From Candidatus Poseidoniaceae archaeon (lineage in GTDB: Archaea; Thermoplasmatota; Poseidoniia; Poseidoniales; Poseidoniaceae): a stretch of 64,000 nucleotides of DNA. The notes under the pieces were generated by a model. It made no database searches. It had not been told where the DNA came from and worked only from the letters and a program-made list of their open reading frames with translations. Positions within the stretch are counted from its first letter, which is position 1. Each line of letters begins with the position of its first letter. Of this stretch, positions 1-64,000 are shown one piece after another. The stretch spans positions 1-64,000 of the forward strand of contig JAOMTZ010000001.1 of the NCBI GenBank assembly GCA_028356125.1, read 5' to 3'. The position numbers and the translations under genes were made by a program.

Positions 1-97
1 CCGCTTCAGCTGCTAGAGCGGGCCCTTCTGGAATGGTAGGTGGTAGACCAGCGGTATTTTCTAGTATTTTTGCTTCACCTTCAGCTAATTCAACCAA
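1..97 (-). CDS. Possible N-terminal fragment of a minus-strand gene (TTG start), running off the left edge
   Basis: Minus frame reads (M)VELAEGEAKILENTAGLPPTIPEGPALAAEA without a stop to the edge; only a TTG start is available. The opposite strand is also open, so orientation is uncertain. Confidence 0.25.
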   Translation of the reverse strand, partial: MVELAEGEAKILENTAGLPPTIPEGPALAAEA

Positions 98-112
98 TGG
101 AAAACACTTGGT

Positions 113-346
113 ATGGGAGAATTAGAAATTGATACGATTCCCCCTACACTGGTTACTGTCAAAGATTCTAACAGTTGCGAGAAGAACCCGCATTTAGGGT
201 CGATTTTGTGCCACATGGACGAAGGTGTTTTGGAAGGTATCCTGATTGAAAGGCATGGCTTCGACGCGACTGCATCTGAAAGACTGTGCACATCAAAGGG
301 ACAGGACCATTGTCTATTCGAAATATCAATACCGTTGCCAGAATAA
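113..346 (+). CDS. Small V4R-like (4-vinyl reductase) domain protein
   Basis: CHMDEGVLEGILIERHGFDATASERLCTSKGQDHCLFEIS resembles the V4R core (C..G.l.G......v.E..C...G...C.F.i); complete 77-aa ORF. Confidence 0.45.
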   Translation: MGELEIDTIPPTLVTVKDSNSCEKNPHLGSILCHMDEGVLEGILIERHGFDATASERLCTSKGQDHCLFEISIPLPE

Positions 347-360
347 GCACACAGATTGAT

Positions 361-765
361 ATGAGTCCACCATGTGGAGTGTACATGGACTGCAATACTT
401 GTGATACAGCCCCGGCCGTAGTGATCAATAAGCCAGATGTAGTTGATGTCGATTTGACAATAACTGAAAAGGCAAAGGAAATGCTATCATCTGCATTTGG
501 AGACGACATGTCTCATTCGCTCCTCGTTGGAGTATTATCAGGTGGATGTTCAGGCTACATGTACGACTTACAAATTGTCGAATCGACAGATCAAGATTGT
601 CAAGTTGTAGAAATTGATGGTTTTAAGGTTCTAGTTCCTAATGCAACATCTCACCTCTTAGATGGCATTGAAATCGACTATATTGATCGCCTTATGGGTG
701 GCGGATTCAAAATAAACAATCCTAATGCTTCAAGTTCTTGTGGCTGCGGCGAATCATTCTCCTGA
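361..765 (+). CDS. A-type Fe-S carrier (IscA/HesB family)
   Basis: GGCSGYMYDL and C-terminal SSCGCGESF, the three-Cys HesB/IscA signature; ATG at 361 chosen to avoid overlap with the V4R ORF (ORF open from 286). Confidence 0.85.
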   Translation: MSPPCGVYMDCNTCDTAPAVVINKPDVVDVDLTITEKAKEMLSSAFGDDMSHSLLVGVLSGGCSGYMYDLQIVESTDQDCQVVEIDGFKVLVPNATSHLLDGIEIDYIDRLMGGGFKINNPNASSSCGCGESFS

Positions 766-776
766 GTGTTGATTAA

Positions 777-1436
777 ATGGGTGTCGTCAAACTCGACGCT
801 TACGTGTTGATAATACGTGGCACAGACGCCCTTAAGTTGATTGACGGACTATCTACGAACAAGGTTGAATCATCTTGCTCTACCGTATTTACTACAAATG
901 CTGCCAAAGTAATCGACATGGCTAGTGTAATTGTAATGGATGATTTCATTGCATTGGTTGGACATAACCCGTACAAAGAGAATCTGTTGGCACATATCTC
1001 TCAAAAAATACTCAACCAAGACATTACAATCGGCGATGCTACTGCATCGAATAATGTATATTTGTCAACAACAGAAATATCCCCTCCAAGTGGTGTAACG
1101 ATATCTCATACATTCAGAGGGTGGCTAATGGTAGCACCAACTAGTGTTGAGATTACATCAAATATGAGTCAGAGTGAATTCGATGATTATAGAGTGGAAA
1201 ATATGATCCCAATGCAAGGTTTCGAGATAACTCCGAAAAATCATCCTCTTGCATGTGGGCTTGGGCACTTGGTCCATGAATCAAAAGGATGCTACCTTGG
1301 GCAAGAAGTACTCGCAAGAATGCGAAGCCGTGGAAAGCAGGGCAAAGAGTTGGTTAGATTACCAAACCCAGTAGAAAATGCTACAACTGTCGGTAAAAAG
1401 AACTCATTAGTAATTCAAAGGGTCAGAAACAATTGA
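777..1436 (+). CDS. ygfZ: YgfZ/IBA57-like folate-binding (GcvT-fold) protein
   Basis: KGCYLGQEVLARMRSRGK matches the YgfZ/COG0354 signature K-G-C-Y-x-G-Q-E; immediately downstream of the IscA-like gene. Confidence 0.8.
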   Translation: MGVVKLDAYVLIIRGTDALKLIDGLSTNKVESSCSTVFTTNAAKVIDMASVIVMDDFIALVGHNPYKENLLAHISQKILNQDITIGDATASNNVYLSTTEISPPSGVTISHTFRGWLMVAPTSVEITSNMSQSEFDDYRVENMIPMQGFEITPKNHPLACGLGHLVHESKGCYLGQEVLARMRSRGKQGKELVRLPNPVENATTVGKKNSLVIQRVRNN

Positions 1437-1518
1437 CTGGTGTTCAATACTCAGGAAATACTCATTTCCAACAATAACATTAGCAGAATGCTAAAAGTGA
1501 ATAGTTGATGGAATCGGT

Positions 1519-2349
1519 ATGGCAAGTGGGGTAGCAAAGCGAAACGATTCAGGCTCATCCAAGATGCAAGCCCGGATTCATGAAATCATTTTTGAGGCAG
1601 ACACTCCTACTGGGAAATTTTTCGACGTAGCATTGCTGGTTTCAATTGTAGCATCCGTACTAACTGTATCGCTCGAAAGTGTTGATGCTATAGATTCTAA
1701 GTACCATTCACAACTAGTATTCATAGAATGGTTTTTTACAATATTATTCACTATTGAATACTTTTTACGATTATATTCAACCCGTGAATCACTGAAATAT
1801 TCAACATCATTCTTCGGGATAGTTGACCTTTTAGCAATACTCCCTACGTACCTAAGTTTGGCTTATGCTGGTGCACAAAGTCTGCTTGTAATTAGGGCGC
1901 TGCGTCTTTTACGAGTATTCAGAGTATTCAAATTATCAAGATATCTAGGTGAGGCAAATGTATTGAGTCAAGCAATGATTCAATCAAAAGATCGTATCAT
2001 AGTGTTCCTGTCAACAATTACTATCCTGAGCTTCATCACAGGAGCAGGAATGTACTTAGTTGAAGGCCCTAAGAATGGTTTTACATCAATTCCACAAAGT
2101 GTTTACTGGGCAATTACAACTCTAACTAGCACTGGTTACGGAGACACTGTTCCCCTTACACCAATAGGTAAAATGCTGGCCATACTGATCATGGTGATGG
2201 GTTATAGTTTGATTATTGTGCCAACAGGAATTATATCAAATGAATTAATCAAAATTGGAGACATAAGCACACAAGCCTGTCTTGCATGCTCTAAAGAAGG
2301 TCATGACTACAACGCAAAGCACTGCAAATGGTGTGGAGAGATGTTGTAG
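1519..2349 (+). CDS. Voltage-gated potassium channel-like ion transporter with C-terminal zinc-ribbon-like tail
   Basis: Six-TM pattern, S4-like VIRALRLLRVFRVFKLSRY, pore TLTSTGYGDTVPLTPIGK, tail CLACSKEGHDYNAKHCKWCGEML. Confidence 0.85.
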   Translation: MASGVAKRNDSGSSKMQARIHEIIFEADTPTGKFFDVALLVSIVASVLTVSLESVDAIDSKYHSQLVFIEWFFTILFTIEYFLRLYSTRESLKYSTSFFGIVDLLAILPTYLSLAYAGAQSLLVIRALRLLRVFRVFKLSRYLGEANVLSQAMIQSKDRIIVFLSTITILSFITGAGMYLVEGPKNGFTSIPQSVYWAITTLTSTGYGDTVPLTPIGKMLAILIMVMGYSLIIVPTGIISNELIKIGDISTQACLACSKEGHDYNAKHCKWCGEML

Positions 2350-2394
2350 AATCACTCCAAACCTACAATAAGGGATTTCTTTCCCCACAGAGAT

Positions 2395-3060
2395 ATGAAC
2401 AGATTGTTGTATTTCCCAGTTCCAGGACGCGGAGAAGCTAGTAGAGTTGCGCTATCCTTGTCGGAACTGGAATGGGAAGATGTTGAAGTTAATGGAGAAG
2501 TTTTCAATCAGATGCGTAATGATGGAGATTTACCTTGGGATATGTTACCTGTATTACAAACTCCTCACGGAACTTTGGCAGAATCTTCTGCTATCCTGAG
2601 GTATGTAGGTGGCTTTGCCGGGTTAATCCCCACCGACTCATATCAAGCAGCCAAGGCTGACGAATTCATGGACGGGATGGGCCCTCTAGCAAGAGCGTTG
2701 GATACTACATTCGGAATTTCAGATTTTGATGAAAGAGTGGCCAAACGTAAAGCTATTTTCGAAGTAGGTGGGCAAGGAGCTAAGAATCTTCAATTCCTTG
2801 AAGAAAAAGTTGGCAGTTCGGTTTCTGGCTGGGCCGCAGATACAAAGGAAATGAGCATTGCAGATCTGAAATTATTCACGGAACTCTTCGCATTGTTTTC
2901 AGGTAATTATGACGGAATAGAGAAATCAGTAATAGTAAGATATCCAAAACTTCTATCCTACCACAATAAAGTTTCAAATGAACCAAGAATTCTAGAACAT
3001 TACCGAGGAATTACGGAAGAAGATATTCGTTGGACATTCTTACCTGGTGCTTTCGATTAA
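2395..3060 (+). CDS. Glutathione S-transferase-like protein
   Basis: N-terminal YFPVPGRGEASRVALSLSELEWEDVEV, LPVLQTPHGTLAESSAILRYV thioredoxin-fold GST motif and helical C-terminal domain. Confidence 0.8.
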   Translation: MNRLLYFPVPGRGEASRVALSLSELEWEDVEVNGEVFNQMRNDGDLPWDMLPVLQTPHGTLAESSAILRYVGGFAGLIPTDSYQAAKADEFMDGMGPLARALDTTFGISDFDERVAKRKAIFEVGGQGAKNLQFLEEKVGSSVSGWAADTKEMSIADLKLFTELFALFSGNYDGIEKSVIVRYPKLLSYHNKVSNEPRILEHYRGITEEDIRWTFLPGAFD

Positions 3061-3075
3061 TACGAATTATTCATA

Positions 3076-3446
3076 GGGTGGCTGTCTAATTTCAACTCAT
3101 TATTTGTTGACTACGGTCGCAAAGGATTGTTAGTGGGCATTATTGCTGCAGCAAGTGAAATTGCTTAGAAATCTACATTGCATGATGCAGTTTTAATTCC
3201 TCTACCCTTAATCAGCATTATTTCCATAGTCTGGTTGTATAAAGACAAAAAGATGTTGAACAAGTTGTCAATAATGCAGAAGGGGTAATGTGGGTTTAAT
3301 ACGTCCTATTATTTTTCATAATACTGCCATTATTACTAATGAGGTTGGAGTTTCAAGCTGTAATATCGATCGTAATAATTGCTACGACTTCAGCATATAT
3401 TTTGGCGACTTACCTTGCTAAAATTCAGAGTGAGATACAATCTTAG
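3076..3446 (+). pseudogene. Possible decayed small membrane-protein gene
   Basis: Hydrophobic reading GWLSNFNSLFVDYGRKGLLVGIIAAASEIA*KSTLHDAVLIPLPLISIISIVWLYKDKKMLNKLSIMQKG* continues after a frame change as YVLLFFIILPLLLMRLEFQAVISIVIIATTSAYILATYLAKIQSEIQS*. Confidence 0.35.
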
Positions 3447-3691
3447 TCTTTATTCTCTGAAATCGGACATGTGTTAATTCCAAACGCACGATAAATCATA
3501 CAGGTTCCAGATATTGCATTAAACAATAATACTCCAGCGACTACCAAACCAATATTTGCAATTGAAGCATTAACACTAGAAGGAACGGCGAAATAAAAAC
3601 CAATCAAAATAACCGCAATCACTGCACGAATTATCCTGTCTTTGTCGCTCTCGTTTTTTGGTAATAACTTCAAACCCGAATCTTCTTCCAT
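3443..3691 (-). CDS. DUF2892 (YgaP-like) membrane protein
   Basis: DRIIRAVIAVILIGFYF...GLVVAGVLLFNAISGTCMIYRAFGINTC matches the DUF2892 pattern. Confidence 0.75.
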   Translation of the reverse strand: MEEDSGLKLLPKNESDKDRIIRAVIAVILIGFYFAVPSSVNASIANIGLVVAGVLLFNAISGTCMIYRAFGINTCPISENKD

Positions 3692-3728
3692 GCTTGGGCT
3701 AATCGACGCCGATTAATGTTTTATTCGA

Positions 3729-4667
3729 TTAATATCCCAATATATCTTTCAGTTGCCCTTTGTAAAAGTTAGCCGACCCTTGAAGAGATTCTAGTTCAGC
3801 ATCTGAAAGATCCAATTCAAAAATAGTCTCGACGCCATTCGCTCCAATAATACACGGTACACCAATGTAAACATCTTCAAGACCATACTGTCCTGTTAGA
3901 TGACATGATGCAGGGATTACTCTCCGACGGTCATTCAGTACTGCTTCAGCCATTATTGCAGCAGCCGAACCTGGAGCATAGAATGCTGAACCTCTCTCTA
4001 ATAACTTGACAATTTCGCCACCGCCACCAGCAGTTCGAGCGCTGATCGCTTCAATACGTTCATCGGACATTAGTTGAGTTATTGGTATTCCACCTACTGT
4101 TGTGTAGCGAGGTAGAGGGACCATAGTATCCCCATGTCCACCGAGAACCATTGGTGAAACGTCTTCTTCAGCACAATTCAATTCGAGAGCGATAAAATGA
4201 GCCATACGAGCACTATCTAGTACACCTGCCTGACCAATTACTCTGTTAGTTGGGAAACCAGTGACTTTCTGCATGTGGTATGTCATCAAATCTAATGGGT
4301 TGGTAACCATTATGATTGTAGCATCAGGAGCGTGGCCTTTGATTCCAGTTCCAACTTGCTGAACAATTTCAGCATTTTTACCAATAAGGTCTTCTCGAGT
4401 CATACCTGGTTTGCGTGGGAACCCACTGGTTACTACGATGACATCGCTACCTGCAATGTCTGCATAATCGGCAGTACCAGTAATTGTTCCATTATAATTG
4501 AGTACATTGCTATTCTGACTCATGTCTAGAGCCTTACCTTTAGCAAAGCCTTCGAATATGTCTAATAGTACAATATCTGCAATTTTCATTTGTGCTAGTA
4601 CGAATGCACAAGTTGCTCCTACATTTCCGGCTCCAATAACTGCTATTTTTCTACGCCCGGTTGCCAT
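3729..4667 (-). CDS. mdh: Malate/lactate dehydrogenase, probably malate dehydrogenase
   Basis: MATGRRKIAVIGAGNVGATCAFVLAQ Rossmann start; DLMTYHMQKVTGFPTNRVIGQAGVLDSARMAHFIA; GGHGDTMVPL. Start placed at the internal ATG before the Rossmann fold. Confidence 0.93.
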   Translation of the reverse strand: MATGRRKIAVIGAGNVGATCAFVLAQMKIADIVLLDIFEGFAKGKALDMSQNSNVLNYNGTITGTADYADIAGSDVIVVTSGFPRKPGMTREDLIGKNAEIVQQVGTGIKGHAPDATIIMVTNPLDLMTYHMQKVTGFPTNRVIGQAGVLDSARMAHFIALELNCAEEDVSPMVLGGHGDTMVPLPRYTTVGGIPITQLMSDERIEAISARTAGGGGEIVKLLERGSAFYAPGSAAAIMAEAVLNDRRRVIPASCHLTGQYGLEDVYIGVPCIIGANGVETIFELDLSDAELESLQGSANFYKGQLKDILGY

Positions 4668-4826
4668 TGATAACACTCCGATATGACACCCCAGACAAAC
4701 TACCTCCATAAGCATAGGCGGTGTTATTTCGAACACCAAATATTCGAATGATGACCGAGTCGTTCAAGAACCGGATATCATTGGGGGCAAATATCGAGTG
4801 TGCTTTTGCATATGCGAGGTGGAATC

Positions 4827-5990
4827 ATGAAAATCGGAGTCCCTATGGAACCTGAAGGCGAAACGAGAGTTGCAATCGTACCAGGTAGCATGAAGAAATT
4901 GCTGAAATTCGGATTTGAAGTTGTTGTCGAAAAGGGTGCAGGAAAGGCTGCTAATTATTCAGATAGTGAATACACTGACGCTGGCGCTACACTCGGAGAC
5001 AATGCTGAAGTTTTGGCATGCCCAATCATAATATCAATTCGAATGCCAGATGCAAGTAAACTGACCAAGGGCCAGATTGTTGCATGTGTCGCTGATCCTT
5101 TCCGTCACCCTGAGAAAGTTCAATCATGCATTGACGGTGGAATCACCCTTCTTAGCATGGACATGATACCAAGAAGACTTTCACGTGCTCAATCTATGGA
5201 TGTAAATTCTAGTCAAGACAACCTTGCAGGATACAAGGCTGTATTGTTAGGGGCATCTCAAGTACCTCGTGGAATCCCAATGATGACCACATCTGCTGGT
5301 ACAGTAAGACCTGCTAAAGTAGTCATAATGGGCTCTGGAGTTGCTGGATTGCAAGCTATTGCAACAGCGAAGAGAATTGGAGCAGTTGTTTATGCATCGG
5401 ATGTCCGAAAGTCTGCAGCAGAACAAATAGAATCAGTTGGTGGAAGATTCATCGAAGTTGATGGAATGGATGATTTCGAAGATGAAGCAGGATATGCAAA
5501 ACCATTGACCCCAGAATTTATTCAAAAGGTGAACGACACAGTATGTGAAGTTGCTAGCGATGCAGACATCATAGTTACAACAGCGAGAATATTTGGTAGG
5601 CCTGCACCTATCACAGTTCCAGCATCAGCAGTTGAAACTTTCAAATCAGGTGCTGTAGTTGTTGATATGAACGCTGATGTCGGTGGTAACTGTGAACTAA
5701 CCAAGGCTGGAGAAGTTCACACAACTGAAAACGGGGTGATAATAGTAGGGACATCGAACCTGCCAGGAACTCTTGCCAATACTGCTTCAATGCTCTACTC
5801 AAACAACCTCACTACTTTCATTACGAGTTTGGTTGACAAAGAAGATGGTTTCCAAATATCTGAAGATGATGATGTTCTAGTTGGAGCTCCTGAAGGCAAT
5901 GACTTCCACGTCCCAGGAATGGGAGGAGTACTGATTTGTAAGGATGGAGAAATGCATCCTAAGCAGACTCGACTAGGAGGTGTTCTCTGA
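4827..5990 (+). CDS. pntA: NAD(P) transhydrogenase alpha subunit 1 (soluble dI domain)
   Basis: MKIGVPMEPEGETRVAIVPGSMKKLLKFGFEVVVEKGAG; VVIMGSGVAGLQAIATAKRIGAVVYASDVR. Confidence 0.93.
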   Translation: MKIGVPMEPEGETRVAIVPGSMKKLLKFGFEVVVEKGAGKAANYSDSEYTDAGATLGDNAEVLACPIIISIRMPDASKLTKGQIVACVADPFRHPEKVQSCIDGGITLLSMDMIPRRLSRAQSMDVNSSQDNLAGYKAVLLGASQVPRGIPMMTTSAGTVRPAKVVIMGSGVAGLQAIATAKRIGAVVYASDVRKSAAEQIESVGGRFIEVDGMDDFEDEAGYAKPLTPEFIQKVNDTVCEVASDADIIVTTARIFGRPAPITVPASAVETFKSGAVVVDMNADVGGNCELTKAGEVHTTENGVIIVGTSNLPGTLANTASMLYSNNLTTFITSLVDKEDGFQISEDDDVLVGAPEGNDFHVPGMGGVLICKDGEMHPKQTRLGGVL

Positions 5991-6298
5991 TGACCCCTGA
6001 AATGTTAATTGGTTCAATTACTCTGTTTGTACTATCGATTTTCCTTGGTGTAGAATTAATCACTAAGGTTCCAGCAATGCTGCATACTCCATTGATGAGT
6101 GGCGCAAATGCAATCTCAGGAATCAGCGTAGTCGGCGCCCTACTAGGAGCAAATGTCGCATATGAATCTGGAGATACTGCAGTATCTGGAATACTAGCAT
6201 TTGTCGCATTAGTATTAGCAATGATCAACGTAGTTGGTGGCTTCGCAGTCACAAATCGAATGTTGAATATGATTGCTGGAAAGAAGAGAGGTGCTTGA
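5990..6298 (+). CDS. pntA2: NAD(P) transhydrogenase alpha subunit 2 (membrane part)
   Basis: Short 3-4 TM protein with ELITKVPAMLHTPLMSGANAISGISVVGA, typical of separate PntAB subunits. Confidence 0.92.
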   Translation: MTPEMLIGSITLFVLSIFLGVELITKVPAMLHTPLMSGANAISGISVVGALLGANVAYESGDTAVSGILAFVALVLAMINVVGGFAVTNRMLNMIAGKKRGA

Positions 6299-6299
6299 A

Positions 6300-7724
6300 A
6301 TGTCTACAGATTGGGTTGCTTTCGGATATTTATTATCTGCAATACTATTCGTATTTGGTCTCAAAAAATTAGGCCATCCTAGAACTGCACCTCGCGGTAA
6401 TCAGTACGGTATGATGGGTATGGCTGTAGCAGTAATTACCACTGTATTTGATATGCACTTTGATGGTGGAATCGTAGGTTGGACTATTATTGGAGGAGGT
6501 ATCCTTCTTGGTTCACTGATTGGATACATTATGGCAAAAAGAGTCGAGATGACTGGAATGCCAGAACTTGTGGCATTATTCAACGGGTTTGGCGGAGCAG
6601 CATCTGCATTGGTCGCACTATCTGAAACTTGGAAGTATCTCGAAAATTCAGATGCTATCCCTGATAATGAACTCAAACTAACAGTGACAATGGTTGCTGC
6701 AGGTTTGTCAGCACTAGTTGGATGGATGACACTAACCGGTTCATTGCTTGCCATGTTCAAATTAAAGGGTGGTGTCGAAGTATTTGGCAAGTGGATCAGA
6801 ACTCCAACTTGGGGCCCGACATGGCTGAACCCAATCAAAGGAATACTTTTCATATCGGTTTTAGCATTGATTTATCTTTCAACAGAAGACCCAACCAACA
6901 CTGACTACTTATGGGGAATAATAGCCATATCATGTGTATTAGGAATAATACTGGTTCTACCAATTGGTGGAGCAGACATGCCAGTGGTTGTCAGCCTTCT
7001 AAATTCACTATCGGGAATTGCTGCTGCATTCACTGGTTTCATTATAGGTAACAGTGTACTAATTGTTGCAGGAAGCCTAGTTGGTGCATCAGGACTCATT
7101 TTGACTGTAATCATGTGCAAGGCCATGAACAGACAATTGATTGACGTATTGTTCAAGTCATTCGGTGGTAGTGAAAAGCAAGAATTAACTAGAACCAAAG
7201 CAGGAAGTGACGCTGATGAAGTTGCAATGATGGCCGACGGTGCACAGAAGATTATCATCGTTCCAGGATATGGAATGGCTGTAAGTCAATGTCAACACCA
7301 AGTCAAGGAATTTGCTGACCTTATGGCAGAAAAGTTTGACACAGAAATCAAGTATGCAATCCACCCAGTTGCTGGAAGAATGCCAGGACACATGAACGTC
7401 TTACTAGCTGAAGCAAACGTACCTTACGAACAACTCATTGAAATGGATGAAATAAACTCTGAATTCTCAGAATGTGACATGGCTATCGTTATCGGCGCAA
7501 ATGACACATGCAATCCTGCGGCAAGAACCGGAGAGGGTCCATTGGCAGGAATGCCAATCATAGATGCAGACCAGGCTCGTACTGTCGTCATTATCAAGAG
7601 AAGTTTATCGGTTGGATATGCTGGTGTTGACAATGATTTGTTCTATGAAGATAAGACGATGATGTTGTTTGGCGATGGTAAAGCAATGATGACACAATTG
7701 AACAATGCAATCAAAGATCTTTGA
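6300..7724 (+). CDS. pntB: NAD(P) transhydrogenase beta subunit
   Basis: Multi-TM region and dIII domain IIIVPGYGMAVSQCQHQVKEFADLM...HPVAGRMPGHMNVLLAEANVPYEQLIEMDEIN. Confidence 0.95.
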   Translation: MSTDWVAFGYLLSAILFVFGLKKLGHPRTAPRGNQYGMMGMAVAVITTVFDMHFDGGIVGWTIIGGGILLGSLIGYIMAKRVEMTGMPELVALFNGFGGAASALVALSETWKYLENSDAIPDNELKLTVTMVAAGLSALVGWMTLTGSLLAMFKLKGGVEVFGKWIRTPTWGPTWLNPIKGILFISVLALIYLSTEDPTNTDYLWGIIAISCVLGIILVLPIGGADMPVVVSLLNSLSGIAAAFTGFIIGNSVLIVAGSLVGASGLILTVIMCKAMNRQLIDVLFKSFGGSEKQELTRTKAGSDADEVAMMADGAQKIIIVPGYGMAVSQCQHQVKEFADLMAEKFDTEIKYAIHPVAGRMPGHMNVLLAEANVPYEQLIEMDEINSEFSECDMAIVIGANDTCNPAARTGEGPLAGMPIIDADQARTVVIIKRSLSVGYAGVDNDLFYEDKTMMLFGDGKAMMTQLNNAIKDL

Positions 7725-7745
7725 GCATTCTTACAACATAGAATA

Positions 7746-7761
7746 CGCCCCTTTAGGGGCG
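7746..7761. repeat. Perfect GC-rich hairpin CGCCCC-TTTA-GGGGCG downstream of pntB
   Basis: 6-bp perfect inverted repeat with a TTTA loop directly after the pntB stop codon. Confidence 0.6.
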
Positions 7762-7808
7762 ACAGAATGTGACAATGTTCAATAGGCAATCACAGGTGGC
7801 ATTAAACG

Positions 7809-8756
7809 ATGTCCCGTAGGTTTACCTTGCTGCTGGTTACAGTTTTGGCAATAATGCTTGCAGCGCCAGCATTTGGTAACTCGCAAGGACCGCCATGGGA
7901 GCACAATGACAGAATAGTCCCAGAAGAAGGATGTTCGTGCCACGGTGCGGGTGGCTCTCCTTCATCAGAAGTTATTCTTTCAATATCTGGAGTCCCGAGA
8001 ACTTATGTTGCTGACGCATCATACAATTTCACAATTAGTCTAGTACATGCATCATACTCAACTGGCGGATACATGATTTGGGATTATGAAGCTGGTACAT
8101 TCACCCCAGGTGAAGGAAGTAAAATCGTACCTGATTCTGGCGGAGCAGTATCTCATGATGCACCAAGTAACGACTGGGTCATCGAATGGCAGGCACCTTC
8201 TGAAGATATAGGTGACATCCACTTCTCACTAGCAGGTAATGCAGTTGATGGAAGCGGTGCACCAGATGCAGGTGACCATTGGACGACTTTAGCGTTCACT
8301 GTCAGCGCCCCGGATACTGCAACTCCAGACGAAGATCCTAGCCTAAGAACAATCAGCGTTGGAGATTATGATTCGCTATTCGGACAAAAGTCAGATGAAC
8401 AATTGGAAGCAGAAGCTCAGGCAGAAGTTGCAAATGATTACCTTACTCAAGGCAATCTATACTTCTGGACTACCTTGTCTGTTCTTATCATTGCAGCAGT
8501 AATACAAGGAGAGTTTTACGAACGCCGGTTTGGTGGAGGTCCTCCTTACTTGGACATGAGACTAGCAGTCCCACAAGGAATACGCCGTGGCTCGATTGCT
8601 CTAGTTCTGGCAATAGGTCTGGGATGGGCTGTTGACACTGAACTCCCTTGGGGTTACACACTTGTTATTGGAATGTGTATGCTTTGGGGAATATACGGGG
8701 TATACCGTACAGTGGTTCAAGCACGCGCTCAAGAAATGCCAATGGACATGGTATGA
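7809..8756 (+). CDS. Secreted/membrane protein with choice-of-anchor-V/Reeler-like ectodomain and C-terminal TM helices
   Basis: Signal peptide, GCSCHGAGG motif, beta-rich region VADASYNFTISLVHASYSTGGYMIW..., hydrophobic C-terminal segments. Confidence 0.6.
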   Translation: MSRRFTLLLVTVLAIMLAAPAFGNSQGPPWEHNDRIVPEEGCSCHGAGGSPSSEVILSISGVPRTYVADASYNFTISLVHASYSTGGYMIWDYEAGTFTPGEGSKIVPDSGGAVSHDAPSNDWVIEWQAPSEDIGDIHFSLAGNAVDGSGAPDAGDHWTTLAFTVSAPDTATPDEDPSLRTISVGDYDSLFGQKSDEQLEAEAQAEVANDYLTQGNLYFWTTLSVLIIAAVIQGEFYERRFGGGPPYLDMRLAVPQGIRRGSIALVLAIGLGWAVDTELPWGYTLVIGMCMLWGIYGVYRTVVQARAQEMPMDMV

Positions 8757-10057
8757 TTACCATGAATGACTTGCACCTGTCAAGTGATGACAGGAGCAGT
8801 ATTCAATCTCATCTTGATGAGTTTGCAAAGCGGCTAACTTCAATCATCATTTTGGTAGTGATACTGACAATAGTGTGGTCTATTTCAATCGATGAAATAC
8901 TGCATTACGTGTTATTACAATTAGATCCATGTTCAGAGTCTTGCATCAACATTTTCTCTCCAGATGAATGGGCTGGCACGAGATGGCTAAGCGCATCTCT
9001 GCTAGGATTATTCACGGCCGCTCCTTTTGCAATGGTTCAAGCATATACATTTGCAAGGCCGGGTTTACTTCCTAGTGAAAGAAGAGCATTCGTTTCATGG
9101 ATGGTAATAATGTGGGCTCTTGCATTGTGCTCCCTTGTATTTACTGTAATCAAATTTCTCCCATGGCTATACGCTTATGGTCATTCATTCAACGACGAAA
9201 CAGGACTTGTAGGTCGGTATGATGCCGCAGAAATGCTGCAAATCTCGATTTCAATTGCATGGGCGATTATATTGGTGCTCGCGGCAATGAGCGTAGTTGT
9301 TATTGCAGGCATGTCTAAACTTCTCTGGTCAGGGAACGCTGGCTGGTGGAGATTACGTATTCACGGTTTCATGCTGATGCTTTTGTGGCTCGTAATTCCA
9401 GATGGCTTACCGGGATTATTATTCACCTTGACATTCTTTGCATCAGGACTTGTAGAAATTGCAGGATATAGAGCATTTAGGGCAACCATTCCAATAGGGC
9501 ATGGATTGATGGATTTACTAGATATTGAAGGTGGGAGATTCAGAGTATTGTATGTTGATTGCAGTTGTCATGGGACTGCACCAAGAGTCAGCCCATTGAA
9601 AGGAATGGGGTATGTCTCCTATGAATCAGTTTGTAGAAGTAGTGAACAGCAAGACATGTTATTAGATACTGTGAAAAGATTTGGAGCAGACAAATTAGTG
9701 TTCTCAGGTTGTGTGATCGAATCATTACCTGTAGATTACATCGATTCGTTACGATTCTTGGGTTGCACAACAGAATCGCTAGATTTAGCTCATTTGTCTG
9801 TAGTTCGAACAGATGGGAGTATGATTGACTGTGAATTGGCAATGGCTTGCATTCATGGTCCTTGGAGCGAAGAAAGCGTAAACATACGGTGCACAGATAT
9901 TTTGTCAAAATCAAACTGTAAGACAGTATATTTCGGCGACAATATACCATTCGGACTTAATCTACAGACCAACGAGGCCTGGATTACCAATCCAAGCCTC
10001 TCCCTAATCACCACAATAGAAAAATTAGGCATTGAAATGAATCGATTAAGCAATTGA
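8753..10057 (+). CDS. tatC: TatC-like translocase fused to a C-terminal Cys-rich HdrA/MvhD-like domain
   Basis: LDEFAKRLTSIIILVVILTIVWSI...TAAPFAMVQAYTFARPGLLPSERRAFVSWM resembles TatC; C-terminus VLYVDCSCHG...VKRFGADKLVFSGC. Start overlaps the upstream stop. Confidence 0.65.
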   Translation: MITMNDLHLSSDDRSSIQSHLDEFAKRLTSIIILVVILTIVWSISIDEILHYVLLQLDPCSESCINIFSPDEWAGTRWLSASLLGLFTAAPFAMVQAYTFARPGLLPSERRAFVSWMVIMWALALCSLVFTVIKFLPWLYAYGHSFNDETGLVGRYDAAEMLQISISIAWAIILVLAAMSVVVIAGMSKLLWSGNAGWWRLRIHGFMLMLLWLVIPDGLPGLLFTLTFFASGLVEIAGYRAFRATIPIGHGLMDLLDIEGGRFRVLYVDCSCHGTAPRVSPLKGMGYVSYESVCRSSEQQDMLLDTVKRFGADKLVFSGCVIESLPVDYIDSLRFLGCTTESLDLAHLSVVRTDGSMIDCELAMACIHGPWSEESVNIRCTDILSKSNCKTVYFGDNIPFGLNLQTNEAWITNPSLSLITTIEKLGIEMNRLSN

Positions 10058-10079
10058 TTCATACCTTTTGACAGGATGA

Positions 10080-12146
10080 TTGACTCTGATGCGACCTGTA
10101 GTCGGTTGGCCTATTGCCATCTTCCTATCACTGTTGACAGTGGGTGCGTATCTTAATGGTGAAGCTGTAAATAATTTGGTCGAAGAATATTCTATCACTA
10201 TTGGCGAAGAAGAAGATGAGGGACCATTAGTCGGAATTACAGATGAAGAAAAGTGGTTTGTAGTCTTAATCGACTTCCCCGACCAGCAGGAAGTAGCCAA
10301 TTGTAACCAACAACGAGCCTCAAATATTTTTGATGATGCTGCTGAAGATTACATGCAGCAAGGTATTTCTCCAAACTCTACATTAGAAATTAATTACCAT
10401 GAGCGAATAGTAACTACTGATTTCCCAATGTCTGATTACGGGCATGATGTTAATGGACAAAATGATGTGGGTAGAAACGGAGTCAATCCCAGAATCCTAG
10501 CTCAAGAAATAGTTTTAGAAATCGAGGATGAAGTAGACTGGGATAAATATGATCTCAATGATGATGGTTGGGTTGACCGCTTCCTAATTCTTCACTGTAT
10601 CAAGCCACAGGAAGACGGAGGGGGTTCAAATTCAAGGATTTGGTCTCACTTCTCATCTATTGAAGAGATTGTAGATTTGCCCGATGGAATGAAAATCTCA
10701 CATTACACAATCTCTAGTCAGCATTCTAACAATAATTTTGGCACAGTGATACACGAGATGTACCATCAACTGGGAGCTGCAGATTTGTATCCTGTTGAAG
10801 ATATTACTGTTAACCAGGTTTGGGAGGGTGTTGGAAAATGGGACATCATGGCCCAAGGGAATTGGAATGGAAATGGAGTATGGCCAGCACTACCAACTAC
10901 ACCCAGTATCGAACTTGTAGGTGGAGAACGACACCAAGAAATGCAACTAGACTGGTTGCCAGGAACTAACTGTATAGGCCCTAAAATCAAAATGGAGGGG
11001 CTTTCTGAAGGAGGTACCTCCTTGAAAATCCCTATCGGTGACGAAGAGTATATTTGGATAGAGTACAGAAGTGATTCAGGATATGATTCAAGGCTACCAG
11101 GCAACGGTATTCTTGTATTGCAACAGGATTTAAAATCAGGCGATGTTGATGATAATCTAGTCAATTCGCACCCTGAAAGAGCGTGGTTATTGGTGATTGA
11201 AGCCGATGGTGAACAGAATATGGTCGCAGGTAATAATGAGGGTGAAGCGAGTGACCTATTCTGGGAGAACGACACGTTCGGTGCAGAGGGTGTTACTATC
11301 AGGAATCGGGATGGGATACTAGTTGATTGGACAGCTAAAATTATTATCGAAGATGATTATCCGCACGTTGAATTCTCGTCTACGGAGTGTGGACATATGA
11401 CAGATGTCAACCTACCTGATTTTGGCTCAGTACTAACTATTGATGATAGTATTCCAATCGAAGCAGAATGTGACGGTATTATGTTTGACCTGCAAAGTAG
11501 TGATGGAAGAAACATCGTAGTAGAAGATGGAGAAATAATTTTCCAGCAAACTGGAACAATAGGAGTTATTGGATTGATTACAGGTACTATCTCATGTGAT
11601 TCAGGAACTATTGTTGACGTGAGACATGAATTTGAGATATTTGGAAACATACCAAAAGAAACATCATTTACCAGCAATATCAGATTTAATCAGTTGTCAG
11701 AAATTGAAATACCAATTGAAATTTCGGGAGATGCATCTCAAACTTGGATCATCGGGATAGACGGCCCATTATCGAGAATAGCCACTACTGAAAGTACCAA
11801 GAAAATTTCTCCAGGTTCAACGATCGTGTTGGATATTGACCCGGCTGGTTTGCTAACACCCGGAATGATGGTAAAGGGAGAAGTTATTCTAGCATCTGAT
11901 TCAGGACATCGGTACGCAATAACTGTTGAATTAGAAGCCGAAAGTTCAGAATTATCAACATTTGACAAATACACAAAACCAGCGAATTTAATTCCGATTG
12001 CACTAGCTCTAGCGACACTATGGGTAGTCCTAGGAATTAGTTCACCTACCAGGCAAGTGTCTACGGATGAGCAAGAAATTCCAGTCGTCCCGCTTGAGGG
12101 CGATGACCCATCCTTTGTGGACCCCTTCAGCCAGTCTTACAGATAG
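10080..12146 (+). CDS. M6-family (immune inhibitor A-like) secreted metalloprotease
   Basis: HEMYHQLGAADLYPVE zinc motif (HExxHxxGxxDLY), signal-like N-terminus, C-terminal TM segment. Confidence 0.8.
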   Translation: MTLMRPVVGWPIAIFLSLLTVGAYLNGEAVNNLVEEYSITIGEEEDEGPLVGITDEEKWFVVLIDFPDQQEVANCNQQRASNIFDDAAEDYMQQGISPNSTLEINYHERIVTTDFPMSDYGHDVNGQNDVGRNGVNPRILAQEIVLEIEDEVDWDKYDLNDDGWVDRFLILHCIKPQEDGGGSNSRIWSHFSSIEEIVDLPDGMKISHYTISSQHSNNNFGTVIHEMYHQLGAADLYPVEDITVNQVWEGVGKWDIMAQGNWNGNGVWPALPTTPSIELVGGERHQEMQLDWLPGTNCIGPKIKMEGLSEGGTSLKIPIGDEEYIWIEYRSDSGYDSRLPGNGILVLQQDLKSGDVDDNLVNSHPERAWLLVIEADGEQNMVAGNNEGEASDLFWENDTFGAEGVTIRNRDGILVDWTAKIIIEDDYPHVEFSSTECGHMTDVNLPDFGSVLTIDDSIPIEAECDGIMFDLQSSDGRNIVVEDGEIIFQQTGTIGVIGLITGTISCDSGTIVDVRHEFEIFGNIPKETSFTSNIRFNQLSEIEIPIEISGDASQTWIIGIDGPLSRIATTESTKKISPGSTIVLDIDPAGLLTPGMMVKGEVILASDSGHRYAITVELEAESSELSTFDKYTKPANLIPIALALATLWVVLGISSPTRQVSTDEQEIPVVPLEGDDPSFVDPFSQSYR

Positions 12147-12989
12147 ACTGACACCTTCCCAATTTCTTGGTGAATCTTGTTCCATTTGTAGAAGCCAAGG
12201 AGCATGGTCAACATCTACAGGTGTTGAATAAACTCTCCAACGACAACCATACTTGAACCCAGGCCGCATCAATAGACCACGCGAATTGAGTTCGCCGAAC
12301 AAATCCGTCACTTGATTCTCGACACCATTAATCCAGTTCAATTCGTCATTCCTGAGGAATCGACGTGATAAATGTTCAACACCCAGTAATGGATAATCAT
12401 CCTTTGTTGCAGGCTCAAGAGAACCTTGTGGCTGGATGATACTTAACCGATACATTGTAACATCCATTTCATCATCAATCAATGCAAATTCAGCCAACAT
12501 CCCATCTTTGGAAATTAATTGTGCCCAAGATAATAGTTCACTGATATCCAAATCATCACCTGTTCTTGCCCATCTAACTACAGCCTCTGCATCACCTCGA
12601 CTAGGGTGGGATTCTCGGGACCATCGCAACCACTTGCCATCAACTGGAACGACTTTATCTCCACCCTCCCTAACAACATCAAAAACTACAGATTTGTAAA
12701 CAAAGTTAGCATCTTCAGCTATTCTGTCATCTAACCAGCCATTAGGCAACGGAACATGTCGATTCCAGTGGCAGAACATTATTTCTTCAGCAGTCAAAAG
12801 GACACCACCAGTTACCGGAGTTCCCAATGCTGATTTTTGATGCAGACGATTAGAAATTGGTTCAGGTAAGAACCAAGCGCCATCCCTAAGTTCTGGCTCG
12901 GGATGATTCTTAGATGGTGGACTTTCGGCTGATTGTCCAATTGGACGGGTCTTCCGAACCCTTAGTTTGGGTCTTTTCCCGCCTGACAT
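12042..12989 (-). CDS. endA: tRNA-intron lyase (archaeal splicing endonuclease)
   Basis: LLMRPGFKYGCRWRVYSTPVDVDHAPWLLQ...SVRLAEGVHKGWVIA carries the Tyr/His/Lys catalytic triad context; two-domain length. Confidence 0.82.
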   Translation of the reverse strand: MSGGKRPKLRVRKTRPIGQSAESPPSKNHPEPELRDGAWFLPEPISNRLHQKSALGTPVTGGVLLTAEEIMFCHWNRHVPLPNGWLDDRIAEDANFVYKSVVFDVVREGGDKVVPVDGKWLRWSRESHPSRGDAEAVVRWARTGDDLDISELLSWAQLISKDGMLAEFALIDDEMDVTMYRLSIIQPQGSLEPATKDDYPLLGVEHLSRRFLRNDELNWINGVENQVTDLFGELNSRGLLMRPGFKYGCRWRVYSTPVDVDHAPWLLQMEQDSPRNWEGVSLSVRLAEGVHKGWVIALKRDDWNFLLIRRHLPGR

Positions 12990-13051
12990 ATTAGTCCCAG
13001 AGTGACCAGTCTTATGTGCCTCCCCCCTCCTCCTAACTGTGAGGGAGAAGT

Positions 13052-14011
13052 ATGGTTGATGGTTACCTCGGCACATTGACAACAGAAGAGCGCACTCTTT
13101 TACATCTCTTTGACAACATCCTACCTGAAGGGAATTGGGAAGCCCCCAATACTATCACACAGGCTGGAATTTCTGCTGCTGTCCATGTACAAAGGAAACA
13201 TGTTCCACGTACTTTGAAAAAATTAGAAAACCGTTCAGAATTAATCACTGGACAAAGGCATGTTCCAGGTGCTAGACAAAAGCGCAGAGTGTATGGTCTA
13301 ACACCAGCAGGAAGAGAGCGTGCTGGTGCTTTACGAGATCGAATCCTTGGCCTATTTGTTGATAAAAATGGTCAGAAGGTATTGCTTTCATCATTAAGAA
13401 AAGGGGGTCAAATGACACTCGAACTTGTTTCTCATGTTGATGAAGGAATGGTATTCCATGATAGTGCAGTTATATCCCCGGTATCTAACCCAGAAGGAGT
13501 TGCTTCCTTGGATGCTCAGGCAGGAGAAAACCTCGTGAGAAGAATGCTTGCCAGAGCATGGGAAGATGGTAAAATTACCAAGGATGAACAGCAATTAATT
13601 TCTGAAGTTGTTAATTTTGTAGGAATGCATCCAGACAGAGTCCGGCGGTTATCAGATGAGGCTAGGCGGGCTCAGAACGCCCCTCCTCCTGAGGAAGTTT
13701 ATCTTGATATGCTTAGGCAGGCTCTTGTCGATGGAGAAATTATGCAAGATGAAATTGCACTCTTGAAAACAATGCGAGAGGCATTTGGAATCGACCTTGA
13801 AACACATGAGAAATTGATGACAGATGCTAGAATGGATCCAGTTTTAGATGACTCTACTAAGGCTTACAAAGCCACATTGGTAACTGCTCTGGAAGATGGA
13901 ATGATTACTTCAGACGAAGCAGCAATGCTTGCTACTTTGCGTGACACACTAGGAATTAGCGATTCTCGTCATGCAACACTACTTGCAGAACTTCTCGACA
14001 GAGATGATTGA
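13052..14011 (+). CDS. Winged-helix protein with tandem TerB-like repeats
   Basis: N-terminal wHTH-like region (ISAAVHVQRKHVPRTLKKLENRSEL...KRRVYGLTPAGRERA), then repeats WEDGKITKDEQQLI, LVDGEIMQDEIALL, LEDGMITSDEAAML. Confidence 0.65.
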   Translation: MVDGYLGTLTTEERTLLHLFDNILPEGNWEAPNTITQAGISAAVHVQRKHVPRTLKKLENRSELITGQRHVPGARQKRRVYGLTPAGRERAGALRDRILGLFVDKNGQKVLLSSLRKGGQMTLELVSHVDEGMVFHDSAVISPVSNPEGVASLDAQAGENLVRRMLARAWEDGKITKDEQQLISEVVNFVGMHPDRVRRLSDEARRAQNAPPPEEVYLDMLRQALVDGEIMQDEIALLKTMREAFGIDLETHEKLMTDARMDPVLDDSTKAYKATLVTALEDGMITSDEAAMLATLRDTLGISDSRHATLLAELLDRDD

Positions 14012-14038
14012 AGAACAAGAAGCCCCGGAGGTGAAAAC

Positions 14039-15091
14039 ATGGGAATGAGCGATGTTGAGCACGAGACCCACGACAGGTTGGTAAACCTGCAAACTCAAAT
14101 CAAGAACATGTCTGGCGATGTAGTCTTGGTTGGCGACATCATGTTGGATAGATACATACATGGTTATGCTAACAATCTGAACTCTCGTGCTCCGGTTCCC
14201 GTTCTGAAAGAAACTCACCGGCATGAAGACGTAGGTGCTGCTGCACACGTTGCAAGAGGCTTGGAGAACATCGGACTAGATGCCATATTGTTCGGAGTGA
14301 TTGGAGATGATTTGCCAGGTGAAAGCATTATTGAAGCACTTGAAGAAGAAGAAGTGGATTGTGACGGTATTGCTATTATTGAAGATCGAACTACAACTGT
14401 CAAAACGCGTCTAATCGCAGGAAGAGAATATCTTATTTCGAATCAACAACTAGTTTTGAGATGGGACATTGAAGACGATACTCCAGTCGGTGCTGAAGCC
14501 CATTCGACAATCATGGACCAGGCTGTTAATCGAATCACTACTTCCGATGTCCTAGTAATTTCAGATTATGGACAGGGAGTGGTTACTGACGAAGGCGCAG
14601 CACGTCTGATTAATGCTGCCAAATTAGCCGAGGTTCCAGTTATTTGTGATCCTAAACTTACAGGTCTTCACAGAACAGCGGGAGCAGATTGGGTCATATT
14701 CCAAACCCGTGGATTAGATTTGATGGCAAAGAGAATGGCAAGTAATGATTCTTCAGAAGCTGCTAAAATCCTAATCAAAGAGAACGATTGGAGTAATTTG
14801 GTCGTTCTCCAAGGTGAGAATGGAGTTACAGTTTACACTTCCAATGGTGATGTAATATCTGCACCTTGTACGCTTGCAGAACCACGAGGTATGATTGGAA
14901 TAATCGATGCTGCTGCTGTAGCAGTGGCTGCAGGTGTAAACCTTGGACTGACTGTGGAAGATATTGCGCATCTTGCTAACGCTGCTTGTGAATGCATTAT
15001 GAGTGGCACGCAGAATTTCACATTGACTAGTGATGACCTGGCCAACAGACTAGGCGAAGTTGCTTGGAGTCTACAAATCTCCCAGAGGTGA
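14039..15091 (+). CDS. PfkB/ribokinase-family kinase resembling the HldE/RfaE kinase domain
   Basis: VVLVGDIMLDRYIHGYANNLNSRAPVPVLKETHRHEDVGAAAHVARGLENIGLDAILFGVIGDD aligns by eye with HldE N-terminus. Confidence 0.75.
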   Translation: MGMSDVEHETHDRLVNLQTQIKNMSGDVVLVGDIMLDRYIHGYANNLNSRAPVPVLKETHRHEDVGAAAHVARGLENIGLDAILFGVIGDDLPGESIIEALEEEEVDCDGIAIIEDRTTTVKTRLIAGREYLISNQQLVLRWDIEDDTPVGAEAHSTIMDQAVNRITTSDVLVISDYGQGVVTDEGAARLINAAKLAEVPVICDPKLTGLHRTAGADWVIFQTRGLDLMAKRMASNDSSEAAKILIKENDWSNLVVLQGENGVTVYTSNGDVISAPCTLAEPRGMIGIIDAAAVAVAAGVNLGLTVEDIAHLANAACECIMSGTQNFTLTSDDLANRLGEVAWSLQISQR

Positions 15092-15095
15092 TTCA

Positions 15096-15563
15096 TTGAG
15101 TTACTGGGTTCGCCCAACCACTGCTGATGTCGGCATCAGAGCCTTCGGTAAAAACCGTAATGATCTCCTTAGAGAGATGACACTTGGTATGCAATCTATT
15201 CTGTTGGCACCTAATCAAGATGTTAACTCAATTCAGAGAAAGGTTGCAAGATGGGAGATATCCCATGATGGTGATTTTGACATTCTGATAGTAAAGTGGC
15301 TAGATGAAGTAATTTACAGAGCCGAAGTACATGAAGAATTTTTACTTGAGTGCCAGCCAATGGTTCGAGACGGGATAATCGAAGCACAGGTGTCTTATGT
15401 GTCCAAAGATGAAGTCGAACTGGAAGTCGAAATAAAGGCAGTAACTACCCATGAATTCGCTTTCAGAGAAGTTAAGGCACAGGAAAAAATTCCTTCTGAT
15501 TGGCCAGAAGTACCATCATTCGAGGGTCCCGGATGGTACGGAGATGTCGTCTTTGACATCTGA
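15096..15563 (+). CDS. Archease (RtcB activator family)
   Basis: TTADVGIRAFGKNRNDLLREMTLGM, WLDEVIY, IKAVTTHEF; TTG start preceded by GAGGTGA. Confidence 0.85.
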   Translation: MSYWVRPTTADVGIRAFGKNRNDLLREMTLGMQSILLAPNQDVNSIQRKVARWEISHDGDFDILIVKWLDEVIYRAEVHEEFLLECQPMVRDGIIEAQVSYVSKDEVELEVEIKAVTTHEFAFREVKAQEKIPSDWPEVPSFEGPGWYGDVVFDI

Positions 15564-15980
15564 AGTTGCTAGTATACCAATCAGCAAACCAATCGGTCCA
15601 GCCATCATACAGAATAACAAAACGGGCATTGAGATTTGGATAGGGCGTTCTGCGGCTAACATTCGCATCCAAATATACCTGCCAGCAAATGTATCCATAA
15701 CCAGGAAATGTAACCATGCTAACATTATCATTTCATCAGTAGAAAATAACTCTAATACTATATCAGGAGTTGGCATTTGAGTACCAAGTGAAATCATTAC
15801 ATCAATGAAATTTGGAACCAATAATATTCCATATGATGCGATTAATGGCATTACACAAATTCGTAAGTCGCCAACAATTTTCTTTGTTATATCATGCTGG
15901 GGGAAGAACCACATCATGATCCACATCGGCCCTATGAATAATGAAGAAAACCAAAAAGTAACCACTGCCAAATCATTCAT
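15516..15980 (-). CDS. ABA4-like (DUF4281) membrane protein
   Basis: Four-TM protein with MLAWLHFLVMDTFAGRYIWMRMLAAE, characteristic of the ABA4-like family. Confidence 0.7.
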   Translation of the reverse strand: MNDLAVVTFWFSSLFIGPMWIMMWFFPQHDITKKIVGDLRICVMPLIASYGILLVPNFIDVMISLGTQMPTPDIVLELFSTDEMIMLAWLHFLVMDTFAGRYIWMRMLAAERPIQISMPVLLFCMMAGPIGLLIGILATSDVKDDISVPSGTLE

Positions 15981-16039
15981 GTTAATCAGTTACTACTCTA
16001 TGACTAGGCTTACAAACCCTTGTTTGAAAACTGAAGGAA

Positions 16040-16348
16040 AGTGGGAATCCCGAAGGTGGACCCTCGTATCCAAAGGCCAAATCCACAAGCTTCCTCCGTC
16101 CCGTTACCCCACGGCACCCATGGCCCCAGGTAGGGCTGCTCCGTTCCCGGCCTGACCTGTTCCCCCGGTTATTCATTTCCCGACTCCTTCCGGCTTCGGT
16201 TCGTGACACCCGGGTCACGTGGGGGCGAGACATCGACGTCCGCCTATGGGAACCCATGAACCGGCTGAGCCGCTCCTCGGTGTTCGGACCGCCATTTGCG
16301 ATTTGCGGAAGAGGGCACGCAAACTCCCCTCCTATCCCGGCTTGCCGT
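16040..16348 (-). ncRNA. Signal recognition particle (7S) RNA
   Basis: Minus strand contains CAGGTCAGGCCGGGAACGGAGCAGCCCTACCTG, the SRP S-domain core; 5' part folds like an Alu domain (GAGGGG..CCCTC, then CCGCAAATCGCAAATGGCGG). Strongly GC-rich versus surroundings. Ends approximate. Confidence 0.85.
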
Positions 16349-16378
16349 GAAGCCTAACTGTTTTGAACCCACCGAAGG

Positions 16379-16768
16379 TTATTCATCTGTGGCTTCTTCA
16401 TATTTGGAGGGGCAACTCGTCTTGATGACATCAGCTTCAAAGACCCAAATACCGTCTTTCTGAGTCAGTTTTCCTTCTGCGTAAACTGTTCTATTATCAT
16501 CCAACCCATTGGATACAGAAGCATCGCTAAAATCGACTAGTAATTCTTCTGACACACCATGAAGGATGAAAGTTGAAGTCTCATTATTTATTGAACCATC
16601 AAGAACTTCGCCTCTAATGGCGATTTCACGCCCTTCAAGTTCATCTGGGCTGTCCATTACTTCATCAACGCTTCTAGTAGCCTCAGGCGCCTCTAACAGC
16701 AAAGTAGCGGCTAAAGCGATTGTGAGTACGCCACCGATTAGTAATAGTCTAGTTCGATGTGTGAACAT
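16379..16768 (-). CDS. ccmE: CcmE-like OB-fold heme chaperone, Cys-type (CxxxY)
   Basis: N-terminal TM anchor, OB-fold region IAIRGEVLDGSI...VDFSDASVSNGLDDNRTVYAEGKL, C-terminal SCPSKYE in place of HxxxY. Confidence 0.65.
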   Translation of the reverse strand: MFTHRTRLLLIGGVLTIALAATLLLEAPEATRSVDEVMDSPDELEGREIAIRGEVLDGSINNETSTFILHGVSEELLVDFSDASVSNGLDDNRTVYAEGKLTQKDGIWVFEADVIKTSCPSKYEEATDE

Positions 16769-16769
16769 G

Positions 16770-17900
16770 TCATGCCCTCCTTGCAAGACCTACTGCGTCT
16801 TCAATGTTGGAGATACCGTGTGATTTCAATTTCTTATCTAAGCCATTTACAATCGATTTGATTGCGCTCGCCCCTTGAAAAACCATAGCCGAATAGATTT
16901 GAATTAAACTCGCTCCATTGATAATTTTCTCCCAAGCATCATCGGCATTTGAAATGCCACCTACACCAATTATTGGCCAGTTACCATCGGTATGATCAGC
17001 AATCAATCGTATAACTTGAGTGGAACGTTGACGCAAAGGTCGACCTGAAAGACCACCGGTTTCAAGCATAATACCCTCTTCTTCTGGACGTTCAATCGTC
17101 GTGTTAGTAGCCACTATACCTGCACACCCAAGGCCACGCGCCGTGTCTACAATAGAACGAATCTGCATGTCTTCAAGGTCGGGTGCAATCTTAATCAAGA
17201 CCGGTTTATTGCCAGAGTGTTGTTGTACTGCTTCGATTATTCTTGCCAAATCTTCATCCTTCTGTAGTTCTCTAAGGTTTGGAGTATTTGGTGAAGAGAC
17301 ATTAATTACGAAGCCATCGACATATTCTTGGCATCGTTCTACAGTTTTGGCATAATCGAGATGAGCGTCTTCTAGAGCAGTTATTTTTGACTTCCCCACA
17401 TTAAGAAACAAAGGGACACCAGGCTTCGAGGATTTAGAAAGGTGGCTCGACATTAACTGACTCCCAGGGTTGTTGAACCCCATTCTGTTAACTAAAGCAC
17501 CGTGCTTTCCAGATCTAAACATACGAGGTTTAGGGTTACCAGATTGCTCATGTTCGGTAATACCACCAACTTCAATGAAGCCGAAACCCAAATTTTCCCA
17601 ACCAGGCATTGCTTCGGCTTTTTTATCCATTCCAGCAGCAAGACCTAGAGGGTTAGGGAAATCTAACCCCATACATTTGGAGAAAACATTTCTTGGCCGA
17701 TATATGACACGCAGCATCCACCTTCCAAGGAAAGTGAAAGAAGTAAACCTGAGTCCTAGGAGGGCTCTTGAATGGGCCTTTTCGCTATCCATTAGCGCCA
17801 GCATGGGCCGGACAAGTAGAGAATATCCTAGCCCCATTGACCACTCGTTACCAAGGGCATCCTTCAAATCTTGCCCTATCGTGGGCTTCAGAGTGGACAT
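16770..17900 (-). CDS. pyrD: Dihydroorotate dehydrogenase (quinone-type)
   Basis: NPLGLAAGMDKKAEAMPGWENLGFGFIEVGGIT; NVSSPNTPNLRELQ; IGVGGISNADDAWEKI. Start uncertain. Confidence 0.93.
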   Translation of the reverse strand: MSTLKPTIGQDLKDALGNEWSMGLGYSLLVRPMLALMDSEKAHSRALLGLRFTSFTFLGRWMLRVIYRPRNVFSKCMGLDFPNPLGLAAGMDKKAEAMPGWENLGFGFIEVGGITEHEQSGNPKPRMFRSGKHGALVNRMGFNNPGSQLMSSHLSKSSKPGVPLFLNVGKSKITALEDAHLDYAKTVERCQEYVDGFVINVSSPNTPNLRELQKDEDLARIIEAVQQHSGNKPVLIKIAPDLEDMQIRSIVDTARGLGCAGIVATNTTIERPEEEGIMLETGGLSGRPLRQRSTQVIRLIADHTDGNWPIIGVGGISNADDAWEKIINGASLIQIYSAMVFQGASAIKSIVNGLDKKLKSHGISNIEDAVGLARRA

Positions 17901-18276
17901 GAATGACCCCCGGTGGCCATCCCTTAGAGAGGCAGCAAGGAGATTCCTAAGAGAAGATGGTTGTATTTTGTCTGTTGATGCCACAAATACCAAAGATGCG
18001 TGGTCATTAATTCAGTTGATTTCAGATCACATTCCTTCCAAAACATCACTCCCAAATGTCATCGAAGGTGATTTCCAAATAATCGGTATGGCAGATTTTG
18101 GCGCCGATGAACCTGATGTGGAGGTTTGTTGGGTACCGCTTTGTAACTGGGCTGATTTCTTTGAGCAAGTTACAGACCTTCTTGAAGCCGGATATCCAGG
18201 TTGCATAGGTTGTGCGGGTCCAGGGGCAGAAGGGGAGTGGAATGAGACCGCTCGGAGAAGACAATTTATTCGCTAA
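17899..18276 (+). CDS. Hypothetical protein
   Basis: MNDPRWPSLREAARRFLREDGCILSVDATNTKD...EGEWNETARRRQFIR; open frame divergent from pyrD. Confidence 0.55.
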   Translation: MNDPRWPSLREAARRFLREDGCILSVDATNTKDAWSLIQLISDHIPSKTSLPNVIEGDFQIIGMADFGADEPDVEVCWVPLCNWADFFEQVTDLLEAGYPGCIGCAGPGAEGEWNETARRRQFIR

Positions 18277-18295
18277 AAAAATTCCATAATTTTTA

Positions 18296-18313
18296 CAGGT
18301 ACTATAGTACCTG
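18296..18313. repeat. 18-bp perfect palindrome CAGGTACTATAGTACCTG
   Basis: Sequence equals its own reverse complement; lies in the leader of the topoisomerase gene. Confidence 0.9.
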
Positions 18314-18363
18314 CTGGAAAACCACCTAATCCGAGGCTTCAAGTATCGCCGGTTTTCCCCAGC
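18313..18363. promoter_or_regulatory. Inverted repeat GCTGGAAAACC ... GGTTTTCCCCAGC just before the topoisomerase start
   Basis: Arms 18313-18323 and 18351-18363, nearly perfect; right arm ends 6 nt before ATG 18370. Confidence 0.5.
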
Positions 18364-18369
18364 CGAAAC

Positions 18370-21120
18370 ATGCCAGTAGTAATTATCGCGGAGAAGCCAA
18401 GTGTCGCCGCAGATATTGCCAAGGTTTTGGGTGCAAGTTCGAAACAAGAAACCCATTGGCAATCTGAAGATATCTGGGTGACATGGGCAGTAGGGCATTT
18501 GCTTGAATTGAAAACGCCAGAAGAATATGATGAATCATTCAAGAATTGGAGGAAGTCGATCGACAAGCTGCCATTCATTCCAGAAAATTTTGAACTGAAA
18601 CCAATTACTGGACGAGGATCTAACAGGAAACAACTAACTGCCATTAAGAAGATGATTTCTGGAAAAGACTGTACTGAAGTAGTGAATGCATGTGACGCTG
18701 CTAGAGAAGGAGAATTAATTTTCAGGAGAATAATACAATACTCTAAAGTTAAATCACCTATGAGTCGTATGTGGTTACAGTCCCTTACTACTGATGCGAT
18801 TCAAACCGCATGGGATAATAGAGCATCTTCAGATGATTACTCTCCTTTACGTGATGCTGCTGTGTCACGGGCAGAAGCAGATTGGATTATCGGAATGAAT
18901 GGCTCAAGAGTTGCTGCAACTTTCCTAAGAACAAGTCGTAATGACAAGAAGTCATTGTCTCTAGGTCGTGTACAAACGGCGACTCTGGCTATGATTGTGG
19001 AGCACGAACTTGAAGTTCTTTCTCACAATCCAGAACCGTTTTGGGAATTAGAAGGTGAATTTGAAAGTGGTGCAGCGAAATGGTCTGCAAGATGGGAACG
19101 TTCAGGACACAAAGACGATCCCGAATTCCCTGAACTGAAGGCCCATCGAATCATGGAAAAGAGCGAGAAAGAACTTCTGGAAGAGGTACTAAAATCTGAA
19201 AGTGATTTTGAAGTATCTCAGAATGACAGGAACTCAACAGAAAAGCCACCTCTCAACTTTGACCTGACCAGTTTACAGAGAGAAGCCAACAATATTTGGT
19301 CATGGGCAGCAAAAAGAACACTATCCATTGCACAAGAATTGTATGATACGCACAAATTAACTACCTACCCCAGAACAGACTCCAGACACCTTCCAGAAGA
19401 CATGATGGAGTCTATCTCGAAGACCATTAGACAACTTGGGGCTCAAGACAAATTGAATACTCACTCGCAAAGATTGATTGATGATGGTCTAAAGAATGTA
19501 AAAAGAAATTTTGACAATTCCAAGGTATCAGATCACTTCGCCATTATACCAACCGGGAAAATTCCTCCTGGTAATTTAGGCGCAGATGCGGCTAAGTTGT
19601 ATGACTTGATTGCCAGGCAATTTTTGGCTTCTTTCCACCCTGAATCTGTTTGGAAAGTTGAAAAACGAACCGCAACAAAAGATGGGCAGAAATTCATCAA
19701 AGAAGCAAGAAGCATAACTACTGACGGATGGAGAGCAGTTCGTCCTAAGAATCAAAATCTACCTGATGGCTGGGGAACAATACCATCAAACCCCGCTCCA
19801 GCGAAATTAGAATCTCATGAGTTTAAAGAACAAAAGACCAAACCTGTTGGCAGACTAAAGGAAGCCGGATTGTTACGATTAATGGAGCACGCTGGTAAGA
19901 AAATCGAAGATGAAGACATGGCTGCAGCAATGAAAGGGAAGGGTCTTGGAACTCCAGCAACTAGGGCAGATACAATTGAGAAATTGATTTCTCGAGAATT
20001 CATTGGTAGAGGTAAGGGAGGTTCACTAAGAGCAACAGCCCATGGAATAAAAATGATTGACATTCTTCGTAGAATCCCAGTTGAATGGATTACTTCTGCT
20101 GAGTTAACAGGTGACATGGAATCTAAACTTGATGGAGTCCAAAAAGGAACACACAAGAGAGACTCATACATGGGAACTATCAGGGAAATAGTTCAAGAGA
20201 TGGTCGACAAGATTAGAGATCACGACCGTTCAGAACTATATGCAAAGGATGCACCACTAGGCAGTTGCCCACTGTGTGCAGCAAATATTGGAGAAACTGT
20301 ACTATCTTACATCTGTGAAAAGAACGAAGGAAGGGACAAAGGTTGCTCATTCGTAATGTGGAAAGATGCTAGTGGTCGTTGGTTTGATAGGAATACAACT
20401 ACTAGACTGCTAGAAAACAAAACCATTGAGAAACTACATGGGTTCTTTTCTAGAGATGGCAGTCCATACGAAGTCTCAGTCAGCATTGGTGATGATGGAA
20501 AGGTAAACATTGCAGGTAGTAATGCAGAAACAACATCTTCAGATGATGAGGAACTTTGCCCATGCCCAAAATGTGACCAAGGTGTAATTAGAATTGGCGA
20601 AAAAGCATATGCTTGTGATAACGGTGAATGCAAATTCAGAGGGCTTGGAAAGAACATTTGCAAACGTGACATCTCTGTAGCTGAAGCGAAGAAAATATTG
20701 ACAGAAGGAAAGTCAGAACTTATCGAGGACTTCACTTCAAAGCGAGGAAAACCATTCCCTGCATTCCTTGTATTGGAAGCAAACAAGGTAGGATTTGAGT
20801 TCCCACCAAGAGCACCTGCTGCAGATGCTACTAGATTCCCAGTTGTTGAAGGAATCGTAGCAATGTGTACAAAACACAATGTTGGAATAATTGAAACTGA
20901 GACACATTACCAATCAGAGCCAAACTCTGAAGGATGTAAAATATCGATCATGCGAGAAGTTAGCAAGAGAGTAATAACACGTGAAGAGGCCAAAGAACTT
21001 GTAGAAAAGAAGAAGGTTGGACCGTTTGAAGACTTCACTTCAAAAGCAGGCAAACCATTTACTGCAACTCTTTACTTCAAGGGTAATGAATCGGTAGGAT
21101 ATCGCTTCGCTAAGAGATAA
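18370..21120 (+). CDS. topB: DNA topoisomerase type IA (topoisomerase III-like) with Zn-finger and repeat C-terminus
   Basis: MPVVIIAEKPSVAADIAKVLGA, TTYPRTDSRHLP active Tyr motif, CPLC/CPCPKC zinc motifs, two EDFTSK.GKPF repeats. Confidence 0.93.
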   Translation: MPVVIIAEKPSVAADIAKVLGASSKQETHWQSEDIWVTWAVGHLLELKTPEEYDESFKNWRKSIDKLPFIPENFELKPITGRGSNRKQLTAIKKMISGKDCTEVVNACDAAREGELIFRRIIQYSKVKSPMSRMWLQSLTTDAIQTAWDNRASSDDYSPLRDAAVSRAEADWIIGMNGSRVAATFLRTSRNDKKSLSLGRVQTATLAMIVEHELEVLSHNPEPFWELEGEFESGAAKWSARWERSGHKDDPEFPELKAHRIMEKSEKELLEEVLKSESDFEVSQNDRNSTEKPPLNFDLTSLQREANNIWSWAAKRTLSIAQELYDTHKLTTYPRTDSRHLPEDMMESISKTIRQLGAQDKLNTHSQRLIDDGLKNVKRNFDNSKVSDHFAIIPTGKIPPGNLGADAAKLYDLIARQFLASFHPESVWKVEKRTATKDGQKFIKEARSITTDGWRAVRPKNQNLPDGWGTIPSNPAPAKLESHEFKEQKTKPVGRLKEAGLLRLMEHAGKKIEDEDMAAAMKGKGLGTPATRADTIEKLISREFIGRGKGGSLRATAHGIKMIDILRRIPVEWITSAELTGDMESKLDGVQKGTHKRDSYMGTIREIVQEMVDKIRDHDRSELYAKDAPLGSCPLCAANIGETVLSYICEKNEGRDKGCSFVMWKDASGRWFDRNTTTRLLENKTIEKLHGFFSRDGSPYEVSVSIGDDGKVNIAGSNAETTSSDDEELCPCPKCDQGVIRIGEKAYACDNGECKFRGLGKNICKRDISVAEAKKILTEGKSELIEDFTSKRGKPFPAFLVLEANKVGFEFPPRAPAADATRFPVVEGIVAMCTKHNVGIIETETHYQSEPNSEGCKISIMREVSKRVITREEAKELVEKKKVGPFEDFTSKAGKPFTATLYFKGNESVGYRFAKR

Positions 21121-21163
21121 ATTGGCACAACCTTGACAATATAGAGGCTGACAGTACCGCCTG

Positions 21164-22363
21164 ATGTACCAAGTTGTTATCATCGGCGCCGGCCCAGTCG
21201 GCGGTCGTTTAGCAACAGAATTGGCATCCCGTGGAGTTTCAACATTAATGGTCGAAGAGCACGCTGAGATTGGACGTCCATTCCAATGTGCAGGACTTGT
21301 TAATCCCCCTGCTATGGAAAGAGTAAATTTACAAGAAACAATACTACAGAACGTTGACGGAGCTCTAATTCACTCACCATCTGGGATAATGGTACCAGTT
21401 GGCAAAGATGGCCATACAAGAACTCACGTAGTTTGCCGTAAGAGATTCGATCAAGGCGTTGTGGCACAAGCTATGGAAGCAGGTGCGCATCTGTGGTTGA
21501 TGTCAAAACCAATAGAAGCCGAAGTCAAAGAAGATTACGTAGAACTTAAAATTGAACGTGAAGGTGAAATTATTGACATTCAATGTGATTTGCTAATTGG
21601 TGCAGATGGTGCACATTCTTGGACTCGTAGACACTTCAAGATGGGCCGTCCAAAAGAGATGATGATAGGTTTCCAAGCAGATGTAAGTGGATTGTCTGGG
21701 AAAGACAATTGGCTGGAGATGTATACTGGCAGAGATGTAGCTCCTGGACTTTTTGCTTGGGTAATACCGACTGGCGACAACACTCACAGAATTGGAGTTT
21801 GGTCACGACCACAAGACCTTGAAGGAAGGAGCATGGAGCAATGTTATGATGCACTTATCCAACATCCATTATGGAAAGAAAGATTCGCAGATGTAAAAGA
21901 AATTGCACGCTATTGTGGCCCGGTCCCTTGTGGAGTAATCAAGAAACCATTCAAGAACCGAGTTATGGTAATTGGAGATGCAGCAGGCATGGCTAAACCC
22001 ACGACTGGAGGAGGGATTGGACCTGGGTTTAGGCAAGTAGATGCAATCATTGAAAACCTAGTCAAGGCTATCGAAAAGGGAAGATTACGCTCAAGTGATT
22101 TGGCTACTGTTTGTAAGCCATTCAAGGCATTTAGAAAAGAACAAGACAGGGCTCGAGCACTACGTGACTTGATTGTTACAATTCCTGATGATGAAGAATT
22201 AGATTCACATTTCAGAATGTTCAACCGTCCCGAAATATTAGACTTAATCAACCTTGAAGGTGACATCGAACATCCGGTGCCTCTAGGAATGACATTACTG
22301 CGCAGAGTACCTGAATTTAGGAAATTAGCAGTCAAGGCTGGATTCAAATTATTGTTTGCTTAG
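21164..22363 (+). CDS. Geranylgeranyl reductase family FAD protein
   Basis: VVIIGAGPVGGRLATELASRGVSTLMVEEHAEIGRPFQCAGLV; VMVIGDAAGMAKPTTGGGIGPG. Confidence 0.9.
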   Translation: MYQVVIIGAGPVGGRLATELASRGVSTLMVEEHAEIGRPFQCAGLVNPPAMERVNLQETILQNVDGALIHSPSGIMVPVGKDGHTRTHVVCRKRFDQGVVAQAMEAGAHLWLMSKPIEAEVKEDYVELKIEREGEIIDIQCDLLIGADGAHSWTRRHFKMGRPKEMMIGFQADVSGLSGKDNWLEMYTGRDVAPGLFAWVIPTGDNTHRIGVWSRPQDLEGRSMEQCYDALIQHPLWKERFADVKEIARYCGPVPCGVIKKPFKNRVMVIGDAAGMAKPTTGGGIGPGFRQVDAIIENLVKAIEKGRLRSSDLATVCKPFKAFRKEQDRARALRDLIVTIPDDEELDSHFRMFNRPEILDLINLEGDIEHPVPLGMTLLRRVPEFRKLAVKAGFKLLFA

Positions 22364-22372
22364 GGTGAGGAA

Positions 22373-23452
22373 ATGGTTAGTGTTAAACATCGAATCAGAT
22401 ATCCTCCTTTTGAATCTGCAAAATTAAAGGCAGAACATATTCCAATTGTCGAATATTCGTTTGAAATTGAAGGCCCTGTAATTCCACCATTCAGACTGGG
22501 AAAAGAGGATTCTTGGCTTGTCGAGAGAGTGATTGAAGGCGAATATGAGAAGGACTCTAATTATCATGGAGATAATCCTCAGATTATTGAAAAACAGCGC
22601 ACAGGATGGTACTTAATCCCTCACCCGATACACGCTAAAGTTCGAAATTATATCAACGGAGTCGTAATACTTCTTCTTTTGTGCTTATTCTACCTATTTA
22701 CTACACCTATTCAATCATCACTAGGAATTACAACATTTGGCACTGGAAAAGTTAGGTTTGGATTGCTAGACTATCCGATTCTAGCAGTGATTATTGTACC
22801 AATGATGATAGCACCAATTATGTTACGTGTTGCTGCAAACCTAGGAGATTTACGAAGGCAGCGTTTATTCCTTTCAAATGCACCTAAGAGTCCTAAGATA
22901 ACAATTGAGGATGTGAAGAGTGGTGAAAACCTCGTAGGTAAAATTGTAATCGATAATCCACAAGAAGATTGGGTCAATATGAAACTATCTTGGCGCGTTG
23001 GGATTTTACCGCCAGCTAGGCATAAAATATTCTCAGCACTTGGCCGTGATAAAGATGGTCAGCCCCCTCCTGGCCTTACAACACCATTACCACACCATTG
23101 GGAAGAAGGACTAGATGATGGAACTGGCATGGGTGAAGATGCACCTATGGAAAGACATGATGCACCAGGTGGAGTGTTCTTGCGCCCAATGAGAATAATG
23201 GGCTTAGGATCCTCTCAATCGTTGGAAATCAATGGTGGCGAATTTGAATTACAAAGGCCCGATGGAGACTGGCCAGGTACTGTATATGGTGACTTATTGA
23301 GAGTTCATTGGGAATTAATTGCGAACATTGAGAGGACCAAAGGCGGACCACTACTATGGGTTGAACCTCTAATTGTATCACACCATGATCAAGCAGTAAT
23401 TAATGAGGATATTCTGATATCAGATGGCCGCACTGAAAGTGACACATTGTGA
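22373..23452 (+). CDS. Hypothetical two-TM membrane protein
   Basis: 359-aa ORF with two hydrophobic segments, 10 nt after the reductase gene. Confidence 0.75.
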   Translation: MVSVKHRIRYPPFESAKLKAEHIPIVEYSFEIEGPVIPPFRLGKEDSWLVERVIEGEYEKDSNYHGDNPQIIEKQRTGWYLIPHPIHAKVRNYINGVVILLLLCLFYLFTTPIQSSLGITTFGTGKVRFGLLDYPILAVIIVPMMIAPIMLRVAANLGDLRRQRLFLSNAPKSPKITIEDVKSGENLVGKIVIDNPQEDWVNMKLSWRVGILPPARHKIFSALGRDKDGQPPPGLTTPLPHHWEEGLDDGTGMGEDAPMERHDAPGGVFLRPMRIMGLGSSQSLEINGGEFELQRPDGDWPGTVYGDLLRVHWELIANIERTKGGPLLWVEPLIVSHHDQAVINEDILISDGRTESDTL

Positions 23453-23483
23453 TGAAAGGTTTCATGTGCTTACCGCATAGTGT

Positions 23484-26400
23484 ATGTTCATGGAGAGCAA
23501 GCCACTTAGTGCGGTAATCCTAACTTTAATCATGGTTTTATCAGGGTGTTTAGGCTCAGACAGTGACGTTGAAGATACTGAAAAGGAGATTATCCCAGAA
23601 GATATTTACGCATCTCTTTCAATTAAAGAAATCAATAGTGAATCTACAGTTGGCGAGATTGTAATCATTGATGGATTAGTTGAAATTACGCCAATAGGTT
23701 TGTCTGCCGATTATGAATACGACCTCATTAGTTCTCGTGGAATTGAAAATGTCGAAAGTAGTTTGTCAGAGACTGAGGATGGAATACGGTTGGTATTCGT
23801 TCCAAACGTTCCAGGGGAATGGGTTGTTAATGTTAGATTAATTGTAGAAGGAATTGATGATTCCATCAAAGACCAAATGACATTCACAATACTAGCCCCA
23901 GATGAAGGAAAAACTATTATTTCAGTAGACCCGATAGTTGAGATTGAAAACCCAACGCCATTAACTATAGCCGGTAAAGTAATTCATTCAAATATCTCTA
24001 CTTGCATCATTAGCATTGGAGAACAATACACAGTTTCACCAAACGAATTTGGTGATTTTTCATACTCGTACCAGCCTTCAGAGATTGAAGAATCTTTCAA
24101 TTTGACTGTTAGTGCTGTTTGTGGTGAATACACAAGTACAACTGATTCTCGCATTGTAAGAATAATTCTTCTATCAAACAATGATGCTGATGGAGATGGA
24201 GTTCCAGACGATGCTGATTCATGCCCAAATGGGTTTGGGGAGGATGATGGATGGGTTCCTAACGAAATTACTGATCGTGATGGTGATGGATGCCATGACT
24301 TTGAAGAAGACTTGGATGATGACAATGATCTCATTCCAGATATTGATGATGATTGCGCATCGGAAATAGGATGGATTAGCAATGCTGAAAACGATTATGA
24401 CCGTGATGGTTGCTCAGATTCAACAGAGGATGATGATGATGATAATGATGGAGTCTATGACACATTTGACTCATGCCCTGTAGGTGAAATCGGGTGGGAA
24501 TCAAAGCCCTATACAGATTGGGATGCTGATGGTTGTAGAGACCTTTCAGAGGACCTAGATGACGATAATGATCAAGTAAACGACACTGATGATTCATGTT
24601 GGAGAGGGATCTCAAATTGGTATAGCAATTCTGAATTCGATTATGATGGTGATGGATGTCAAGATTTGTCTGAAGATGATGATGATGACTCAGACGGAGT
24701 AAATGATGTAAATGAAACAGGCGTGATTCTTGATGAATGTCCAAGATCACCACTTAATGCTCAAGACATTGATGAAAGGGGTTGCGACTCAACCGAAAGG
24801 GATACTGATTCTGATGGTGTAATGGACTCTGATGACTATTGCCCTGGAACACCAATCGGGAATATTGTGAACTTGGTTGGATGTGCAGACTTAGATGGTG
24901 ATGGCGTATTCTCCAATGTCGACAATTGTTCAGAAACAGAACCGAAGTGGACACCAGATAATGCAGGTTGTGCTGTTTACCAACTTCCAGTGGCTTGGAA
25001 AGAAACCGGCCATGGTAATGGCCGAATGGACACTGTGGCTCACTTTTCAGTTCCAACATTAGATGGAACATGGTCATTTAGAAATGAGTGGAACGGTGAT
25101 GATGTATACATATTTTTATTCAAATATACAGATAGTTCAGGTAATGGAAATAGTGCAGACTGGACTAAGAGTCCGGGTTCAATGATCAGGCAGTTGCCAG
25201 ATAATGCACACTTATTCTATGGTTCATTCGACAATTCATACCATAACGATGTAATCGGAAGGCAAAATGCTGTTCAAAATGCTTTGAATCCAGATGAAGA
25301 ACTGAAGTGGCAAGACAGAATTCACTACATCGACCAAGACATGTCGACAGCTGGTGGGGGATTAGGAGACTTAATTGGAAACTGGAATTCTTTTTATTAT
25401 GGAATAGATAGATTCCAGAGGGCAAGAGAAATCGGCTCAATTTACGCATGGACAAGTTCATCCAATGACATCACCCATTGGGCATATGAAGCCCGAATGT
25501 ACAATTATGAATATCCTACCGAAGTCAGAGAAAATGATCCAAACGTGCATTCTGTAACCATAATTGATGAGACATGGCACAGCGGTGGCTGGCAAGGAGG
25601 TTACACTTCGACATACCAGGATATTAACATTAATCTTCCAAATAATATCACCACTTATGACACACTAGAAGTCTTCCATGAGCATGCTTGCGAAGATAGA
25701 AGAAATCGTTATTCCAATAGTGATGGAAGCTACGGTGGTTGCCATGAATGGGATTACTTAGCATACATGAAAATCTGTAATCGTGACAATTCAAGTGTTT
25801 GTGGAACTGAATACATGCGTTGGATTACAACATATGGAAGAGAAGGTCGTTGGCTAACAGATATCACTCCATACATGTTCATGTTGGAGGATAATGACGT
25901 TAGGACTTTCAAGTACCAAGGTGCAAATAAGGGACTGATGACAATTAAGTTGCTATTCTCAGACTGGGATGTTGGTGAAAGAAGCAGCAGTGGAGAACAG
26001 GTGTTTACTGGCGGACAATTCAAGGGACAATACAACAATGAATCGCAGTATAAGCGACAACACAACTTCACTGCATTAACCGATTACCACCATGTGAAAA
26101 TTGTTGCCACAATTACAGGACATGGTTTTAATCAGGACCAAGCAAATTGTGCTGAATTCTGTGACCACGAGCACCATTACTACCTAAATGGAAACCATGC
26201 ATACGAATGGCATCCAATTATTGGCGATAATCAAGGCTGTGAGAAATTAGTCGATGAAGGAGTAGTGGCAAATCAATACGGAACATGGCCATATGGTAGA
26301 GCGGGTTGGTGTGCAGGACAGGATGTAAAACAGTGGACATATGACATCACCGATTGGGTAGATAATTCATCTACTAATAATTTGCAATACAAAGGATTGT

Positions 26401-26492
26401 TCAATGGTCAAGAGTATGTTCCACAGGATACTAACGGTGGAAGCCGTGAGATTAGAGCCAACATTTGGTTGGTATGGTACGATCAAAATTGA
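23484..26492 (+). CDS. Lipoprotein with TSP type-3 repeats and a C-terminal PNGase F-like domain
   Basis: Lipobox LSGC; repeated DADGDGVPDDADSCP-type motifs; C-terminus with GCHEWDYLAYMKI, ITTYGREGRWLTDITPY, ITGHGFNQDQANCAEFC, YGRAGWCAGQDV. Confidence 0.8.
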   Translation: MFMESKPLSAVILTLIMVLSGCLGSDSDVEDTEKEIIPEDIYASLSIKEINSESTVGEIVIIDGLVEITPIGLSADYEYDLISSRGIENVESSLSETEDGIRLVFVPNVPGEWVVNVRLIVEGIDDSIKDQMTFTILAPDEGKTIISVDPIVEIENPTPLTIAGKVIHSNISTCIISIGEQYTVSPNEFGDFSYSYQPSEIEESFNLTVSAVCGEYTSTTDSRIVRIILLSNNDADGDGVPDDADSCPNGFGEDDGWVPNEITDRDGDGCHDFEEDLDDDNDLIPDIDDDCASEIGWISNAENDYDRDGCSDSTEDDDDDNDGVYDTFDSCPVGEIGWESKPYTDWDADGCRDLSEDLDDDNDQVNDTDDSCWRGISNWYSNSEFDYDGDGCQDLSEDDDDDSDGVNDVNETGVILDECPRSPLNAQDIDERGCDSTERDTDSDGVMDSDDYCPGTPIGNIVNLVGCADLDGDGVFSNVDNCSETEPKWTPDNAGCAVYQLPVAWKETGHGNGRMDTVAHFSVPTLDGTWSFRNEWNGDDVYIFLFKYTDSSGNGNSADWTKSPGSMIRQLPDNAHLFYGSFDNSYHNDVIGRQNAVQNALNPDEELKWQDRIHYIDQDMSTAGGGLGDLIGNWNSFYYGIDRFQRAREIGSIYAWTSSSNDITHWAYEARMYNYEYPTEVRENDPNVHSVTIIDETWHSGGWQGGYTSTYQDININLPNNITTYDTLEVFHEHACEDRRNRYSNSDGSYGGCHEWDYLAYMKICNRDNSSVCGTEYMRWITTYGREGRWLTDITPYMFMLEDNDVRTFKYQGANKGLMTIKLLFSDWDVGERSSSGEQVFTGGQFKGQYNNESQYKRQHNFTALTDYHHVKIVATITGHGFNQDQANCAEFCDHEHHYYLNGNHAYEWHPIIGDNQGCEKLVDEGVVANQYGTWPYGRAGWCAGQDVKQWTYDITDWVDNSSTNNLQYKGLFNGQEYVPQDTNGGSREIRANIWLVWYDQN

Positions 26493-27658
26493 GACGGAGG
26501 CGGAGCAGCCAATTGTTCACGATTGGTCAGTGGAGAAGGAGTTTCAAGTATATCATACCTTGAATTCCTCCGACGTGGCCTAAACCCTGCTCTTACAATT
26601 GCATCTTGCAATTCGATTTCACTAGCTTCCATTTTTTCCGTACCTGAAGCAGACACTACATTTTCTTCCATCATAGTAGAACCTGCATCATCCGCACCGC
26701 CCAATAAGGCCATCTGAGCAATGGATAATCCCATTGTAGGCCATGATGCCTGAATGTGCAGTATATTGTCGAGGAATAGACGGGACATAGCAATATGACG
26801 AAGATATTCACTTGGACCAGCACCGAGTTCAAACTTGTTTCTTCCTTTGTTCCTTTTGCCATAGGTATTGTTTTCCAATTGTACAGGCCAAGCGATGAAG
26901 GATGTGAAACCATTTGAGTATTTTTCTATGCTTTCGTCTTGAAGATCACGAATCCTTCTCATGTGTTCGATTCTATCTTCAAAGACTTCGCCAAAACCAA
27001 AAACGTTTGTAGCACTGGTTATCAAACCAAGAGATTGGGCCTCAGACATCACCCTGAGCCAATTAGCAGGAGCTCCTTTTTTCGGAGAAACATCTTTTCT
27101 TACATCATCGACAAGCATCTCTGCCCCGCCTCCTGGTAGTCCGTGCATACCGGCATCCTTCAACTTTTGAAGAACCTCAAGAGTAGATGACTCAGTAACT
27201 TCGGCAATACCTTCAATCTCTATAGGTGAGAAACAATCCAAATCTATTGTTGGGTGCAATTCTCGCAATGACTGAATTAAATTAGTGTAATAATCAATAC
27301 CAAGTTCAGGGTTTACTCCACCTTGCATTAGAATTCTAGTACCTTCAATCTCCTCTAACTTCCTAACTCTATCACTAATTTCAGTGATAGTTTGAGTATA
27401 AGTTTCTTCATGACCAGGTGGTCGGTAAAATGAACAGAATTGACAATTTATTGTGCATATATTTGTGTAGTTGATATTACGGTCTATCAGGTAAGTGACT
27501 TCCTCATTCCCGTTAATCTCTATGCGACGTTGATTTGCTGCCTTGCGAAGTGCGTGAAGAGGAGCATCACGATACAAGACAACTGCATCTTCTGGTGACA
27601 AACGGTCACCACTTGTCATGTGAGACGTCAGAATATCGTTCCAAGACATAGTTACCAC
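26483..27658 (-). CDS. mqnC: MqnC-like radical SAM enzyme (dehypoxanthine futalosine cyclase family)
   Basis: YLIDRNINYTNICTINCQFCSFYRPP; LKDAGMHGLPGGGAEMLVDDVRKDVSPKK; GGADDAGSTMMEENVVSASG. Confidence 0.82.
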   Translation of the reverse strand: MVTMSWNDILTSHMTSGDRLSPEDAVVLYRDAPLHALRKAANQRRIEINGNEEVTYLIDRNINYTNICTINCQFCSFYRPPGHEETYTQTITEISDRVRKLEEIEGTRILMQGGVNPELGIDYYTNLIQSLRELHPTIDLDCFSPIEIEGIAEVTESSTLEVLQKLKDAGMHGLPGGGAEMLVDDVRKDVSPKKGAPANWLRVMSEAQSLGLITSATNVFGFGEVFEDRIEHMRRIRDLQDESIEKYSNGFTSFIAWPVQLENNTYGKRNKGRNKFELGAGPSEYLRHIAMSRLFLDNILHIQASWPTMGLSIAQMALLGGADDAGSTMMEENVVSASGTEKMEASEIELQDAIVRAGFRPRRRNSRYDILETPSPLTNREQLAAPPPSQF

Positions 27659-29023
27659 TCATGCGGTTCCTACAATGGATTCGATATTATCAATTGTTTT
27701 CGGGCAGTCACTGGATAATACATCTGGACCGTCTTTTGTGACTAGTACATCGTCCTCGATTCTTATTCCAATGTTAGCATATCTTTCAGGACAATCAACA
27801 TCTGGCCTCCAAGCCCCAAAGTATAATCCAGGTTCAACAGTTAGAACCATTCCTTCTTCGAGCAACCTAGCTTCGCCGTCAGGGCGATAGATTCCAACAT
27901 CATGTACATCTAAGCCTAGCCAGTGCCCAGTATTGTGCATATACCATGTATTCAATTCTCCATCTGCAGATATTGCTTCGTCTAAACCTTGTTTGATAAC
28001 ACCGAGTTTGATCAAACCCTCAGCAAGAACTCGCCTTGCTGCTGTATGAGGGGCATCATATGAATTACCAACCCGGCATTCATCTATTGCGGCTAATTGA
28101 GAATCTAAAACGATCTGGTAGATCTCGGCTTGTGCATCGCTAAACTTTCCATTAACTGGCCAAGAGCGAGTAATATCTGATGCATACCCCTTGTATTCAC
28201 AACCAGCATCTATCAGCAAGACTTCACCGTCATCACAAGTGTCATCATTCACAGTGTAGTGTAGAACTGTAGCATTGTCACCACTACCAATGATACAAGG
28301 GTAGGCTATTCCTGAAGTGCGACAATATTTGAATAGGCCTTCGATAATACCTTCCAATTGCCATTCTCCAACTCCAGGCTTAGTATTAGCCATTGCTTGA
28401 ATGTGGGCTTGACTTGCTATCTTTGCAGAATGTCGCATTATTGCAATCTCACCGTCAGATTTTCTTAACCTAAGTTCGTTAATCTGGGAAGATGGATCAA
28501 CGATGCTAACAGGACCGGTCCCAAATTTTTGTCTTGCACGAGAGTTTCGTTTCATTTCATTTTCAACTAATGAATCAATATTTTCATCGACGCCCAATTT
28601 AACAAATACTCTGGAACATTGTACGAGCAATTGTGACAAGTTATCATCCAATTCGTCATGCGGATAAGCAATGTCAATTGGCCAATCTTTGACTGCTCCT
28701 TCAACCCCAGGCCTACGACCTTCCCAGATTTCTTTCAGTAAATCCTTTGGTTGAACGAATAACAAGGATTTCCATTCGCCTTCTTCATTGAATGCACAGA
28801 ATACAGCCTCTGGATCTTCCCAGCCACATAGGTACATCATTTCGCTACTAGTTCTGTAAGGATAATGAACATCGTTTGATCTTGTAGACTCATGAGGTGC
28901 AGTGATAATTAGAAGGTCGTTTGGACGGAGTTGAGAGAAAAGTCGTGCTTGTCTAGCACGAAATTCATCATTACCAATTGAAGCAGGCTCAGCGCCTACA
29001 GCCTGCAGTGAATCATCCCACAT
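27659..29023 (-). CDS. pepP: Xaa-Pro aminopeptidase (M24B)
   Basis: LLIDAGCEYKGYASDITRSWPVNGKFSDAQAEIYQIVLDSQ; WYMHNTGHWLGLDVHDVG; LTVEPGLY. Confidence 0.93.
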   Translation of the reverse strand: MWDDSLQAVGAEPASIGNDEFRARQARLFSQLRPNDLLIITAPHESTRSNDVHYPYRTSSEMMYLCGWEDPEAVFCAFNEEGEWKSLLFVQPKDLLKEIWEGRRPGVEGAVKDWPIDIAYPHDELDDNLSQLLVQCSRVFVKLGVDENIDSLVENEMKRNSRARQKFGTGPVSIVDPSSQINELRLRKSDGEIAIMRHSAKIASQAHIQAMANTKPGVGEWQLEGIIEGLFKYCRTSGIAYPCIIGSGDNATVLHYTVNDDTCDDGEVLLIDAGCEYKGYASDITRSWPVNGKFSDAQAEIYQIVLDSQLAAIDECRVGNSYDAPHTAARRVLAEGLIKLGVIKQGLDEAISADGELNTWYMHNTGHWLGLDVHDVGIYRPDGEARLLEEGMVLTVEPGLYFGAWRPDVDCPERYANIGIRIEDDVLVTKDGPDVLSSDCPKTIDNIESIVGTA

Positions 29024-29049
29024 GCTTAGGCGGTGTAGGGACTGAGATT

Positions 29050-30597
29050 TCAGTCCTTGCCTCCTACGGAGGCATTAGAGTCATCCCATAGGTCAGATTC
29101 TGGAAGGTCAGAATCAGTGTAATCTGGAGATTCAGTTTTCGACGACTTGTTCCACTTAGGCATGGATGAAGATTCATTCTCTGTTAATCTCATTCGCTTT
29201 GTAAAAAGAACTACACCAACCAAAATTGCAACGATTAGTAAGATTGCCCAAACATTGATTTTTTTATCATCAGTTTTAGAATTGGCATTAACAATTAGGT
29301 CCATTTCATGACTGTCGGTAGCACCATTATCGTCTGTAATTACCAATCGTAATTCATGAGTCCCAACTCCTAAATTGGATATATCTAACATTTCATCATT
29401 GGAAACAAATTCATCATTGATGTACCACTCGTAAACCAGTGTTTCCTTGTCGCTACCAGTTTCATGTGCTATAGCAGAAACAATTAGATTCTCTTCTTCG
29501 GCTAATTGTATTGAATTAGGGCTGGTATTTTCGAAACCCTCAATCGACACCTCCAATACAGGTACAATATTTTGAACTACGATTGTAACTTGTGAACTCG
29601 ACATTCTTCCAACCATGTCGATTACATCAAGTTGTACAGAATAATTCCCAGATTGTTTAGGATTTAATGTTAGTACTAAACCATTGGTTTCTGATTGTTC
29701 AGCAACACGCATAGAACCATCTGGCTGATGGATGTACCAAACAGCCTGAAGGTTTGAACTCCAAACACCATCCCAGGAGTCGCTTCCATCAATGATTATT
29801 GTGTCACCTTCTGATGCATTACTAGGGCTAATCAGAATAGATTCAGGATTGGTCTGGTCAACGAAGACCCTTACAGAAACATGTGGCGAAGTTCTCAGAA
29901 AACTATCTTGTAACACATATGTTAATTCCCAAGTCCCATCATAGAGTCCTAATTCTTCGGCATCGATTATGAATGACCCGATGTGTTCACCATCTTGAAG
30001 ATTCCATGAAGCATTTACGTCCGCTGACAATAGTTCTCCATCGCAAGCTCCATTCGGTGCATGACACCAAGACAAAATGATATTCGAGTCCGATAGAATT
30101 CCATTCGCAAGTAAACCTAAGGTCGAAATCATTACCGGCTCATCTAGAACGATTGATGAATCGTGCTTAGGTGATAAAATAGGGTCATGTGGACCGTCTC
30201 CAATGAAAACTATTCGATTTAGAATAGCCCTTTGGAGTCCATCTGGTTGACTAATTTCTAACCAACATGTACATTCTAATCCTTGAACATCTATTGTTAT
30301 CGACCAGTTCCAAACCCCTAGATCAATTGGAGTTACCTCACTGAAGTACTCTCCGCTACGTAGAACACTCCACTCACCATATAGGTCATCTAAATCATAC
30401 AAAATCCAGTTTGCATTTTGCGGATCAAGTGTAGTGGATCCATTTACAACAAGTGTGCCGTTTACCCATTCACCATCATCCAAAGTACTAGATAAATCTC
30501 CGGGGAGAGAGGTGGATAGAGAACTGCCCGTATTCAAACACGTAGACAGAAGCAATATCGAAACCAACGTTATGCTGGACTTCGTCAGGGGCCTCAT
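29050..30597 (-). CDS. Secreted/membrane-anchored protein with Ig/PKD-like domains
   Basis: PSNASEGDTIIIDGSDSWD...YSVQLDVIDMVGRMSSSQVTIVV; C-terminal TM IWNVWAILLIVAILVGVVLF-type anchor. Confidence 0.75.
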   Translation of the reverse strand: MRPLTKSSITLVSILLLSTCLNTGSSLSTSLPGDLSSTLDDGEWVNGTLVVNGSTTLDPQNANWILYDLDDLYGEWSVLRSGEYFSEVTPIDLGVWNWSITIDVQGLECTCWLEISQPDGLQRAILNRIVFIGDGPHDPILSPKHDSSIVLDEPVMISTLGLLANGILSDSNIILSWCHAPNGACDGELLSADVNASWNLQDGEHIGSFIIDAEELGLYDGTWELTYVLQDSFLRTSPHVSVRVFVDQTNPESILISPSNASEGDTIIIDGSDSWDGVWSSNLQAVWYIHQPDGSMRVAEQSETNGLVLTLNPKQSGNYSVQLDVIDMVGRMSSSQVTIVVQNIVPVLEVSIEGFENTSPNSIQLAEEENLIVSAIAHETGSDKETLVYEWYINDEFVSNDEMLDISNLGVGTHELRLVITDDNGATDSHEMDLIVNANSKTDDKKINVWAILLIVAILVGVVLFTKRMRLTENESSSMPKWNKSSKTESPDYTDSDLPESDLWDDSNASVGGKD

Positions 30598-30602
30598 CTA
30601 TT

Positions 30603-33600
30603 CTACTCCTCAAACGCATTACAAAGTTGGCCTTGGCCAGGGAAGCTGTTGATGTCACGAGGGTTAGTGTCCCACTTGTATTCACAATAGTTAACGTGGC
30701 CATCACCGTCTGTGTCAGTCATTCTGTCGACTCCATCATATGGATCGAAATTGAAATAATACTCCCATCCTGTCGCCATTCCATCATCATCGTGGTCTTG
30801 GTAGAAAACTTCAGCTCCATCTTCCCAGTCGTCACCATCACTGTCATTAGCAATCGGATTTGTTCCATTAACGAACTCTTCAAAACTAGTGTAATTTTCT
30901 AGATTGTCATAGAATGATTTCCCATCTGGAGTATCTGGGTCAATGTGACAATTGCTAGATTGTGGGTCTTCATATGAAGGACAATACTTTGCAATTAACC
31001 CTGTACGGTTTAAGCCATCCTGGTCTGGGTCTTCCATCCCATCATCAATTCCATCAGCATCTGAATCCTTTAGTGCAGGATCCATAACTCCACGAGCCCC
31101 ATTTGCGCTTGTTGTGGCATTGTCAACCAATCCCAGAATAAGTGCCTGTTCAGAGTACCTAACTTCCCAACCGTCTGGAAGAAGGTCACCGTCAGTGTCA
31201 TCATCCACAGGGTTTGTATCCCATCTATCTGGCGCTTCTGCACCGTTTGGTAGTGTGTCGTTATCGATATCATAAGTATCGTCCTTCATCGAACCTTCAG
31301 ACGGGTCTAGTGCCCATCTTCCGTTACAATCACAAAGTGAGTTGGAAGGAACTGCGAAATTAGTCATGTTCATCTCATGAATTTCATATTTCTTTTCTAG
31401 AATAAATCCACCGAGCCAACTCTTCCAGACATACCCACCAGAATCCATACCACACTCAATCATTGAGTCGCATCCAGGAGGAAGCCATAGGTCGGTTGAT
31501 ACCCATAGTGAATGAGATTTCGTATTATCTTCGACAGATTCTATTTGCATCTCCCAACCATCAAGCATGCCGTCGCTGTCTGTATCGTTAATCAAAGGAT
31601 TCGTAGGGTTTTGATACGGCCTAGGAACGAAGAGAACTTCGTAACCATCTTTCAGCCCATCGTTATCTGTGTCCGAATTGTTCGCATGAGTTAGGAAGTT
31701 GTCTAGTCCAAGAATTACTTCTTCACCATCTTCCAATCCATCGTTGTCTGTATCGTACATACATGGGCTGGTGAAGTAGTCTTCACCGTACCATGAGAAA
31801 CCATTCAGTGCTTCGGCTTGATCTCCTAAACCATCACCATCTGTGTCTGCGTTTGACGCATTAGAGCCTGTTTCACAGACATCATTGAATTCTTTGTAAT
31901 CTGAAAGTCCATCTTCGTCAGTGTCCCAAAGTCCAGGGTCTGATGTAACACGAACATTCTGAACACCACGGTTAACGACTAGTATTTCCCAGCCAATAAC
32001 TTCGATTCCATCTTTCAAACCGTCTCCATCGGTATCAGGGTTTAGTGGGTCAGTAGAACGACCGTCAATGATCCCATCACCGTCTGAATCTCTAGCATTG
32101 TATTCCATAAGATTGGTGAACATTTCATCTAATTCAACAATTTCAAGCCAGACATCAAGCCTACTTTCGATTGTGTCACCGACTTCGACATTAATTGAGT
32201 AAACGTAACCCTCGACAGGGGCTACTAGAGGGATAACCTGTTGGTTACCTCCGGATAATGTAATTCTAGCACGTGCAACTGTTTCGTTAACGCTTACCCA
32301 GTCATCAAGTTCAACATCAATAGCAACAACTAGTGCTGCATTTTCAAGGGTTGAGAAGGTAACCATACCATTCTTGTCAGCGTCATATCCATCACGGTCT
32401 GAATCAATGTCCCCATTGGAACCATCTCTTGGATCTAGACCGTTTGTGGCTTCCCATCCATCAGGCATTCCATCTTCATCAGTATCAGCATGCCAAGGAG
32501 AAGTGAATTTATCATCTCCAAATGCAATAGCTACTTGATATTCTTCGATGTTATTCATTCCATCTTCATCCCAATCGCCATATCCATCAGAACTATTTGC
32601 TGGATTCAACATCTGCTGGAAGGCTAAAGTTGGGTTCTTCGGGTTACTTTTCATAGCAGGATGGTCATTGACTTCGCCGAAACAGAATTCAAACCCATCA
32701 GGCATCCCGTCACCGTCTGTATCCCAGTCAGAAGGTCCATTCAGTAGGCCATCTCCATCCATGTCTTCCTTGAACCAAGCAAGTCCATTTTCCAAGACTT
32801 CCTGGGCGAAAGGAGCATCCCTGATAATCGGGGTAATGAGACTTAGACCACAGTTTTGTCCAGTTGCCCTCATTACTGAGATCGTTGAATTTGAAACCTC
32901 GTGACTATCATTTAGCATATCCCCATCAGAGTCAGGCTTGGTTGGGTCTGTTCCATAATCTTCCTCCTCGAAGTTGAATAATGTGTCTTCATCAGAATCT
33001 AACACTTGGTCGCAGGAATGTTGTCCGGCACCATTGGATAATCCTTCCCAACTGGGCACACCATTTTTCCCATCGAAATGATCTTTAAGAGATTGAGTCA
33101 TTGCAGCATCTAATTTTACACAATCCCAGTTAGGAGAAAGAGGGTCAAACAATGTGAAGTTACCACGTGGGTCTTCGACAAATTGCTTGTAGGTTACTTC
33201 CCACTTGTCATTTAGTCCATCACCATCTGTGTCGGCAAGACGAGGATTAGTACCTTCGATTACTTCGATTGAATTGATTAATCCATCTCGGTCGGGATCT
33301 CCTTTTGGTCCGTCATCAGGATCAGGCCATGAATCGTCTTCATCCTGTTCTTCTGCGTCCTCGGAATTGGCTTCACTCGGATCATTATCCGCATCATCTG
33401 ATTCTCCGTTGTCAAGAGGATTGAGGCCATTTTCTACTTCCCAGCCGTCTTCCATACCGTCGCTATCAGTATCGTTGTCTAAGGGATCTGTACCATATTG
33501 AGCTTCGATCGCATCTGGGAGACCATCATTGTCAGTGTCCATAGATTGGCCAGTATTGGAGCCATCTCCGATGATATCATCTTCTGCCGCAGCATCGAAA

Positions 33601-33713
33601 TCACCAGCGGTTTCGCTGGTTTGGAAGAATCCGGTAGCACCTACGAAAAGTGAACCGAAAATTAGAGTTGAGACTATGGCGACATAGGCCATCTGGTTGT
33701 GTGAAACTGTCAT
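30603..33713 (-). CDS. Large secreted protein with many TSP type-3/calcium-binding-like repeats
   Basis: More than ten copies of DTDxDGLxDGxEV/DxDNDGL; N-terminal hydrophobic segment. Confidence 0.85.
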   Translation of the reverse strand: MTVSHNQMAYVAIVSTLIFGSLFVGATGFFQTSETAGDFDAAAEDDIIGDGSNTGQSMDTDNDGLPDAIEAQYGTDPLDNDTDSDGMEDGWEVENGLNPLDNGESDDADNDPSEANSEDAEEQDEDDSWPDPDDGPKGDPDRDGLINSIEVIEGTNPRLADTDGDGLNDKWEVTYKQFVEDPRGNFTLFDPLSPNWDCVKLDAAMTQSLKDHFDGKNGVPSWEGLSNGAGQHSCDQVLDSDEDTLFNFEEEDYGTDPTKPDSDGDMLNDSHEVSNSTISVMRATGQNCGLSLITPIIRDAPFAQEVLENGLAWFKEDMDGDGLLNGPSDWDTDGDGMPDGFEFCFGEVNDHPAMKSNPKNPTLAFQQMLNPANSSDGYGDWDEDGMNNIEEYQVAIAFGDDKFTSPWHADTDEDGMPDGWEATNGLDPRDGSNGDIDSDRDGYDADKNGMVTFSTLENAALVVAIDVELDDWVSVNETVARARITLSGGNQQVIPLVAPVEGYVYSINVEVGDTIESRLDVWLEIVELDEMFTNLMEYNARDSDGDGIIDGRSTDPLNPDTDGDGLKDGIEVIGWEILVVNRGVQNVRVTSDPGLWDTDEDGLSDYKEFNDVCETGSNASNADTDGDGLGDQAEALNGFSWYGEDYFTSPCMYDTDNDGLEDGEEVILGLDNFLTHANNSDTDNDGLKDGYEVLFVPRPYQNPTNPLINDTDSDGMLDGWEMQIESVEDNTKSHSLWVSTDLWLPPGCDSMIECGMDSGGYVWKSWLGGFILEKKYEIHEMNMTNFAVPSNSLCDCNGRWALDPSEGSMKDDTYDIDNDTLPNGAEAPDRWDTNPVDDDTDGDLLPDGWEVRYSEQALILGLVDNATTSANGARGVMDPALKDSDADGIDDGMEDPDQDGLNRTGLIAKYCPSYEDPQSSNCHIDPDTPDGKSFYDNLENYTSFEEFVNGTNPIANDSDGDDWEDGAEVFYQDHDDDGMATGWEYYFNFDPYDGVDRMTDTDGDGHVNYCEYKWDTNPRDINSFPGQGQLCNAFEE

Positions 33714-33815
33714 CTTAATACTCTCCGCACGGTAATGCAAGTTACTCCACTACAGTTCTGGTCATAAACCTTCACGGTAGATGATTTGACTAAAGATTTT
33801 TTTTTGCCTAGAATA

Positions 33816-34838
33816 TCAACTTAATTCATACCTACTTTGTAGTGTTATTTTGTGCAAATTATCCTCTCTTGAAAGGGAAACTTTCACCGGTCGCCCTTCG
33901 CTACGAATCCATGCACCTGCAAGCATGCCCAATGTTATTGCAGGTACTGCTACTTGAGAATAAATCAATTCGATACCACCGTTAGAATCTATTGATTTAA
34001 CAGATTGAGGCTTCGAAAACCCCATTGGTGAGAAAAAAGCATCACAACTTTGCATCCATCCATCGGCATCAGCAGCTAAAAATATCTCTTCACCAGCAAT
34101 AAACAAATTTTTGCTGGCGATGGCCATCGAAAGAAAACCATCGTCTTCATCTGGCCATGAAATCCTTTCATCTTCTCCAATGTTAGCATTCAATCCTGCA
34201 CATGAATCTTGCAAACGTTTGAATAAACCAGATGGCAACAAATGATGACTTAGCCCATCGATTCGCCACTTCTCTTCGACTTCAATGCGATATGGCTCAC
34301 CCATCTCAAACGACTCGACTGATTTCTTAGAGGCTGTAATTGGGTAATCAGATTTTTCTAATTGCAATACACAAGATTCAGAAGATTTCTCCTCCCACCT
34401 CATTCGATATCTTTCGGAATTGATCCTTTCTATATCTGCTTGTAATATTCCTGAAAATATCGGATTCAGCCCCACGGATTGAAAACTTGCAGGATTCAAT
34501 GAAGGTGCCCCCCATCCAAAGATTCTCCAACGGTGGATTAAGGCGCCTAATACCTTCTTTTTCCTAAAAAAGCCAGTGAAATCTAGTGAACCTGAATTAA
34601 GCAACCATTCTTCTTCATCACATGCAGAATTCGCTAACTTCCTCCCCATGGGTGAATCAATAGTTTCCTCAAACATACGCCACCAACTATCTAATCCATC
34701 TGCTCGCCAACGAAACCAGGGATTGCCAAACTTATCGATAATCAGTCCGTTGCGAGTAGTGAAATTACTTTCAATGTCCGACATTAGTTGTGTGTCGAGT
34801 AGCGTTTCTGCTTCATCGATTAGTGGCATATGAATCAC
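33816..34838 (-). CDS. Hypothetical protein
   Basis: 340-aa ORF overlapping the SHMT stop by 4 bp (ATGA-type coupling). Confidence 0.7.
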   Translation of the reverse strand: MIHMPLIDEAETLLDTQLMSDIESNFTTRNGLIIDKFGNPWFRWRADGLDSWWRMFEETIDSPMGRKLANSACDEEEWLLNSGSLDFTGFFRKKKVLGALIHRWRIFGWGAPSLNPASFQSVGLNPIFSGILQADIERINSERYRMRWEEKSSESCVLQLEKSDYPITASKKSVESFEMGEPYRIEVEEKWRIDGLSHHLLPSGLFKRLQDSCAGLNANIGEDERISWPDEDDGFLSMAIASKNLFIAGEEIFLAADADGWMQSCDAFFSPMGFSKPQSVKSIDSNGGIELIYSQVAVPAITLGMLAGAWIRSEGRPVKVSLSREDNLHKITLQSRYELS

Positions 34839-36148
34839 AGTGGGTATCCATTAGATTCATCTTCATTAAAGCAATAACGAATTATTTGGTAATCAGATTT
34901 GAAATCCCTAACATCGCTCTTTACAGAAGAAGGGTCTTCATTTTCAATCAAAACACGAGCGTAGAAGCGAGCCACATCTAACATCTCATCAGTACCCATC
35001 CCAACTCGAGTCAATTCCTGCACTCCCAGTCGTAACCCAGACGGAGTCATAGCCTTAGTGTCGCCAGGTAGCATATTCATGTTAGTAATAATTCCTGCTT
35101 GTTCAAGTAAATCTGCTGCTTTAGCACCAGCCCCAGAGTCAAGGTCTCCGTGTCTAGTAAGTACTTGATGAGAAGCAGTATAGCCTCTAGATTCAGCCAA
35201 TACGTCAAACCCTTCAGATGCTAATGCTGCAGCAAATGCTTGCGCATTAGCCACAGTATTCTTTGACAATTCAACCCCATATTCTTGAAATTCAGCTAAT
35301 GCTACGACTTTGCCTGCCACATGATGAAGATGATATGAAGAACAAGTTCCAGGGAAAACGGCATTGTTCAATCTTCTTTGGAACTTATCGTCTTCACTGG
35401 AAGATAGAATGAACCCACCCTGAGGGCCTGGGAAGGTTTTGTGGGATGAACCAGTCATTACATCTGCTCCTTCGTGAAGGGGATCTTGAAAACATCCTCC
35501 TGCAATTAGGCCAAGAACGTGAGCACCATCGTACATTACAGTTGAACCGACTTCGTGTGCAGCATCTGCCAACTCTTGTAATGGAGTGGGGAAGAGGAAA
35601 ACAGATTGTCCAAATAAGGCCACTTTAGGTGCAACTTCTCGAATAAGAGCGGCTGATGCATCAATATCAGGCTCCATTCTATCCTCGTCCCAAGGGTAAG
35701 TAGACAAATTAAGATCTCTGAGACCAACGGCACCCATTCTGGCATGAGAAATATGACCACCATCTGCAGTCGAAACTGCTGTTATCGAATCGCCTGGTTT
35801 TGATAACGCCTTCAGCGCTGCTATGTTGGAGACAGTCCCGCTAGTAGATTGAATATTAGCGAATGGCACATTGAATACTTTTTTTGCCAACTCCAGACCT
35901 AATTCTTCAATGGTATCAAAGCCGCCACAGCCTTGATAATATCTCTTGAAAGGTAAACCTTCAGCGTATCTTCCGTGTAGGTCACTAGTTACTATCTTCT
36001 GTACCATAGGCGATACAATATTTTCACTTGCAATCATTCCCAAGCCTTCACGGTATAATGTTCCACTAGCAGATACCGCATCCATCACGACTTGCGCATG
36101 ATTCAAATTCTCAGGACTTGCATTCCAAGCGCCGTTATGGCCTACCAT
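34835..36148 (-). CDS. glyA: Serine hydroxymethyltransferase
   Basis: GMIASENIVSPMV; HGRYAEGLPFKRYYQGC; DVMTGSSHKTFPGPQGG. Confidence 0.93.
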   Translation of the reverse strand: MVGHNGAWNASPENLNHAQVVMDAVSASGTLYREGLGMIASENIVSPMVQKIVTSDLHGRYAEGLPFKRYYQGCGGFDTIEELGLELAKKVFNVPFANIQSTSGTVSNIAALKALSKPGDSITAVSTADGGHISHARMGAVGLRDLNLSTYPWDEDRMEPDIDASAALIREVAPKVALFGQSVFLFPTPLQELADAAHEVGSTVMYDGAHVLGLIAGGCFQDPLHEGADVMTGSSHKTFPGPQGGFILSSSEDDKFQRRLNNAVFPGTCSSYHLHHVAGKVVALAEFQEYGVELSKNTVANAQAFAAALASEGFDVLAESRGYTASHQVLTRHGDLDSGAGAKAADLLEQAGIITNMNMLPGDTKAMTPSGLRLGVQELTRVGMGTDEMLDVARFYARVLIENEDPSSVKSDVRDFKSDYQIIRYCFNEDESNGYPL

Positions 36149-36204
36149 AGATGGTGGTTAGACATTCGGCCTTTGACCCTTTTGAATGTAAATCAACTGC
36201 AAAA

Positions 36205-39200
36205 TTAACTCGGACGTCTTGGGCCACCACTACGAGTGGCTTTTGATTGGCGTTCTGATACAATCGTATTGTGAGGAATTCCCTTCCTTTTCAAATCGGT
36301 TGACATTATGCCTTTTGAATTGCGTGAACGGCCCAATGGTTTAGAAGCACGACCTGATTTTCTTTGGATAAATTGGTCACGCCCACGATATGCTACAGGG
36401 CCAACCAAACGCTCCATTGCTGGGATTTCAGAGCCTTCTTCTTTCGGCCTCTTGAGCCACCAACCAGGAGTTAGATTTTGCAGACGAGCATCTCTCTCTC
36501 TTTTCATAGCCTTAGCTCTACGAACTAGTTTAGGACGAACCGACCTCTCACTTTCTTTAGGAATAAGTGTAGTCATCCAGCCAGGGAATCCTATGTCGTA
36601 AACAATACCATTGATTGTTAGAAGCATACCTGATAGCAGTAAATGCGTACCTACTGGCATCTCATTTCTTTGAAGCTTTATTTTATGACGCTTAATCCTC
36701 TTTGCATATGCCACCATAGCCTTCTGGTCTCTATGTCGGATTACTCTAGATTGTTGCTTCCTGAATCTTTTAGCATTTTGATGACCCAATATTAGGCCAA
36801 TGGATATAGCCAGACCTTCCAGCATTCCTAATTCTCCTGATGCATAAATTCCAGCCAACAACCATAGAGGAGTCAAAATACCCCAATTGACTACTTGAGA
36901 AATTATACTTGATGTGAACCTTGGAGTCATCTTCTTCTCAACAGCACTTGATGAAGCAATCAAAATATTGGCATTTAGGGCTTCATCAACACCACTTTTC
37001 AACATTAAAGCTGCAATTGGGTTAACTGGAGCGTCATCAATCCATCTTCTTGATCGTTTTGTAGCAGACTTTGTCAGTGCTATTTCCAACACATCTTCGT
37101 CATCATCAGTTTTAGGACGGCCTAGGATATTCGCTAAAGCCCTAACCCGAGGGTCATAGCCATCAGTCTCTTCTAACTCGTTTAGTACACTAAGAGAACT
37201 GTGCCAGTCTCCTTTGTCAACCAAGCATAATGCTGCTGCGATTCTTGGCTTTGCCATCAATGGGTATTCTCGAACAAGTCTCAGAGATATTTCCAATGCT
37301 TCCTTGTGTTGATTCTGAGCACGGAGTAAAGCCACATTTGAAAGTCTAGCATTCAAAGTAAGATTGTCCTTGTGCAGTGATCCTTCAGTAGGCTGAGGAC
37401 TCCAAGACCTCATCATTCGCATCAAATCATTAAGATGATCGATACAAGAGTTGTTTTCCCAATCCCAGATATCATCTTCATCAACTGAACCATTCCAAGG
37501 ATCGAACCACTCGCAAATGAAGGCCATCAATTCAGGCTCATCGTATCCTTCTGGTTGCTGTAGGTTATGCAAAGCTTCTCTGGCCGCATCTAGCCTACGA
37601 CAAGCAATATGCCCTGCAGCGATTATCATACGAGCCTCATCATTATCACCGCCGGCTTGAGCAAGAACTTTCTTTCCCTCTTCGATAGCAGAAGGCCAAA
37701 GACCTCTAAGGGCCATTTCAATCATCCTTGCACGACTCTTAGCCATTCTAACAATGGCTTCATCTTCTGCGATAGACCTTTGCTGGAAGCGAACTAGACC
37801 ATCAATGTCATTTTGCAAGGCAGCCTCGTCTACAATATCGAACATCCAATTACCACCGCCACTCAGAATAACACCCTCACGGCGCTGGTCAGGATTCAAA
37901 TCGAACTTCAAGTTCCGAAGTTGATTGAATTTAGCAACGGATAATACCCAGGTGATTAGGAAAATAGTCTGGCCTACTGCGATGAATATCCAAGTGACAA
38001 GAAGACGATTCTTCTCATCAAAACCATTTGATTCAAACCAATCAATAAACGGCATCAAATCTCCAAATTCTTTGTAACAAACCAATATCAAAAGTAAGGC
38101 AGTATATCCACTGAAGCCAGCAAATGCGAAGTATAGAACTCTAGCCTGAGCCTTGTCTTCAGAGCGGATTTCTCTAGGAGTTGCTAATAGTACCCCACCT
38201 AGTCCACCGAATGATTGACCTCCGAGGAATAAGTTGCGAATAAGTTCGAAAATGAATGCAAGACCGACAATAGCAATATTCAGAGAAAGATAAGCAGCTA
38301 AAACCTCGGGTAAACTCTTGAGGGCTTCCCATTCTGCAAGCAATGGGTTTTCCTGGATCTGTAAGTATACTTGGTGACCTAGAATTCCACCGTAATTCAA
38401 TACTTCCTGAGCATTGTCTGGGTCATTTACCATCACATAAATTACTGTAACTATTCCATTGATCGCAGTAAGTGGCATAGTTATCAAGAAAAGTATGAGG
38501 ATAAAAGCGAATGCTCTACCAACAATTCCTAATTTCTTAGCATCAATAGGATTCGGTTTGCCCAACCATGTCCGGAATTTGCCAATCATTAGCATATTCC
38601 AAGAAGCACCCATTATTCTTCCATAGGCCAGTATAGTTGGGCCCATGAAAACTAAGCCTGCAATTGCTAGTGCCAAAGGTTTCTGAGAATCCTTGATTTC
38701 TGGTAGAAGTAAAATGTAAGAACCAATCGAGACAATGAAAAGACCAATTAGAGTACCTGAACGTCTAAACATCAATCTGAAAATCTTAGTTTTACCAACT
38801 CCAACTCTTCGGCCAACTAACTGACCATTCAATGACTCCCAAGGAGACATCACAATAGGAATTGTTACCAATACTCCCATCAGCAATAAATTAGGTAAAT
38901 AGTAAACATCAGGTTCGAAAATGAGTTCTGCTATCAACAATAAAACACCGGTCATTGCCATCATGTAGAGGGCTATACCAAAGCCGACGTTGTTGAGGCC
39001 CAATAGCCTCTTTACACCACCTCTTCCTTTAGTCAAACTATGCACTTCGTATAGTCCATCGTCAATCTCAAAACCCACTTGTAAACCAGAAAGTTGAGTT
39101 GGTATCATCCATTTCCAAAGAATAATCGCAGTAGTGAAAGCAATCAGAAAAGGGAGTGCGTGAGTTAGCGATAAATCAGACGGATTTTCAATTGAGCCAG

Positions 39201-39258
39201 CACTAACTAATGGAGCCATCATCAGGCACGCAAAACATGCAAGTAATAGTCTCCTCAT
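36205..39258 (-). CDS. Large polytopic membrane protein with TPR-like repeats
   Basis: Signal-like N-terminus, many TM segments, then helical repeat region (LRAQNQHKEALEISLRLVREYPLMAKPRIAAALCLVDKGDW), basic C-terminus. Confidence 0.75.
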   Translation of the reverse strand: MRRLLLACFACLMMAPLVSAGSIENPSDLSLTHALPFLIAFTTAIILWKWMIPTQLSGLQVGFEIDDGLYEVHSLTKGRGGVKRLLGLNNVGFGIALYMMAMTGVLLLIAELIFEPDVYYLPNLLLMGVLVTIPIVMSPWESLNGQLVGRRVGVGKTKIFRLMFRRSGTLIGLFIVSIGSYILLLPEIKDSQKPLALAIAGLVFMGPTILAYGRIMGASWNMLMIGKFRTWLGKPNPIDAKKLGIVGRAFAFILILFLITMPLTAINGIVTVIYVMVNDPDNAQEVLNYGGILGHQVYLQIQENPLLAEWEALKSLPEVLAAYLSLNIAIVGLAFIFELIRNLFLGGQSFGGLGGVLLATPREIRSEDKAQARVLYFAFAGFSGYTALLLILVCYKEFGDLMPFIDWFESNGFDEKNRLLVTWIFIAVGQTIFLITWVLSVAKFNQLRNLKFDLNPDQRREGVILSGGGNWMFDIVDEAALQNDIDGLVRFQQRSIAEDEAIVRMAKSRARMIEMALRGLWPSAIEEGKKVLAQAGGDNDEARMIIAAGHIACRRLDAAREALHNLQQPEGYDEPELMAFICEWFDPWNGSVDEDDIWDWENNSCIDHLNDLMRMMRSWSPQPTEGSLHKDNLTLNARLSNVALLRAQNQHKEALEISLRLVREYPLMAKPRIAAALCLVDKGDWHSSLSVLNELEETDGYDPRVRALANILGRPKTDDDEDVLEIALTKSATKRSRRWIDDAPVNPIAALMLKSGVDEALNANILIASSSAVEKKMTPRFTSSIISQVVNWGILTPLWLLAGIYASGELGMLEGLAISIGLILGHQNAKRFRKQQSRVIRHRDQKAMVAYAKRIKRHKIKLQRNEMPVGTHLLLSGMLLTINGIVYDIGFPGWMTTLIPKESERSVRPKLVRRAKAMKRERDARLQNLTPGWWLKRPKEEGSEIPAMERLVGPVAYRGRDQFIQRKSGRASKPLGRSRNSKGIMSTDLKRKGIPHNTIVSERQSKATRSGGPRRPS

Positions 39259-39284
39259 CAGACAGGCCTACCGGGCTGACTTCA

Positions 39285-40496
39285 TCACTTCTTCGCCGTT
39301 CTGTTACGTTGTAAGAACGAATCTATTCGGTCGAATGCTGTATTCAGTGTTTGTTCATCAGCCAAATATACAATCCGGATGTGTCCCGCTCCTTTCTCTG
39401 GCGAAAATCCACTTCCATGAACCACCAGTACATGCTCTTGGTGTAACAATTGTAGCACGAATTCTTTGTCGTCTTTTGACCACATTTCATCAGTGAGTCT
39501 AACGAACATGTAGAAGGCCCCACCCGGTGCTTCAACTTCTAGACCATCTATCTGAGATATTCTATCTAGACATAATTGGCGTCTCGATTGAACCTTTGAC
39601 ATATGTTTCTTCATCCAATCCTTATTGCCATTTAATCCAGCTAAATATCCTAATTGGGCAGGAGTGCTAGCACACAACCTAGAGCGCAACAAACGTTCAA
39701 TACCATCCCTGACATTGACTAAGACATTACTTGGGTCGTGAATTGCAAGGTAGCCAATTCTCCACCCAGGGGCATAGTAAACCTTTGAAACTCCGTTCAA
39801 AGAGAATACAGGTACATCTTCGGATAATGAAGCCACGGAAACTTGTTTTCCACTAAAATCAAGAGCGTCATAAATCTCATCTGCGACAATCATGCAATTT
39901 GGCCACTTTTTTGTAATGTTCAATAATTTCTGAATTTCATCAGCGCCAGCAACATTGCCAGTTGGATTATTTGGATTGATTAATACTAACAATCTGACAT
40001 CATCATCCATCTTAGATTCAATATCATCCAAATCAATAGCCCATCCATCATCAGATTTCAATGCGTACTCAATTGTCGTGGCACCATACATCTGAGGGTA
40101 TGCCATGTAAGGAGGATAGTGTGGGCCTGGTGCGAGAACTTTGTTACCTTCTTCAAGAGTTGCAGCAAAAATAATCTGTAATGCTTCTGTAACTCCGTGG
40201 CAAACATAGACATCATCACTACTACATGGCCAACCTTTTGAGGATTCATCGGCAGCAATAGCTTTTCTTAAATCGGGCATACCATATGATGGCGAGTACC
40301 CATTTTTACCATCCAGTAATGCCGTACTGTAGGCTTCAACCATGTGCCTAGGAGTTGGCAAACCAGGATATGCAATTGGATCACCGATATTCAGTTTGAT
40401 AATACTGTGACCTTCTGATTCCAGTTTTGTCGCTGGTACAACTACATCTCTAATTGCGTATTCGATTGTCGAAGCTCTAGATGATACTGGAATCAT
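39285..40496 (-). CDS. Class I/II aminotransferase (PLP)
   Basis: LNIGDPIAYPGLPTPRHMVEAY; VLINPNNPTGNVAG; SLNGVSKVYYAPGWRIGYLAI. Confidence 0.92.
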   Translation of the reverse strand: MIPVSSRASTIEYAIRDVVVPATKLESEGHSIIKLNIGDPIAYPGLPTPRHMVEAYSTALLDGKNGYSPSYGMPDLRKAIAADESSKGWPCSSDDVYVCHGVTEALQIIFAATLEEGNKVLAPGPHYPPYMAYPQMYGATTIEYALKSDDGWAIDLDDIESKMDDDVRLLVLINPNNPTGNVAGADEIQKLLNITKKWPNCMIVADEIYDALDFSGKQVSVASLSEDVPVFSLNGVSKVYYAPGWRIGYLAIHDPSNVLVNVRDGIERLLRSRLCASTPAQLGYLAGLNGNKDWMKKHMSKVQSRRQLCLDRISQIDGLEVEAPGGAFYMFVRLTDEMWSKDDKEFVLQLLHQEHVLVVHGSGFSPEKGAGHIRIVYLADEQTLNTAFDRIDSFLQRNRTAKK

Positions 40497-40960
40497 TCTA
40501 CTCCACCCATCCTACAGATTTCTTCATACTGTTCTTTTGAAACAGGTTGGACTGAAAGACGCTGTCCTCTCTGAACCAATGGCATATCATCGAGAGCAGG
40601 GTTAGCCTTGATGTCTACTAAACTAACCATTTCCATCTCCTTAACCGGCTCAATATCAACCATCATCCACCGAGGATTATCAGGAGTTGATTTCTCATCG
40701 AAGTATTTACTATTTGAGTCCCAAGAAGTGTGATCAGGATAACCCTCTCTGCTTACTTTTGCTATTCCAGCAACATGAGGTGGCTTGGTATTGGAATGAT
40801 AAAACAGTACAATGTCACCCAGTTTCAAATCATCACGCATCATGTTCCTAGCCTGATAGTTTCGCACTCCATCCCAATGAGTAGACCCATCTTCGACCAA
40901 TTGTGAAAATGGATAAACGTCGGGCTCAGACTTCATCAACCAGTATCGCACCATGTACAC
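40493..40960 (-). CDS. EVE domain protein
   Basis: YWLMKSEPDVYPFSQLVEDGSTHWDGVRNYQARNMMRDDLKLGDIVLFYHSN. Confidence 0.9.
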   Translation of the reverse strand: MYMVRYWLMKSEPDVYPFSQLVEDGSTHWDGVRNYQARNMMRDDLKLGDIVLFYHSNTKPPHVAGIAKVSREGYPDHTSWDSNSKYFDEKSTPDNPRWMMVDIEPVKEMEMVSLVDIKANPALDDMPLVQRGQRLSVQPVSKEQYEEICRMGGVE

Positions 40961-40985
40961 TCGTTAGGGTGGCATCCCTTAGAGT

Positions 40986-43931
40986 TCACCATGCGTCGCC
41001 ATGGTCTGGAATAAGAGTAGCATCTACTACATCGATGTCGCCACGTGAAGCAACACGGCCTAATCCAAGTTTACGGGCCATTGAACTGGCACCACCTGTT
41101 GAGCCAATACCTAATTCCTCAAGCAGTACAAAGATTGCAGGTAGCAATATTAGAGCACTTGCTGCTGCAATCCATAGTAGTATAATTATCACCGTAATGA
41201 ACGGTTTAATTTCAGGAATAGGAATTTGATATGCGGTTATCATCCCTAGAGTAGTAACTGTTGCCGCCTCGAAAAGAGACATCCCCGTACTCACCGTAGA
41301 ATTACGAATAGCTTCAATTCCGCCACCTAATTCACGAATACGATTCGCTATGTGAATAGAGAAATCAACCCCTACTCCTACGAGAATTGACCCAATCATG
41401 ACAGTAACCAAAGACAAAGAGACATCCATCTGCCACATCACCAACCATTGGAGAGCAACTGTTGCAATAACGGGGGCAGTAGTCCACATTGAAAACCGAA
41501 TATCCTTGAACACAATAGCCAATGTCATTAAAGTCAAAACTATTGCAAAGCCGAGTGATGACCATTGGCTTCCAACAATCATTTCATTGACTGCAATGGC
41601 TGTTGCAGCAACTCCAGTTAAATCACCAGAGTCAATATTTCCTTTATGATTACGAGATGAGAACTCATTCACTTGAGCAACTGCGTCTGAGGTTTCAGCA
41701 ACTGGAACGAAAGGCATATCGACATAAATCAGATTACGGCTGTAATCGTCAGAAATAAACAACCCTCGTGTTTCATCAGTGAGACTTGAGTAGAATACAT
41801 TTAGCAAGAATCTTTCAGCATTTTCATTTTCAGTTCCGTTAGCCCTAGGAGCTGTCAGAACTTCCCAGAAAGTTACGTCTTCAGAATACTTACGATTCAA
41901 ATATGGTTCTAAAGCATCTTTCAATTCGTCTGGAACCAATGGGTTATCTGTCAAATTCCACAATGGCGTACCGCTCAAATTCCCACCAAAACCTACTGAT
42001 TTCATTAAGAATACAATACTAACTGCTGTAGTTTGATCTATTGTATTCAACTCATTTTCTAAATCAGATATGCCGAGCAATTTCTCAACGGGTTCAGCTT
42101 CTGTAATTTCAGAATCCCCCGAAATATCACCGTGAATTAGCACCATTCCAACCTGGCCGGCATTGAAGTCGTTAGAATATTGTTTCATAGTAACCACTGA
42201 AGGCTCATTCTCTGGAGCCATACCAAGCAAATCGATATTCTCTTCAACATTCTCTTGGCCCCAATATCCAGATATAAATATCAAGACCATGAAGAAAGCA
42301 ATTACTGCTTTAGAATACTTGATAGGAACTTGAACTACTTTTTCGAATACAGGAAGAGGTGGATGCTTAGGTTTGCGTAAATCTAGAAGTAACGTAAGGT
42401 TTGGAACCATTGCCATTGTTAGAACATACACTACTACAATACCACCTGAAAGGGCAATACCTACTGTTTCAATCGGCTTCATCGGAGTGAATGTAAGGGA
42501 AATGAATCCGATAACTGTTGTTATAGCAGATAGGAATACTGCTCGCCCAGTAGAGGCTAATGATTGTCGTATTTTCTCGTCCTTAGTACCAGTCTCTTCC
42601 GCATATCTATTGGTTATGTGAAGACCATATGAAACACCCAAGGCTAACAGAATCGGACCGACGATAATTACCGTCATGGTCACCTCATAACCCGTATAAC
42701 CCATTATTCCAAGAGTACAGAAAACCGAACACAATGTCGGCAGACCTGCAATTACTACTACCTTGAACCCCTGTACTGGTCTCCAAGAACCAGTCTGAAG
42801 GACATCAGAGTGGAAAACGAATAGTCCAAGTGCTACTAGCACAATCGCTAGTGGGAAGATTTGCCAAAACAGTTTGAATGAAAACTCAGTCACTGCATTC
42901 GTAATTGGAACTGGACCTGTTAATGTCATAGATACACCAAGGTCTTCCCAGTTACACAAATCTGCACCAATAGGATCTCCGTTTTGATCGAACTCACAAG
43001 GGCGCTCTTCCTTGGAGATATTATCGAGGATTTGTTGAGTTTTCTCAATTACTTCTTTGGCCGTCTTAGTTTCATCAACTGCAATAATAATTACTGCTTT
43101 ATCTAGGAATCCATCGTCATCGGTATCTCTTGATAATTTGTCTAAACCAGGAGATGGTGTCCCATCATCTTCGTACATTTCGTTAACTATTGTATCGATA
43201 GTAGTCTGTGATGGTATACTGTAATTACCCCAAATAGGGTCAGCAAAATCAAGAATATCTTTTGCAATGTCGCCTGCATCTTGACCTACACAATTATCTT
43301 CATTGGGGGGGCAAATTACCGAGACTAGTTCATCAATAAATGCGTCTTGAACTCGAGGGACACTAGAGTTGACTTCCTTTACCACAGTTGAAAGTGATAA
43401 TGCGTATATTACGTCGTCGGTAGGGTCTGAAAGTCTTGGATTTAATTTATTCTCGACATACGACATCTCTTGTAATATTCTACGATCATCTATGGGTTTC
43501 TCGGGAGAATCAATGTAAATGATCATTACATTCGTGGACCAATTTTCTTCGACCTCCCTTATTGTCTCTAGAACCGGGGAGCCTTCTGGCAAGTAAACAT
43601 CCAAATCTCCATTGACGTTAAGTGAAGGTTCATCTCCTGGTTTCAACGAAGTTCCATCTACGAAACCTGAGTGATATGCAAAGAAAACAGAAGCTAGAAG
43701 ACAGATTGTAACCATGAAAATTGGAAATTTGGTTAGGATACCAGTTGCACCATGCTTTTGCCATTCTCGCTGTAGTGATTTTGGAGCATCTAAAACCGCA
43801 TCAAGAGCCTTGCGAGCATCCCAATCTTTCACTCTACTGCTTAGTTTTTCTTGGCCATGGCCGACTATTCGAGAAAGACGGTTTTGAAGTGGAGACGTGT
43901 CTTCGCCTGACTTTGAATCATCTTTCGACAT
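40986..43931 (-). CDS. RND/MMPL-family transporter (patched-like)
   Basis: Two repeated six-TM sensor-like blocks (VTMTVIIVGPILLALGVSYGLHITNRYAEE and LVTVMIGSILVGVGVDFSIHIANRIREL). Confidence 0.88.
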   Translation of the reverse strand: MSKDDSKSGEDTSPLQNRLSRIVGHGQEKLSSRVKDWDARKALDAVLDAPKSLQREWQKHGATGILTKFPIFMVTICLLASVFFAYHSGFVDGTSLKPGDEPSLNVNGDLDVYLPEGSPVLETIREVEENWSTNVMIIYIDSPEKPIDDRRILQEMSYVENKLNPRLSDPTDDVIYALSLSTVVKEVNSSVPRVQDAFIDELVSVICPPNEDNCVGQDAGDIAKDILDFADPIWGNYSIPSQTTIDTIVNEMYEDDGTPSPGLDKLSRDTDDDGFLDKAVIIIAVDETKTAKEVIEKTQQILDNISKEERPCEFDQNGDPIGADLCNWEDLGVSMTLTGPVPITNAVTEFSFKLFWQIFPLAIVLVALGLFVFHSDVLQTGSWRPVQGFKVVVIAGLPTLCSVFCTLGIMGYTGYEVTMTVIIVGPILLALGVSYGLHITNRYAEETGTKDEKIRQSLASTGRAVFLSAITTVIGFISLTFTPMKPIETVGIALSGGIVVVYVLTMAMVPNLTLLLDLRKPKHPPLPVFEKVVQVPIKYSKAVIAFFMVLIFISGYWGQENVEENIDLLGMAPENEPSVVTMKQYSNDFNAGQVGMVLIHGDISGDSEITEAEPVEKLLGISDLENELNTIDQTTAVSIVFLMKSVGFGGNLSGTPLWNLTDNPLVPDELKDALEPYLNRKYSEDVTFWEVLTAPRANGTENENAERFLLNVFYSSLTDETRGLFISDDYSRNLIYVDMPFVPVAETSDAVAQVNEFSSRNHKGNIDSGDLTGVAATAIAVNEMIVGSQWSSLGFAIVLTLMTLAIVFKDIRFSMWTTAPVIATVALQWLVMWQMDVSLSLVTVMIGSILVGVGVDFSIHIANRIRELGGGIEAIRNSTVSTGMSLFEAATVTTLGMITAYQIPIPEIKPFITVIIILLWIAAASALILLPAIFVLLEELGIGSTGGASSMARKLGLGRVASRGDIDVVDATLIPDHGDAW

Positions 43932-44079
43932 GGTGGCCCCCAGTACCCCGTCGGGTCTAGACCATTTGAAAGCATACCCATCAAGTGTTCAATTTTTAGC
44001 CATCCAATCACTTCAAAGGTAGATGCCACGACGCCGGGCCGGACCTGTGAGGATAACGCATTCAGGGCCGGTGAGCAAC

Positions 44080-46548
44080 ATGCCATCTCCTAGACTAAAC
44101 GACAAACGCTGGTCAATCGACCTAGAAAAGAGAATTCAAGAAGAACACTATGCTGATGAAGAAGTATATTCTAAGCGGTATGGGTTTAATCCAGATTCCG
44201 GTAAAGAGATATTTGTAATCGACACACCTCCCCCTTACCCAAGTGGAACTTGGCATATAGGTGCGGTTGCTCAATACAGCATGATTGACGTCATTGCCAG
44301 GTCTCAGAGATTACTAGGCAAGGAAGTTAAATTCCCATGGGGAGTTGACCGTAACGGGATAAATGTTGAATTCACAGTTGAAAAGAATACCAAGAGGAAG
44401 ATGAAGACATATGATCGTGCAGAATTCCTAAAGTTGTGTGAGGAAACTATTGAAGAGTTCACTCAATCCATGCGAAACACTGCTCGAAGAGTTGGGTTAT
44501 CAATGGATTTTGCCAACGAGTATCTAACAGATGCTCCAAATTATAGGATGGTTACTCAAACCATTTTTACAGAATTGTTCAAACGTGGAGCAATTGTAGA
44601 AGATTTACGACCTAATATTTACGACCCTGTAGAAGGAACCACAATCGCAGATGCTGAAGTTGAGCGTCTACAAAGAAGGACCAAACTTGTAGATGTCAAA
44701 TGGCGAACTGAAGATGGTGAAGAGCTGATTATTTCTACTACTCGACCAGAATTGATTTGTGCTTGCGGAATTGTTGTCGTTCACCCTGATGATGAAAGAT
44801 ACCAGCACTTGATTGGGAAGAAAGCAATGTTACCAATCCCTGTAGAAGGTAGAGAGATTAGTGTGGAAATCGCCACTCATCCGTCCGTGAAGAGTGAATT
44901 CGGTTCAGGCATACTGATGGTTTGTTCATTCGGTGACCAGAATGACGTTGCTGTATTCAGAGAACTGGGGCTAACGCCTTTCCAAGCAATTGATCTTGAT
45001 GGATGCATGACTGATATCGCTGGCCCATTTGCTAGTATGAAAGTGTCAGAAGCACGTAAAGCTGTTATCGAATACCTCGAATCTGAAGACAAGATCTATC
45101 AGATAGTTGAGAAAGAGCAAGAAGTTCCTGTTTCAGAGAGAGGTAAAAACCCTGTTGAAATTATTTTGCTAAAAGAATGGTATGTTAGGCAGACACACAT
45201 GCAAGATAGAATCAGTGAGTTATCAGATGAAATCGAATTCCACCCACCAAGAAACAAACAATTCCTCCTAGATTGGATGGAGAATATCTCAATCGATTGG
45301 CCAATAAGTAGGAGGCGCTGGTACCATACAGAGATTCCAATTTGGTATGCAGATAATGGTTCTAAAATTATCTGTGCACCTTCTGGAATGTATGTACAGC
45401 CATGGTGTCAATCACCTCCTGATAACAGCGAAGTATTAGACAGAGAAACTAGAGAAGTGTTAGGAACTTATTCTGAGTTGAAAAAAGATCTTAATGATAT
45501 TGTGGGAGAAGAAAAGGTGTTCGATACTTGGATGGATTCTAGCAATTCAAACCTATTCGTTTCAGGTTATCTAAATGACATGGACACATTCGAAAAAGCA
45601 TTCCCAACAGCGATTCGACCTCAAGGTAAAGAAATCGTTAGAACATGGCTTTATTACACCTTATTGAAGAGTGCTCTTCTATTGGACAAACCTGGATTCA
45701 AGCATGTATGGATTGACGGCTTAGGAATGGATCCGTGGGGCAGAAAGATGTCAAAATCCCTGGGTAATGGGATTGATGCAGACAGCGTTCTGGAATGTGG
45801 AGCAGGTGGCAGAACTGGGTCATGGAGAGTCAAAGGCCCGGATAAGAGTGTTCAACTAAAGGCGAATAAAATTGGTTCGGAATGTTTCCGACTATGGAAA
45901 GCATGTGACGCACAAGTCGGGGATGACTTCCAAATTAACCCTGAGGAAATTGAAGCTAAATATTTCGGTGTACTAACAAAATTATTCAATGTTGCAAGAT
46001 TTGCAAGCCAATTTGAAAACCCAGAACATCTAGATACCGTCCCTGCAGATTTGTCTGTTGAAGATAGATGGATTCTAGCAGAATTCGCTAGTACCATGGA
46101 AAAGGTGGAAAAGGGTTGGGCTGAACTTGACATTTACACTGCAACCCAAGCACTCAAGACCTTCGGAACGGGAGTATTACCAAGTCATTGGTTGGAAATG
46201 TCGAAGTCTAGATTGTATGATGACGACATTAATGCTGCATGGACCATACATCGAATTGTTAGAGATTTAATGGCTGCGTTATCTCCTGTATGTCCATTCT
46301 TCACTCACCACATTTCAAACACACTTTATGGAGAAAGCGCAGTAGATGTTAGAGAATTCCCAGTTCGAACTCCGAATGATGACGAACTTAGAGCACTAAC
46401 GAATGCAATAGAGGAGTTCAACGGTGCAACCTGGAGAACTAAGAAAGAATCTGGATTGTCACTCAATGCCCCTATTTCCGGCATTGAAATACCTGATGAA
46501 CTTAGTGAATTCAAATCAATATTGACTCAGATGCACAAGTTGGAATAA
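44080..46548 (+). CDS. valS: Valyl-tRNA synthetase
   Basis: PPPYPSGTWHIGA; GSGILMVCSFGDQNDV; GRKMSKSLGNGID; start placed at MPSPRLNDKRW. Confidence 0.9.
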   Translation: MPSPRLNDKRWSIDLEKRIQEEHYADEEVYSKRYGFNPDSGKEIFVIDTPPPYPSGTWHIGAVAQYSMIDVIARSQRLLGKEVKFPWGVDRNGINVEFTVEKNTKRKMKTYDRAEFLKLCEETIEEFTQSMRNTARRVGLSMDFANEYLTDAPNYRMVTQTIFTELFKRGAIVEDLRPNIYDPVEGTTIADAEVERLQRRTKLVDVKWRTEDGEELIISTTRPELICACGIVVVHPDDERYQHLIGKKAMLPIPVEGREISVEIATHPSVKSEFGSGILMVCSFGDQNDVAVFRELGLTPFQAIDLDGCMTDIAGPFASMKVSEARKAVIEYLESEDKIYQIVEKEQEVPVSERGKNPVEIILLKEWYVRQTHMQDRISELSDEIEFHPPRNKQFLLDWMENISIDWPISRRRWYHTEIPIWYADNGSKIICAPSGMYVQPWCQSPPDNSEVLDRETREVLGTYSELKKDLNDIVGEEKVFDTWMDSSNSNLFVSGYLNDMDTFEKAFPTAIRPQGKEIVRTWLYYTLLKSALLLDKPGFKHVWIDGLGMDPWGRKMSKSLGNGIDADSVLECGAGGRTGSWRVKGPDKSVQLKANKIGSECFRLWKACDAQVGDDFQINPEEIEAKYFGVLTKLFNVARFASQFENPEHLDTVPADLSVEDRWILAEFASTMEKVEKGWAELDIYTATQALKTFGTGVLPSHWLEMSKSRLYDDDINAAWTIHRIVRDLMAALSPVCPFFTHHISNTLYGESAVDVREFPVRTPNDDELRALTNAIEEFNGATWRTKKESGLSLNAPISGIEIPDELSEFKSILTQMHKLE

Positions 46549-47649
46549 TCACTCATCAAAATCTAATGTAGATTGTCTCGACGAGGGCATTTCCAAATTC
46601 CCGAGCCTAAAGCCTACCAAGCGTATAGGTCTCTCAAGGTCTGCATTTTCTGCAAACAAGCCGTTTGCTAGGCGCATGAACACGGTTTCATCGTCCATTG
46701 CAACTGGTATAGAACGCCCATGCGTGTGGGTTTCAAAACCTTGGTACCGTATTTTGACTTCGCCCAATCTCCCAGCAACACCCATATCTTTGGCCCGGTG
46801 AATTACCTTGTTTACCAAGAGTGATAACTGTGCCAAAACTACTTCACAGTCCGTCTGGTCTACTTCGAAAGTATACTCTTTACCTACTGATTTACGACTT
46901 CGAAGTGGACTAACATCATCACTGGATTCTCCATCAATTACTCGCATCATCCATGATGCGAACCTTTCTGAAGTGAATCTTGAAAGTGCGATCTCTCCAT
47001 TTTCAGCAGCATCTGATACGGTTGTTATCCCCCATTCAGCAAGCCTTGTAGCTGTTTTAGGCCCAATTCCAGGAACTTCTCTAACTGAACGCCCATCAAA
47101 AAAAGATACAATCTCATCTGGCATTGTTCGATGAATACCTGCTGGTTTATTCTCTTCACTCCCCATCTTTGCTAGAATGCGTGTAGGTCCAATACCGAAT
47201 GAAGTTGATAGCCCTAAATCATCCATTATTTTTGATTGAATTTGATGTGTCAATGCTAGTGCAGTATCCCAATCGCCGTCACAATATTCTGTGACATCCA
47301 GATAAGCCTCATCGATACTAGCTTGCTCAAAACGGTCAGCAGACTCAGATAATATAGCCATGACTTTACGACTAGCACGTGAATACAAGCCTCTAGTGGA
47401 TTTGAGATAATGCCCATTACCATGTGGAGGACCCGGACATCTTCTCCAAGCCTCGCTGATGGCCATTGCAGACCTTACACCATATTTCCTTGCAGCATAA
47501 TTACAGGTTGAAACAATTCCTCTACCTTTACCTGATTTGGGGTCAGAACCAAGAATTAACGGAATTTCCGGGTCTAAATTATGATGCAGTGTTTCAACTG
47601 ATGCATAGAAAGCGTCGAGGTCACAGTGGATGATTATCCTAGACGCCAT
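46549..47649 (-). CDS. dinB: DNA polymerase IV (Y-family)
   Basis: IIIHCDLDAFYASVE; ASIDEAYLDVTE; SFGIGPTRILAKMGSEENKPAGIH. Confidence 0.95.
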   Translation of the reverse strand: MASRIIIHCDLDAFYASVETLHHNLDPEIPLILGSDPKSGKGRGIVSTCNYAARKYGVRSAMAISEAWRRCPGPPHGNGHYLKSTRGLYSRASRKVMAILSESADRFEQASIDEAYLDVTEYCDGDWDTALALTHQIQSKIMDDLGLSTSFGIGPTRILAKMGSEENKPAGIHRTMPDEIVSFFDGRSVREVPGIGPKTATRLAEWGITTVSDAAENGEIALSRFTSERFASWMMRVIDGESSDDVSPLRSRKSVGKEYTFEVDQTDCEVVLAQLSLLVNKVIHRAKDMGVAGRLGEVKIRYQGFETHTHGRSIPVAMDDETVFMRLANGLFAENADLERPIRLVGFRLGNLEMPSSRQSTLDFDE

Positions 47650-47726
47650 GCTACAACTGCATAGTCGAAGGTTTTTGAATAACGCGAAACCAATGCTTTG
47701 ATGAATGAGTTCTTCATAAGGGTTTC

Positions 47727-48317
47727 ATGCCTCCAATCAAACCCATACTAACCGGAGTGGTAGGGTTACTGATTTTGGCGTCATTGATTGGATATTCCGG
47801 TGAGAATGTGATAGATAATGTTCCCAAACCAGATGCGGGACTGTGTGGTGTAACAAAAGAAGCATATTCAGACGTTCCGGGGTCTGGTGCACTACTCGAT
47901 ATTGACGTTGATGTCACATGGGATGATAACACAGTGTGGATTGGAATTATTGATGTCGAGACATATGATTCTCTTGACAAATTAGGTGGGAACAGTGATG
48001 GTGAATTAGTTTCTTGTGAGAGTAAGATAGAATTTATCGCCGGCGGGCCTGATTCTGGAGAGGATTCTATGTTTACCTGGGTTCCAAGTGGTGATGAGTT
48101 CCACATCATGATTGGCTCATTGGAAGAAGCCGAAGATGATGATGAAGATGACGACGATGACATCTGGCCACTTCCCGAAGAAGTGGAAGGGCTTTCATTC
48201 ATTGACGAGTTCAATGTGACTGTAAATTACGATGCATCGGGTGGCTGGGGGACAATTATGCTACTGTTTTTGATAGAAATTGGATTAGTATATTCCACTG
48301 CACTTAATAGACGCTGA
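47727..48317 (+). CDS. Hypothetical acidic membrane protein
   Basis: N- and C-terminal hydrophobic segments flanking an acidic region EEAEDDDEDDDDDIW. Confidence 0.7.
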   Translation: MPPIKPILTGVVGLLILASLIGYSGENVIDNVPKPDAGLCGVTKEAYSDVPGSGALLDIDVDVTWDDNTVWIGIIDVETYDSLDKLGGNSDGELVSCESKIEFIAGGPDSGEDSMFTWVPSGDEFHIMIGSLEEAEDDDEDDDDDIWPLPEEVEGLSFIDEFNVTVNYDASGGWGTIMLLFLIEIGLVYSTALNRR

Positions 48318-49295
48318 TCAGAGATATTTGCCATTGACCAAAGTGCTAGGTTGCTTACCGTTCAGACCAGCAATTACTGCATCTGCAATGTCAAAACCTA
48401 CTCTACGTTGGGCTTCCATTGTTGCAGCTCCAATATGTGGAGTACCGTGGAAATTATCATGTTTCACCAATAAGTTGTCAGCAGAGACTGGCTCGATTTC
48501 GAATACATCCAATGCAGCACTAGTAATAACTCCACTTTCAAGAGCATCAAGTAGTGCTAATTCATCTATAATTCCACCTCTAGCGCAATTCACAATATGA
48601 TTGCCGCATTGAATTCCACCTTGTTTCCCTGGCATCATTTTCATACGGCTTTCATTAACAAGGTGGTGAGTCTCTTCAGTCAAATTGCAATGTACAGAAA
48701 TGTGAGTACAGGTCTGGAAAAGAGTATCTACTTTCTTGTGCAAATAGGCACCTTGAGATTTGGCCACTTTAGGAGGAAGGTAAGGATCGTAAGTATGAAT
48801 CTCCATTCCCAGTGCTTGAGCAACTTTAGCAACGCCCTGGGCAATTCTACCAAAGCCGATTAATCCAAGACACTTACCAGAAAGCTCCGTACCTTTCATC
48901 TCCTTTTTCTCCCATTTCCCGCCACGAAGACCTCGGTCTGCTTTAGCGATATGTCGTAAAGAAGAGAGGAGGTGTCCAACTGTCAGTTCAACTACAGATT
49001 GTGTAGATGCATTCGGAGCATTGACCACCATAATACCCGCTTTACCTGCCGCCTCAAGGTCGATATTATCGACTCCAACACCGGCTCTACCGATAACACT
49101 TAAATTGCCACTTGCAGCGATTATTTCTGCTGATAATTTCGTGGCACTTCTGACAATAATAGCATCGAACTTATTGAGTGCACCAGAGAGTAGTTCTTCA
49201 TGTTCAATGAAACCAAGAACAACATCATGTCCCCCTTTTTCTAGTCGAAGGACTGCTTCAGGGGCCATGCCGTCGGTAACAGCAATTCGGGCCAT
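48318..49295 (-). CDS. serA: D-3-phosphoglycerate dehydrogenase-like, short form
   Basis: GRAGVGVDNIDLEAAGKAGIMVVNAPNASTQSVVEL; GKCLGLIGFGRIAQGVAKVAQALGM; NCARGGIIDELALLDAL. Confidence 0.9.
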   Translation of the reverse strand: MARIAVTDGMAPEAVLRLEKGGHDVVLGFIEHEELLSGALNKFDAIIVRSATKLSAEIIAASGNLSVIGRAGVGVDNIDLEAAGKAGIMVVNAPNASTQSVVELTVGHLLSSLRHIAKADRGLRGGKWEKKEMKGTELSGKCLGLIGFGRIAQGVAKVAQALGMEIHTYDPYLPPKVAKSQGAYLHKKVDTLFQTCTHISVHCNLTEETHHLVNESRMKMMPGKQGGIQCGNHIVNCARGGIIDELALLDALESGVITSAALDVFEIEPVSADNLLVKHDNFHGTPHIGAATMEAQRRVGFDIADAVIAGLNGKQPSTLVNGKYL

Positions 49296-49359
49296 TAATT
49301 GGTCTACAACCTAAGCCCCTCCATGAACATTCTTGAGGGAGAGGCCTTCTCGCAGCAAC

Positions 49360-50517
49360 ATGGCCTCATCATTTGACGTTGAGAACTTGTTGTGGGCCAT
49401 AGGTATTCTAGCACTTCCGTTGCTCCTTGCACTACCTGCAAAACTACTCTACCAAACTGTAATTCTAGGAGTTGGCCCTGCTGAAAGGACTTATCGTGGA
49501 ACAGTTCAGAAGATTCTTGATTCTGGTATGCAAGTTGAACAATTCAGAGGGGTTTTAGACGACGAAGCGCGTCGTTTAGGAATAAAGCCAGGTAGAGCAA
49601 AATTGAATGAAACCGACCTCCTATATCCGCTTTCATTAACTCATTTTTTACTAACTCCAATGATATTCATATTACCGATTATCGGAATCATATCACTACC
49701 CATAATCATTCTTGGCATCCCAGTATTGTACGCATTAGAAGTAATTCTAATTCGCCGAAGAGTTTTGATCAATATGATAAAGTTACTAGAGACGTGGTTT
49801 GGCAAACAGGTGATACACATTCCTGATGCAGGTTACGAGCACTGTAGTAATGATGCTAAAGTGCTGGATGCATCGAATATTGCTGTTCATTTCCATAAAG
49901 TTCCGAGAGTAGTTTTCTTAGGTCTATTTTCTTGGTTAATAATACACTGGACACTAAGGCTAGATTCAATAATTGTTGAGTTCGTACTTTCCGGACTGTT
50001 CTATATTCTATTACTTGGAATTGTAGGAATAATTGCAACTGCACTGGAATCAAACCTAGTCTTGGTAGACCCTGCCAGAGGTAGAATTATTCCGATTGCT
50101 GATTGGTTGGACTCAATGCTTACTCCAATTGTAGGGCTTGGTCTACTATTCTTATTGGGAAGAGATTTGATGTCAGAAGCAAGGGATGGTGGCAACACCG
50201 TTCTATTTTCTGCTACTGTATTGATGGTATTATACTGTGCAACAGCAGTCGGAATGACATTCCAATGGGGTTATACTTGGTGGCATGGTAAATCTGTTCG
50301 AAAACAATTTGAAGCACAAGCCATTGACAAACTAAACCCTCAGTCATATGATTTGACAAGGAACAGAGGACGTATACAATTGAATGTGCGTTGTACAATG
50401 GCAGAGAGGCTTTCAAGTGAGATAGCACCTGGAAAAAACTTGACTTTCAAAGACTTAGATAATTTACCATCTGCACGTGAAGGAGTTTTGAAAAACCCGC
50501 AGAACCCTCTTGATTAA
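49360..50517 (+). CDS. Hypothetical polytopic membrane protein
   Basis: Complete ORF with several hydrophobic segments; no family recognised. Confidence 0.75.
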   Translation: MASSFDVENLLWAIGILALPLLLALPAKLLYQTVILGVGPAERTYRGTVQKILDSGMQVEQFRGVLDDEARRLGIKPGRAKLNETDLLYPLSLTHFLLTPMIFILPIIGIISLPIIILGIPVLYALEVILIRRRVLINMIKLLETWFGKQVIHIPDAGYEHCSNDAKVLDASNIAVHFHKVPRVVFLGLFSWLIIHWTLRLDSIIVEFVLSGLFYILLLGIVGIIATALESNLVLVDPARGRIIPIADWLDSMLTPIVGLGLLFLLGRDLMSEARDGGNTVLFSATVLMVLYCATAVGMTFQWGYTWWHGKSVRKQFEAQAIDKLNPQSYDLTRNRGRIQLNVRCTMAERLSSEIAPGKNLTFKDLDNLPSAREGVLKNPQNPLD

Positions 50518-51228
50518 TCACTCAATCCATGGGATATCATCTGGAATCTCTGCGAAAATATTAGCTGGCAATGCAGTCTTTATTTTGGAGACATAGCCAA
50601 GATTTGCAGATGTTGATTCTTGCCAATTGGAATATTCTTCGTAAGTTTCCATTTTCAGAACTAAATTATTTTCCCGGTTCCAGCCTAGGTTTTGCATTTC
50701 AGTTTCAGGGGGGTCATGTCCTGTACAAACAAGAACTTCCCCTGTGAACCTCTCTAGAACATCCAATGCTTGCCAATGCATGTGAGTTCTGCCACTGGGT
50801 AGATCGTCACGACCGACACCACCATCTCCAGTGAAAAGGAAATCTCCAGTGAAGATATATCCGTTACATTCGATAATCATCGAATCGCCAGTATGACCTG
50901 GAGCATGATGGAAGTGGAAATCAATGTCACTCATGGATATTGAGGTCTCCTCATCAACATAAATTGAAACGCCCATAGACGGGGTATCGTTCCACATAAC
51001 ATAGTCGCAACCTGTGATTTCAGCAAGTTTGAAACATCCAGTAATATGGTCTGCATGGGTATGAGTGGCCATAGCATACTGTAATTCCAAACCCTGCTCT
51101 TCTAGAAGTGATAAGTAGTCACTAAGATTGTCCCAAACTGGGTCAATTAGCGTCGCTTTATTGCTTTCATCGCACGCTACGAGGTAGGTCATAGCCCACA
51201 TTCCCTCATTCAATTGCTCAACTCGCAT
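50518..51228 (-). CDS. Metallo-beta-lactamase-fold hydrolase, persulfide dioxygenase/ETHE1-like
   Basis: ATHTHADHITGCFKLAE; HHAPGHTGDSMII; FTGDFLFTGDGGVGRDD. Confidence 0.88.
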   Translation of the reverse strand: MRVEQLNEGMWAMTYLVACDESNKATLIDPVWDNLSDYLSLLEEQGLELQYAMATHTHADHITGCFKLAEITGCDYVMWNDTPSMGVSIYVDEETSISMSDIDFHFHHAPGHTGDSMIIECNGYIFTGDFLFTGDGGVGRDDLPSGRTHMHWQALDVLERFTGEVLVCTGHDPPETEMQNLGWNRENNLVLKMETYEEYSNWQESTSANLGYVSKIKTALPANIFAEIPDDIPWIE

Positions 51229-51323
51229 GACATTGGCTGATGGCCCCATTACTTCAATGGTTCACAGGAAGTAATGAATGGGTTCAAGAACCTCTGGCTA
51301 CCAAAGAACGCCGAGGCATCATA

Positions 51324-52469
51324 ATGGAGTCGTTAACTTACGCTGTTTTTGCAACTGGAATGATTGTAGCATTCTTAATTGGAAAGAGCATGAATAAAGA
51401 TGATTCATCGCAAGTTCGAAGTGAATTAAGAGAGATGAACAAAGATACTCGAGACACCATACATACAACTGTTGTTACCGTAGTAAAAGAGTTAGGTGAA
51501 GAACAGCAAAAGCATCTTTCGATGGTAGGAGACAATATTGCTAGTCTACAAGTTTCAAATGAAAAGAAACTTGATGAAATGAGGGTAGTCGTTGATGAGA
51601 AATTACAAGAAACCCTCGATAAAAGAATCACTGAATCATTCAAGATGGTTGGAGAGAGACTTCAATCTGTACAAACAGGACTAGGTGAAATGAAGAGTTT
51701 AGCGACAGATGTTGGTGGTCTAAAGAAAGTCCTTGCTAATGTTTCTACCAGAGGAGCGATGGGCGAATTACAAGCAGAACAGGTGTTGGAAGACTTCCTA
51801 GATCACTCTCAATATTCGAAGAATGTACAAACTAATCCAAATTACAACGGTACTGTAGAATTTGCAATTAGATTACCAGGTAATGGGGAGAAGTCTATCT
51901 GGCTTCCAATTGATTGTAAATTCCCTAGAGAGGATTACGAAATTCTAATCGATGCACAGAATGAAGGCGACAAAGAGAAGATTGAGAAGTCAACCAAGTC
52001 ACTAGTGGCTAATATCAAAGGAAAGGCCAAAGATATTCGTAGCAAGTATATCTCACCCCCTGATACCACAGATTTTGCAATTATGTTCCTAGCTACTGAA
52101 GGACTTTATGCGGAAGTCGCAAGGCAACCAGGTCTAATTCAAGAACTGAGGCAGAAGCATAGAATTTCAGTATGTGGACCAACTAACTTGATGGCTTTCA
52201 TCGATAGTATGCGAATGGGTTTCAGAACATTAGCACTACAAGAAAAGGCTGTAGAAGTTTGGTCTGTTCTTGGTGATGTCAAAAACGAAATGGAAAAGTT
52301 TGGTGGTATCGTACAGAAGGCCCACAAACAAGCAGTGACCGTCGCAAACACTCTTGGAGGCGAAGGCGACGGAATGCAAAGAAGACTACGTGCCTTAGAG
52401 AGAGCACTCAAAGATGTTGAAACTCTTGATGCACCAAGCAGTAATGATGCCAAAATGCTGGAAGATTAA
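51324..52469 (+). CDS. rmuC: RmuC family protein
   Basis: N-terminal TM, coiled-coil, then VSTRGAMGELQAEQVLEDF...WLPIDCKFPREDYEIL...VCGPTNLMAFIDSMRMGFRTLALQEKA. Confidence 0.9.
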   Translation: MESLTYAVFATGMIVAFLIGKSMNKDDSSQVRSELREMNKDTRDTIHTTVVTVVKELGEEQQKHLSMVGDNIASLQVSNEKKLDEMRVVVDEKLQETLDKRITESFKMVGERLQSVQTGLGEMKSLATDVGGLKKVLANVSTRGAMGELQAEQVLEDFLDHSQYSKNVQTNPNYNGTVEFAIRLPGNGEKSIWLPIDCKFPREDYEILIDAQNEGDKEKIEKSTKSLVANIKGKAKDIRSKYISPPDTTDFAIMFLATEGLYAEVARQPGLIQELRQKHRISVCGPTNLMAFIDSMRMGFRTLALQEKAVEVWSVLGDVKNEMEKFGGIVQKAHKQAVTVANTLGGEGDGMQRRLRALERALKDVETLDAPSSNDAKMLED

Positions 52470-52495
52470 ACAGTAAACGCACCTAGGGGTAAAAC

Positions 52496-53200
52496 ATGGA
52501 ACACCCTGATGCCGTCATGTATCTCGAGCATGATGGCAAAGTTATGTTGGTCAACTCTGAAGGAGACGGCCCTCAAGTTCCAGTGATTAACAGCACAGGT
52601 GATACCAAATATCGATTCCCAACTTCTAATGAAGTTAGAGCAATGGGTATTGAATGGGATGAAAAAAATAAATTCGACATCCTAGGAATAAGAGTCACTA
52701 AGGCTCACCCATTGGTTGAATGGCCAGAACATTGGGCATGGAAAGACGACTGCATTAGCGATGATGCTGTGCATCCAATAGCTCGTGAATCGATATACCG
52801 ATCCATTCATCGTCTTGTATCCAAAGTTATGATTTTAAATTCTGAAGGAAAGGTCCTGATGGGTAAGATTGAGCGCGGACATTTTGTTGGACATTGGACT
52901 TTACCTGGTGGATATATGGATCATGATGAGCATCCAGCCATCGGTTGCGTTAGGGAGACTGTTGAAGAGATGGGTATTGATATCGAATTGAGTGATGCTG
53001 AACCCATAGTTACTCAACGTATTTTCACTGATGAAGGCATTTCATTCGTATCATTCACGTACAAAGCCGAATGGTTAGGAGATAACTCTCAAATTAAATT
53101 AAAGGAAAATGAAATATCAGATTATGCTTGGCTTACTCCAAAAGAAGCCATTTCTATAGCAGTATCAGGGTTTGACGCTGCTGCTCTCAGGCACCTATGA
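52496..53200 (+). CDS. NUDIX hydrolase
   Basis: GGYMDHDEHPAIGCVRETVEEMGI Nudix box (Gx5Ex7REUxEExGU). Confidence 0.9.
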   Translation: MEHPDAVMYLEHDGKVMLVNSEGDGPQVPVINSTGDTKYRFPTSNEVRAMGIEWDEKNKFDILGIRVTKAHPLVEWPEHWAWKDDCISDDAVHPIARESIYRSIHRLVSKVMILNSEGKVLMGKIERGHFVGHWTLPGGYMDHDEHPAIGCVRETVEEMGIDIELSDAEPIVTQRIFTDEGISFVSFTYKAEWLGDNSQIKLKENEISDYAWLTPKEAISIAVSGFDAAALRHL

Positions 53201-56045
53201 GTTGCTTTGCAGCATCTAGTGCATCAGGCAGACCATCTGGATTAGATCCTCCACCCTGAGCAAAGGTAGGTCTTCCACCTCCTCCGCCACGAATGTGAGA
53301 TGATATTCCTCTCAGTATATCCACGGCATTGAATTTCTCGCTTGCAATAGAGTTCTCAGTAGTTGCAACCATCAACTTGCCTCCACCCTCTCTGCTTCCA
53401 AGTACGGCTAAGGTAGGTTTTGAGGAATCGAGTGTTAGTTCCTTAAGCATCTTAGTCATTGTTTTGAGGTCGCCATCGACCTCCATGATAACAACCCTAA
53501 CACCATCAACTTCCGCAATATCTTCGCCTCCACCAGATGTCCTTAGTCGGACTATTTCTGCCTCCAGTGATTCGATTTTCTTTCTCTGGTCTTTCCATTC
53601 ACTGAACATACGGCTAGCCTTTGTAGGTAATTCTTCAACTGGAACTTGGAAAACATCAGCAGCATCTCTAAGAATATCTTCTTGATTACGGGCATACCTC
53701 ATAGCAGCATCTCCTGCAACTATGTGCAATCTTTCAACACCGTCTTGAACTGCATTTGATCTAACGATTCTAATCTGGCCGATGCGTCCGGGTTCGTCAT
53801 GATGTGTTCCACCGCATGCCTGAATATCGTGGTCAGCAATTCTTAGAATACGGATATCACTTCCTTTCGGAGCCCCACCTTGATACAGGTCGAAGCCATA
53901 TTTACGATCTGCATCTTTTCTATCGAGAGTCATTTTTTCAGTTCGAGAAACCTTCTGGATTACTTCATTTGCCAAGGATTCAATCTCATCTAAATCTTGG
54001 CGCGATAAGCGCTTGTGGTGGGTAATATCCAGTCGAGCAGAATCAACAGACTTGTTCGCTCCTGCTTGGTAAATATGGGGTCCCAAGAGCCTACGTGCCG
54101 CACCTCCAACAATGTGAACAGCAGTGTGATGGTCCATCAATTGTCTTCGCCGACCCCAATCTAATTCTCCGTGAACCATATCTCCAACTTCAAAAGGTCC
54201 AGTAGACAAGTGAATGACTAAATCGTCAACCTTTCTAGAATCTAAGATGACATTAGAGGCTGAGTCACAAGTAAGACTACCATGGTCACCCTCTTGACCT
54301 CCGCCTTCTGGATAGAAGCAAGTACGGTCCAATACAATTCCATGAGTTGCCCCTTCTGGTATATCATCACCTTTCAGCTCTAAACATGCTAGTACGCTAG
54401 CTTCGAAGTTTTGTTGTGATACATCCTCGTAATACAGAGGTATTGTCGCAGGAACTGAAGGTACATGTTCAACAATCGGTTTAGCAACAACTGCTTTTGC
54501 AGCGTCTTTAGCCATGGCAGCATGCCTTTCAGCCATTTCTGCATTGAAACCTGTTCTTAGTGTGAGGTTTTTCCAACCTAAGTCGTTTGCAATATTCATT
54601 ACCAAATCGGGTGCAATCCCATGACTATCATTTATTGTAAATAGTATTTCATCAGGTAACTCGTCAACTCCCTGAGGTATATCTTTAATCGCTGTTTTGA
54701 CAACTTGGTTCCCCTTACGAAGCATTTCATCATAGCGTTCTTCTTCACCCTTCAGAATAGTGACAAGCCCTTCTTGAGTTTGCTTCATTCGTTCTGCTGA
54801 ATAATTTACATCAAGGTGATGCATTACCAAATCTGCTAAACTCAGATTGAGGCCGAGTTCATCCCGCATCCTAAGCACTCTTCTTGCTATCATTCTAGCA
54901 AGATATCCTGCTTTCGCATTCGATGGCACAAGGCCATCTCCAAGCATATTTGCCAGAGCATGCATGTGGTCAGGTATCGCATATATGCGTGAAAGTGGTT
55001 CGGTTATTGCTGTAAATAATTCCACGTCAATAGAATGGCCTCGTTCTGCAAGTCTTGCCAAGAATACTTCCCGCATTCGATCTCCATCACTTCCTGCTTC
55101 GATGTTCATAATTCCAAACAATCGACTCATTTCCCCTAGCAAAGAATCTAGTTCAGTTTGGTTCATATCAAAGCGCTCTGAAGAGAATCCTGCCATTTGT
55201 TTTAGCCATTCAACACTTTCAGGATATATCGCCTCATAGATTGTAGGTGTTCCAGCAGCTGCCCAACAAAACCTCTCCAGACCATATCCTGTGTCAATAA
55301 TTTGCAATGGCATCTCTGAATATTTTACGCCTTTAATCTCAATTTCGCCATCGTCACTTTCGGCGAGGTTCATGAATACAAGAGTTGCAAGTTCAAGGCC
55401 TCCAACTATTACTTCAACTGCAGGACCAGCATTTCCCCCACCAGACCATGGGTTTTCCACATAGGTTACTTCCTCTGGGTCAATTCCAAATGTCCCACAT
55501 AGCAAATCGTGACAATGCTTGACACATTCTTCCATCCAGTAAAACATTCGACCTTCATCTGGCTTGTTGAATACATGATGAGCCATCATTTCGAAGGTAG
55601 TCAGATGTCTGCCTGAGCGTCCGACTGCATCGACATCATTCAAACGAATACAAGGTTGTGAGATCGCTAGTGGATTTGCAGGCGGTTCAACATCACCAGA
55701 TGTAACATGAGGTTGGAAATCTGCAATACTCGCTATTGTAAGGTGAATATCATCACGCCATCGTGCCAATACCGGATATGGTTGAATCCTAGTGTGCCCT
55801 CTTTTCTCTAGAAAACCAATGAATGCTTCACGCATTGAATCCTTCAATTCTCTGCCACGCATATCGTAACCAGAAATTATTGGAGCTCCGATGAATGTAT
55901 ATTCGTCTTCTTCAGTGTCCCCACATGTATCACGGTCTGGATCACAAGTCCAAAACCAAAGACCTGTAACTCTACACTCCTGACGGGTATACCCATTATC
56001 ATGGAACACTTTGAGGTCAATCGGAGGTAGACCCATATTCATCAC
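53187..56045 (-). CDS. alaS: Alanyl-tRNA synthetase, archaeal type
   Basis: GYTRQECRVTGLWFWTCDPDRDTCGDTEEDEYTFIGAPI; MDHHTAVHIVGGAARRLLG; DIQACGGTHHDEPGRIG. Confidence 0.95.
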   Translation of the reverse strand: MMNMGLPPIDLKVFHDNGYTRQECRVTGLWFWTCDPDRDTCGDTEEDEYTFIGAPIISGYDMRGRELKDSMREAFIGFLEKRGHTRIQPYPVLARWRDDIHLTIASIADFQPHVTSGDVEPPANPLAISQPCIRLNDVDAVGRSGRHLTTFEMMAHHVFNKPDEGRMFYWMEECVKHCHDLLCGTFGIDPEEVTYVENPWSGGGNAGPAVEVIVGGLELATLVFMNLAESDDGEIEIKGVKYSEMPLQIIDTGYGLERFCWAAAGTPTIYEAIYPESVEWLKQMAGFSSERFDMNQTELDSLLGEMSRLFGIMNIEAGSDGDRMREVFLARLAERGHSIDVELFTAITEPLSRIYAIPDHMHALANMLGDGLVPSNAKAGYLARMIARRVLRMRDELGLNLSLADLVMHHLDVNYSAERMKQTQEGLVTILKGEEERYDEMLRKGNQVVKTAIKDIPQGVDELPDEILFTINDSHGIAPDLVMNIANDLGWKNLTLRTGFNAEMAERHAAMAKDAAKAVVAKPIVEHVPSVPATIPLYYEDVSQQNFEASVLACLELKGDDIPEGATHGIVLDRTCFYPEGGGQEGDHGSLTCDSASNVILDSRKVDDLVIHLSTGPFEVGDMVHGELDWGRRRQLMDHHTAVHIVGGAARRLLGPHIYQAGANKSVDSARLDITHHKRLSRQDLDEIESLANEVIQKVSRTEKMTLDRKDADRKYGFDLYQGGAPKGSDIRILRIADHDIQACGGTHHDEPGRIGQIRIVRSNAVQDGVERLHIVAGDAAMRYARNQEDILRDAADVFQVPVEELPTKASRMFSEWKDQRKKIESLEAEIVRLRTSGGGEDIAEVDGVRVVIMEVDGDLKTMTKMLKELTLDSSKPTLAVLGSREGGGKLMVATTENSIASEKFNAVDILRGISSHIRGGGGGRPTFAQGGGSNPDGLPDALDAAKQLIGA

Positions 56046-56139
56046 TTGCCCTATGGGCAGATAGGCGTACCGTCAATCTAACTTCAAACCATCCCCATTT
56101 GAGACACAGAAATGAAGAGATAGAAGCCCTCGCAGTCAC

Positions 56140-57555
56140 ATGGCCGACGGCGAATGGCGGAATCACCTCGAAGTCGAGAGTGAGGGACTGATGCGCATTC
56201 GCAAACATGCATCGATGAAAGTTGATGCGATGATAGTTGCAGATTCTGCACACTTGGCCAAAAGTAGTGATGACCGCTCTATATCACAACTAGTGAATAT
56301 CGCATCGATGCCAGGAGTAGTAGGGGAAGCTTGGGCAATGGCTGATTGGCATTATGGCTATGGATTCCCGATAGGTGGAGTTCTTGCTACTGACGTTAAT
56401 TGGGGTGATGAAGGTGGATCAATATCCCCCGGTGGTGTTGGATTTGACATCAATTGTGGAGTAAGGATGGTTGCTCTTGAATGCAGCGTAGATGACATTC
56501 CTAATATTGATCGCTTAGCAGGCCGATTGAATGGAAGAATTCCTTCTGGTGGTTCGGGTAAAGGTGGACTCGACATTTCTAAAAGAGACCTCGATGAAAT
56601 TATTTCGAGAGGTAGTAACGCAATGGTCGACCTTGGATTTGCTCAACAAGAAGATTTGAAAAACATAGAGTCTAATGGGGCACTCGAAACGGATGAAGGT
56701 GTTTCTGAAAGAGCAATGGCGCGTGGTCTCAAAGCATTAGGAACATTAGGTTCAGGAAACCATTTCTTAGAATTGCAAACTGTTCAATCTGTCGAAGAAG
56801 GAAACCCTCACAATTTGTTCGAGGGGCAAGTAGTTTGCATGATTCATTCAGGAAGTAGAGGATTGGGGCATCAAGTTTGTACTGACCACGTTAGAACTCT
56901 AGAAGATAAATATCGAAACCGTGATGGCATTTGGCATAATGATGATTGGGGATTTGAAATCCAGGACAGGCAATTAGCCGCAGCTCCAATTCACAGTAGA
57001 GAAGGTCAGGAATATCTCGATGCAATGAACGGTGCTGCTAATTTTGCATTTGCAAATCGTAGCGCTTTAACTCACAGATTACGCAATGCACTAGCTGCTG
57101 AGTTTGAGGTCGACACCCGATTATTATACGATGTTAGCCACAACATTGCTAAGATTGAGGAACATGAAATAAATGGCCAGAAATGCACCTGTACAGTACA
57201 TAGAAAGGGTGCCACAAGAGCAATGCCTGGACAACCAGTTTTAGTACCTGGCGACATGGGAACTGGATCTTGGTTACTAGAAGGCAAGCAAGGAAATCGT
57301 GCATTCTCTTCTTCTTGCCACGGAGCAGGAAGATTACTCTCGAGGTCAGAAGCAAAGAAGACTATCGATGGAAAAGCATTGAAGCGTGATTTAGAATCTA
57401 AGGGGATAAGAGTACATGCAAATACACCTAACATCATGTCAGAAGAAGCACCTGCTGCTTACAAAGATGTAGATGAAGTCATAGCATTATCAAATTCGGC
57501 TGGATTAACCAAGCCAATAGCGAGAATGTTACCACTTGCCGTAATCAAAGGCTGA
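56140..57555 (+). CDS. rtcB: RNA-splicing ligase RtcB
   Basis: ADWHYGYGFPIGGVLATD; PGGVGFDINCGVRMV; LGSGNHFLELQ; HSGSRGLGHQVC; SSCHGAGR. Confidence 0.96.
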   Translation: MADGEWRNHLEVESEGLMRIRKHASMKVDAMIVADSAHLAKSSDDRSISQLVNIASMPGVVGEAWAMADWHYGYGFPIGGVLATDVNWGDEGGSISPGGVGFDINCGVRMVALECSVDDIPNIDRLAGRLNGRIPSGGSGKGGLDISKRDLDEIISRGSNAMVDLGFAQQEDLKNIESNGALETDEGVSERAMARGLKALGTLGSGNHFLELQTVQSVEEGNPHNLFEGQVVCMIHSGSRGLGHQVCTDHVRTLEDKYRNRDGIWHNDDWGFEIQDRQLAAAPIHSREGQEYLDAMNGAANFAFANRSALTHRLRNALAAEFEVDTRLLYDVSHNIAKIEEHEINGQKCTCTVHRKGATRAMPGQPVLVPGDMGTGSWLLEGKQGNRAFSSSCHGAGRLLSRSEAKKTIDGKALKRDLESKGIRVHANTPNIMSEEAPAAYKDVDEVIALSNSAGLTKPIARMLPLAVIKG

Positions 57556-57774
57556 TCACATGCAGTAATTCATCTTAGGTTGTCCGTATGATGGAGCAGC
57601 TCCAGATGAAACACCATCTGGCTCTTCACATATTACGGAAAGTAAGGTGTTTACCAATTCTTTCAGGTCGTCAACTTGTTCTTGTAAATCACGGACCCGT
57701 GCTGCGGTATCCCTGCTTTCGCTTGTAGTATTCATGCCAATCCCATCTAGGAAGACTTGCTCCCTAGTAGCCAT
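57556..57774 (-). CDS. Small hypothetical coiled-coil protein
   Basis: DTAARVRDLQEQVDDLKELVNTLLSVICEE; start uncertain; abuts rtcB tail-to-tail. Confidence 0.5.
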   Translation of the reverse strand: MATREQVFLDGIGMNTTSESRDTAARVRDLQEQVDDLKELVNTLLSVICEEPDGVSSGAAPSYGQPKMNYCM

Positions 57775-57837
57775 TCGTAAAAACAGGCTTTAATGGATTT
57801 CGGTACTAATGCACTCAGAGGCGCGCGTTTGCCAACC

Positions 57838-60800
57838 TTACTTGACCAAGCGCTTGATGATTTCTTCCTTGGTACCAGAGGATAGAACGCCCTCAGCGTC
57901 TGCCATTCTGGTCAAGTCGCCTATATCCAACTCCATCAACTCTGCAGTCTTTGCTGCCCTCTTTTCCTTCTTGGCCAACCTTTCCTTCTTCTGATCCTCT
58001 AATTCAGCAGGACTCTTCTTCTTACGCTTTACAGATTTTCTACTCTTATTGTCAACTGTAGGATCGGGCTGAGTTGGCGCCTCTAGAGTTGGTAGACTCA
58101 CGGTTTCGACTGTTGCTTCTTTCGTAATATCGCCTCTTCCATCAAGGGCCATAGCTACAGTATCGACATCTTGGCTATCGGACACAACTGTTGGAAGATC
58201 TGGTGTTATCTTGGAAGAGGTAGTATCCTCTTCATCTTCCCACTCATCATCATCATAGAATATGCTCTCATCAGAGTTGTCACGTCGCATTAATACAACG
58301 ATTGTGAATGCAGCGCCGAACAATAATAGTACGAGTATAATGTTGAATGCAGTTAATCCGTCCAATCCGGATTCAACATCATCCTGACTAATTACACGAG
58401 GCATGTCGGATTCTACATTCAAACTGCAAGTAGCGTTATCCAGTACAGCATAACAATGTGGAAGAACCGAGTTTTCAACCCAACTATCCATACCTGTGAC
58501 ATTTACATAGAGGTTCTGTTGACCTGCACCGTGCGTCTCATACAACATTGGAATGGTGAATAATGATTGGCCAGGTGAAAGAGATAACTCCATGTCACCG
58601 TGTGATAGCCAACTTCGAGATTCACCCATGTCTTCCATTAGTGAAACTGTGACTGTACCTGTTTTAGTTCCGAGATTGCGAACATGTACAATCACTCCAA
58701 GCTCTGTCCCTTCAACTACTTCATTACCCCGAGGTGCTTTACCATCTGCAAGTGAGATTTCGATATTAGTTACTGTTACATCAAAAGAAAGTACTGTGAA
58801 GTCGGTATTCATTGCATCTATCAATGACATACCCGTCCCAGTAGCAGTATTACCTGCTCGATCAACTACGTCAATCCACCAGATTAATTCATCACCATCT
58901 TCTAGGCTTACATTGACGCCCTCGGTGAAATCGATACCTCCGACATAGGACCAAATGCCAGAGTTGTTTGAGATGTATGGTATAGGAGAACTAGATTGAC
59001 CTTTATCCATGATTAGGTTATTTCTCAGGAAAGCCCAATTCACTAAGAGGTCACCTTCAGGCATTCCACCATCTTCAGTAATCTGAATTGCGAACTGCAG
59101 AACTTCCAAATCGTAGTCATCCAAAGATAATGGGACTGAAGAGAATTGGACCACTGGTGATGTTTCATCCACCGTGATAGAAGTTTGCACATCAGTACTG
59201 TCTTCACCAGGAGCAGGAACACCGGTGATGAAATAATCGACAACTAGAATGTTTTCGACTAGTGATCGTGAAGGCAATATCAATCCGGCATCCCAAGTAC
59301 CATTCTCGCCTACTTCAGCATATGATTGAATTGTTTCAGAACCGTAAATAGTAGACACTGCAATCTCTAGCCCTTGGCCTGGTAAAGTAGTCAAATGGGC
59401 GCCAGACTTCTCAAACACTACAGTTCCAGAGAAAGTTAGGTCATCCCCTGGTTGAACATAGATTTGATTGGATGAACTTGCTGAAATCGGAGGAGTGTTG
59501 TCGACCATGCCGTCTACAACGACTTGCAAATTATTGTCCAATTGCCATCTTATCGAACCAAGATTAGTCATCAGCACAACTGGATTCAAGTCATCGTCAT
59601 CGAAAACAACGATTCCCGGAAGTGCATACTCTGAGATTTGGTTTTCATCGAAATCCCAATCAAGAGTGAAATCCCATTCGACAAGAGAATAAGCACCTTC
59701 TTCGGTTACTCTGACGTCATGTAAGGTCAGCTGAGACAACTCATCTGCATACATTGCCCCATTGCGAGGCTCCCAATTCATAACACCGACTTCATCCTCA
59801 TCCGCCCCTAACAACTTTACAGTTACTAAGTCGACAGAGTTGACACCATTAGCATCATCTATATTCATCGAAAGAGTATGCATTTGCCCTACCATCAATT
59901 GTTCATTCACAGTATTCAAATTCAAACTTGCAGAAGGAATTTCAGTTGGCTCATTAACTGCAATAATGAGTGTCGCCATGTCGTTGTCGACACCTGCATC
60001 TCCACCATACATCAATTGATGACCGGCATAATCAGTTCCTGTAAAGTAAACAGAGAATAAAGCGTTCATTTCCAAACTAGAAACATCGATTCCACTGTAG
60101 GTGAGAGTTCTTTCACCAGAGATGCCCTCTGGTAAATTTTCGAACATTGTTTGATACTCTGATTCATCTGCTTGACCATCACCATTAGTGTCATCCATTA
60201 CTTCTCTCCAGTAATGCATCGTAAGTTTGTCACCCAAGGCTTGGTTATCTGTAACTGTAACTTGAAGTGAAAGTGTTGATGAAGGATCCCAAGTGAACCC
60301 ATCTGCAGCCAATAACCTCTGACCGTTGTTGATTTGAAGATTGGAAGCCCAAGGCGAATCACCATCAAGAAGAATGTTGACTGGAGTTGTCAAAGTCGTA
60401 TCTTCAGCCCCGTTTGCTCCAGTTATCGGTCCAGCTCTGAATACATACGGAGTGATATTTGCTTGAGATGTGTTGTAAGGAAGTGTCACTAAGCCAGTCC
60501 ATTGACCATCAGATGTTGAATTTAGAATGACATCCACTCCATCAATATCGACTGCCACAATGAAATCATCTACATTAGGGCGCATGTCAAGGGTGTTTTC
60601 GAATCTAACAGTACCAGAAACTGAAACTTGGCTGCCGGATTTAGCCCAGAATGGATACGCTGGTGAAAACATGTCAGACAGATCATGTCCGAACAAATCT
60701 GATACTTGCCAAGAATCAACTTGAAGGTCATTCTCACTTGCTTGAGTTGCTATACCGCCAGATTGGGCTGTTGCAGGAGATAGACCTTCGCCTTCCTCAT

Positions 60801-62616
60801 CATAACCTTGTGCAGACCAACTAATTGATTGTGAATCGTTCCAATCCCAATCAACTTCGAATTGCCAATCAACTACTATCCGGCCACCTATTTCACTAAC
60901 CGAGGAGCTATTGTTCAGTTCCAACATTCCAAATCCGCTAGCTTGTGTAAATGTCCCACCTGATTGAATATCGCTAAGAACAATATTGACACTATCACCA
61001 GAAGAATCCAGACCAATCAAGTGGATTTCGTCTATGTTTTCGTTTCCTAACAGATGATGATGCTGAGTAGTAAACCCTTGAAGAAGATGGTTTGGATACC
61101 ATGTTTCAGGGACATTGAATGGATGGTTTGTTATCATGTTCTCATGATACACGCCACCGTCAATAGAGACTCCACCTGCAACGGATTGCCAAGTTAGAGG
61201 AACATCAACAATATTTTCTAATCCATTATTTGAGTTGATTTCATGATAAGTTTTGACAGTCTGTCCCAACCCGGAGACGTTCTCAAACAGATTGTAACCA
61301 ATAGCGAATGAGCCAATGGTGTAGGATGTTGTAGGAGACGAGTTTAGATTAATGTCAATCATAGACCAGTTTCTTCCACTTGGGTCCACATGAGTACTAG
61401 ATGCAGATAACTGTGGATTAGATATTGAAATTACAGATGTTGACCAATTGTAAGAAGATAATTGGTAGAATGAATTGCCTCCACTCGAAATTGTCAAAGG
61501 ATTTGTTTCTCCACTTGGAGTAATTCCCAGAAGTAAACTGTGAATGTTTGCTGATTCTGGAATCATTACAGACAATGTATCATTGCCAACTACGCCCATG
61601 GAGTGAGATGTTGTTGTTGAATCAATCCGAGTCTGCCACCCGTATGAACCATATGATGGTGAAGATGTGAATGACCAATCGATGACACCATCATCTGCCA
61701 AGTCGATTGATGCATCATGTGCAGGTTGAGCAAAGTTACCTCTGAAAGCTAGTGATTTGATCATAGCACCAGGAGCCATTGATACCTTCGGGCTAACATA
61801 TGTTCTCATGTCACCTAAGTTAAGCACAGAATTGGCAGTTGTTGCAGATACTGTTTGTGTTCCAACAGTAATCAGTGATGCGGTTGTCTGGGAGAAGTTC
61901 CCAGTCACCGTAGCTGATGAAATCGGCCTTGATGAATAACCTGACTGGCCAGTAATTACTTGTGTACCGCCGCCATTATTTCCCCATGTACCATTGGACA
62001 ATCGAGTGATTGAAGAAGGAATGTTCCAACCATTTCCATCACCTAAATATCTAGTTGCGCCAACTGTTAATTCACGAATCAGTGGAGTATAGTACTCGTC
62101 ATCTGTCCCCATCACCATTTCAATATGGATGTCCGGATTAGCATCACGATCGATGCTCGCTAACGATAACGGTAAACTCACATTATCATGCCCGCTAATG
62201 ACCTGCCCTGTAGCGTCTAAAACATTCACTCCATACCAAGTATTGTTAGGAAGAACAATATCTGCATCTACGAAACCATTCCCTAAATCATGAGTTGAAA
62301 TTGCAGGACTGGTCCAAGACCCTTCGGTTTCAAACCAGTCTACTTCTAGTCCGATATTGTCGACATACCAACCAGGTTCATTGACAGCAGAATCTCCAAC
62401 CTGGCGGAATTTGAAAGACACGTTGTTACCTGACAAGTTGGAAACATCATACGCCATGTCAAGCCATGGAATATTAGCAGAACTGGTACATGAAAATGAA
62501 CCCGATGCTGCTACGTATTGTCGCCCATCCCATACATCCGTTCCGCTATATGTACCCCAAGTAATCGATCCATCATACCAGTTAGTATCGTTCGCATAGT
62601 TGATATAAGCTTGAGT
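57838..62616 (-). CDS. Giant surface protein, downstream (C-terminal) part: TM anchor and cytoplasmic SAP-like tail
   Basis: Continuous frame from 62616; listed ORF begins at 62457. Ig-like domains, TM TAFNIILVLLLFGAAFTIVVLMRR, tail LMELDIGDLTRMADAEGVLSSGTKEEIIKRLVK. Confidence 0.8.
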   Translation of the reverse strand, partial: TQAYINYANDTNWYDGSITWGTYSGTDVWDGRQYVAASGSFSCTSSANIPWLDMAYDVSNLSGNNVSFKFRQVGDSAVNEPGWYVDNIGLEVDWFETEGSWTSPAISTHDLGNGFVDADIVLPNNTWYGVNVLDATGQVISGHDNVSLPLSLASIDRDANPDIHIEMVMGTDDEYYTPLIRELTVGATRYLGDGNGWNIPSSITRLSNGTWGNNGGGTQVITGQSGYSSRPISSATVTGNFSQTTASLITVGTQTVSATTANSVLNLGDMRTYVSPKVSMAPGAMIKSLAFRGNFAQPAHDASIDLADDGVIDWSFTSSPSYGSYGWQTRIDSTTTSHSMGVVGNDTLSVMIPESANIHSLLLGITPSGETNPLTISSGGNSFYQLSSYNWSTSVISISNPQLSASSTHVDPSGRNWSMIDINLNSSPTTSYTIGSFAIGYNLFENVSGLGQTVKTYHEINSNNGLENIVDVPLTWQSVAGGVSIDGGVYHENMITNHPFNVPETWYPNHLLQGFTTQHHHLLGNENIDEIHLIGLDSSGDSVNIVLSDIQSGGTFTQASGFGMLELNNSSSVSEIGGRIVVDWQFEVDWDWNDSQSISWSAQGYDEEGEGLSPATAQSGGIATQASENDLQVDSWQVSDLFGHDLSDMFSPAYPFWAKSGSQVSVSGTVRFENTLDMRPNVDDFIVAVDIDGVDVILNSTSDGQWTGLVTLPYNTSQANITPYVFRAGPITGANGAEDTTLTTPVNILLDGDSPWASNLQINNGQRLLAADGFTWDPSSTLSLQVTVTDNQALGDKLTMHYWREVMDDTNGDGQADESEYQTMFENLPEGISGERTLTYSGIDVSSLEMNALFSVYFTGTDYAGHQLMYGGDAGVDNDMATLIIAVNEPTEIPSASLNLNTVNEQLMVGQMHTLSMNIDDANGVNSVDLVTVKLLGADEDEVGVMNWEPRNGAMYADELSQLTLHDVRVTEEGAYSLVEWDFTLDWDFDENQISEYALPGIVVFDDDDLNPVVLMTNLGSIRWQLDNNLQVVVDGMVDNTPPISASSSNQIYVQPGDDLTFSGTVVFEKSGAHLTTLPGQGLEIAVSTIYGSETIQSYAEVGENGTWDAGLILPSRSLVENILVVDYFITGVPAPGEDSTDVQTSITVDETSPVVQFSSVPLSLDDYDLEVLQFAIQITEDGGMPEGDLLVNWAFLRNNLIMDKGQSSSPIPYISNNSGIWSYVGGIDFTEGVNVSLEDGDELIWWIDVVDRAGNTATGTGMSLIDAMNTDFTVLSFDVTVTNIEISLADGKAPRGNEVVEGTELGVIVHVRNLGTKTGTVTVSLMEDMGESRSWLSHGDMELSLSPGQSLFTIPMLYETHGAGQQNLYVNVTGMDSWVENSVLPHCYAVLDNATCSLNVESDMPRVISQDDVESGLDGLTAFNIILVLLLFGAAFTIVVLMRRDNSDESIFYDDDEWEDEEDTTSSKITPDLPTVVSDSQDVDTVAMALDGRGDITKEATVETVSLPTLEAPTQPDPTVDNKSRKSVKRKKKSPAELEDQKKERLAKKEKRAAKTAELMELDIGDLTRMADAEGVLSSGTKEEIIKRLVK

Positions 62617-64000
62617 TTATGCTCCATCATTAACCGAGTAATACAGGATACCACCATCATATGTATCTTCAGAGCACATCCAATGTTTCCAAACAAATCT
62701 TGCACTTGCACCCAAAGGTACGAAGTAGTTTGGTGAGATCAATGAATTATCAGAACTTGAATTATAATCTCCACATAAGTTAGTTGCGAATCCAAGGCTA
62801 GCACTCGGGAATGAAGATGGACCATCTGTGAAAGTTGAACATAATGACCCGAATTCCCAACCTGTTTGCCCAGCAGCATTGCTTGTACTCCAGCCACCAG
62901 GAGGGAGAGCTGAAGAGTCTTCCAAACTGTAGGAAATTGACAGTCCGCCACTTCCAATTTGTAAGAACGCCCAATCATCTGCAGAGCCACTGATTCCATA
63001 GTGTGTGGCTGAAGAAGAGGTAGAGAGTGATTTTGTATACACTGTTGCACCTGAATTTACGACTTTGAACCAACTAACCGACAATCCTTCCTTTGTATCC
63101 TGTGGAGTACCGTACTGAACAGAACTATCTGTTTGAACAACGTATCGAATCTTAGACGCTGTGGTTGAACCGATCATCGTGGCAGGAATTGGGAACTCTA
63201 GTTCCACAAAACCACCGGAATCATCCACAACTGTATTTCCGTTAGGAAGTGTGTATCCACTTCCAGGTATAGCACCAGTTCTTGAGCGACAAGATGTTGC
63301 TGTCGAACTGGATGATGATGAGATATCGGTCCAAGTGGTTCCATTATTGGTTGATAGTTCGACACAGAAATTGTCGTAACTTGAACCTTCAAGATCGAAT
63401 TCCAATCTTGTAACGACTTTTGCTCCGGCTGTTGAAGCAGAGAGGTTGATCTCGCTTTCCATAGCACCTTGAGCGTTGTTGCTGTAAAAACAATTTGAAG
63501 TTGTCTGTGAGTAACATCCGTGGTGCCAAACTCCAATCGAATTCCCAACATTTGTTATTTCAAAGTCATCAATGAACCATCCCGGACGCAATGTGTTATT
63601 GCTGTCTGTCCATACTTGGAATCTGAATTGCATTTGAGATGCGTTGCTTATTCCTGTTAGATTATCAAGATTGAATGTGGAACTTGTCCATGAACTATGA
63701 TTGCCATCTCCAAACACTCCAAAACCACTACCATTCGCACCGAGTGGAATGGAAGCATTAGTTGAAATTGTGGAAGGATAACCACCTACAGGCTCAATAT
63801 AGGTCCAGTTACCATTGTCTAATTTGTACTCAACCCATGCGCCATCTTTGACATCAAGGTGATGCCAGTGTGCGAATGTGAAATTGAAATTGCTGATCGG
63901 TTGAGGTATGCTGAATTGAGGTGCAGCCAATGCTCCAGATGACCCGGAGGCAAGCGCCTGACCTGGTAAGGTTCCAGCAACTACGCCACCGTCTGCCGCT
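62617..64000 (-). CDS. Giant surface protein, upstream part, ending at an in-frame TAA and running off the right edge
   Basis: Same frame as the downstream ORF; open to 64000 (AADGGVVAGTLPGQALASGSSGALAAPQFSIPQ...). MAM/lectin-like segments ending in GWFIDDFEI. Confidence 0.8.
   Translation of the reverse strand, partial: AADGGVVAGTLPGQALASGSSGALAAPQFSIPQPISNFNFTFAHWHHLDVKDGAWVEYKLDNGNWTYIEPVGGYPSTISTNASIPLGANGSGFGVFGDGNHSSWTSSTFNLDNLTGISNASQMQFRFQVWTDSNNTLRPGWFIDDFEITNVGNSIGVWHHGCYSQTTSNCFYSNNAQGAMESEINLSASTAGAKVVTRLEFDLEGSSYDNFCVELSTNNGTTWTDISSSSSSTATSCRSRTGAIPGSGYTLPNGNTVVDDSGGFVELEFPIPATMIGSTTASKIRYVVQTDSSVQYGTPQDTKEGLSVSWFKVVNSGATVYTKSLSTSSSATHYGISGSADDWAFLQIGSGGLSISYSLEDSSALPPGGWSTSNAAGQTGWEFGSLCSTFTDGPSSFPSASLGFATNLCGDYNSSSDNSLISPNYFVPLGASARFVWKHWMCSEDTYDGGILYYSVNDGA

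What the first reader, a model, noticed from the sequence alone, without database searches (positions are those of the whole stretch)
25551..26492. Archaeal lipoprotein with TSP3 repeats and a PNGase F-like domain
The C-terminus matches Flavobacterium PNGase F from memory at several blocks: CHEWDYLAYMKI (CDEWDRYANVYV), TTYGREGRWLTDITPY (ITPY...), NCAEFC (GCAEWC) and YGRAGWCAGQDV (DRAGWCPGMAV). The Asp of EWD and the Glu of CAE correspond to catalytic residues of that family. This suggests a cell-surface deglycosylase acting on environmental glycoproteins or the cell's own N-glycans.
Basis: partly seen in the sequence, partly recalled or inferred. Interest (0 to 1): 0.65.

Follow-up and report, generated by a model that had tools for sequence, protein, structure and literature searches.

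The report
Marine archaeal surface N-glycan-removing enzyme
A very common uncultured ocean archaeon encodes a predicted cell-surface enzyme that cuts asparagine-linked sugar chains off proteins; it resembles fish Ngly2 more than the laboratory enzyme PNGase F, and it probably helps the cell feed on sugar-coated proteins.

Summary
ORF 23484-26492 (+) encodes a 1002-aa lipoprotein: lipobox, variable region, TSP3-like Ca-binding repeats, a probable thioredoxin-like segment and a C-terminal PNGase module. Pfam N-glycanase_C matches at 3.8e-20. A profile of 33 relatives finds zebrafish Ngly2, a proven acid PNGase, at 2.5e-55 and PNGase F over both domains at 4e-8. Foldseek ranks Ngly2 first, then only PNGases, for two moderate-confidence models. 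Both essential residues are invariant: D757 (PNGase F D60) and E891 (E206). One block was misregistered: FITPY pairs with WITTY. Nearest kin are Ngly2 and Deinococcus PNGaseDr; unlike them it lacks the PA lid and has a TSP3 stalk. It occurs in 84/97 genomes of the window's family, in conserved gene order, and all-or-none by genus in the sister family (13/69). STT3/AglB is nearly universal (171/176); N-glycan exoglycosidases are largely absent. Best reading: a tethered deglycosylase that unmasks environmental glycoproteins for proteolysis. Fold and catalytic residues are computed; activity, location and substrate are inferred. No paper searched describes an archaeal PNGase.

The parts
23484..26492 (+). 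Complete gene, 1002-aa predicted surface lipoprotein with C-terminal PNGase module
   Evidence: Open frame; 65 relatives in Poseidoniales; conserved gene order
23484..23549 (+). Signal peptide and lipobox LSGC; C22 is the predicted lipidated cysteine
   Evidence: The G and C of the lipobox are invariant in 55 full-length relatives; no twin-arginine motif in the sequence
23571..24173 (+). Variable N-terminal region, aa ~30-230, function unassigned
   Evidence: Almost no invariant residues; no Pfam match
24180..24968 (+). TSP3-like acidic Ca-binding repeats, aa ~233-495; predicted stiff stalk
   Evidence: PF02412 E=0.0031, three stretches, below cut-off; 11 DxDxDG/DDDxD motifs and 34% D+E
24972..25553 (+). 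Probable thioredoxin-like segment, aa ~497-690, without redox CxxC and without an inserted PA domain
   Evidence: The only PDB match up to E=10 is the Tx-like domain of Ngly2 in the same order (E=0.054); alpha/beta pattern in the model; only one Cys
25554..26489 (+). PNGase F/Ngly2-type catalytic module, aa ~691-1002
   Evidence: PF09113, profile matches, Foldseek
25749..25757 (+). W756-D757-Y758; D757 is the predicted catalytic Asp
   Evidence: Aligned with PNGase F W59-D60-R61 and Ngly2 W420-D421-H422; W and D invariant
26121..26123 (+). H880 of ITGHGF, predicted to face the core GlcNAc
   Evidence: Aligned with PNGase F W191; His in Ngly2 and PNGaseDr
26154..26156 (+). E891 of NCAEFC, the predicted catalytic Glu
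   Evidence: Aligned with PNGase F E206 and Ngly2 E555; invariant

Best explanation
The gene encodes a peptide:N-glycanase of the PNGase F superfamily, Ngly2/PNGaseDr type, exported by Sec and tethered by a lipidated cysteine, with the catalytic module held away from the cell by a Ca-binding TSP3-like stalk. D757 (with E891) is expected to hydrolyse the amide between Asn and the first GlcNAc, releasing the glycan and leaving Asp. The PA lid that covers the Ngly2 active site is absent, so the cleft should be more open and able to take folded or bulky glycoproteins. The role I think most likely is to strip N-glycans from environmental (algal, animal or archaeal) glycoproteins so that the cell's extracellular peptidases can digest the polypeptide. 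Shown by computation: homology, fold, conserved catalytic residues, cysteine pattern, domain order, distribution. Inferred: enzymatic activity, surface location, substrate, physiological role.
For: PF09113 at 3.8e-20, and in 33/33 relatives. Profile against PDB: Ngly2 2.5e-55, PNGase F 4e-8 over both domains. Foldseek: Ngly2 first, then PNGase F, PNGF-II, PNGase Bf and other PNGases. D757 and E891 are invariant, and present in the distant f3 lineage too; Ngly2 D421A and E555A are dead (PMC12753239). The three cysteine pairs of PNGase F are matched by invariant cysteines, plus a fourth pair shared with Ngly2 and PNGaseDr. PNGaseDr, the nearest bacterial hit (32.8%, E=2e-39), is one of five enzymes reported to show narrower specificity than PNGaseL in the same assays (PMC12381499). 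MGII are described as proteolytic, with extracellular peptidases. GH20 in 0/24, GH92 in 0/24 and GH38 in 2/24 genomes argue that the peptide rather than the glycan is the goal. STT3 is present in PNGase-less genera. Gene order is conserved across the family.
Against: No biochemical data exist for any archaeal member. The third residue discussed for PNGase F, E118 (from memory), has no acidic counterpart here, although Ngly2 lacks it too. Ngly2 W480, predicted to stack on the second GlcNAc/mannose, has no clear counterpart, so glycan specificity may differ. Model confidence is moderate (pLDDT 67 and 72). The Ngly2 acid optimum was linked to histidines, and seawater is alkaline. Neighbouring genes include no obvious partner for glycan use, and the substrate is an indirect inference.
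Confidence: 0.7

Rival explanations
1. It is an active PNGase whose main substrate is the cell's own AglB-attached N-glycans (surface-layer turnover, quality control or glycan release).
For: The genome encodes an STT3/AglB. Chitobiose N-glycan cores are known in several archaea (PMC2948927, PMC12153357), so an own-glycan substrate is chemically possible.
Against: STT3 occurs in 171/176 Poseidoniia genomes, the PNGase in 102/176, with seven genera of the sister family having STT3 and no PNGase (0/56). The gene is not near aglB (about 130 kb away on the same contig).
Confidence: 0.17
2. It is a catalytically dead PNGase-fold glycan-binding or adhesion lipoprotein, in which the fold and TSP3 repeats serve attachment to particles.
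For: Thrombospondin-type proteins have been linked to adhesion in MGII (PMC6461757); E118 and W480 equivalents are missing.
Against: W756, D757, H880, E891 and R939 and all eight module cysteines are invariant over large divergence, which binding alone would hardly require; Ngly2 also lacks E118 and is active.
Confidence: 0.1
3. The gene is eukaryotic or bacterial contamination in the metagenome-assembled genome.
For: The best solved relative is a fish protein and the genome is a draft.
Against: Present in over 100 Poseidoniia genomes, with the same gene order topoisomerase - reductase - hypothetical - PNGase - CofH - M24 peptidase across the family; relatives include records whose names (AG-404-K16, AG-461-G23) suggest single-cell genomes.
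Confidence: 0.01

Closest known systems
Ngly2 (zebrafish acid PNGase, PDB 9lwg)
   Same: Same PNGase module (E=2.5e-55), same catalytic Asp and Glu, fourth cysteine pair, His in GHG, and probably a redox-dead thioredoxin-like domain in front.
   Different: Ngly2 is lysosomal, has a PA domain over the active site and dimerises through Tx-like/PA domains; the archaeal protein has no PA domain, has TSP3-like repeats and a lipobox; Y758 in place of H422 and no W480 counterpart.
PNGaseDr (Deinococcus radiodurans WP_010889584.1)
   Same: 32.8% identity over 92% of the query; WDY, GHGF and CAEFC motifs identical; also begins with a lipobox-like signal.
   Different: Has a PA domain (PF02225) and no TSP3 repeats.
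PNGase F (Elizabethkingia meningoseptica, 1pnf)
   Same: Both jelly-roll domains align (E=4e-8); D60 and E206 and three cysteine pairs retained.
   Different: About 18-19% identity in structure alignments; W191 is His here, R61 is Tyr, E118 absent; PNGase F has no accessory domains and groups with Bacteroidota proteins.
Bacteroidota PNGases (PNGF-II, PNGase Bf, 7zgn)
   Same: Same fold (Foldseek E about 1e-7 to 1e-9).
   Different: Different accessory modules (PMC12381499) and only about 12% identity.

Membership tests
PNGase F superfamily (PF09112 + PF09113) | N-glycanase_C domain | tested here: met
   72.6 bits against cut-off 25; 33/33 relatives
PNGase F superfamily (PF09112 + PF09113) | N-glycanase_N domain | tested here: inconclusive
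   No PF09112 match in the window protein, none in the genome, where no control rang either; but the A1 profile aligns across the N domain of PNGase F and the predicted fold covers it
PNGase F superfamily (PF09112 + PF09113) | Two side-by-side jelly-roll fold | tested here: met
   Foldseek TM 0.74 (query) to Ngly2 and 0.62-0.64 to PNGase F; moderate-confidence model
PNGase F superfamily (PF09112 + PF09113) | Catalytic Asp (D60) and Glu (E206) | tested here: met
   D757 and E891, invariant
PNGase F superfamily (PF09112 + PF09113) | E118 of PNGase F (not required: also absent in active Ngly2) | tested here: not met
   No conserved acidic residue at that place in the archaeal proteins or in Ngly2
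PNGase F superfamily (PF09112 + PF09113) | Release of N-glycans from Asn | not testable with these tools
   Needs an enzyme assay
Ngly2/PNGaseDr type | Groups with Ngly2 and PNGaseDr apart from PNGase F and Bacteroidota proteins | tested here: met
   Support 99/98, with long-branch warning
Ngly2/PNGaseDr type | Fourth cysteine pair (C765/C773) and His in GHG | tested here: met
   the pairing is inferred from position
Ngly2/PNGaseDr type | Redox-dead thioredoxin-like domain in front | tested here: inconclusive
   The only PDB match is the Ngly2 Tx-like domain, E=0.054
Ngly2/PNGaseDr type | PA domain | tested here: not met
   No PF02225 match, found in PNGaseDr; too few residues in the segment for an insert
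TSP3 repeat proteins | PF02412 above gathering score | tested here: inconclusive
   17.6 against 25 bits, three stretches; clear DxDxDG motifs

The most novel reading that the evidence does not exclude
A PA-less, TSP3-stalked, lipid-anchored Ngly2-type PNGase is the first described archaeal PNGase, and it gives the dominant surface-ocean archaea a direct route into eukaryotic or archaeal N-glycoproteins, with a glycan specificity different from that of PNGase F and Ngly2.
Probability: 0.5. Interest if true: 0.68.

Novelty: new variant of a known kind. Interest (0 to 1): 0.52.

Why it matters
No paper found in the open library describes an archaeal PNGase, and two genome surveys of Marine Group II do not mention one in their main text. 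If active, it adds glycoprotein deglycosylation to how these abundant ocean archaea feed, and separates them by genus. It also gives a natural test of what the PA lid and the active-site histidines do in Ngly2, because the archaeal enzyme keeps one histidine (H880), replaces the other by Tyr and lacks the lid. It would be a candidate reagent for marine glycoproteomics.

Tried and rejected
Membership by Pfam N-glycanase_N: not detected, and the own-genome search had no positive control. Searches of viral contigs and phages: no relatives, so no sign of phage carriage. A search of other bacterial phyla with the genome search was not possible, because only genome handles of the window's phylum can be centres. 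Contamination was rejected by synteny. Use of released glycans by exoglycosidases was tested and largely rejected for GH20, GH92 and GH38 only; other glycosidase families were not tested. A tree with 26 rows cannot place the archaeal branch relative to Ngly2 and PNGaseDr because long branches meet, so the direction of transfer between animals, bacteria and archaea is left open.

Full report
Observation. The finding covers the last third of one intact ORF, 23484-26492 (+), 1002 aa. From N to C the protein has a signal peptide with a lipobox ending at C22 (the G and C are invariant in 55 full-length relatives), a variable region, an acidic repeat region with 11 DxDxDG/DDDxD motifs that Pfam matches to TSP3 below its cut-off, a conserved segment of about 190 aa, and a C-terminal module of about 310 aa. 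The module matches Pfam N-glycanase_C at E=3.8e-20.

Family. phmmer against all PDB sequences returned one hit, zebrafish Si:dkey-256h2.1 (9lwg), E=4e-42. That protein is Ngly2, a lysosomal acid PNGase whose D421A and E555A mutants are inactive (PMC12753239). A profile of 33 Poseidoniales sequences found Ngly2 at 2.5e-55 and PNGase F at about 4e-8 over both of its domains. Two AlphaFold2 models of moderate confidence (pLDDT 66.6 and 71.7) both ranked Ngly2 first and only PNGases next in Foldseek; after the PNGases the domain-only model found PHM, a copper enzyme that I recall sharing the PNGase F fold.

Active site. D757 aligns with PNGase F D60 and Ngly2 D421, E891 with E206 and E555, and H880 with PNGase F W191 and Ngly2 H546 (the Ngly2 numbers follow from the paper's numbering by an offset of 25 from the chain index). 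The aromatic-Asp-aromatic/positive motif plus His and Glu is the pattern reported as general for PNGases, PNGase F being the exception in having Trp (PMC12381499). The eight cysteines of the module are invariant: three pairs match those of PNGase F and a fourth (C765/C773) is shared only with Ngly2 and Deinococcus PNGaseDr among the sequences aligned. E118 of PNGase F has no acidic counterpart, as in Ngly2, and Ngly2 W480 has no clear counterpart, so the site for the second GlcNAc and mannose probably differs. I did not measure the superposition of side chains.

Architecture compared with relatives. The nearest bacterial hit in the collections searched is PNGaseDr (32.8%, E=2e-39), which carries a PA domain, as does Ngly2. 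The archaeal proteins have no PA match. The segment before the module finds only the Ngly2 thioredoxin-like domain in the whole PDB, weakly (E=0.054), so I call it probable. In Ngly2 the PA domain lies over the active site, and the enzyme cannot cut a cyclic glycopeptide that PNGase F cuts; a PA-less enzyme should be more open. This is inference. A 26-row tree puts the archaeal proteins with Ngly2 and PNGaseDr, apart from PNGase F and two Bacteroidota proteins (99/98), with long-branch warnings.

Distribution. The gene lies in a conserved order across the family: topoisomerase, reductase, hypothetical, PNGase, then convergent CofH, M24 peptidase, PKD protein and TSP3 protein. Among 176 Poseidoniia genomes (the window's own, 65% complete, and 175 of at least 80%) the profile finds it in 102: 84/97 in the window's family, 13/69 in the sister family and 5/10 in a third family of the class. 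In the sister family it is all-or-none by genus (g14 7/7, g16 3/3, g18 2/2, g21 1/1; none of 56 genomes in the other seven genera) (with genus totals). Family PF09113 was not found in Thermoplasmatota genomes outside the class among 390 searched. No viral or phage relative was found.

Role. Oligosaccharyltransferase STT3 is found in 171 of the same 176 genomes, including the PNGase-less genera, so the enzyme is not a standing part of the cell's own N-glycosylation. Among 24 genomes of the family, GH20 and GH92 are absent and GH38 is present in two; consumption of eukaryotic N-glycans by these routes is therefore unlikely. Marine Group II genomes are described as proteolytic, with extracellular peptidases. 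I therefore favour a tethered deglycosylase that exposes polypeptides to proteases. One survey reports algal-oligosaccharide glycoside hydrolases confined to MGIIa and basal MGIIb; the PNGase distribution looks similar, but I did not match its clades to mine.

Novelty. No paper in the searched library describes an archaeal PNGase; the library lacks most subscription journals, and domain databases assign PF09113 automatically, so the absence is limited evidence. The fold and catalysis are known; the domain combination and the archaeal host are new as far as this search reaches.

Noticed in passing
L111:3670-12585 (-), same contig as the window, about G000:C1:151669-160584: The STT3/AglB catalytic domain sits at the N-terminus of a 2971-aa protein whose long tail has carboxypeptidase-regulatory-like and NOMO1-like beta-sandwich domains; most Poseidoniia genomes have STT3 in a 2200-3300-aa open frame, far larger than usual AglB.
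   Followed up: partly
window 10080-12146 (+) and 57838-62457 (-): Peptidase M6 (immune inhibitor A type) of 688 aa, and a 1539-aa protein with a weak InhA-like MAM match; candidate extracellular peptidases in the same window as the PNGase.
   Followed up: no
window 30603-33740 (-): A second TSP3-rich protein (TSP3_bac, five stretches, E=8e-25), 1045 aa, strongly conserved next to the PNGase locus across the family.
   Followed up: no
window 40986-43931 (-): 981-aa MMPL/sterol-sensing-domain (Patched-like) transporter in an archaeon.
   Followed up: no
L066 (Bacteroidetes MAG from goat omasum): A 1168-aa PNGase-type protein containing the same EWDYLAYMKI string as the window protein but with a large insert between the two halves of the module.
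   Followed up: no
window 22373-23452 (+): 359-aa hypothetical protein without Pfam match, directly upstream of the PNGase gene throughout the family.
   Followed up: partly
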